Assembly: GCA_015663075.1 (NCBI GenBank)
Contig: DQSV01000074.1
Coordinates: forward strand, 1-33,932
Length of the DNA stretch: 33,932 bases
Direction of reading: 5' to 3'
From: Methanothermococcus okinawensis
Lineage (GTDB): Archaea > AGJL01 > Methanococci > Methanococcales > Methanococcaceae
Positions 1-33,932 of the stretch are shown piece by piece (within the stretch, counting starts at the first letter, position 1; every line of letters starts with the position of its first letter). Under the pieces are notes generated by a model. The model worked only from the letters and a program-made list of their open reading frames with translations, was not told the origin of the DNA and did not search any database. Made by a program: the position numbers and the translations under genes.

Positions 1-99
1 CTATTTTCATGGCATCCCTGTATTTTTATTATTATTTATTTTATTATTATCTGCTATCTTTTTATTATTACATTATTAATTTATTAACTATTTTTATTA

Positions 100-498
100 T
101 TAATTATTTTTAAATTCCTTAATATATTTTTCTAAATCCTTATCCTCAATTTTTGTAATCCATTTTTTAACTTCCCTACACCATTCTTCCATGGTATCCA
201 CAATTATTGATTGGACCTCACTAAAGGGTATTGCCTCATAGTTATAAAAATACCCTCCTCCTTTAAGATTAACCTGTTTTCTCTTTACAAGTCCCACATT
301 AACTAAGTTTTGAAAGGATCTCTGCACTGTGCTCCTATCCCTATTTAATAATTCTGCAATAGTATTTACCCTTGAAGTTCCCTCCTTTAACAGTGTTAAA
401 TATACCGCCACATCAAAGGGTTTTATGCCAAAGATACAGCACATTATGCTTTCCAGGGTAAATGTTGAACAGGGAGTTTTAAATATTAACTTACTCAT
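100..498 (-). CDS. Winged-HTH transcriptional regulator (TrmB/MarR-like), 132 aa
   Basis: The product is a small DNA-binding protein of a type common in methanococci; its target is unknown. Residues about 30-70 form a helix-turn-helix with a recognition-helix-like stretch (DRSTVQRSFQNLVNVGLVKR) followed by a glycine-rich wing (GGGYFYNY). The C-terminal third is a charged helix. The N-terminal part carries three cysteines (C10, C20, C21) and another lies in EEWC near residue 107, which would suit a metal or redox sensor, but that is inference. The frame stays open for 11 more codons upstream, but I chose the ATG at 498 because GGTGAT stands just before it. Its promoter region contains a run of 9-bp repeats (555-623) that could be its own operator. 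Family assignment is by fold only. Confidence 0.7.
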   Translation of the reverse strand: MSKLIFKTPCSTFTLESIMCCIFGIKPFDVAVYLTLLKEGTSRVNTIAELLNRDRSTVQRSFQNLVNVGLVKRKQVNLKGGGYFYNYEAIPFSEVQSIIVDTMEEWCREVKKWITKIEDKDLEKYIKEFKNN

Positions 499-554
499 AA
501 CATCACCAATATATAAATAAAAATTAAGCATATCGGTTATAAAATAAATATATC

Positions 555-623
555 ATTTAAAACATTTAAAATATTTAAAGTATATTATTTAAAATTATTT
601 AAAATATTCAAAATATTTTAAAT
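555..623. repeat. Run of 9-bp ATTTAAAAY repeats upstream of the HTH gene
   Basis: Units ATTTAAAAC (555), ATTTAAAAT (564) and ATTTAAAGT (573) are head to tail. After 5 bp come ATTTAAAATT (587), ATTTAAAAT (597) and ATTCAAAAT (606), then a related ATTTTAAAT (615). The array sits 57-125 bp upstream of the HTH start. The remaining spacer to 868 is AT-rich with nothing else I recognise. Confidence 0.45.
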
Positions 624-868
624 GCCATAAAATGCAAAATGTAACTCTTAAAATTTGTAAATTTTATATTTTTTTAAGGAATTAAATCATAAATTACATT
701 TAAATTTTAAAATTATGATTAAGACGATAATATAATTATTATCATATATTAATATTTTACTATATGACTATATTTCTATTTTAATAATTTAAAATAATAA
801 AAAATCATAATTATAGTATTTATAAAATATATGTATTTAAAAAATAAAAATTAACAAGGAGATATTTT

Positions 869-1270
869 ATGAGGGTAAAGGATATTATGAATCCTGTGAT
901 ATATAAAATAGATGAGAATAAACCACTTAAAGATATATTAAAAACCATGAAAAATGAAGGCATTAAGAGGGTTTTTGTAGAAAATAGCAACAATAAAATT
1001 ATAGGTGTTGTAAGTTATAGAGATTTGGTGGATTTGCTAATGACCATGTCCATGTTGGAGCTTTTAAATATTTCCAATAATATTGGCAGTATTGCTAAAA
1101 AGGAGATATTAAAAATTAATCAAAATGAAGATATTATAGAAGGAGCTAAAATAATGGTTCATGGGGATGTATCTGCATTACTTGTTGTGGATGACAATGA
1201 CAACCCGGTTGGAGTATTATCTCAAACTGATTTACTGCGCTCAATTATAAAGGGATCCAAAGATAAATAA
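869..1270 (+). CDS. Two-CBS-domain protein, 133 aa
   Basis: This is a stand-alone Bateman module: CBS1 spans about residues 1-58 (MRVKDIMNPVIYKI to SYRDLVDLL) and CBS2 about 70-130 (KKEILKINQNEDII to LSQTDLLRSIIKG). Both repeats keep the usual pattern in which 'GVVSYRDL' and 'GVLSQTDL' close the domain. Such pairs bind adenine nucleotides or related ligands and act as sensors, often in trans on another protein; no catalytic domain is attached. The start ATG follows AAGGAG at 856-861. It lies 49 bp upstream of proS on the same strand and could be co-transcribed with it. The ligand and partner cannot be read from the sequence. Confidence 0.85.
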   Translation: MRVKDIMNPVIYKIDENKPLKDILKTMKNEGIKRVFVENSNNKIIGVVSYRDLVDLLMTMSMLELLNISNNIGSIAKKEILKINQNEDIIEGAKIMVHGDVSALLVVDDNDNPVGVLSQTDLLRSIIKGSKDK

Positions 1271-1319
1271 TAGAATATATTAAAAAAATAAAAAAATATA
1301 ATAAAAAGACGGTGAAATT

Positions 1320-2714
1320 GTGGAGAACTTTTCAGAGTGGTATGGAAATATACTTGAAAGGGCAGAGATATATGATTTAAGATATCCAATAAAAGGGTGC
1401 GGAGTTTATCTTCCCTATGGATTTAAAATTAGAAGATATGCCTTTGAAATTATAAGGAACTTACTTGATGAAGCAGGGCATGATGAAACATTATTTCCAT
1501 TACTTATCCCTGAGAATCTTCTTGCAAAGGAAGGGAAACATATAAAGGGATTTGAAGATGAAGTATATTGGGTAACCCACGGGGGACAAAGGCCCCTTGA
1601 TGTTAAACTTGCCTTAAGGCCCACATCTGAAACCTCCATATATTATATGATGAAGTTATGGATAAAGGTACATAGTGACTTGCCCATAAAGATTTATCAG
1701 GTTGTAAATACATTTAGGTATGAAACAAAACATACCAGACCCCTTATCAGATTAAGGGAAATAATGACCTTTAAAGAGGCCCATACTGCACATGCCACAA
1801 GAGAGGATGCTGAAAATCAGGTTAAAGAGGCAATAGACATATATAAAAGATTCTTTGATGAGTTAGGAATTCCTACTATTGTATCTAAAAGACCAGAATG
1901 GGATAAATTCCCAGGGGCAGAATATACCATGGCATTTGATACCATATTTCCAGATGGAAAGATTATGCAGATAGGAACGGTCCATAATTTGGGACAGAAT
2001 TTTGCTAAAACCTTTGATTTAGAGTTTGAAACTCCTGATGGAGAAAAGGATCATGCCTATCAAACATGCTACGGCATATCCGATAGAGCCATAGCCTCAA
2101 TCATAGCCATACATGGAGATGAAAAGGGACTTATCCTTCCCCCAAATGTTGCCCCCATTCAGATAGTAATTATTCCATTATTATTTAAAGGAAGGGAAAA
2201 TTTAGTATTGGATAAAGCCAAAGAACTATATGACCTATTGAGGAACTTAGGATTAAGGGTAAAGGTTGATGATAGAGATATAAGGCCAGGAAGAAAATTC
2301 AATGATTGGGAACTTAAAGGAGTACCCCTTAGAATAGAAATAGGTCCAAGGGATTTGGAAAATGGAAAAATTACAATATATAGAAGAGATACTGGAGAAA
2401 AATTCCATTTAAAAGACCAAGAACTTAAAGAAGAGATAAACAATATACTTAATGACATAATAAACAATATGAAAGAAAATGCCAAAAATAAAATAGAGTC
2501 ATTTATTAGTATTATTGAATGTAAAGAAGATGATTCTCTGGATAACTTAATAAATACCATAAGAGAAAAACTTGAAAAGAAAGGGGGCATGATACTAATA
2601 CCCTTTAACAATAAAATATATAATGAAGACTTTGAAGAGAATATTGGTGGTTCCATTCTTGGAATAACTGAATACAATGGAAAGGAATATATTGCAATTG
2701 GAAGAACATATTAG
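1320..2714 (+). CDS. proS: Prolyl-tRNA synthetase (archaeal/eukaryotic type), 464 aa
   Basis: The enzyme charges tRNA-Pro with proline (class II aaRS). Class II motif 2 is seen in [17 protein letters not shown] and the motif 3 region around [20 protein letters not shown]. The anticodon-binding domain follows (about 280-380), and the protein ends in a C-terminal Tyr (GRTY), the hallmark of the eukaryote-like ProRS class. The GTG start is chosen because GGTG stands 5 nt before it. The C-terminal domain, which in many relatives binds zinc through four cysteines, has only one cysteine here (IIECKED), so the zinc site seems lost. The last codons and the stop lie in the first copy of a 26-bp tandem duplication (2703-2754). 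Confidence 0.95.
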
Positions 2715-2754
2715 TTATATTATTATAGAGAACATATTAGTTATATTATCATAG
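2703..2754. repeat. 26-bp tandem duplication across the proS stop codon
   Basis: Positions 2703-2728 and 2729-2754 are identical except for one base (TTAT versus TCAT near the end of the unit). The unit begins AGAACATATTAG, so copy 1 contains the last sense codons and the stop of proS and copy 2 is a non-coding echo. Confidence 0.9.
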
Positions 2755-2824
2755 TATTTATTATAATTATTTATAATTATTATTTAATTAAATTTTATTT
2801 ATTTATTTTTATTCGGTGGATTCT

Positions 2825-3223
2825 ATGGTATATGGATATCCTCATGGTATAAAGGAATTTTTAATAATAGGATTTGGGGGATTTTTTGGAGCAATATTTA
2901 GATATGTAATATCCAATATTATTCCTGCTAAATTTGGATTGCCCCTTGGAACCTTTGCTGTTAATTTAATTGGAAGTTTTATAGTAGGATTTTTTATGTA
3001 TTCTCCCTTAAATAATCTCCATCCCGAATATAGATTTTTGATAATTACTGGGTTTTGTGGTGCATTATCTACCTTTTCCACATTTACTTATGAGAATTTT
3101 TTTCTTTTGGAAAGAGGTTATTTTATAAATGTGATAGTAAATATTTTTTTAAATATATTAGGATGTTTAATGGCAATATATATGGGTAAATCCCTTTCAA
3201 TGTTTTTATTAGGGAATTATTAA
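2825..3223 (+). CDS. crcB: CrcB/Fluc fluoride channel, 132 aa
   Basis: A small four-helix membrane protein that exports fluoride as a dual-topology dimer. Family signatures are all present: GGFFGAIFRY (residues 18-27) in helix 1, TFAVNLIGSF with the conserved Asn at 47 in helix 2, and the helix-3 break GFCGALSTFSTF (about 76-87) with the paired Phe. The frame can be opened at a GTG at 2816, but that GTG is part of the CGGTGG ribosome binding site, so the ATG at 2825 is preferred. Length fits single-domain family members. I looked for a fluoride riboswitch in 2755-2815 and saw none. It lies 20 bp before the DUF89 gene. Confidence 0.9.
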   Translation: MVYGYPHGIKEFLIIGFGGFFGAIFRYVISNIIPAKFGLPLGTFAVNLIGSFIVGFFMYSPLNNLHPEYRFLIITGFCGALSTFSTFTYENFFLLERGYFINVIVNIFLNILGCLMAIYMGKSLSMFLLGNY

Positions 3224-3242
3224 AAATAAATAGGTGGTATTT

Positions 3243-4130
3243 TTGAAAATTAAGCCAGAATGTGCTACATGCATTGTAAGACAGGTTGTTGATGCTACTA
3301 AGGAAATATCCAATAATGAAGTGGAACAATTTAAATTAATAAGTGCCTGTTTATCCTGTATAAAAGAGGAATATGGACCTGAGGCTGTTCCTGCATTTAT
3401 GGGAACTGCTGTCCATAGGTATCTTAAAAAAATAAGTGGAAATAATGATCCCTATAGTAAATTAAAATATGTTGCCAATAAATTAGCAATGGATTATATA
3501 AATTCCATGAATGACAGTATATGCCAATATGATAACAAGTCTCCTTTGGATAGGCTAAAATACAAGGTAAAATTATCAATAGCAGGTAATGTTATAGATT
3601 TTGGGCCCTATAGTACCACATTGGATATTAATAAAAAATTAAATGAAACTATTAATGGCGAATTAAAAATTGATTATAGTAAGGAGTTATTGGATGATTT
3701 AAATAAGTCAGATAAATTATTGTATATTTGTGATAATGCAGGGGAAATATTATTTGATAAAATATTAATTGAGGAGTTAAATAAATATTGCGAGGTAGTT
3801 GCTTCTGTTAAGGGGGCCCCCATATTAAATGATGCCACAATGGAGGATGCAAAATTCATTGGACTTGATAAAATAGTTAAGGTAATAACAACAGGTTGCG
3901 ATGTTATTGGTGTTAATTTGGAAGAATCCTCTAAAGAATTCCTAAAGGAATACTATAATGCAGATTTAATAATAGCAAAGGGAATGGGCAATTTTGAGAG
4001 TTTAAGTGAATACTCTATTAACAAGCCACTATACTACATATTCAAGGCAAAGTGTGCTCCCATTGCAGAATTTATAAATGTTGAAGTTGGAGACAACATA
4101 CTTTTGAAGAATAAAATTTTATTAAAATGA
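3243..4130 (+). CDS. DUF89 / damage-control phosphatase (ARMT1-like), 295 aa
   Basis: A metal-dependent phosphatase of the DUF89 family, members of which hydrolyse aberrant sugar phosphates and other damaged metabolites. The N-terminus has the subfamily CxxC (PECATC, then a later LSCIK), the metal site motif DNAGEILFD lies at about 164-172, and KGMGNFESL occurs late in the chain as in AF1104-type archaeal members. The frame extends to a GTG at 3234, but that triplet lies inside the AGGTGG ribosome binding site; the TTG at 3243 is properly spaced (5 nt), so I take a TTG start giving MKIKPECATC. The gene follows crcB closely and may be co-transcribed. The physiological substrate is unknown. Confidence 0.8.
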   Translation: MKIKPECATCIVRQVVDATKEISNNEVEQFKLISACLSCIKEEYGPEAVPAFMGTAVHRYLKKISGNNDPYSKLKYVANKLAMDYINSMNDSICQYDNKSPLDRLKYKVKLSIAGNVIDFGPYSTTLDINKKLNETINGELKIDYSKELLDDLNKSDKLLYICDNAGEILFDKILIEELNKYCEVVASVKGAPILNDATMEDAKFIGLDKIVKVITTGCDVIGVNLEESSKEFLKEYYNADLIIAKGMGNFESLSEYSINKPLYYIFKAKCAPIAEFINVEVGDNILLKNKILLK

Positions 4131-4302
4131 AAAAATAATTATTAAATGGGATTTAAGAAAATCAAAATAATAGTTAAAATAAATAATATTATTTTGAGAA
4201 TACCTAACAAAATGATAAATATATTAAAAACTAATTATGAAGTTATACATAATAGGATCAGGATTTAAAGTATTTCTTTTTGTTAATATTTATTTCTAAT
4301 AA

Positions 4303-4322
4303 AAATATTATATATAAATAGA
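4303..4322 (+). promoter_or_regulatory. Candidate TATA box for the GfcR-like gene
   Basis: An uninterrupted AT stretch ATATTATATATAAATAG lies about 30-45 bp upstream of the ATG at 4350, right for a leader of roughly 10-20 nt. The rest of the spacer 4131-4302 shows nothing I recognise. Confidence 0.4.
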
Positions 4323-4349
4323 TAAAAACCTATACCCTCTGGTGGTAAT

Positions 4350-4964
4350 ATGAAAAAGAGCCTTATAAAAAAAGCACTTAAATTGAGAGATGCAGGACTT
4401 TCAACTGTGGATATTGCAGAGGAGTTAAATACATCAGTAGATACTGCCCTTTATTTAATATTAAATGGGGAGAAACTTCTAAAGGAGCCTGAAGAAAAAA
4501 TTAACAAAATAGAGAGTAGGACAGATATATTTGTAAATTGGGATAATGTCAAAACCTCCTCAAAGAGACTGAAGAATATTACCTCAATTATGTGTGATAT
4601 GTTAAATACTATAGATTTTGATGTTATTCTTGGAATATCAACAGGAGGAGTTCCCTTAGCAACCCTAATGTCAGAGAAATTGGATAAAAATTTTTCCATA
4701 TATATCCCTAAAAAACATCTCCATGGCAATGGTAAAACTGGATTTGTTGGACATAATTATCAGGACATGGAAAATAAGAATATAGTTATTGTGGATGATG
4801 TAATGACATCAGGAAATACCATGAGAGAAACTATAAATTACATAAAAAATATTGGAAACCCAAAGGGGGCCATTGTTGTAATTGATAAAAGTGGAATTGA
4901 AGAAATAGGGGGTATTCCTATTAAGGCCCTATTTAGGGTGGGAACTGTAGAATTAATTAAATAA
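4350..4964 (+). CDS. gfcR: HTH-phosphoribosyltransferase regulator (GfcR / PyrE-like), 204 aa
   Basis: An N-terminal helix-turn-helix (about residues 8-42, [20 protein letters not shown]) is fused to a type I phosphoribosyltransferase domain. The PRPP-binding motif [12 protein letters not shown] is at 147-158 and a substrate loop [12 protein letters not shown] at 96-107. This architecture is that of archaeal orotate-PRTase-like proteins; the haloarchaeal member GfcR acts as a transcriptional regulator of sugar metabolism, and others were annotated PyrE2. Whether this copy is an enzyme, a regulator, or both is not visible; the HTH argues for DNA binding. The start follows GGTGGT at 4339-4344. 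It is convergent with the four-CBS gene, with T-tracts on both strands between. Confidence 0.75.
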
Positions 4965-5026
4965 AAAAATTTTTAGAATAAAAAAATTTAAATAAATAAA
5001 TTTGAATCATTTATTTTTTTATTTTT
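4965..5026. terminator. Shared terminator region between convergent genes
   Basis: The 62-bp spacer carries A-runs and T-runs (AAAAAAATTTTT, later TTATTTTTTTATTTTTTT), giving U-tracts for transcripts arriving from either side, as archaeal intrinsic termination requires. Confidence 0.5.
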
Positions 5027-6226
5027 TTATTCCAATGTCTTTTTAATGTTCTTAGGATGCTTTTTTTCCTTGTCTATCTCAATTTGTTTTAAAACTGAAT
5101 CTAATGCATCCTTTAATACCTCTATAAAGTCCCATCTCTGCTTTTCTGATATTAATATCATATCTTCTCCATCCATTTCTATCCTTTTGGTGGTTGATAA
5201 TTTGGGCTTTCCCTCTCCCACATAAAGTTTTCTCGGGGTCTTTACATATACCTTAACATCATAGTAGGATACATCTCCTCCCTTATCATGCTCCTTTTTT
5301 ATGGATATTTTTATCCAGTGGATCCTTTTTGAATACTTAACTATTTTTTTAACCTCTGTCATTAGTATTCTCTCAGCCAATTCCCTCATATCCTCGTCAA
5401 ATTCACCGTGAATCTCCACTTCAATTACAGATTCCCTTCTCAATTCCATTATATATTTCATTATATCTATTCTTGTTACAATACCCCTTAATGTACCCCT
5501 TTTAACCACTGGTACTCCTCTAATATCATGTTTCTCCATGAGTTTAGCCACATCGGCAATAGTGGAGTCTATTTCTATGGTTATTAGTGGAGTGTTCATT
5601 ATAATAGATACTGGCTGGGACATTCTTGGAACTTTTTCTCCAACTACCTCTCCAAGGGTCATTCTTTTTTTAGGTTTATATACCTTTTTTAAAATATCAT
5701 CCTCAGTAACTATTCCTGTAGGATTGCCCTCTCTATCCAATACTATCAATCTACCAATATTGTATTTTCTCATTAGACTTCTAGCCTTACCTATGCTATC
5801 ATCTATGCCAATTGTAATTGGGTTCCTTGTCATTATTTTGGTTATTTTAACCTCTTTTAATAATTCAGAATTACCTGCTGTTTTCATTATATCGTAATCT
5901 GTTACAATACCAACTAACTTTCCATTATCATCCACTATTGGGGCTGCCCTTTGGCCACTCTCTATTATTTCACATACTGCATCCATTACTGGAGTATTCT
6001 GATTTATACAGTGAGGCCTAAACATTAGTGTTTCAACACTTTCATTTAATGAAGAGGCTAAGAGTAAATCGTGCATGGTTACTAAGTATATATCTTCATT
6101 GTCCAGAACTATTAAATTGTGGAAGTGGTGTTTTTCCATTATACCTATTGCCTTGGATATTGGGGTATCAGGGGTAATTGTAACGGGATTCTTTGTTGCA
6201 ATCTCCATTATTGGTTTATTTAACAT
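5027..6226 (-). CDS. Four-CBS-domain protein with HPF/RaiA-like C-terminal domain, 399 aa
   Basis: Four CBS repeats occupy about residues 7-58, 67-118, 128-182 and 205-262, each ending in a (G)IVT-x-x-D-I-like strand and turn. Residues about 265-390 form a separate domain: a beta strand (VIEVEIHG), a helix (DEDMRELAERILMTEVKKIV), strands (IHWIKISIK; YYDVKVYVKT; KLYVGEG) and a terminal helix (WDFIEVLKDALDSVLKQIE) before a basic tail. That beta-alpha-beta-beta-beta-alpha order and the spacing resemble ribosome hibernation factors of the HPF/RaiA family; this is inference from pattern, not a database match. If right, the protein would couple nucleotide sensing to ribosome inactivation. The start is fixed by GGTGAG 5 nt before the ATG. 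Confidence 0.75.
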   Translation of the reverse strand: MLNKPIMEIATKNPVTITPDTPISKAIGIMEKHHFHNLIVLDNEDIYLVTMHDLLLASSLNESVETLMFRPHCINQNTPVMDAVCEIIESGQRAAPIVDDNGKLVGIVTDYDIMKTAGNSELLKEVKITKIMTRNPITIGIDDSIGKARSLMRKYNIGRLIVLDREGNPTGIVTEDDILKKVYKPKKRMTLGEVVGEKVPRMSQPVSIIMNTPLITIEIDSTIADVAKLMEKHDIRGVPVVKRGTLRGIVTRIDIMKYIMELRRESVIEVEIHGEFDEDMRELAERILMTEVKKIVKYSKRIHWIKISIKKEHDKGGDVSYYDVKVYVKTPRKLYVGEGKPKLSTTKRIEMDGEDMILISEKQRWDFIEVLKDALDSVLKQIEIDKEKKHPKNIKKTLE

Positions 6227-6415
6227 AACATCTCACCTTTAATATTTTAGTATAAATTTAATAAATGTTTAGAGGGTAATATAATATTATAAAAGAAATG
6301 CCTTAGGATATATTTAAACTTTTTTAATTTAAGAATTAAAAAGATATATTTAAAAATAATTTATAAAAATTAATTTATACAATAAATATAAAAAATAAAA
6401 TTAAAATCAATATAA

Positions 6416-6650
6416 TATGCTCTACTACCCATCAAAAATAACATGTAATTAATATAACTTATAAAAATTATGGCTCCATAGAAAAAATACAATAAAGAGA
6501 TAAAAGAGAACAAAGAATTAATCAAATCATTGTAGATGAATACTAGCTATCCAAGACTAATGGGGAGATAATATCTCTAATAATCTGAGAATCTAAAATA
6601 ATAAGAGAAGATTATAAGTTTAGAAACCATATTACGACATGATCTGTTTA
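6416..6650 (+). mobile_element. Decayed TIR element, copy A
   Basis: This fills most of the gene-free stretch 6227-6668. The left end (TATGCTCTACTACCCATCA, from 6417) matches the left end of copy B at about 8243 in roughly 26 of 29 positions. The inside (6482-6542) aligns with copy D read on the minus strand (16453-16515), including the shared string AAAGAATTAATC. No clear right terminal repeat is left, so the right border is approximate. No open reading frame survives. Confidence 0.5.
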
Positions 6651-6668
6651 TTAATGCATTTTATATCC

Positions 6669-7679
6669 TTATTTATTTTTCAAATAAATATTTATAATAT
6701 CACTTAAAATCGCTGAAGATGTTTCCACATCTCCTGCCCCTCTTCCGACCACAATAACCTCCTTTGCCAAATCAGTGTTTAACATGGCCACATTTAAAGA
6801 GCCCTTTACATTTAATGGATCATCAAGGGGTATTAATTTAGGACCTACCTCAAGTTTATTTTCACTTACCTCCCCAATCAATTTTATGGTATATCCTCCC
6901 TTATTGGCCATACTAAGTGCCTCAGGAGTTATTTTAGTAATTCCCTCAATATTAACATCCTTTATTGTAACCTCCATATTCATAATGGAATTTGCTAAGA
7001 TAACTATTTTTGCAGCAGTATCTAATCCACTTATATCTTGATGTGGGTTGGTTTCTGCTATTCCAAGTTCCTGGGCTTCCTTTAATACAGTATCAAAATC
7101 AAGTTTTTCCCTTTCCATCTTTGTTAAAATATAATTGGTAGTTCCATTTAATATTCCCTTTATTTTTATAATCTCATTGCCAGCAAGGGTTTCTTTTGCT
7201 AAATTAATTATGGGCATTGCCCCCCCAACTGAGGCCTCATATCTAAATATTCTATTATGTTTTTTAGCATAGGACAATAGTTCATTGAAGTATAAGGCAA
7301 GAGGTCCCTTATTTGCAGTAATTACATGTTTTCCACTTTTAAATCCCTCAATTATATAGGTTTTGGCTGGCTCACCACTTTCTATGTTAGTAGGAGTGGC
7401 TTCAATAATGGCATCCGCCTCAATGGATTTTACAACCTCCACTATTGGCATGGAAGTTCCCTTTTCAGGGTACTTTGATATTTTTCCAGTTTCTTCCTTA
7501 ACCTTTAATGCCAATTCAAGGTCCAAACCATTATCATCTATGGCAGCACCACTTCTATCACAGATTGCCACTACCTTTAGATCCATGCCATATTTATTTT
7601 TAAGATATTCCCTTTTTTTCCTAATAACATTAATAACCCCTTTACCAATTATTCCAAAACCAATTAATATTACCTTCAT
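6669..7679 (-). CDS. hom: Homoserine dehydrogenase, 336 aa
   Basis: It reduces aspartate semialdehyde to homoserine for threonine and methionine synthesis. An N-terminal Rossmann motif (IGFGIIGKG, about 6-14) precedes the catalytic domain with NGTTNYIL and the DISGLDTAAKIVILAN segment. At 336 aa it is the short form without a C-terminal ACT domain. The frame runs 28 codons further upstream, overlapping the gene before it, but the ATG at 7679 has GAGGG just ahead and yields the usual MKVILIGFG start. It begins 17 bp after the stop of the ACT-domain gene, so the two are almost certainly one operon. Confidence 0.9.
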   Translation of the reverse strand: MKVILIGFGIIGKGVINVIRKKREYLKNKYGMDLKVVAICDRSGAAIDDNGLDLELALKVKEETGKISKYPEKGTSMPIVEVVKSIEADAIIEATPTNIESGEPAKTYIIEGFKSGKHVITANKGPLALYFNELLSYAKKHNRIFRYEASVGGAMPIINLAKETLAGNEIIKIKGILNGTTNYILTKMEREKLDFDTVLKEAQELGIAETNPHQDISGLDTAAKIVILANSIMNMEVTIKDVNIEGITKITPEALSMANKGGYTIKLIGEVSENKLEVGPKLIPLDDPLNVKGSLNVAMLNTDLAKEVIVVGRGAGDVETSSAILSDIINIYLKNK

Positions 7680-7695
7680 ACTTTCCCTCATATTA

Positions 7696-8175
7696 TTAAA
7701 AAGATTTAATAAATAATAAGTTTTTCTCCTTAGATAGTTTATCAAGTTCATTGTATAAATCATTTAATTTTTCAGAATCCACTATTATTTTCATTCTTGC
7801 AGAAGACTCTTTAAATGGATCAGGCATTGAGAGATCTAAATCTATCACCAACCCATATTTATTCAATCTATCAATGGTGTCTCTTATATCTGTATCCACC
7901 ACATGACCAATAACAACTAAATCTATGTCTCTTTTTCTAATAGAGGTATTTACCTTTGTAATTGTAACATCCAACTTCTCAAGTTTGTTTATCATTTCAT
8001 TTAATATCTTATCCTCCAAATCACCTACAACCAACCTTACAGGAATCCTTCCATCTACTTTCTTTTCCCTTAAATGTATTACACTATGTATATTTATACC
8101 CATTTTTGATATGGGAGTTAATGCCTTTATTAATTCTCCAGGGGTATCCTTTAATTCTAAATCTAAAATAATCAT
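7696..8175 (-). CDS. Double ACT-domain protein, probable regulatory partner of homoserine dehydrogenase, 159 aa
   Basis: The N-terminal half (residues 1-70) is a classic ACT domain opening LELKDTPGELIKALTPISKMG, where the Gly-x-hydrophobic turn after 'DTPGEL' normally binds an amino acid. The second half (about 85-155) has the same beta-alpha-beta pattern, more weakly. No catalytic domain is present. Because the adjacent homoserine dehydrogenase lacks its own ACT domain, I infer that this protein supplies feedback control in trans, probably by threonine or another aspartate-family amino acid. GGTGATGTT precedes the ATG. This is inference from domain content and operon position. Confidence 0.8.
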   Translation of the reverse strand: MIILDLELKDTPGELIKALTPISKMGINIHSVIHLREKKVDGRIPVRLVVGDLEDKILNEMINKLEKLDVTITKVNTSIRKRDIDLVVIGHVVDTDIRDTIDRLNKYGLVIDLDLSMPDPFKESSARMKIIVDSEKLNDLYNELDKLSKEKNLLFIKSF

Positions 8176-8239
8176 AACATCACCTTACTCAAGAGGAGGT
8201 TAATTTTTACATAAATATTTTTAATTTTTCTAATTGAAA

Positions 8240-8480
8240 TAATATGCCTTACTTCCCATCAAAAATACCCCATCAACAACAAAATCTATTTGTTTTTAAA
8301 ATATTTAAGAACCATTCTAAGAAAGAAGTAAGTTTCAAAAGGCACTTCTACTCTTTTTAGTTTAGGTAATTTACTGAGATTTATGGCGTTTGTGAGTAGA
8401 AGAGACATTTGGAATTTTTGCTTTTTAAATATATACTTTCCTTTATCATTAAGTGTTTTATCTTTTCTATTTTTCTATAT
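8240..8480 (+). mobile_element. Decayed TIR element, copy B
   Basis: It lies in the 634-bp gene-free stretch 8176-8809. The left end reads TATGCCTTACTTCCCATCA and is followed by AAAAATA exactly as in copy A. The internal block 8367-8406 (TTTACTGAGATTTATGGCG, then TTTGTGAGTAGAAGAGA) matches copy D on the minus strand and copy E. The right end is unclear; a weak inverted match GATAGGAATTAAGGTT at 8634-8649 is a possible far border. The rest of the stretch to 8809 is AT-rich with no gene. Confidence 0.5.
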
Positions 8481-8809
8481 ATCTTAAGATTTAGATTGAT
8501 TTATTTTATTATTTTTTAAATTATTTTAATTTTTTTATTATATTTTTTAATATATTTTTTATTATTTTTTTATGTTGTAAATGTAGGTTTAGAAAATTTA
8601 TGTTTTCGACTATAATTTTTATTATTAATATGAGATAGGAATTAAGGTTTAAAAATTATATGATTAAAAATTTAATGAAATTTATATAACACCAATTTTA
8701 TTAAATGTCATTTTGTAAATTTATTTTGTAATAATAATTTATATTATACTTATTTTTATTTTTTATTTTATTTTTTAATTTTTTAATCATATATATTCAA
8801 AGTGATAAA

Positions 8810-9625
8810 ATGAAACTCAGATTAAGTGTTCCACAATGGCACCATAGTATGCTCCTGGATAAAGAAAGGTTGGCAATATTCAAAAGGGCCATAGAAAAAA
8901 CAGTTAAGCCAAGGGATGTTGTTTATGATGTGGGCACAGGTAGTGGGGTATTGGCAATGTTTGCTGCTAAAATAGCAAAAAAAGTTTATGCCATAGAGTT
9001 GGATCCGATAACCTACCAATATGCAATAGAAAATATAAAAGTAAATAAATTCGACAATATAACACTAATAGAGGGGGATGCAATAGATTACAATATCCAG
9101 GATCGGGTGGATGTAATTATTGCAGAGATGCTTGATACTGCACTTATTACTGAACCCCAGATTCCAGTAATAAATTCCCTAATTAGAAAGGGAGTACTTA
9201 AGGAAAGTGGAAAAATTATTCCTGAAAGGGTGCATAACACTGCCCAAATAGTAGTAGCAAAGATGAATCATATTTACTACGACGAGGAAATAACCTCAAA
9301 GCCCCTATCTAATGAAGTACTTTATAGCACAGTGGATTTTTATAGGATAAATAAGGAGGATGTATCCCACCAATTAGAGTTTAATATACCAAATATAGAA
9401 CATATTAAGAGTATATTCGAAAAATGTGAATATCACAGTGATCTATTGGGTATAAGGTTAAATACCTATACTGAATTAACAGAGGACTCAATTGCAGGGA
9501 GTACTCCAATGTTAAATCCTCCACTAATTATACCTATAAATAATCCAAGGATTGAAGATAATATTCTAAAAGTTAAACTGTCCTACAGAATGGGAGGGGA
9601 CTTGGAGAGTATCAAAGTCAGATAA
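8810..9625 (+). CDS. SAM-dependent methyltransferase, PRMT-like, 271 aa
   Basis: A class I methyltransferase: motif I is DVGTGSGVLAMFAAK (40-54), the acidic ribose-binding residue is in YAIELDP (E63), and GDAID (89-93) follows. After strand 4 the sequence AEMLDTALITEP (105-116) has glutamates at 106 and 115, the same 9-residue spacing as the double-E loop of protein arginine methyltransferases, and the next segment KIIPERVHNTAQIVV resembles the start of the PRMT beta-barrel. A protein or small-molecule guanidino methylase is therefore possible, though archaeal members are uncharacterised to my knowledge. The start has GTGAT just upstream. The next gene begins 27 bp after it, suggesting co-transcription. 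Confidence 0.75.
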   Translation: MKLRLSVPQWHHSMLLDKERLAIFKRAIEKTVKPRDVVYDVGTGSGVLAMFAAKIAKKVYAIELDPITYQYAIENIKVNKFDNITLIEGDAIDYNIQDRVDVIIAEMLDTALITEPQIPVINSLIRKGVLKESGKIIPERVHNTAQIVVAKMNHIYYDEEITSKPLSNEVLYSTVDFYRINKEDVSHQLEFNIPNIEHIKSIFEKCEYHSDLLGIRLNTYTELTEDSIAGSTPMLNPPLIIPINNPRIEDNILKVKLSYRMGGDLESIKVR

Positions 9626-9652
9626 TAAAGAGTGTAAATTAACAGTCCTTGG

Positions 9653-10591
9653 GTGGTTAATATTAGGATTGGAATATTGTGTTGTAAAAAAACTCCTGAA
9701 AATATACTAATTCACAAATATCTAACTAAGAAATACAATACCTACTTTTTAAACCCTACAGAAATTGAATTGGATTTAAATAAAAATGAATCAAATATAA
9801 ATTTAATCCTATCAAGAGTCGAAAGGGATTATTTACAATGTGGTCTTAAGGTATTGAGATACATTGAAGATAATACCAATGTAAAGATAATTAACTCATC
9901 AAAATCTATTGAGATATGCCAAAATAAGTACCTTACATACAAAGTATTAAAGGAATATATGCCAACATCTCTCTTAGTATCTAAAGAAAATTTTCAAAAT
10001 ATAGAATATCTAATTGAGGAAATGGATTTAAAATTCCCAATAGTTGTAAAACCAGTGTATGGAGGATATGGTAATGGAGTTTTAAAATTGGACGATATGA
10101 AAGATTTAAAAAATATTATACTTAAAAAGTATATAATAAATAAAAAAGAAAATAAGGATTTAAAAAATAAAACAAATAAAATCAATAAAAATGATGATAA
10201 AAATAATAATTATTTCATTAATAATAATTATTTTAATGGCACAATAATTCAAGAATACATACCTTATAAACATGATTTAAGGGTTTTTGTTATTAATAAT
10301 AAAATTGTATGTGTTATGGAGAGGATTCCTAGAAATGACTGGAGGGCAAATTGTTCCCTTGGAGCAGAGACTAAACTATTTCACTTAAGAGAGGATATCG
10401 TGGATTTAGTTTTAAAATCTATTAAAAAAACCAATGCTGATATAGCAGGAGTGGATGTTTTGATAGATAAGGAGAATAATCCATATATATTGGAGATAAA
10501 TATAACCCCTCAATTTAGAAATATTATAAAGTACTCCAATATTCCATTAGAAATCTTAAAATTCATAGGAAATATAAGTGGTAATAATTAG
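9653..10591 (+). CDS. RimK-family ATP-grasp ligase (MptN/CofF-like), about 309-312 aa
   Basis: An ATP-dependent carboxylate-amine ligase. ATP-grasp features are FPIVVKPVYGGYGNGV (128-143), IIQEYIPYKHDLRVFVIN (198-215), RNDWRANCSLGA (227-238) and the metal site DVLIDKENNPYILEIN (268-283). In methanogens the close relatives add glutamate to tetrahydromethanopterin (MptN) or to coenzyme F420 (CofF); I cannot tell which, and lysine- or ribosomal-protein-modifying relatives remain possible. Residues 161-194 are an Asn/Lys-rich insertion that looks species specific. The start is odd: the only ordinary codon is a GTG at 9653 that sits inside the GGTGG ribosome binding site; with normal 5-nt spacing the start would be ATT at 9662. 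Confidence 0.75.
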   Translation: MVNIRIGILCCKKTPENILIHKYLTKKYNTYFLNPTEIELDLNKNESNINLILSRVERDYLQCGLKVLRYIEDNTNVKIINSSKSIEICQNKYLTYKVLKEYMPTSLLVSKENFQNIEYLIEEMDLKFPIVVKPVYGGYGNGVLKLDDMKDLKNIILKKYIINKKENKDLKNKTNKINKNDDKNNNYFINNNYFNGTIIQEYIPYKHDLRVFVINNKIVCVMERIPRNDWRANCSLGAETKLFHLREDIVDLVLKSIKKTNADIAGVDVLIDKENNPYILEINITPQFRNIIKYSNIPLEILKFIGNISGNN

Positions 10592-10797
10592 GTTAAAAAT
10601 ATAATTTTTACATTATGCTTATTAAGAGCCTTTTTTTGAATAATTAATTATAAAATTAAAAATTTAATTAAAAATTTTTTGATTATATATTTTTCTAAAC
10701 AATAATTATAAAAATATAAATATAAAAACTAAAATAAGTATATAGAAATAACCATCAATAACCATTAATTAATTTATTACTTATCAAGGTGTAGGCA

Positions 10798-11415
10798 ATG
10801 GATCATCCAACAGAAAAAAAGGGTATTAAAGAAATATCAAATAAAATAAAGGAACTTTATGAGGAAGCAGCGGAATTGAAGAAAAAAAGAAATGAAGCAA
10901 ACGAATTGGTTAAATCCCATAAAGAAAAAAGAGAAAATATCAATAAAATAGTTAAGGAAAAAATAGAAAATGTAAGGAATTTAAAAAATGATAGAAATAA
11001 ATTAATAACAGAATTAAAAGAAGTAAATCTAACTAAGGATAATATAATCCAAAAAATAAATCATTTGGAAACCATTGTGGAAACTAAATGTCCCTCCTTG
11101 GAAAGAGAAAAGGAACTTATCGGAGAAATTGAATACTATAGAAAATTCCTTGAAAAAAGTGATGCCATAGATGAGTTGTCTAAAAAAATAAAGTCACTAT
11201 CAGAAGAGATATCAGAGTATATTAAAAAATCAGCGGAAGAGCATCAAAAGGTACTAGAATATGCAAAAATTAGTGCAGAGAATCATCAAAAACTCATGGA
11301 AAAATATGATGAAATAAATAAATTAAAGAAAAAATACAATGAATCCTATGAAAAAATTAAAAATAAATCCGATGAAAATAAAAAAAAGGAAGTTGAAAAC
11401 ATAGAAAAAAAATAA
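10798..11415 (+). CDS. Archaeal coiled-coil protein, 205 aa
   Basis: Nearly the whole chain is predicted helix with a heptad-like rhythm and very high Lys/Glu content, for example LYEEAAELKKKRNEANEL near the N-terminus and EEHQKVLEYAKISAENHQKL near 146-165. It has no signal peptide, membrane segment or enzymatic motif. It resembles short members of the uncharacterised archaeal coiled-coil group (COG1340-like), often annotated only as coiled-coil protein. The start follows AAGGTG. A 206-bp AT-rich spacer separates it from the ATP-grasp gene, so it may have its own promoter. I do not know its function. Confidence 0.7.
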   Translation: MDHPTEKKGIKEISNKIKELYEEAAELKKKRNEANELVKSHKEKRENINKIVKEKIENVRNLKNDRNKLITELKEVNLTKDNIIQKINHLETIVETKCPSLEREKELIGEIEYYRKFLEKSDAIDELSKKIKSLSEEISEYIKKSAEEHQKVLEYAKISAENHQKLMEKYDEINKLKKKYNESYEKIKNKSDENKKKEVENIEKK

Positions 11416-11490
11416 ATACAGAGAAAAATAACTAGCATTTAAGAAAAATAAGAATAAAATTACACATAATTTTCAGGAAGTGGTTTAATA

Positions 11491-11994
11491 ATGGCAATTA
11501 TGCTTAAGCCATACAGAGTAATAAATAACTTACCAAATCTCAGAAATGAAGAAAAAATGCTTCTTGGAACCGATGGTAGTGTTACTAACCTCTTGGAGAT
11601 ATTATTTAATCATGAAGTTACTGTAAAAACTATTTATCAGGAGATAGTTGATAATATAAATCATAGAAGTGTAGTTCTTAAAATAAAGGATATTCCCTTG
11701 GTATATGCAACTTCCAAGATTCCATTAAAAAATATTAACAATGAGGCCCTAAGAAATAGCATCAAGAGGGATTTATTATCTGCTGATATTCCAATAGGTA
11801 AAATATTAAAAATTCATAACTTAGAAACCCGGCGGGAAATAAAGGAGATATGCTGTAAAGGGGTAGATAAAACCATTAAAAAGCATCTTAACACAGAAAA
11901 AGAAGTCCTTCCTCAAAGAACTTATAATATTATCTATAAAAATAAAATACTTATGGAAATCACTGAAGTATTTAATATAGGGGAGTTTTTATAA
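11491..11994 (+). CDS. DUF98 / chorismate pyruvate-lyase-like protein, 167 aa
   Basis: Length and layout match the DUF98 family, which shares the chorismate lyase fold: N-terminal LKPYRVINNLPNLRNEEKMLLGT, a central beta-rich part (HRSVVLKIKDIPLVYATSKIP) and a C-terminal RTYNIIYKNKILMEITEVF. Characterised relatives release pyruvate from chorismate to give 4-hydroxybenzoate. In methanogens 4-hydroxybenzoate is a precursor of the methanopterin side chain, which would fit the neighbouring cofactor genes, but enzymatic activity here is inference. GTGGT lies 6 nt before the ATG; a second ATG three codons on is less well placed. The AmrS-like gene starts 21 bp downstream. Confidence 0.65.
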   Translation: MAIMLKPYRVINNLPNLRNEEKMLLGTDGSVTNLLEILFNHEVTVKTIYQEIVDNINHRSVVLKIKDIPLVYATSKIPLKNINNEALRNSIKRDLLSADIPIGKILKIHNLETRREIKEICCKGVDKTIKKHLNTEKEVLPQRTYNIIYKNKILMEITEVFNIGEFL

Positions 11995-12015
11995 GAAAAT
12001 GGGAGGGGGTTAAAA

Positions 12016-13059
12016 ATGGGTAATCTTAAAAAAAATATTTTTAAATCTAAACTTCGCGAGGCCATGTACTATGAGGCCATGGAGAATGATATAATTAAGT
12101 GTACATTATGCCCCAGATATTGTATAATCCCTCCTGGAAAAAGAGGTTTTTGTAAAGGAAGGGAAAATATAGAAGGAAGATTGTATGCTATAAACTATGG
12201 AAAGGTATGTTCCGCTGCCATTGATCCCATTGAAAAAAAGCCATTATTTCATTTTCATCCTGCATCCTCAGTATTTTCCATTGCTACGGGAGGGTGTAAT
12301 TTTAAATGCAAGCACTGTCAAAATTGGCAAATAAGTCAATTTCCACCTGATGAAATATCCCATAATAATCTCTATCCTGAGGATATTGTAGATATTACTC
12401 TAAAATATGGCTGTAGTGGCATAGGTTATACCTATACTGAGCCAACTGTTTTTTATGAATTTATGTATGATACATCAAATATTGCAAGAAAAATGGGGCT
12501 CTATAACGTTATGATAACAAATGGATATATAAATGAGAAACCTCTAAAAAATTTGAAGATAGATGGAATGAACATCGATATTAAGGGTAATGATAGGTTT
12601 TACAGGGAAATATGTTTGGGAGCCTTAGAACCAGTTCTGAGGACTGCTATTTTAGCCAAAAAAATGGGAATCCATGTGGAGATAACAAATCTTATAATAC
12701 CTACCTACAACGATAACACCGAGGATATTTTAAATATTATTCATTTTGTAAGGGATAAATTAGACATAAATACACCTTTACACTTCACAAGATTTTATCC
12801 TGGATATCATTTAAAAGAGGTTCCTCTCACATCTGTTGAAGTACTTGTAAAGGCCAGGGAATTGGCATTGGAGGAAGGTTTAAAATATGTCTATATAGGC
12901 AATGTTCCAGGACATAATGGAGAGAACACCTACTGTCCAAATTGTGGAACTCTATTAATAGATAGATCCAAATTCTCAACTGTAATAAATAAAATAGACA
13001 TAAGTTCAGGAGTGCCAAAATGTCCCTTATGTGGAGAGATTATACCCATTATATTATAA
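12016..13059 (+). CDS. amrS: AmmeMemoRadiSam-system radical SAM enzyme, 347 aa
   Basis: A radical SAM protein of the PflA-like AmrS group. The [4Fe-4S]/SAM motif is CNFKCKHC (C94, C98, C101). A family-typical N-terminal cysteine set (C29, C32, C36, C46 in CTLCPRYC to GFC) and a C-terminal pair of CxxC knuckles (TYCPNC and PKCPLC, about 311-340) suggest extra metal sites. Conserved AIDPIEKKPLFHF and MNIDIKG segments fit this group rather than a true pyruvate-formate-lyase activase; no PFL gene is nearby. The usual partners AMMECR1 and Memo are not in this window. GGGAGGGGGT precedes the ATG. The substrate of the system is not established. Confidence 0.85.
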   Translation: MGNLKKNIFKSKLREAMYYEAMENDIIKCTLCPRYCIIPPGKRGFCKGRENIEGRLYAINYGKVCSAAIDPIEKKPLFHFHPASSVFSIATGGCNFKCKHCQNWQISQFPPDEISHNNLYPEDIVDITLKYGCSGIGYTYTEPTVFYEFMYDTSNIARKMGLYNVMITNGYINEKPLKNLKIDGMNIDIKGNDRFYREICLGALEPVLRTAILAKKMGIHVEITNLIIPTYNDNTEDILNIIHFVRDKLDINTPLHFTRFYPGYHLKEVPLTSVEVLVKARELALEEGLKYVYIGNVPGHNGENTYCPNCGTLLIDRSKFSTVINKIDISSGVPKCPLCGEIIPIIL

Positions 13060-13061
13060 TC

Positions 13062-13400
13062 AACTCTAATTCCTTTACACCTTAAAATAGAAATTAAAAT
13101 GTAATAGACTAAGAATATAGTCAAAAACATAATTTTTAAACCCACCTCAAAATATAAAAAATAAAAATAAATAAAAAGATAATAATTTGAAAAATTATGA
13201 TTATGAACAAAACTATTTGTAATAATAAAAAACATTAATTCAAAAAAAATAGAAAAATATTATTAAAAAACTTCTCTAAAGCAGATGGTAAAAATCTTTT
13301 TCTGCTCTATTGCTACTAAAAATCCTATTAAAAACTGGAACTTTTTTTGTAAGTTATCTCTCTGTTAAGGACGGTTCTCCATATCTATTATAAAAAATGT
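13062..13400 (-). mobile_element. Decayed TIR element, copy C
   Basis: It fills most of the gap 13060-13489. Positions 13062-13118 align with the left end of copy D (16309-16366); the shared block is TAGAAAT-AAAA-GTAATA-ACTAAGAATA, about 26 of 30 identical. A second block at about 13300-13330 (CTTTTTCT, then AAATCC and TTAAA) aligns with D at 16383-16418. The opposite terminal repeat is not recognisable and the copy looks enlarged relative to D. Orientation is given on the strand where the A/B-type TTCCCATCA end would come first. Confidence 0.4.
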
Positions 13401-13489
13401 AAATATATCATATGTATAAATAAAAAAATATTATTATAAATAGCGTAATATGTCAAAAATAGTTAATATTTCAAGGAGGGGTGAGAATA

Positions 13490-14896
13490 ATGTTTATAAA
13501 TGGAGAATGGATATTAAGAGAGGATTTAGAAGTAATTAATCCCTATAATTTAGGAACTATTGGACATATACCCTCTTTAAGTAGAAATGAAGCCAAAGAA
13601 GGTATTTCTATATGTCAAGAGCATAAAACCATAATGAAGGAACTATCTCCCTCAAAAAAATATGGTATTTTAATGAATATTGCAAAAAAAATTCAAAGTA
13701 ATAAGGAAAAAATAGCAAGAATCATATCCCTTGATGCAGGGAAACCCATAAGACAGTCCATAATTGAAGTCGATAGAACAATTGGAACATTCAAACTTGC
13801 AGCATTCTATGCCAAGGAATTTAGGGGGGAAACATTACCATTAGAGGATGGGATAATAATTACAAAGAGGGAGCCGGTAGGTCTTATTGGAGCGATTACT
13901 CCCTTTAATTTTCCACTTAATTTAGTGGCACATAAGGTAGCCCCTGCAATAGCAGCAGGCAATGCAGTGGTATTACATCCATCCTCTAAGGCTCCAATGG
14001 CCTCTATTGAACTAACAAAAATTATAGAAGAAGTATTGAAAAGTAAGGGTATTCCCTTAGGAGTATTTAATGTATTAACAGGGAAAGGAGCAGTTGTTGG
14101 GGATGAAATTGTAAAAAATGAGAACATAAATATGGTATCCTTTACAGGAAGTGTTGAAGTAGGGGAATCCATTACAAAAAATGCTGGTTTTAAAAAGATA
14201 ACCTTAGAATTAGGGGGAAATAACCCTGCCATAGTATTAAAGGATTGTAATTTAAATAATGCAATTAAATCCATTGTTAAGGGAAAGTTCTTAAATGCTG
14301 GACAAGTTTGTATATCTGTGGGTAGGGTTTTAATTGAGGAAGAAATTAAAGATAAGTTTATAAAGGGAGTAATTGAGGAAATTAAAAAATTAAAGGTGGG
14401 AGACCCCCTAAATAAAAATACAGATGTTGGGCCATTAATAACCAAAGATAGTGCCGATAGAGTAGAGGAACTGATAAATCAATCTATTGAAGAAGGGGGA
14501 AAGTTATTATACGGCGGAGAGAGAGAAGGAAATATAATATATCCAACAATCTTAGAAGTAGATTCTGAAAACATATTATCCAAAGTAGAGGTATTTGGGC
14601 CTGTTCTTCCAATAATAAAAGTAGGTAGTGTAGAGGAAGCCATATATCAAAGTAATAACACAAAGTATGGCCTCCATGCAGGGGTATTTACTAACGATAT
14701 TAATAAGGCTTTTAGAATTGCCAGTGAACTTGAATATGGAGGGGTATTGATAAATAACAGTCCCACATTTAGGGTGGATAATATGCCCTTTGGCGGGGTT
14801 AAAAAAAGTGGTATGGGGAGAGAAGGGGTAAAATATGCCATAGAAGAGATGAGTGAAATAAAAACCATAATCCTAAGGAATATCAATATACCTTAG
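13490..14896 (+). CDS. cofA: Lactaldehyde dehydrogenase (NAD aldehyde dehydrogenase, F420 pathway), 468 aa
   Basis: An aldehyde dehydrogenase that oxidises lactaldehyde to lactate, which in methanococci feeds the side chain of coenzyme F420. Signatures are TPFNFPLNLVAHKVAPAIAA, VSFTGSVEVGESI, the catalytic base Glu in LELGGNNPA, the nucleophilic Cys at about 274 (NAGQVCIS) and EVFGPVLPI. The whole chain reads very close to what I remember of the M. jannaschii CofA (MJ1411), starting MFINGEWILRED. A GTG at 13481 is open in frame but lies in the AGGAGGGGTGA ribosome binding site; the ATG at 13490 is used. Its 3' end overlaps the convergent truD by 14 bp. Confidence 0.88.
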   Translation: MFINGEWILREDLEVINPYNLGTIGHIPSLSRNEAKEGISICQEHKTIMKELSPSKKYGILMNIAKKIQSNKEKIARIISLDAGKPIRQSIIEVDRTIGTFKLAAFYAKEFRGETLPLEDGIIITKREPVGLIGAITPFNFPLNLVAHKVAPAIAAGNAVVLHPSSKAPMASIELTKIIEEVLKSKGIPLGVFNVLTGKGAVVGDEIVKNENINMVSFTGSVEVGESITKNAGFKKITLELGGNNPAIVLKDCNLNNAIKSIVKGKFLNAGQVCISVGRVLIEEEIKDKFIKGVIEEIKKLKVGDPLNKNTDVGPLITKDSADRVEELINQSIEEGGKLLYGGEREGNIIYPTILEVDSENILSKVEVFGPVLPIIKVGSVEEAIYQSNNTKYGLHAGVFTNDINKAFRIASELEYGGVLINNSPTFRVDNMPFGGVKKSGMGREGVKYAIEEMSEIKTIILRNINIP

Positions 14897-16280
14897 GAAT
14901 AAATTCCCTTAAAACTGCCGTAGCATAGCATCCCTTTTCCAATTTAAATTTTAAAATTATTTCTCTATTGTTATTATAGCATTCAAAGTCATATACCTTT
15001 GTAATTAACTTTCTTCGAGTTCCTGGAAAGTTTCCAAAGTCCTCTATTTTAAAGGCCTTTAAATCAATACCTTCCTTTTCTATTATCTCCCTTTCTATTT
15101 CGCCCTGTAGGCCCCCTGCTAATTCTAAATAACTATTACTACCTAAAAGCGCTCCTGTGGGTATGCCATCCAATAGTATATCTCCATCCTGAGCCTCAAA
15201 ACCATATTCATACCTTTTATTTATCATTTCATTAAAAAGATAGGATTGATAGGCATTCACAAACATAGATTTTAATTGAGGGGGAAGTATTTTAAAACTT
15301 TCCTTAAAACTCCCAGTTTTTAAATATCTCTTAATAACCCTTATTTCATAATACAATCTTTTGGGATATATCTTTAAAGATTCTTTAAAATATCCTTCAT
15401 CTACGAGATTTCTTGCCTCAAAGGCCTTACCCTCCTCCATTATGGGGGTACCACAGTAAGTATAAAAGGCACTTTCAAAGTCTCTATTATATATGAACTT
15501 TCCCACAACATGGGTAATTGGACGAAAAGACCCAAATCTCTGAATACCATAGTAATTCAATACATAATCCAATTTTATGTTTTTTAAAGTTTTTAATGAT
15601 TCCATTTTTTCTTTATTATTCTTATTATTTATATTCTCATTATCCATATCCTTTTTATTATTTTTATTATTCTCTTTATTATCTTCATTATATTTATTTA
15701 CATCATTTAATCTGATCCTTATGGTAAATCTATTACCCCATAAATCCCCCATTCTAATCCCAATGTTTGTTTTTTGAATATCCTTTATTTTTAAATCCTT
15801 AATACTATCCTTAATCCCATCTAAGATTTCAGGTTTTATTCCAAAACAACCTACTCTCTGGGTGGTTATTGCAAACTTATCCTTGGTTCCTGCAAAACCA
15901 AAATTCTTTCTTTTTGAGTTTGTTCTCTTTGCCAACTCCCTTATGGCATCTATGGTATTCCAATTTATCTTTTCCAAAGTAAAGTGTATATATGAGCCAT
16001 TCCACTTAGGCACATCTTTAAAGGTTTCCTTTAATTCTTTTCCATATTCTAATACAATCCCCTCCTTCGTAATTTCCTCAACTATAAAATCCTCAGGGTA
16101 TTTTTTAATAATCCCATCTATTTTTAGATTTAATATGTATTTATTTAAATTGAACTTCATTTTTTTTAGAGTTTCAATTATTTTATTTTTCCGATATTTT
16201 TTCATTATCCTATTACGATAATCCTCAAGATTTTTTTGAGACTCCAACTTTCTTTGATGTACTATTAAGTAGTTTTTCAT
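14883..16280 (-). CDS. truD: tRNA pseudouridine(13) synthase TruD, 465 aa
   Basis: It isomerises U13 of tRNA to pseudouridine. The catalytic segment FAGTKDKFAITTQRVG contains the essential Asp at 134, and the family motifs NYYGIQRFGSFRP (242-254) and the later FPGTRRKL are present. Residues about 196-230 form an Asn/Lys/Asp-rich low-complexity insertion (DNKENNKNNKKDMDNENIN) before the TruD-specific insertion domain; it looks like an expanded surface loop. A 40-residue basic N-terminal extension precedes the usual start, but AGGAGGG stands 3 nt before the ATG at 16280, so the long form is supported. It is convergent with cofA, overlapping by 14 bp. Confidence 0.92.
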   Translation of the reverse strand: MKNYLIVHQRKLESQKNLEDYRNRIMKKYRKNKIIETLKKMKFNLNKYILNLKIDGIIKKYPEDFIVEEITKEGIVLEYGKELKETFKDVPKWNGSYIHFTLEKINWNTIDAIRELAKRTNSKRKNFGFAGTKDKFAITTQRVGCFGIKPEILDGIKDSIKDLKIKDIQKTNIGIRMGDLWGNRFTIRIRLNDVNKYNEDNKENNKNNKKDMDNENINNKNNKEKMESLKTLKNIKLDYVLNYYGIQRFGSFRPITHVVGKFIYNRDFESAFYTYCGTPIMEEGKAFEARNLVDEGYFKESLKIYPKRLYYEIRVIKRYLKTGSFKESFKILPPQLKSMFVNAYQSYLFNEMINKRYEYGFEAQDGDILLDGIPTGALLGSNSYLELAGGLQGEIEREIIEKEGIDLKAFKIEDFGNFPGTRRKLITKVYDFECYNNNREIILKFKLEKGCYATAVLREFIPKVY

Positions 16281-16307
16281 AATCCCTCCTAATTTTTAAT
16301 TTTTAAG

Positions 16308-16578
16308 TACCTCTCTTCCCATCACCCCTTAATAATAGAAATAAAAAGTAATAAACTAAGAATACTTTTATAACAACTAGGCTTTTTCTACTTACGGTCG
16401 CATAAATCCCAGTAAATTATCTACAAAAAGAAGATTGGCCTTAGAGGGGTAAGTGTTTATCTGCAATTAGTCCGATTAATTCTTTTATTCTTTTTATCTC
16501 TTTAATGTATTTTTTATGAGTTAATAATCTTTATATATTTTATTCAGTATATATTATTTTTGATAGGAAGTAGGGTTA
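16308..16578 (-). mobile_element. Decayed TIR element, copy D (best preserved)
   Basis: Both ends are visible. The left end is TACCTCTCTTCCCATCA at 16308-16324; the right end, TGATAGGAAGTAGGGTTA at 16561-16578, is its imperfect inverted repeat (outer CCTCTCTTCCCATCA against CCTACTTCCTATCA). Read on the minus strand, 16453-16515 encodes a short frame IKEIKRIKELIGLIADKHLP before a stop, whose DNA and frame are shared with copy A. This looks like the remains of an insertion sequence or a MITE. The rest of the gene-free stretch 16281-16970 is low-complexity DNA and the promoter side of the next gene. Confidence 0.6.
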
Positions 16579-16636
16579 TATATCTATCCAATGGCAATAA
16601 GGAAACAACTGAAATAAATAGGAAGGAAAGATTAAA

Positions 16637-16673
16637 AATAATAAATAAAATAATAAAATAATAAAATAATAAA
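16637..16673. repeat. 8-bp microsatellite (ATAATAAA)n
   Basis: Near-perfect tandem repeats of an 8-bp A/T unit with about four copies, next to the right end of element D. Likely slippage product. Confidence 0.6.
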
Positions 16674-16970
16674 AATCCAAGGAATAGAATTGGTAAAAAA
16701 TAAAAATGGAAAACTAAATAACCCTTAAAAGACTTTATTTGCAGAGTCATCTCTGGGGGAATGGTGTCAAAAAGTAGTAAGATAATGAAGAGCTATCAAA
16801 AAAATATAATAACATATAAATAATATCACACCAAATAATAAAAATGTTTTTATAACTATTAAAATAATTTTTAATTACAATTTTATATTATTATTTTTTT
16901 GGATATCATATCTATTGATATATTTTACTTTATTATCTATGATATAATTTAATTTATCAAGGGTGATAAA

Positions 16971-17849
16971 ATGAGTGTAATAATTGGATACTATGGAAAC
17001 AATGGGGCAGTAATTGCAGGAGATAAGCGAAATATTATATTTAGGGGAGATCCTAAAAAGAGGGAAGAACTTGAAAAAAGTTTGTATTCTGGAAAAATAA
17101 AAAGTGATGAAGATTTAAAAGAAAAGGCCAGTGAATTAGGGATAAAAATATATATTGAAGATGAAAGGACTAAAATAAAAAAAGTAAATAATGTTCTAAT
17201 TGGGGAGGTTAAATCCATAGGCCTCAACTCCCAGAGGAGAAAGATGTATTTAACAAAGGGAAAATGTGCCATTGTGGATATATTGAACGATGAAATTACA
17301 AAAAAATCCCTTAAAGAAGGCATGGGGCTTATTATTTTTGGAAATAAATATTTAAAAGAAATAGTCCAGAAAGAATTAAAAAAATATATGTATGATTTTG
17401 GAAGAATGGAAATTGAAGAGATAAAGAACATAATAGAGGAAGTTCTAAGAAAATGTGATGGCCCAACATTATCTGAGGAATTTGATATAATTTATATTGA
17501 TGAAAGGGAAATTGATCTGGAAAAAATTATTGAACAGGATATAAAAGAATTAAGGGAATATCGGGAAAAATTAAGACAAAAAATGATAGATTTTAAAAGA
17601 GTAATGGCAATTGCAGATAAAATAGAAAATAATGGAGAAGTGGGCATTATTAAAGATGGAAAACTTCTTTTAAATGATGAACATTTGGCTATAGATAAAA
17701 TATGTCCAAATCCAAAAAAATTCAGAGAAATAGATATTGAGGGAGAGATAAAGGAGGGGGATGTCATAATAATAGAAGATGGTACTTTAAAAATTAGGGG
17801 CAGAAATGAAGTTCCAATTAAAACAAACTATATTATATGTAAACGGTAA
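16971..17849 (+). CDS. Proteasome-like (Ntn-hydrolase fold) protein of unknown function, DUF2121-like, 292 aa
   Basis: The N-terminus MSVIIGYYGNNGAVIAGDKR copies the opening of proteasome beta subunits. If the initiator Met is removed, Ser is residue 1 and Asp and Arg fall at 17 and 19, exactly where proteasome catalytic subunits have their D/E17 and R19. The Lys33 equivalent is probably in TKIKKVNNVLIGEVKSIG, after an insertion of about 35 charged residues. A C-terminal extension (about 190-292) is unlike proteasome subunits. I believe this is the methanogen family called DUF2121. No neighbour hints at a substrate; autoprocessing or peptidase activity is inference. GGGTGAT stands before the ATG. 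Confidence 0.7.
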   Translation: MSVIIGYYGNNGAVIAGDKRNIIFRGDPKKREELEKSLYSGKIKSDEDLKEKASELGIKIYIEDERTKIKKVNNVLIGEVKSIGLNSQRRKMYLTKGKCAIVDILNDEITKKSLKEGMGLIIFGNKYLKEIVQKELKKYMYDFGRMEIEEIKNIIEEVLRKCDGPTLSEEFDIIYIDEREIDLEKIIEQDIKELREYREKLRQKMIDFKRVMAIADKIENNGEVGIIKDGKLLLNDEHLAIDKICPNPKKFREIDIEGEIKEGDVIIIEDGTLKIRGRNEVPIKTNYIICKR

Positions 17850-17864
17850 AAAAATAATAAGAAA

Positions 17865-18102
17865 ACTTAATTTCCATCAATAAAATATATTTAGAGAAAT
17901 TTATATAAAAGTAGACTTAATAAACATTTAAGTAAAAAAAAGTTCCTTAAAAGAGAGAATGATGGAGAAGTTAAATATTTTAGATCCCACTAAACTGAGA
18001 AAGAATTGGGATTTATAGGAGTTTGTGTAAAAGAGATCTTACTGTTAAGGTGTTTCCATATACTCTATAATTTCTTTCTTAATGGGTTAGGGGTAGTAGT
18101 TC
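17865..18102 (+). mobile_element. Decayed TIR element, copy E
   Basis: The left end ACTTAATTTCCATCAATAAA (from 17865) and right end TAATGGGTTAGGGGTAGTAG (18080-18099) are the diverged forms of the terminal repeats of copy D. The inside block ATTGGGATTTATAGGAG then TTTGTGTAAAAGAGA (about 18004-18036) matches copy B at 8373-8405. It lies directly between the Ntn-like gene and tRNA-Leu. Confidence 0.5.
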
Positions 18103-18129
18103 AATAATACACGTCTAAAAAAATAAAGG

Positions 18130-18214
18130 TGCGGGGGAGGGGATTTGAACCCCCGAACCCCTATGGGACTAGGCCCTCAACCTAGCGCCTTTGGCCAGAC
18201 TTGGCAACCCCCGC
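18130..18214 (-). tRNA. tRNA-Leu (anticodon GAG)
   Basis: Acceptor GCGGGGG (5' end at 18214) pairs with CCCCCGC, discriminator A at 18130. The anticodon stem CTAGG/CCTAG closes the loop TTGAGGG, giving GAG. A long variable arm (TCCCATAGGGGTTC region) marks it as class II, and the T loop is TTCAAAT. The full 3' CCA is not encoded (CCT follows the discriminator). No intron. Confidence 0.93.
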
Positions 18215-18247
18215 CCATAATACTAAGCCACACTGGTTGTTTTACAT

Positions 18248-18290
18248 AATACTATATAAACTTTTCGGCGAAAAGTATATATATAAGATT
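18248..18290. promoter_or_regulatory. Divergent tRNA promoters with back-to-back BRE/TATA elements
   Basis: A perfect 15-bp palindrome CTTTTCGGCGAAAAG (18261-18275) is flanked by a TATA box on each side: CGAAAAGTTTATATAG read leftward for tRNA-Leu and CGAAAAGTATATATATA read rightward for tRNA-Met. CGAAAA matches the purine-rich BRE seen before archaeal TATA boxes, so each half of the palindrome is best read as one BRE. The centre (18268) is 54 and 56 bp from the two tRNA 5' ends. Confidence 0.75.
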
Positions 18291-18323
18291 ATAATATCTA
18301 TTGGTGCACTTATATTCCACTAT

Positions 18324-18435
18324 GCCGAGGTGGCTTAGGCTGGTCATAGCGCTCGGCTCATACGGATATTCCCAAGGGGTTTCCCTTGGGTCCTGGGAAA
18401 CCGAGAGGTCGGGGGTTCAAGTCCCCCCCTCGGCA
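18324..18435 (+). tRNA. Elongator tRNA-Met (anticodon CAT) with a 37-nt intron
   Basis: Acceptor GCCGAGG (18324-18330) pairs with CCTCGGC (18428-18434), discriminator A at 18435. The anticodon stem CTCGG/CCGAG closes loop CTCATAA once an intron of about 37 nt (18363-18399) is removed at the canonical 37/38 position. The intron holds a perfect 8-bp hairpin CCCAAGGG/CCCTTGGG (18371-18378, 18383-18390). A bulge-helix-bulge form for the tRNA splicing endonuclease is expected. The T arm is GGGGG-TTCAAGT-CCCCC. Intron-bearing elongator tRNA-Met is normal in methanococci. Confidence 0.93.
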
Positions 18436-18509
18436 TTTTTTAAAATATTAATAGATTTATTGATATGGTGATAAATGTCCTTTTAAGAGTACAAAGGATA
18501 TTTTAAGAT

Positions 18510-19832
18510 TTAAATGGGTTTTCCAAAGAAATTTATTTTCTCAATTAATTCGTCAAATGCTCTTTTTTCAAATTCTAAAACTTCCTCTTTTGTTAATGTG
18601 CCACTTATTTCTCCATCTAAGGATAATCTATCCACTCCTCTAATTACCATTCTATCTATACCATCCCTAGTTAATATCTCCTCTGCTACTCTATCATGGA
18701 CAAATGCCATTGGAGGAATAATGACAGTATCCTTTAATTTTCTTAGATTGATTTCCCTTAAATCCTCCCCTGTAATTAGATCTGAAATATCCTTTTTTAC
18801 CTTAACAACATTAATTGGAGTATTTTCAAATATTCTACTTAGATAGTTATAGGCTACACTTCCAGTGATTATTGTGGCTTCAGATTTTATTTTGCTCCTC
18901 AATCTCTTTAATAATCCTTTATTATAGGATATTGCAAATGGAGCATTTGTTTCTGGATCATAAAGGGGAGTTCCTGTAATTCTTATTTTATCTCCAAAGA
19001 TCTCATGGATTCTCTTCACAATACTCTTAAATTCTTCAATATCATGGCTATGGATGCCTTCAATAATTGGCCCATTTTTTAATATAAGACCCTGTTCGGT
19101 TTTATTTGCAAATCTCATTAATATTACTCCCTTGGCTCCCCATTCAACTAAATCAGATAGTGTTTTTTCTAATTCTTTATTATCATTAACCCCTGGAACA
19201 AGTATTATTGCACAATGAACCTCACAATTCTCACAAAAGTATTTAAGGCATTTTAAGGATTCCTCGGCATTTTTGTCATTCATCCATTTTTTTCTAATTT
19301 CGGGATTCGTGGAGAATACAGAAAAAGTAACTTCATCTACTCCTAAATTTACAAGGGTTTTTGCAACCTCCAATGATTTAAAACCCTTTCCTGAAGTATA
19401 TCCAAGATGAATTTTTAGGCCCATATTACCTATATATTCACATAATGGTATAATCTGAGGGTAGAAACTAACATCCCCTCCACTGGTAATATTAACCTTA
19501 TCAAATTTTTGAAAAATTAAGGCACTTTGAACTTGTTGTATTGCCATGGGCAATGGAACAAATCTCCCATTAAGTTCCCTTATGGAGTAGGTACAATAAT
19601 CACAACCTATAGTGAATGTGCAATTTTTACACCCAAAAGGAACAATATTACTATTATCAACTTTTTTAAAGTAGCAGAATTTACAAAAACCTCCGCAGTC
19701 TTTACCTGGCTCTCCCTTTAGATCTATTAAAAGTTGGGATTTATTTTTTAAAATATTCTCTTTTTTATCCTCAAAATCAATCCCTATCCCATTAAATTCC
19801 ATATTGTTAAATCCATTGAAATCAAATTTCAT
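18510..19832 (-). CDS. mmp10: McrA arginine methyltransferase Mmp10 (radical SAM, methanogenesis marker 10), 440 aa
   Basis: A cobalamin-dependent radical SAM methyltransferase that puts the 5-methyl group on the active-site arginine of McrA. The cluster motif CGGFCKFC (C46, C50, C53) lies in the diagnostic [10 protein letters not shown] context, and a second cysteine set (C68, C71, C77, C80 in [14 protein letters not shown]) follows, as in known Mmp10. The C-terminal part (about 310-440) is the marker-specific extension. The predicted target, Arg274 in LPARRSRG, is present in the McrA of this window. Divergent placement beside mcrB supports the call. The start is uncertain: neither 19832 nor the Met at 19802 has a strong ribosome binding site. 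Confidence 0.9.
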
Positions 19833-20119
19833 ATTATCTGTATTTTTATTTTTTTATTTTTTTTATTTCTTAAATTTAGAAAATTATATAATCCAATACA
19901 TAATCTTAATTAAGAGTTATGATAATAATTCTATTTTAATATATTTATTCCTTTTTAGTATTAATTTAGTATTGTTTATTTTAAAATATTTTGTTCTAAA
20001 TTATAATTCTTTAAATTAATTTTTATTTTGCTATTATATTTATTAAAATACAATACTTTTGGGATTAAAATTTTTCAATTTACATAAATAATTTTTTTAA
20101 TGACATTCATAAAATAATT

Positions 20120-20299
20120 TTATTAATAAGCGTTATTAAATATATTACATCCCATAATAATATAAATTAATATTTACTAAAATACGTATGTATATATTAA
20201 ACTAATTAAATGTATTTTTAAATGTTATATAAATGTAAATATTGAAATATGGATAATATTGGTAAATATACTCATTAAAAATACACTCAATAAAAATAT
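20120..20299. promoter_or_regulatory. Upstream repeats in the mmp10-mcr divergent region
   Basis: Two structures stand out in the 620-bp spacer 19833-20452. A 7-bp inverted repeat TTAATAA-GCG-TTATTAA is at 20123-20139. A 15-bp tandem repeat, ACTCATTAAAAATAC then ACTCAATAAAAATAT, is at 20270-20299, about 50-80 bp upstream of the mcr TATA box. Both are candidate regulator sites; the rest is plain AT-rich DNA. Confidence 0.35.
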
Positions 20300-20345
20300 G
20301 TCAATATTAAATTTAAATATATGAATTAAAATGCCAATTGTTGTA

Positions 20346-20390
20346 AAAATATTATATATATACTTTTCTATTTAAATTCAAATAGAAAAT
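20346..20390 (+). promoter_or_regulatory. mcr promoter: TATA box plus 10-bp inverted repeat
   Basis: A TATA box (AATATTATATATATAC, about 20347-20362) is followed at once by TTTTCTATTT (20364-20373) and its exact inverted copy AAATAGAAAA (20380-20389) with a 6-nt spacer. With transcription starting about 25 bp after the TATA box, the dyad would overlap the start site and leave a leader of roughly 65-75 nt. It may be an operator or a 5' leader hairpin. Confidence 0.55.
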
Positions 20391-20452
20391 TGAATATATA
20401 ATTAAAATAATACACTCTATAGTAAATTATCAAATAAATAGGAGTGGTTCCT

Positions 20453-21784
20453 ATGAGAAAGTATAAAGATATGATAAATTTGTATGATGAAAAAGGTAAT
20501 CTTGTAGATGAAAATATACCATTGGAGGCCATAAGCCCATTATACAACCCAGTTGTAAAGGAGATTGTAAAGAACATTAAAAGAACAGTTGCAGTAAACT
20601 TAGCAGGTATTGAAAACAGTTTAAAAACTGGTGCCATAGGTGGAAAGGGCTGTAAAGTTCCTGGAAGAACCTTGGATTTACCAATTGTCGAAAACGCTGA
20701 AGCTATTTTAGAGGAAGTTGAGAAAATTTTGAGAGTATCTCCTGATGATGATACAAACATTAGAGCAATTAATGGAGGTAAGCAGGCAGTTGTTCAATTG
20801 CCTTCTAAGAGATTGGAAATATCTGCGGAGTATTCCGTATCCATGTTAAATACTGCAATGGCTTTAAAAGAGGCCCTAATTAAAACTTTCAACATAGATA
20901 TGTTTGAAGGTTCCTTAGTTCATGCTGCCATTATGGGAAGATACCCACAAGTAATGGATTACATGGGGGGAAATATTGCTTCATTATTGGGAGCCCCTTC
21001 AAACATGGAAGGATTAGGTTATGCCCTAAGAAATGTTATGGTAAATCACTATGTGGCTACAACAAAAAAGAACATTATGAATGCCGTTGCATTGGCATCA
21101 ATTATGGAACAGACTGCCATGTTTGAGATGGGAGATGCAATTGGTTCCTTTGAGAGGATGCACTTATTAGGTCTTGCATATCAGGGATTAAATGCCGATA
21201 ATTTAGTAATTGATTTAGTTAAGGCTAATGGTAAGGGAACAGTTGGTACAGTTGTGGCATCCTTGATAGAAAGGGCCTTAGAGGATAAGGTAATAGTTGA
21301 AGATAAAACCTTAGAGTCTGGATATAAGTTATACAAACCTTTGGATGTTGCTAAGTGGAATGCCTATGCTGCAGCAGGATTGGTTGCAGCCGCTATTGTA
21401 AATTGTGGTGCAGCAAGGGCTGCTCAAAATATTGCATCAACAATCCTATACTATAATGATATATTGGAATATGAAACTGGTCTTCCAGGCACTGACTTTG
21501 GTAGAGCAGAAGGTACTGCAGTAGGGTTCAGTTTCTTCTCACATTCAATCTATGGTGGTGGAGGTCCTGGTATATTTACAGGAAACCACGTAGTTACAAG
21601 ACATAGTAAAGGATTTGCTATTCCTCCAGTATGTGCTGCAATGTGTATAGATGCTGGTACTCAGATGTTCTCTCCTGAAAAAACTTCAGCATTGGTTGGT
21701 GCAGTATATAGTGCCATTGATGAGTTTAGAGAGCCACTAAAGCATGTGATAAATGGAGCCATTGAGATAAAGGATAATTTTTAA
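20453..21784 (+). CDS. mcrB: Methyl-coenzyme M reductase beta subunit, 443 aa
   Basis: Part of the (alpha-beta-gamma)2 enzyme that reduces methyl-CoM with coenzyme B to methane and the heterodisulfide. The chain begins [18 protein letters not shown] and keeps the highly conserved segments [28 protein letters not shown] and [19 protein letters not shown] near the coenzyme site. A GTG at 20444 is open in frame but belongs to the AGGAGTGGTT ribosome binding site, so the ATG at 20453 is used. It is the first gene of mcrBDCGA. I see no frameshift or missing core residue; this is a canonical methanogen Mcr, not a divergent alkane-type enzyme. Confidence 0.97.
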
Positions 21785-21818
21785 TTAAGTAAATAAACAA
21801 ATAAAGGGTGTTATAAAA

Positions 21819-22325
21819 ATGATAGAAATTGAAGTCTTCCCCCATAGATACTTAAAGGCCAAAACCACTGAAAGGTTTCTCAATGAAATATATTCACTGA
21901 GTACAGTGGATAGGGTTATAATTCATGGCCAACCACTACCAAAAACCGTATATTATGGTCCTGCAAGGGGCACTCCTGTAAATCACTCTGAGAGAAAAAT
22001 TATTGATGTCCATGGAGTTCCTGTGGAACTCACAGTAATGGCTGGAAGGTTTTGGATAACTCTAAAGGATGATAGTGAAATGGATAAAATTGAGGAAGTC
22101 TGTAAATCTCTGTTTCACTATGGATATAACATCAAAGTAGGGAAATTTACAAGGGATAAATCTACAGTGACAGACTATATAAAGTATGGCGAAATGTTGG
22201 TAAATATGATGGATAGAACCTTAATTGGATTAACTGATCCTAGAAGTAAATATGAATCATCAGTTAAAATCATACCAAAAGATAGTAAAAAAGAACATGC
22301 AGAATCCTTCAGTGGTCATATATAA
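21819..22325 (+). CDS. mcrD: Methyl-coenzyme M reductase operon protein D, 168 aa
   Basis: McrD is not part of the purified active enzyme; it is a conserved accessory protein thought to assist MCR assembly or activation and to bind immature MCR. The sequence shows the family pattern IEVFPHRYLKAKTTERFLNEIY at the N-terminus, the central VIIHGQPLPKTVYYGPARG and ELTVMAGRFWITL. The GGGTG ribosome binding site at 21807-21811 fixes the start. It lies 34 bp after mcrB and 22 bp before mcrC, in operon order B-D-C-G-A typical of methanogens. Confidence 0.95.
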   Translation: MIEIEVFPHRYLKAKTTERFLNEIYSLSTVDRVIIHGQPLPKTVYYGPARGTPVNHSERKIIDVHGVPVELTVMAGRFWITLKDDSEMDKIEEVCKSLFHYGYNIKVGKFTRDKSTVTDYIKYGEMLVNMMDRTLIGLTDPRSKYESSVKIIPKDSKKEHAESFSGHI

Positions 22326-22347
22326 TTAAAATTTAAAAAGTGATTAC

Positions 22348-22944
22348 ATGCCAGTAGGTAGAAGAGAGCAAATTGTTGATTGCAGGGCTGTGATGGGATT
22401 GGGAGAAGGTGGTGGTTTGGCCCAGAGAGGAACCTTTGCAGAGGCCTTAAAAAATGACGTTGTTGTTGTGGCAATGTCTCCTGGAAGACGACACATTACC
22501 AAACCAGTATGTGAAATTACCTATGGAATAAGGGAAGCAGGAATTCAAACAAGTGTTCTTGTATTGGATGCTGGTAGTGGTATTCCCCATGATGCCCCCC
22601 ATGGAAGTTTGGGCTCCACATTTGGATTAAAACCCGAAGAGGCTAAACAGGTAAATAGACATAAACTCTGCCTTATACACTTTGGGAACGTTAGAAGTCA
22701 TGTGATCTATAAGGCAAGGTTGTTTCTAAGGTATGTTAAAATACCAACAATAATTATCTGCCAAACTCCCATTGATATGGAAGACTTTGCTAAGATAGGA
22801 GTTAAAACCAGGGATGTAATGCCTGTTGAACCTGAGACTGAAGGGATGGTTGTAGATATTGTATCGGGGGTTATTAGGGGAGAATCCCCCCCTCAATCAA
22901 AAATTGATGAAATAATTAATAAAATTAAAGATAATTTAAATTAG
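22348..22944 (+). CDS. mcrC: Methyl-coenzyme M reductase operon protein C, 198 aa
   Basis: McrC is an accessory protein found with the ATP-dependent MCR activation fraction (component A3a). Conserved features visible here are the opening [40 protein letters not shown], and [18 protein letters not shown]. Length fits the family. The AGTGAT ribosome binding site precedes the ATG, and mcrG follows after 10 bp. The activation role comes from work on other methanogens; nothing in this copy deviates from it. Confidence 0.95.
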
Positions 22945-22954
22945 AGGTGGTTTT

Positions 22955-23737
22955 ATGGCATATGAGCCTCAATATTACCCAGGCAAAACTAAGATTGCAC
23001 AAAATAGAAGAAATCATATGAACCCAAATGTTGAATTGGAAAAATTAAGAGAAATTCCTGACGACGATATTGTAAAAATTATGGGACAGAGACAGCCAGG
23101 TGAGGATTATAAAACAGTCCATCCTCCATTGGAGGAAATGGATTTACCTGAGGACTATGTTAGGGATTTAGTTGAACCCATAAGTGGTGCTAAAGAGGGT
23201 CATAGAATTAGATATATTCAATTTGCTGATTCAATGTACAATGCTCCTGCTCAGCCATATGATAGGGCAAGGACCTACATGTGGAGATTTAGGGGGGTAG
23301 ATACAGGAACCCTTTCAGGTAGGCAAGTTATTGAAATGAGAGAAAGTAATCTTGAGGAAATTGCAAAGAACTTCTGTATAGATACTGCTTTCTACGATCC
23401 TGCAGTTTGTGGAATAAGAGGAGCAACTGTACATGGCCACTCATTAAGATTGGATGAAAATGGATTGATGTTTGATGCCCTACAGAGATATGTGTATGAT
23501 GAAAAAACAGGACATGTACTCTATGTAAAGGATCAGGTAGGAAAACCATTGGATGAACCAGTAGATGTTGGTGAGCCATTATCTCCTGAAAAATTGGTAG
23601 AGATAACTACCATTTATAGAAAAGATAATATTCCAATGAGAGAAGATACAGAACTTATTAAAGTAGTTAAGAGAATCCACAGGGCAAGGACCTTAGGAGG
23701 GTACATGCCTACTGAAGATACATTCAAGGATTTATAA
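22955..23737 (+). CDS. mcrG: Methyl-coenzyme M reductase gamma subunit, 260 aa
   Basis: The third structural subunit of MCR. Diagnostic segments are MAYEPQYYPGKTKIAQNRRN at the N-terminus, GIRGATVHGHSLRLDENGLM near 150-170 and HRARTLGGYMPTEDTF near the C-terminus. AGAGGTGG lies before the ATG. The gene is tightly joined to mcrC, but 151 bp separate it from mcrA, a wide gap for this operon type; the gap holds AT-rich DNA that could host an internal promoter or processing site. Confidence 0.97.
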   Translation: MAYEPQYYPGKTKIAQNRRNHMNPNVELEKLREIPDDDIVKIMGQRQPGEDYKTVHPPLEEMDLPEDYVRDLVEPISGAKEGHRIRYIQFADSMYNAPAQPYDRARTYMWRFRGVDTGTLSGRQVIEMRESNLEEIAKNFCIDTAFYDPAVCGIRGATVHGHSLRLDENGLMFDALQRYVYDEKTGHVLYVKDQVGKPLDEPVDVGEPLSPEKLVEITTIYRKDNIPMREDTELIKVVKRIHRARTLGGYMPTEDTFKDL

Positions 23738-23860
23738 AATATAAAAAAATAATATAATATATAATGAAAGTATAGAAACAAAATAGAGTATAAATTATCA
23801 GGGGAATTAATCAATATTAAAAAATTAAAATTAATAACCTTAAATAAATATTAAAATCTT

Positions 23861-23881
23861 ACCTCTATAACCTTTTGAGGT
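23861..23881 (+). promoter_or_regulatory. Hairpin that could cover the mcrA ribosome binding site
   Basis: ACCTC (23861-23865) is the exact complement of GAGGT (23877-23881), which is the core of the mcrA ribosome binding site GAGGTG. An alternative smaller stem pairs ACCT (23870-23873) with AGGT (23878-23881). Either would hide the site in the mRNA. Confidence 0.35.
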
Positions 23882-23888
23882 GAATAAA

Positions 23889-25547
23889 ATGGAATCTGAG
23901 AAAAAATTATTTTTAAAGGCATTGAAGGAAAAATTTGAAGAAGACCCAAAGGAAAAATACACAAAGTTTTATACATTTGGTGGATGGAAGCAATCCAAAA
24001 GAAAAAGGGAATTTGTTGAACATGCAAAGGAAATTATGGAAAAGAGAGGAGGTATCCCTGGATACAACCCTGATATTGGGGTACCATTAGGGCAGAGAAA
24101 ATTAATGCCCTATAAACTTTCAGGTACTGATGACATAGTAGAGGGTGATGACTTACACTTCATGAACAACGCAGCCATTCAACAAATGTGGGATGACATA
24201 AGAAGGACTGTTATTGTGGGAATGGACACTGGGCATGCTGTTCTTGAAAAGAGACTTGGTGTGGAGGTAACTCCAGAAACCATTAACGAATATATGGAAA
24301 CAATAAATCATGCATTGCCAGGGGGTGCCGTTGTTCAGGAGCACATGGTTGAGGTAGATCCTGCATTGGCCTGGGATTCCTATGCTAAGATATTCACTGG
24401 AGATGATGAATTAGCAGATGAAATTGATAAAGTATTTTTAATTGATATAAACAAATTGTTCCCAGAGGAGCAGGCTGAACAATTAAAGGCTGCCATTGGT
24501 AAAAAGACCTATCAAGTATCAAGAGTACCTACCTTAGTAGGTAGAGTATGCGATGGAGGTACAATAGCAAGATGGTCTGCCATGCAGATTGGGATGTCCT
24601 TTATTACAGCATACAAACTCTGTGCGGGAGAGGCTGCAATTGCTGATTTCTCCTATGCAGCAAAGCACGCCGATGTTATTTCAATAGGTACTGCATTACC
24701 TGCAAGAAGATCAAGAGGAGCCAACGAGCCAGGGGGTATTCCATTTGGTATATTATGTGATGTTGTGCAAACCACCAGAGTAAGTGAGGACCCAATTGAG
24801 CAATCCTTAGAGGTCGTTGCCACAGGAGCCATGCTTTACGACCAAATATGGCTTGGTGCCTACATGTCCGGGGGAGTTGGATTTACCCAGTATGCTACAG
24901 CAGCCTACACAGATGACATATTGGATGACTTCAGTTACTATGGATATGACTACGTAGAGAAGAAGTATGGAATAAACAGTACAAAGCCTACAATGGATGT
25001 TGTAGAGGACATTGCAACAGAGGTTACTCTCTATGCATTAGAGCAGTATGACGAATTCCCTACACTATTGGAGGACCACTTTGGAGGATCCCAGAGGGCG
25101 GCTGTTGCAGCAGCAGCATCTGGTATTTCAGTATGTATGGCAACAGGAAACTCAAATGCTGGAGTTAATGGCTGGTATTTAAGCCAGATCCTTCACAAGG
25201 AATACCACAGTAGATTAGGGTTCTATGGATATGACTTACAGGATCAGTGTGGTGCCTCGAACTCATTATCAATTAGAAATGATGAAGCCTCTCCATTGGA
25301 ATTAAGGGGTCCAAACTATCCAAACTATGCCATGAACGTAGGACACCAGGGAGAGTATGCTGGTATTGCTCAGGCAGCTCACTCAGCAAGAAGAGATGCC
25401 TTTGCAATGAACCCATTAATTAAAATAGCATTTGCAGATCCATCCTTAGTATTTGACTTTGCTCATCCAAGAAAAGAATGTGCAAGGGGAGCCCTAAGAG
25501 AATTTGAACCAGCAGGAGAAAGGGATCCAATAATTCCTGCACATTAA
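23889..25547 (+). CDS. mcrA: Methyl-coenzyme M reductase alpha subunit, 552 aa
   Basis: The catalytic subunit carrying coenzyme F430. Counting from MESEKKLF, the F430 axial ligand is Gln150 (AVVQEH), and the sites of the known modifications are all present: His260 (1-N-methyl-His; AAKHADV), Arg274 (5-methyl-Arg; LPARRSRG), Gln402 (2-methyl-Gln; GGSQRAA), Gly447 (thioglycine; GFYGYDLQ) and Cys454 (S-methyl-Cys; LQDQCGAS). Presence of the residues does not prove each modification, but mmp10 for Arg is encoded nearby. A GTG at 23880 lies in the ribosome binding site; the ATG at 23889 is used. Last gene of the operon, followed by T-tracts. Confidence 0.98.
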
Positions 25548-25555
25548 ATAATTAT

Positions 25556-25615
25556 TAAATTTTTTTAAATATTATTATTATTTATTAAAAATTAATTTTT
25601 TTAAATTTTTTTGGG
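25556..25615 (+). terminator. T-tract terminator region after mcrA
   Basis: Several runs of 7 T (AAATTTTTTTAAAT, then AATTTTTTTAAATTTTTTTGGG) follow the mcrA stop within 65 bp. This fits archaeal U-tract termination, though read-through into mtr is possible as the operons are on the same strand. Confidence 0.55.
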
Positions 25616-25741
25616 GATTAATTGCACATTTTAAGATACAATCTGTTTAATATTATTAAAAAGATACTTATTCAATAGAAATGATAAGGTTAATAATTAA
25701 ATATAATTATCAAAATATTCCTTAAAATAAATTTTATTTTT

Positions 25742-25850
25742 AATCAATAATTATTAAAAAACTCTTTATAATAAATCAATAATATTTTAAAAACAGTTGT
25801 ATTTAACCCTATTTTGTAAAACTAAATAGAAAATAATATATATTTAAAAA
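25742..25850 (+). promoter_or_regulatory. mtr promoter with upstream direct repeats
   Basis: A TATA-like stretch (AAATAATATATATTTAAA, about 25830-25847) lies about 60-80 bp before mtrE. The 10-mer AATCAATAAT occurs twice upstream (25742-25751 and 25774-25783), 32 bp apart, close to three helical turns. The 11-mer AAATAGAAAAT (25824-25834) is identical to one arm of the mcr promoter dyad. The rest of the spacer 25548-25908 holds only the mcrA terminator region. Confidence 0.4.
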
Positions 25851-25908
25851 ATTAATTAGGGAATAAGGTATTTCATTTACAATACATCCTATTTCATGAG
25901 GTGAAATT

Positions 25909-26811
25909 ATGGATCCGACATTATTAGTCTTGGGGGCTTTAGCACTATCAGGTGCGGCAGCCACTGTAGCAGGATGTGCTGAGGATTTAGAGTCTGATGT
26001 AGGTTCCCAGTCAAACCCAAACTCACAGGTTCAATTGGGACCTCAGATGGGAAATATTCATAGATACTTTAATAAGGCTATATCGGGAGAGCCTGTATCC
26101 TACGGTTTATATGTTGCTGTAGCAGGGGCAGTGGCCTGGGCCCTAATAAATATGGGCCTTAGCGTACCTATTGCATTGGTTGTAGGGGCAGGCATTGCAG
26201 CATTTATACATGGGGCCTATGCTGTTAGTGCCTATCTTGGAAGAATTGTGGGCCAGTCTAAAAACTTTGGTCAGCCAGTGTATATGGATGTTGTTTTATC
26301 CCATCTGGGCCCTATTGTTGGACATGGCTTTATTGCAGTGTTCTGTATGTTAATAGCAGCCTATTTAGCAACTTCAATGCTAGGTAATCCCTTCCCTTTA
26401 CCGTTGGTAGCCTTGATATTTGGTATTACAGTAGGAGCCATTGGTTCATCAACAGGGGATGTTCATTACGGTGCTGAAAGGGAATATCAAAAGTATCCCT
26501 TTGGCGGCGGTGTTCCAGTTGCAAACCAGGGAGATATTGATATTAAAGCAGAAACTGGTATTAGGAACGGTATGGACTCATCATACTTTTGTTCTAAGTT
26601 AGGGGGTCCATTAACAGGACTTACCTTTGGATTGACAGTATTCCTCGGTGGTTGGGGAGATATTATTGGAGAGATTGTTGGTGGAGATTTAATTTCAAAA
26701 TCAGTCATTGCTATAATAGTTGGAATAATTATAGTCACCATTACTGCATACTTAAATAGAGTAATTGAAGTATATGCACGAAAAAAATACGGACCTTATA
26801 CTGATAGATAA
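25909..26811 (+). CDS. mtrE: Tetrahydromethanopterin S-methyltransferase subunit E, 300 aa
   Basis: An integral membrane subunit of the Na+-pumping Mtr complex, which moves the methyl group from tetrahydromethanopterin to coenzyme M. The N-terminus MDPTLLVLGALALSGAAATV is a first membrane helix; further hydrophobic helices occur around 65-85, 85-110, 130-150, 155-185, 220-240 and 255-280. The cytoplasmic loop segments SQSNPNSQVQLGPQMGNIHR and PFGGGVPVANQGDIDIKAE are family hallmarks. First gene of the operon, preceded by GAGGTGA. MtrE, D and C together form the membrane part thought to carry the Na+ path. Confidence 0.95.
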   Translation: MDPTLLVLGALALSGAAATVAGCAEDLESDVGSQSNPNSQVQLGPQMGNIHRYFNKAISGEPVSYGLYVAVAGAVAWALINMGLSVPIALVVGAGIAAFIHGAYAVSAYLGRIVGQSKNFGQPVYMDVVLSHLGPIVGHGFIAVFCMLIAAYLATSMLGNPFPLPLVALIFGITVGAIGSSTGDVHYGAEREYQKYPFGGGVPVANQGDIDIKAETGIRNGMDSSYFCSKLGGPLTGLTFGLTVFLGGWGDIIGEIVGGDLISKSVIAIIVGIIIVTITAYLNRVIEVYARKKYGPYTDR

Positions 26812-26833
26812 ATAAATATTTTGGTGATAGATT

Positions 26834-27541
26834 ATGGATGTTGTAAGTATGGCAGTACCTCTCGTGGAAATTACCTTGGCAGGTGCCATAATTAACGCAA
26901 GTGTTCATTTTGTTCCAGTAGGTGGTGCTCCTGCGGCTATGGCCACATCAACAGGTATTGGTACTGGTACTACTCAGTTAGCAGCAGGTGCTGGATTTAC
27001 AGGATTAATGGCTGCTGCAATAATGGCTGCTCAAAAGGGTATTGTATTATCCAACCCCATTCATTTGGCAATTATATTGCTATCAGGGGCTGTGGGTTCC
27101 ATGATTATGTTGGCCTTAACCATGTTATTAGGTCAATTAATCTATGTCTTTGGTGTTGGGGTAGTTCCAGCAGCAGATAAATGTGAAAAAGACCCAATTA
27201 CAGGAGATTATCAAAAATCATATATTACACCAGGTACCACAGGTCATGCAATACCTACAGTATGTTTTATTAGTGGATTAATTGGAGCGGCCCTTGGGGG
27301 TATTGGTGGAGGTCTTGCCTATATTGCCTTAAAACAGTTAGGATTTGCCTCAGAGGTTGCAGGAATAATTGCAGTAGGGTTTTTCTTTATGAATGCAGTA
27401 CTTGCATCCTATAACATAGGGGGGACCATAGAAGGATTCCATGATCCAAAGTTTAAAAAAATGCCCAATGGAATCATAGCCTCCTTTATTGCATCATTAC
27501 TAACTGGAGTTATTGTAGTTGGAATGTCCATTGGAATTTAA
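26834..27541 (+). CDS. mtrD: Tetrahydromethanopterin S-methyltransferase subunit D, 235 aa
   Basis: Multi-pass membrane subunit of Mtr. It shows the expected very hydrophobic, Gly/Ala-rich helices with the conserved [20 protein letters not shown] near the N-terminus, a loop [20 protein letters not shown] and the helix [25 protein letters not shown] precedes the ATG; the gene lies 22 bp after mtrE. It is followed by an unusually wide 110-bp gap before mtrC that contains a 9-bp inverted repeat beginning at the stop codon. Confidence 0.95.
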
Positions 27542-27598
27542 TCATTTAAAAATATTAAAAATACTTAAAAATATTAGAAATAAATTAAATTAAATGAT
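27541..27598 (+). repeat. Inverted repeat in the mtrD-mtrC gap
   Basis: ATCATTTAA (27541-27549), starting on the last base of the mtrD stop codon, is complementary to TTAAATGAT (27590-27598), with 40 nt between. The loop carries three near-copies of AAAAATATT. A possible mRNA hairpin or processing site inside the mtr transcript. Confidence 0.4.
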
Positions 27599-27651
27599 AT
27601 TTATTCCGAAATTAATAAATTTTAAGTTCAATAGAATTTAGAGGTGTTATT

Positions 27652-28464
27652 ATGAGTCATGGCGGTGGAGGACATGCAGCAGAATTGTATCCAGAAAATC
27701 AAGTTATATTATTCGGCGCCATACTTGCGATTGTTGGAATGTATATTTCACAGTTTCTTCCCCATGTATCCATGTTAATAGGGGGACTACTGGCTGTTGG
27801 AGCCACAGTGGCTGGTGCAAATACCACAAGAAGAGTTGCAGCCTATGGTCTTGGAACTGGTGTTCCTTCCATAGGTATGGTAAGTTTAGGATTGGGTGTC
27901 ATCTCCACATTGGCAGGAGTATTATTGGCAGGGGTGGCAATAAGTCAATTTAATCTCCCAAACGAGTTATTGTATGGAATACCAATAATTGTTGCAGTGG
28001 TATCCATTGTATTGGGATTCATAGTAGGTAAGTTAACTGTAAATCCCATTGGAATGAAAATTCCAATAATGGTTGAAAGTATGACAAAATTGTCCCTTAT
28101 GGGGGCCCTATCAATCTTAGGATTCTGTGCAGCCTATGCAGGGGGTTTTTATCCAGATGTCATCATTGGAGGGGCTGTAAAAAACGGAATTATAGGGTTA
28201 GCCTTTATTGCAGCAGGTATGGCTATATTGCATCCATTTAATGCATGTTTAGGCCCCAATGAAAGCCATAAGAGAACATTACTATTGGCTATAGCCTGTG
28301 GATTTATAACTTGGTTTATATTCTCAATTGTCAAATTGGATATACTCTCTTCAGTGGTTTCAATATTACTATGGGGTATAGTGTATAGGGAGTTTGTAAA
28401 TCAATCATTAAAAGATGCATGCTGTGTATTATACACACCAGAAATACCTAAGAAGGATATGTAA
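27652..28464 (+). CDS. mtrC: Tetrahydromethanopterin S-methyltransferase subunit C, 270 aa
   Basis: Multi-pass membrane subunit of Mtr. The N-terminus [20 protein letters not shown] is cytoplasmic, followed by about seven to eight hydrophobic helices, the conserved [20 protein letters not shown] loop, [16 protein letters not shown], and [17 protein letters not shown] late in the chain. It ends with the polar tail [16 protein letters not shown] precedes the ATG, and the stop is 9 bp before mtrB, whose ribosome binding site overlaps the end of mtrC. Confidence 0.95.
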
Positions 28465-28473
28465 GGTGATAAT

Positions 28474-28806
28474 ATGGATATTGTAAAGGTATGTCCTGAA
28501 ATAGGAGTAATAATGGATGTGGATTCGGGACTAATTGCAGAAACAAGAGATGATATAGTACAGGTGGATTTAAACCCCCTAAGGGAAGAAATTAATAGAT
28601 TGGAAAATTTGGCAAAGGCCTACGAGAATTCTCTCGACCCCAGGCATGCTCCATTAAAGACTTATCCGGGTAGAGAAGGAGTATATAATATAGGAGGTAT
28701 TTTCCAGGGAGTATTCTTTGGTTTTTGGATAACCATGGCGATTGCATTATTAATAATAATACTACTAATTAAAATATACCCCAGTTTGTTGGGAATAAAC
28801 CTATGA
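28474..28806 (+). CDS. mtrB: Tetrahydromethanopterin S-methyltransferase subunit B, 110 aa
   Basis: Small subunit with one C-terminal membrane helix (about 82-104, [19 protein letters not shown]) and a cytoplasmic N-terminal part. [40 protein letters not shown] and [19 protein letters not shown] match the MtrB family. It has the normal length for MtrB. AAGGTGAT precedes the ATG. It lies between mtrC and mtrF, 20 bp before the latter. Confidence 0.95.
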
Positions 28807-28825
28807 GGAGTTTGGAGGTGTTAAG

Positions 28826-29209
28826 ATGATTGATAAAAGAACTCCTGAATCAGGATTATCCCTATTGGGAGAATACCTGCTAAAAAACACTGAGTTAATA
28901 AGTATGGTTTATATGGAAAACGCCTACAATATGGCCTCTGAAATACATTTAGATAATCCTGGAGCCATAGATGAAGATCCCATGATTTTAGATTTGGAAG
29001 GAGGTGGCGGAGAAGAGGAAGAAGATACTTTAGCCATAAAACCATATTCACCAGAGTTAGCATTGTTGGAATCTAGAATTAGGATAATATCTGAAAAAAT
29101 GAACCAAGCCCCATTGGTTGCAAAATATAACTCTGGATACTACAATGGAAAAATTCAAGGTATAGCCATAGGATTATTTTTATCATTATTAATATTTTCA
29201 CTGTTATAA
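28826..29209 (+). CDS. mtrF: Tetrahydromethanopterin S-methyltransferase subunit F, N-terminally extended, 127 aa
   Basis: The C-terminal 50 residues fit MtrF: an amphipathic helix ([16 protein letters not shown]) then [20 protein letters not shown], a single membrane anchor ending the protein. MtrF proteins I know are about 70 aa, so the first 75 residues here are extra: a helical part ([20 protein letters not shown]) and an acidic linker with GGGGEEEED near 59-67. GGAGGTG stands before the ATG and the gene is tightly packed, so the extension looks real. In the Methanothermobacter operon order F follows A; here it precedes A. The call rests on the C-terminus and position. Confidence 0.75.
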
Positions 29210-29224
29210 GGAGGTGCTAATTAT

Positions 29225-29959
29225 ATGCCAGAAAAAAAAGAACCTGCCTCAGGATGGCCAATTGTAAGTGGAGAATATGTAGTAGGTAATCCTGAAAGTT
29301 GTGTTGGAGTTATAACCTTAGGGTCTCATGGATTGGATGAGGCTGCTATTGAAGCAGGGGCCGCTATTTCAGGACCTTGTCATACAGAAAACCTTGGTAT
29401 TGAAAAGGTAGTGGCAAACTACATTTCAAACCCAAATATTAGATTTATGGTATTATGTGGTTCTGAGGTTCAAGGACATATTACAGGTCAATGTTTTAAA
29501 GCACTATATGAAAATGGCATTGGAGATGATGGAGGAATTATTGGTGCAAAGGGAGCAATTCCATTTTTAGAAAATGCTGGAAAGGATGCTATTGAAAGGT
29601 TCCAGAGACAAATAGTTGAAATAATAGATTTAATAGACGTGGAAGATACTAATAAAATAACCCAAGCCATAAAGGAATGTATCTCAAAGGATCCTGGAGC
29701 CACAGATGAAGATTCAGAAGAGATAGATCTGGATAAAGGAGAGTCCTCTGAAAGTGGATTGCCAACAGTTGCAAAACCAGATTTAGAATATACTAAAAAA
29801 CTTATGGATTCTTTGGATTATAAAGTAGGATTGGTTACAAGGGATTTAGGATTAGGATCCGGGGTTCAATCAAAGGCACTCATAGGTACAATATGTGGAG
29901 CAATATTTGCAATGATTTTAATTGGAATACCTATTATATTAAAAGTCTTATTAGGGTGA
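29225..29959 (+). CDS. mtrA: Tetrahydromethanopterin S-methyltransferase subunit A (corrinoid protein), 244 aa
   Basis: The corrinoid-carrying subunit: it takes the methyl group on Co(I) of a bound B12 derivative and passes it to coenzyme M. The cobalt ligand is His85 in [18 protein letters not shown], matching His84 of Methanothermobacter MtrA. The globular domain covers about 1-165, followed by an acidic linker ([18 protein letters not shown]), an amphipathic helix and one membrane anchor (about 220-243). AAGGAGGTG precedes the ATG. The stop codon TGA is part of the ribosome binding site of mtrG, 4 bp downstream. Confidence 0.96.
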
Positions 29960-29963
29960 TTGA

Positions 29964-30194
29964 ATGGTAGAAACACCTCCTTCAGTAATTACGCCATCCA
30001 AGGATTATAAGGAATTAAATGAGAAATTGGATAAAATTGAAGAAACTGTAGAAAATACAAATGCTGAAGTAATTCAAAGATTGGGTAAAAAAACAGGTAG
30101 AGATGTGGGTATAGTATATGGATTTATAATTGGGTTAATAATCATAATGATAATCGGAAAAATATTCCCAATATTAAATACCTTTATAAAATAA
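29964..30194 (+). CDS. mtrG: Tetrahydromethanopterin S-methyltransferase subunit G, 76 aa
   Basis: A short subunit with an N-terminal coiled segment (LNEKLDKIEETVENTNAEVIQRLGKKTGRD in residues about 16-45) and a C-terminal membrane helix (VGIVYGFIIGLIIIMIIGKI). The motif EVxQRxGKKxGRDxGIxYG is typical of MtrG. It starts 4 bp after the mtrA stop, with GGTGA shared between the two. A 106-bp gap follows before mtrH. Confidence 0.94.
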   Translation: MVETPPSVITPSKDYKELNEKLDKIEETVENTNAEVIQRLGKKTGRDVGIVYGFIIGLIIIMIIGKIFPILNTFIK

Positions 30195-30242
30195 TTGAAA
30201 TAAATTAAAAATAAATAAATTAATAACTATACCCAAGCTAAA

Positions 30243-30294
30243 AAATTATTTAAAATAATTTATAAGTATAAATTAAATAATGAGGTAATGAGGT
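30243..30294 (+). promoter_or_regulatory. Possible internal promoter and doubled RBS before mtrH
   Basis: The mtrG-mtrH gap has a near-perfect palindrome AAATTATTT-A-AAATAATTT (30243-30261), directly followed by a TATA-like TATAAGTATAAAT, then a tandem 8-mer AATGAGGT AATGAGGT (30279-30294) whose second copy forms the mtrH ribosome binding site. Confidence 0.35.
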
Positions 30295-30300
30295 GGCAAG

Positions 30301-31260
30301 ATGTTTAAATTTGATAAGAACCAGATGGTAATTGAAATTGCAGGAAGAAAATTTGGAGGCCAGCCTGGAGAGTATCCAACAGGATTATCAGGTACAATAT
30401 TCTATGCAAGACATAAAATTGTAGAGGATGAAAGAAAGGGTATATTTGATAAATCTGCTGCAGAGGATTTAATAAATAAGCAGGCTGAAATGGAAGAAAT
30501 TACTGGAAACCCTGCTCTTGTACAGGTATTTGGAGGAAATCCTGAGGCATTAGTAAAATACATTGATTTTGTTGCCGATATATGGGATGGTCCAATGCTA
30601 TTGGATTCTACATCTGGAGAGGCAAGAATGGCTGCCGCAAAAAGGGCTACAGAAGCTGGCTATGCTGACCAGTGTATATATAACTCCATCAACGTTTCAA
30701 TTGAAGATAATGAGTTCCAAAACTTAGTAGAAAGTGATTTGGAGGCTTCAATAGTATTGTGTTTTGACCCTATGGACCCATCAGTTGAAGGTAAATTGAA
30801 TGTATTATTAAATGGTGGTAAAACAGCAGATACTGGAATGTTAGAGTTGGCTGAAAAGGCAGGTATAAAATATCCATTAATAGATGTCGCAGTTACTCCA
30901 TTGGGTAACGGTGCAGGACCTGCTGTAAGGGCCTCATTTGCAGTTAAGGCAAAATTAGGTCTTCCTGTAGGTAGCGGTATTCACAACATACCCTCTGCAT
31001 GGGATTGGTTAAGGGAATTTAGAAAAGGTTTAAGAGAGGCTGGATTAACTCTATTATCAAAGGATGTTCATCATGTTTGTGATATAGGAGCCAACATTAT
31101 ACAGACCATGGGTTCAGGAGACTTTGTTCTCTATGGTCCAATTGACAATGCCCAATTAACCTTCCCTGCAATAGCAATGACAGATGCAGTAATTGCAGAG
31201 GCTGCAAAGGAGATGGGGACTAACCCTATAGATGCTCATCCAATAAACAAATTGGTATAA
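30301..31260 (+). CDS. mtrH: Tetrahydromethanopterin S-methyltransferase subunit H, 319 aa
   Basis: The soluble methyltransferase subunit that moves the methyl group from methyl-tetrahydromethanopterin to the corrinoid of MtrA; it has the pterin-binding TIM-barrel fold. Hallmarks are MFKFDKNQMVIEIAGRKFGG at the start, MLLDSTSGEARMAAAKRA, ILCF-type DPMDPSVEGKLNVL and VTPLGNGAGPAVRASFAVKA with GLPVGSGIHN after it. No membrane segment. The ATG has GAGGTGG 5 nt upstream. Last gene of the mtr operon, separated from mtrG by a gap with promoter-like features. Confidence 0.96.
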   Translation: MFKFDKNQMVIEIAGRKFGGQPGEYPTGLSGTIFYARHKIVEDERKGIFDKSAAEDLINKQAEMEEITGNPALVQVFGGNPEALVKYIDFVADIWDGPMLLDSTSGEARMAAAKRATEAGYADQCIYNSINVSIEDNEFQNLVESDLEASIVLCFDPMDPSVEGKLNVLLNGGKTADTGMLELAEKAGIKYPLIDVAVTPLGNGAGPAVRASFAVKAKLGLPVGSGIHNIPSAWDWLREFRKGLREAGLTLLSKDVHHVCDIGANIIQTMGSGDFVLYGPIDNAQLTFPAIAMTDAVIAEAAKEMGTNPIDAHPINKLV

Positions 31261-31300
31261 TTTTTGTATTGATAATATTTTTTTATTTTATTTTTTCATT
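31261..31300 (+). terminator. T-rich terminator after mtrH
   Basis: Right after the mtrH stop come TTTTTG, then ATTTTTTTATTTTATTTTTTC, giving three U-tracts within 40 bp, as expected at the end of the operon; the next gene is convergent. Confidence 0.55.
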
Positions 31301-31433
31301 GAATACCTATCATCATAGTTAAATATATAACCTTAACATATAATCCAGAAAAAAAATAATAACGATAAGGGATATAACAATTATAATGTAAAATGTAAAA
31401 TAATAAAAGAAATACTTTATATTGTTTTAATAA

Positions 31434-32843
31434 TTATTTAGATATATTATTCCTTTTAAATTTTCCATTATTTCTGTTATTATAAAATTTTTTATTACTT
31501 TTATAATTTCTATTGTTATTAGATCTATTTCTCTCATTTTTAAACTCATTATTGAAAATATATTTTAAAAGAGAGGCTATGACTACCTTGGCATCACCAC
31601 AATTATTTTCCTCCAATAATATATTGGCAAGTTGTAGATAATCCTCATTGTAATCATTGGATTTCATAATATCCAAAACCTTTTTCATAACTGAGTATTT
31701 TTTACCCTCCATAATCTCATCAATGGTAGGAGGTTCTTTTCTTTTAATATTGGTTTTTGCTATTTTTTCAATATACTTCAATTTTCTAAATTCATCAGGT
31801 TGAACAAATGTAATTGCAACTCCCTTTTTCCCAGCTCTTCCTGTTCTCCCAATTCTATGGACATAGGATTCTGGATTTTGAGGTAAGGAGTAATTTATAA
31901 CATGGGTTAGGTTATTTATATCAATACCTCTGGCTGCAACATCTGTTGCCACAAGAATATTTGATTTTTTATTTTTAAATTTGGATAATATTCTCTCCCT
32001 TTGATTCTGGGCAATATCTCCATGAATACCCTCAGCATTGTATCCTTTATCTATAAGTTTATCAGTTAATTCATTTACATCGGCCCGTGTTTTACAGAAT
32101 ACCAATCCATAGAAATCATTGTTATTATCTATTACCCTACGTAATACTTCAAACTTTTCAGAGTTTCTTACACTGTAATGATACTGTTCCACATTGTTAG
32201 TTGTTAATTGACTGTTCCTTTCTCCCGCACTAATAACTTTATATTTTCCCATGTATTTTTTTGCCAATTTCATTATTTTATTTGGCAATGTGGCTGAAAA
32301 GAGAAGCATTCTTTTATTGGGATTTGTATGTCTTAGAATTTCTTCTATATCATTTATAAAACCCATGTCAAGCATTTCATCGGCTTCATCTAAAACAACA
32401 TAGGAAACATCATTTAATACCAAATCTCCCCTTTTCAATAAATCCAATATCCTTCCAGGAGTTCCAACTACTATACCCACTCCCTTTCTTAATTTTTTTA
32501 TCTGCTCAAAAATAGGCTGTCCCCCATATATGGGCAATACTTTTACTTTTTTATTGCCCTTTAAGGAATTAATTTCATCAGCCACCTGCAGTGCCAATTC
32601 CCTTGTTGGAGTTAGGACAATTCCTTGAATTTTTTTTGAGTTATCCTCAATCCTTTCAACCATAGGGATTCCAAATGCCGCTGTTTTTCCTGTTCCTGTC
32701 TGGGCTTGTCCTACAACATCCATCTCTTCATTTAATATAATAGGTATTATTTTTTTTTGAATGGGAGTAGGGGCTGTAAATCCTTTTCTTTTCAATGCAT
32801 TTATCATATTTTCAGATAATCCTAAGTTTCTAAATTCTTCCAT
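31434..32843 (-). CDS. DEAD-box RNA helicase, 469 aa
   Basis: An ATP-dependent RNA helicase with all core motifs: Q motif (GFTAPTPIQKKIIP), motif I AQTGTGKTAAF, Ia PTRELALQ, II DEAD in VLDEADEMLDMGF, III SAT, then the second RecA domain ending in HRIGRTGRAGKKG. The core ends near residue 365, like the minimal MJ0669 enzyme. About 100 residues follow: a helical part (YSVMKKVLDIMKS to VVIASLLKYIF) and an Asn/Arg/Lys-rich tail of about 35 residues that probably binds RNA. AAGGTT precedes the ATG. It is convergent with mtrH and follows prefoldin alpha on the same strand. Confidence 0.93.
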   Translation of the reverse strand: MEEFRNLGLSENMINALKRKGFTAPTPIQKKIIPIILNEEMDVVGQAQTGTGKTAAFGIPMVERIEDNSKKIQGIVLTPTRELALQVADEINSLKGNKKVKVLPIYGGQPIFEQIKKLRKGVGIVVGTPGRILDLLKRGDLVLNDVSYVVLDEADEMLDMGFINDIEEILRHTNPNKRMLLFSATLPNKIMKLAKKYMGKYKVISAGERNSQLTTNNVEQYHYSVRNSEKFEVLRRVIDNNNDFYGLVFCKTRADVNELTDKLIDKGYNAEGIHGDIAQNQRERILSKFKNKKSNILVATDVAARGIDINNLTHVINYSLPQNPESYVHRIGRTGRAGKKGVAITFVQPDEFRKLKYIEKIAKTNIKRKEPPTIDEIMEGKKYSVMKKVLDIMKSNDYNEDYLQLANILLEENNCGDAKVVIASLLKYIFNNEFKNERNRSNNNRNYKSNKKFYNNRNNGKFKRNNISK

Positions 32844-32976
32844 ATTTTAACCTTAATTAATTTTATTTTTTTATGCAATGGTATTTATTTAATAAATAAT
32901 ATTTGTTTATATATTGCAATATTTAATAGTGTTAATATTTTAATTTCAAAAATTTGAAAAAACTTTAAAAGAGAAG

Positions 32977-33408
32977 TTAATTGGTTAAATTACCCTGAGA
33001 GGGTTGCTGTTCCATCATTTGAGCCTTACTTTCTAAGTCATTTTGAAGTTTTTTTATAACACTTATTGTTTTAGATATTTGTTCTTTTAACATAACTTCT
33101 GCATTATTTAATTCCTCTGCATATTTTTTGAAATCTTGAACAACCTCAGATGTGCTCTTTTCAACAAATACATCAGCACCTGCTCCAACTATTATTTTCT
33201 CACAATCTACAACCTCTGCCTTTACAAAGGCCCCACCTCCTAATGGGACCAACAATTCCTTGGAGTTTTTCAATTCATCCATAGATTCTATTGATTTTAA
33301 AACCTCCAACCTCATAAGTTCTATTTTTTCCAATTCTTCCTGAAGTTTATTAACTTGTTGATTATATAATTCCAATTGATAGAGTTGCTTTTGAATTTCC
33401 TCATTCAT
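32977..33408 (-). CDS. pfdA: Prefoldin subunit alpha, 143 aa
   Basis: A subunit of the jellyfish-shaped hexameric chaperone (GimC) that hands unfolded proteins to the group II chaperonin. Two coiled-coil arms (about 1-50 and 85-132) flank a beta-hairpin core with the family segment LVPLGGGAFVKAEVVDCEKIIVGAGADVFVEK. A GTG at 33417 is open in frame but is part of GGTGA, so the ATG at 33408 is preferred. The C-terminal tail MMEQQPSQGNLTN is polar. Length is right for the alpha class. Confidence 0.92.
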   Translation of the reverse strand: MNEEIQKQLYQLELYNQQVNKLQEELEKIELMRLEVLKSIESMDELKNSKELLVPLGGGAFVKAEVVDCEKIIVGAGADVFVEKSTSEVVQDFKKYAEELNNAEVMLKEQISKTISVIKKLQNDLESKAQMMEQQPSQGNLTN

Positions 33409-33617
33409 TAAATTCACCTTATTATTTTCATGAATATTTTCAATTACTATGGGTATATATCACAAAGTATATATACTTATTTACGCCTATTTGTAATTAT
33501 TAATAATTATAGATTATGGATTTAAAAATAGTATTATCTTAATTTTAATTTATTATTTTAAAATTTTTTGATTTTATTTTATTATACCACAGAACATTAA
33601 AAAAGGTGGTGTATTAT

Positions 33618-33929
33618 ATGAGGGTTTTTGATACCATAGGATACCTATTTATTTTGATGAAAGCACTAAGTGAGGCATGGTTGGATGTGGTAAAAAGAAG
33701 TGTAACAGGAAACATAGATCCTCAGATAGTTGAAATAGAAACAGAAATAAACAATTTAATAGGCCAGGTTTTATTGGCCTGCAGTATTACATTAACCCCT
33801 GGAACATTAACTATTGGATTAAATCCTGAAAAAAGGATATTGAAGGTTGCCACAATTGCTCCAATAAAGAAGGAGGATATTATTCCATTTGAACCATATA
33901 TAAAAAAGATTTTTGATGGAAACAGATGA
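33618..33929 (+). CDS. ehbA: MnhE-like subunit, probable energy-converting hydrogenase B subunit A, 103 aa
   Basis: The sequence carries the MnhE/MrpE signature: a membrane helix at the start ([19 protein letters not shown]), an IVEIETEI strand, then [15 protein letters not shown] (about 58-72) and the C-terminal [10 protein letters not shown]. In hydrogenotrophic methanogens an MnhE-like protein heads the ehb operon, a Na+/H+-coupled membrane hydrogenase that makes reduced ferredoxin for biosynthesis. A stand-alone Mrp antiporter gene is the alternative. The in-frame GTG codons at 33606-33611 belong to the GGTGGT ribosome binding site; the ATG at 33618 is used. The stop overlaps an ATGA start of a next gene. 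Confidence 0.78.
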
Positions 33930-33932
33930 AGA
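33926..33932 (+). CDS. Start of the next gene (partial)
   Basis: ATGA at 33926 overlaps the stop codon of the ehbA-like gene, the typical translational coupling of a following subunit (MnhF/EhbB-like expected). Only two codons lie inside the window, so the identity is inference. Confidence 0.35.

Follow-up and report, generated by a model that had tools for sequence, protein, structure and literature searches.

A probable HibA-type ribosome hibernation factor of Methanothermococcus okinawensis and its divergent branch in methane-cycling archaea

HibA and the hibA-type gene of the window

HibA is a family of archaeal hibernation factors, published in April 2026, that plug and protect idle ribosomes and that were found in 47% of archaeal genomes (PMC13324472). 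The proteins consist of four CBS domains (about residues 1-269) followed by an HPF/RaiA-like domain (about residues 270-387) with two archaeal insertions (b13-a11 and b14-b15), and the Pyrococcus abyssi protein harbors a long PTC loop inside its CBS module (residues 190-207). HibA binds to 70S ribosomes at the sites for tRNA and mRNA and inhibits in vitro translation; its role in hibernation has been shown for P. abyssi by cryo-EM, in vitro assays and genetics, and in T. barophilus the deletion of the gene leads to a delayed regrowth and to lower 70S pools. A CBS module that groups with those of the other HibA proteins is a mark of the family, as is genomic exclusion with standalone CBS-module factors (PMC13324472 throughout). 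The main text of that paper does not name the Methanococcales, and our literature search disclosed no paper on a Methanococcales member of the family and no experiment on any member of the branch described below.

The DNA stretch analysed here in its entirety (the window) is a contig of 33,932 nucleotides from Methanothermococcus okinawensis; its mcr and mtr genes mark it as methanogen DNA, and its nearest named relatives are Methanothermococcus. The hibA-type gene is an ORF with an ATG start located on the minus strand (5027..6226) and encoding 399 aa. A Shine-Dalgarno-like GGTGAG, kept in most upstream alignments, precedes the ATG (6232..6237, minus), and a TATA-like element, TTTAAATATAT (6308..6318, minus), identical in the two nearest relatives, is a candidate promoter. 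The gene is separated by 442 bp from the upstream homoserine dehydrogenase gene, and a convergent phosphoribosyltransferase gene lies downstream; this gap and this convergent neighbor, together with GGTGAG and the TATA-like element, suggest that transcription yields a message for this gene only. Across the Methanococcales no conserved neighborhood exists around it, and none of the flanking genes provides a clue to its function.

Other features of the window are reported for completeness. The phosphoribosyltransferase (4350-4964, plus strand) has an extra N-terminal stretch that looks helix-turn-helix-like by eye; a small separate two-CBS protein is encoded upstream of prolyl-tRNA synthetase (869-1270, plus), and a Connectase (MJ0548-like) gene is located at 16971-17849 (plus). 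A 112-nt tRNA (18324-18435, plus; Rfam, 54 bits), missed by ARAGORN, is probably an intron-containing tRNA gene, and it is adjoined by a tRNA-Leu on the opposite strand (18128-18214).

Architecture of the encoded protein

Four CBS stretches were recognized by Pfam (PF00571 x4, E=4.7e-54), forming two Bateman pairs in a CBS module that spans residues 1-262 (5441..6226, minus). The best sequence match in PDB is P. abyssi HibA (Pab0961 / TK1186; PDB 9SR9-9SRF, 9T7H), whose 9SR9 chain H was retrieved with E=2e-31 by the single sequence and 1e-39 by a Methanococcales profile, whereas the other ribosome-bound CBS proteins obtained lower sequence scores. A single collinear alignment runs through the four CBS domains and the loop and covers the greater part of the C-terminal domain, the identity being about 28% in the CBS module and about 21% in the C-terminal domain. 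The two proteins share the length, the order of a four-CBS module followed by an HPF/RaiA-like domain, the PTC-loop motif and the CBS3/4 nucleotide motifs; they differ in that the window protein has an insert and an intact T..D motif in CBS2. Since no 9SR entry is present among the best 50 Foldseek matches listed for the full-length model (PDB library to 8 April 2026), it is the sequence, and not a structure comparison, that links the window protein to HibA itself.

The putative PTC loop, corresponding to residues 184-206 (KPKKRMTLGEVVGEKVPRMSQPV; 5609..5677, minus), is modeled with low pLDDT and aligns with the P. abyssi one (KPRFKAQYGELAGEKIPPFSMKL). In this alignment (KPKKRMTLGEVVGEKVPRM versus KPRFKAQYGELAGEKIPPF) a GE-xx-GEK motif is common to both proteins, and the loop glycines G192 and G196 are invariant in 60/60 relatives and are found in 19 of the 20 classical HibA proteins.

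A previous sequence-only reading of this gene had proposed that the four CBS domains are followed, at residues about 265-390, by a domain with the strand-helix-strand-strand-strand-helix order of HPF/RaiA. Pfam and AlphaFold2, the latter both on the full length and on the domain alone, agree with this architecture. In the full-length model (alignment of 28 Methanococcales sequences; mean pLDDT 79.9) the elements are E269-274, H278-299, E304-313, E320-329, E334-339 and H356-389, so that the domain covers residues 269-389 (5060..5422, minus); the same order was obtained by folding the domain alone (47 sequences; pLDDT 71, pTM 0.64), the models being of moderate confidence. When the isolated domain was compared with the 350,542 chains of PDB by Foldseek, HPF, RaiA, YfiA and plastid pY filled essentially the whole top 25, with E values from 3.6e-4 (Vibrio HPF, the best one) to 0.03 and, in the case of P. 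urativorans RaiA, a TM of 0.71 by target length. A fold unrelated to HPF, which would have spoken against the earlier reading, is thus not what the prediction gives, and these matches, with the conservation of the gene among the Methanococcales, show that the resemblance is no accident. The bacterial HPF/RaiA proteins (YfiA, protein Y) share this b-a-b-b-b-a fold and are the top structural matches; unlike the window protein, the structures matched have no CBS module.

The sequence of the same domain gives much fainter signals. Pfam and NCBIfam assign only CBS domains to the protein, with no match of their own for the last 137 residues; the Pfam HPF family PF02482 does not match the window protein and scores above its cut-off in 0/36 Methanococcales genomes, touching the C-terminal domains of 3/32 relatives below the cut-off (best E=0.0039). 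A phmmer search of PDB with the C-terminal part alone gave chance matches only, and the C-terminal profile of the subfamily found no HPF in PDB by sequence; the RecA repeat chains that this profile did retrieve were discarded as an artefact, their score deriving only from summed weak copies. In a single hhalign comparison with the classical HibA C-terminal domains the profile match spans the domain (E=0.0014, probability 17.7%), and a profile of the classical domains found nothing usable in any of the 36 Methanococcales genomes. The assignment to HPF is carried by structural rather than by sequence evidence.

Within the domain, the b14-b15 segment (KKEHDKGGDVSYY) aligns with that of P. abyssi HibA (RRFNEKFRGVHLY), and the b13-a11 segment is about 3 aa shorter. 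The domain also has an insert between the last strand and the last helix (residues 340-364; 5135..5209, minus), which measures 23-30 aa in 60/60 relatives versus 2 aa in the 20/20 classical HibA proteins and in P. abyssi; its residues about 344-356 have a pLDDT below 50.

When the full-length model was searched against PDB, the fold of the CBS module matched ribosome-bound SriA/B and Dri, and also MJ1225 and AMPK gamma. Four-CBS modules have been solved on archaeal ribosomes in the case of SriA-SriD of Methanosarcina acetivorans (9ZNF, 9ZNG, 9ZNI) and of Dri of Pyrobaculum (9E6Q); unlike the window protein, these have no HPF domain. The same is true for MJ1225 and AMPK gamma, which share with it the two Bateman pairs and the adenine-nucleotide-binding fold and which, to our knowledge, are not ribosome factors. 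Their likeness, and the existence of HhpR, an archaeal CBS protein known as a transcription regulator (PMC13324472), might suggest that the window protein regulates transcription or an enzyme in an HhpR-like or AMPK-gamma-like manner, its C-terminal domain merely resembling HPF. This is, however, very improbable, given that the C-terminal structure matches HPF/RaiA/pY almost exclusively, that Pfam discloses no DNA-binding domain and that HibA is the best sequence match.

Chain a of PDB 9L96/9L98/9L9C/9L9V, a 406-aa "CBS domain-containing protein", resembles the classical HibA domain in its C-terminal part (E=1.7e-23) and is apparently, judging from its sequence, another solved HibA-like protein; no publication for 9L96 was found in the literature.

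Distribution, phylogeny and genomic exclusion

A single copy of the gene is harbored by 34/36 Methanococcales genomes, with identities of 57-94%. The two draft genomes with no copy (96% and 86% complete) belong to the same genus as the window genome, and the missing copy may represent either a loss or an assembly gap. Outside the order, relatives with 52-56% identity were retrieved from records named Methanoliparum and ANME-1/Methanophagales and from one Methanomicrobiales MAG. Among 295 genomes of the Methanoliparum phylum, strong matches (E<1e-60) and weak ones (mostly 1e-25 to 1e-39) form two clearly separated groups. The 20 proteins used here as classical HibA are of the P. abyssi kind and were taken from the group of weak matches; all of them show PF02482 similarity in their C-terminal domain, and a profile built from them retrieves P. 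abyssi HibA with E=1.8e-26. A locus considered as a broken HibA paralogue on account of nine "stops" was rejected, as it encodes an ordinary 158-aa two-CBS protein. On the whole, the window protein probably belongs to a divergent branch of HibA common to Methanococcales and some other methane-cycling archaea.

The relationship between this branch and the classical one was analysed on a tree of the CBS modules, in which the P. abyssi, Dri and Sri references were pieced together from printed alignments, with parts missing. The window branch (100/100), classical HibA (91/87) and SriA with the N-terminal module of Dri (Dri-N; 99/95) are each recovered, and the two HibA groups join weakly (73/56); the data do not reject a tree in which SriA is the neighbor of the window branch (p 0.32). 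Given this weak branching among the window group, classical HibA and the SriA/Dri modules, and a C-terminal domain that has diverged strongly and has an insert of its own, the window branch might derive from an independent fusion between a CBS module and an HPF-like domain; its likeness to classical HibA would then reflect convergence instead of orthology, with both acting alike. We consider such an origin decidedly unlikely: the best tree still joins the two HibA groups, the PTC-loop motif is common to both and the proteins are collinear over their full length.

For 60 genomes from the Methanoliparum phylum, sorted into groups by hand from match tables, the co-occurrence with standalone CBS ribosome factors was scored; one genome with a single weak match was counted as having no HibA, since that match is the SriC-type gene itself. 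Modules of the SriA/SriC type are present in 0/6 genomes with the window-type gene, in 0/14 with classical HibA and in 34/40 without HibA; for 0/6 versus 34/40 the Fisher test gives 1e-4, a value that refers to small numbers of related, hence not independent, genomes and that includes no kinship correction. In the Methanococcales genomes, a search with SriA retrieves no gene other than the hibA-type one, and a search with SriC retrieves none. The published exclusion pattern is thereby extended to the divergent branch, which suggests that this branch performs the same job.

Function, nucleotide binding and biological meaning

On the basis of the best PDB sequence match, the HPF/RaiA fold, the PTC-loop motif and the genomic exclusion, it is very probable that the window protein is a HibA-type ribosome hibernation factor; the predicted fold, the collinearity with P. 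abyssi HibA and the exclusion also sustain the hibernation function advanced in the sequence-only reading. Its ribosome binding, translation inhibition and ribosome preservation are deduced from the HibA proteins of P. abyssi and T. barophilus. By analogy with them, when cells starve or grow slowly, the HPF/RaiA-like domain at the C-terminus would occupy the small-subunit channel for mRNA and tRNA; the tethered four-CBS module would fill tRNA sites of the large subunit, and loop 184-206 would reach the peptidyl-transferase centre; initiation would be blocked and the idle 70S particles would be protected until growth resumes.

It had also been proposed that the protein switches ribosomes off according to energy status, the CBS pairs controlling, through the AMP or ATP that they bind, the engagement of the ribosome by the HPF domain. 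Across 60 relatives the adenosine-site motifs of three CBS domains vary little or not at all: T109..D112 in CBS2 (5891..5902, minus) in 60/60; T174..D177 in CBS3 (5696..5707, minus) in 60/60, as well as in 20/20 classical HibA; and T251..D254 in CBS4 (5465..5476, minus), with T in 60/60 and D in 58/60. In CBS1 (T50..D53; 6068..6079, minus) D is found in 59/60 and position 50 is N, T or S. P. abyssi HibA binds AMP, one per module, with a Kd of 12 uM, the CBS3/4 pair being the AMP/ATP site (PMC13324472). The window protein retains the CBS2 motif that P. abyssi has lost (S..A), from which a second nucleotide site may be predicted in the first CBS pair. Nevertheless, neither AMP nor ATP had a clear effect on the binding of HibA to ribosomes or on its conformations on them (PMC13324472), and conserved motifs do not imply such an effect and may reflect only the stability of the fold or the regulation of another partner. 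The energy switch is in our opinion a rather unlikely, although conceivable, property of this hibernation factor.

The idea that the gene encodes a previously unknown kind of factor has been overtaken by the HibA paper of April 2026 (PMC13324472); since the kind is already published, the remaining novelty may reside in the divergent, insert-bearing branch of methane-cycling archaea. In Methanococcus maripaludis under formate limitation, the ribosomal protein fraction is reported to be constant across growth rates and the polysome fraction to be only about 10% at the slowest growth (PMC12923902). It might be imagined that a separate methanogen/ANME branch of CBS-HPF proteins, possibly with a fusion of its own, uses the insert as an extra ribosome contact absent from classical HibA, has two working nucleotide sites instead of one, and preserves the many ribosomes that stand idle in slowly growing Methanococcus; as a whole, this combination is unlikely. 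With the present finding, HibA comes to include a branch that goes undetected by the HPF family profiles. The data on M. maripaludis raise the question of how the idle majority of ribosomes gets silenced and preserved, and a hibA-type gene is carried by nearly every Methanococcales genome, where the searches disclosed no CBS hibernation factor of the SriA/SriC type.
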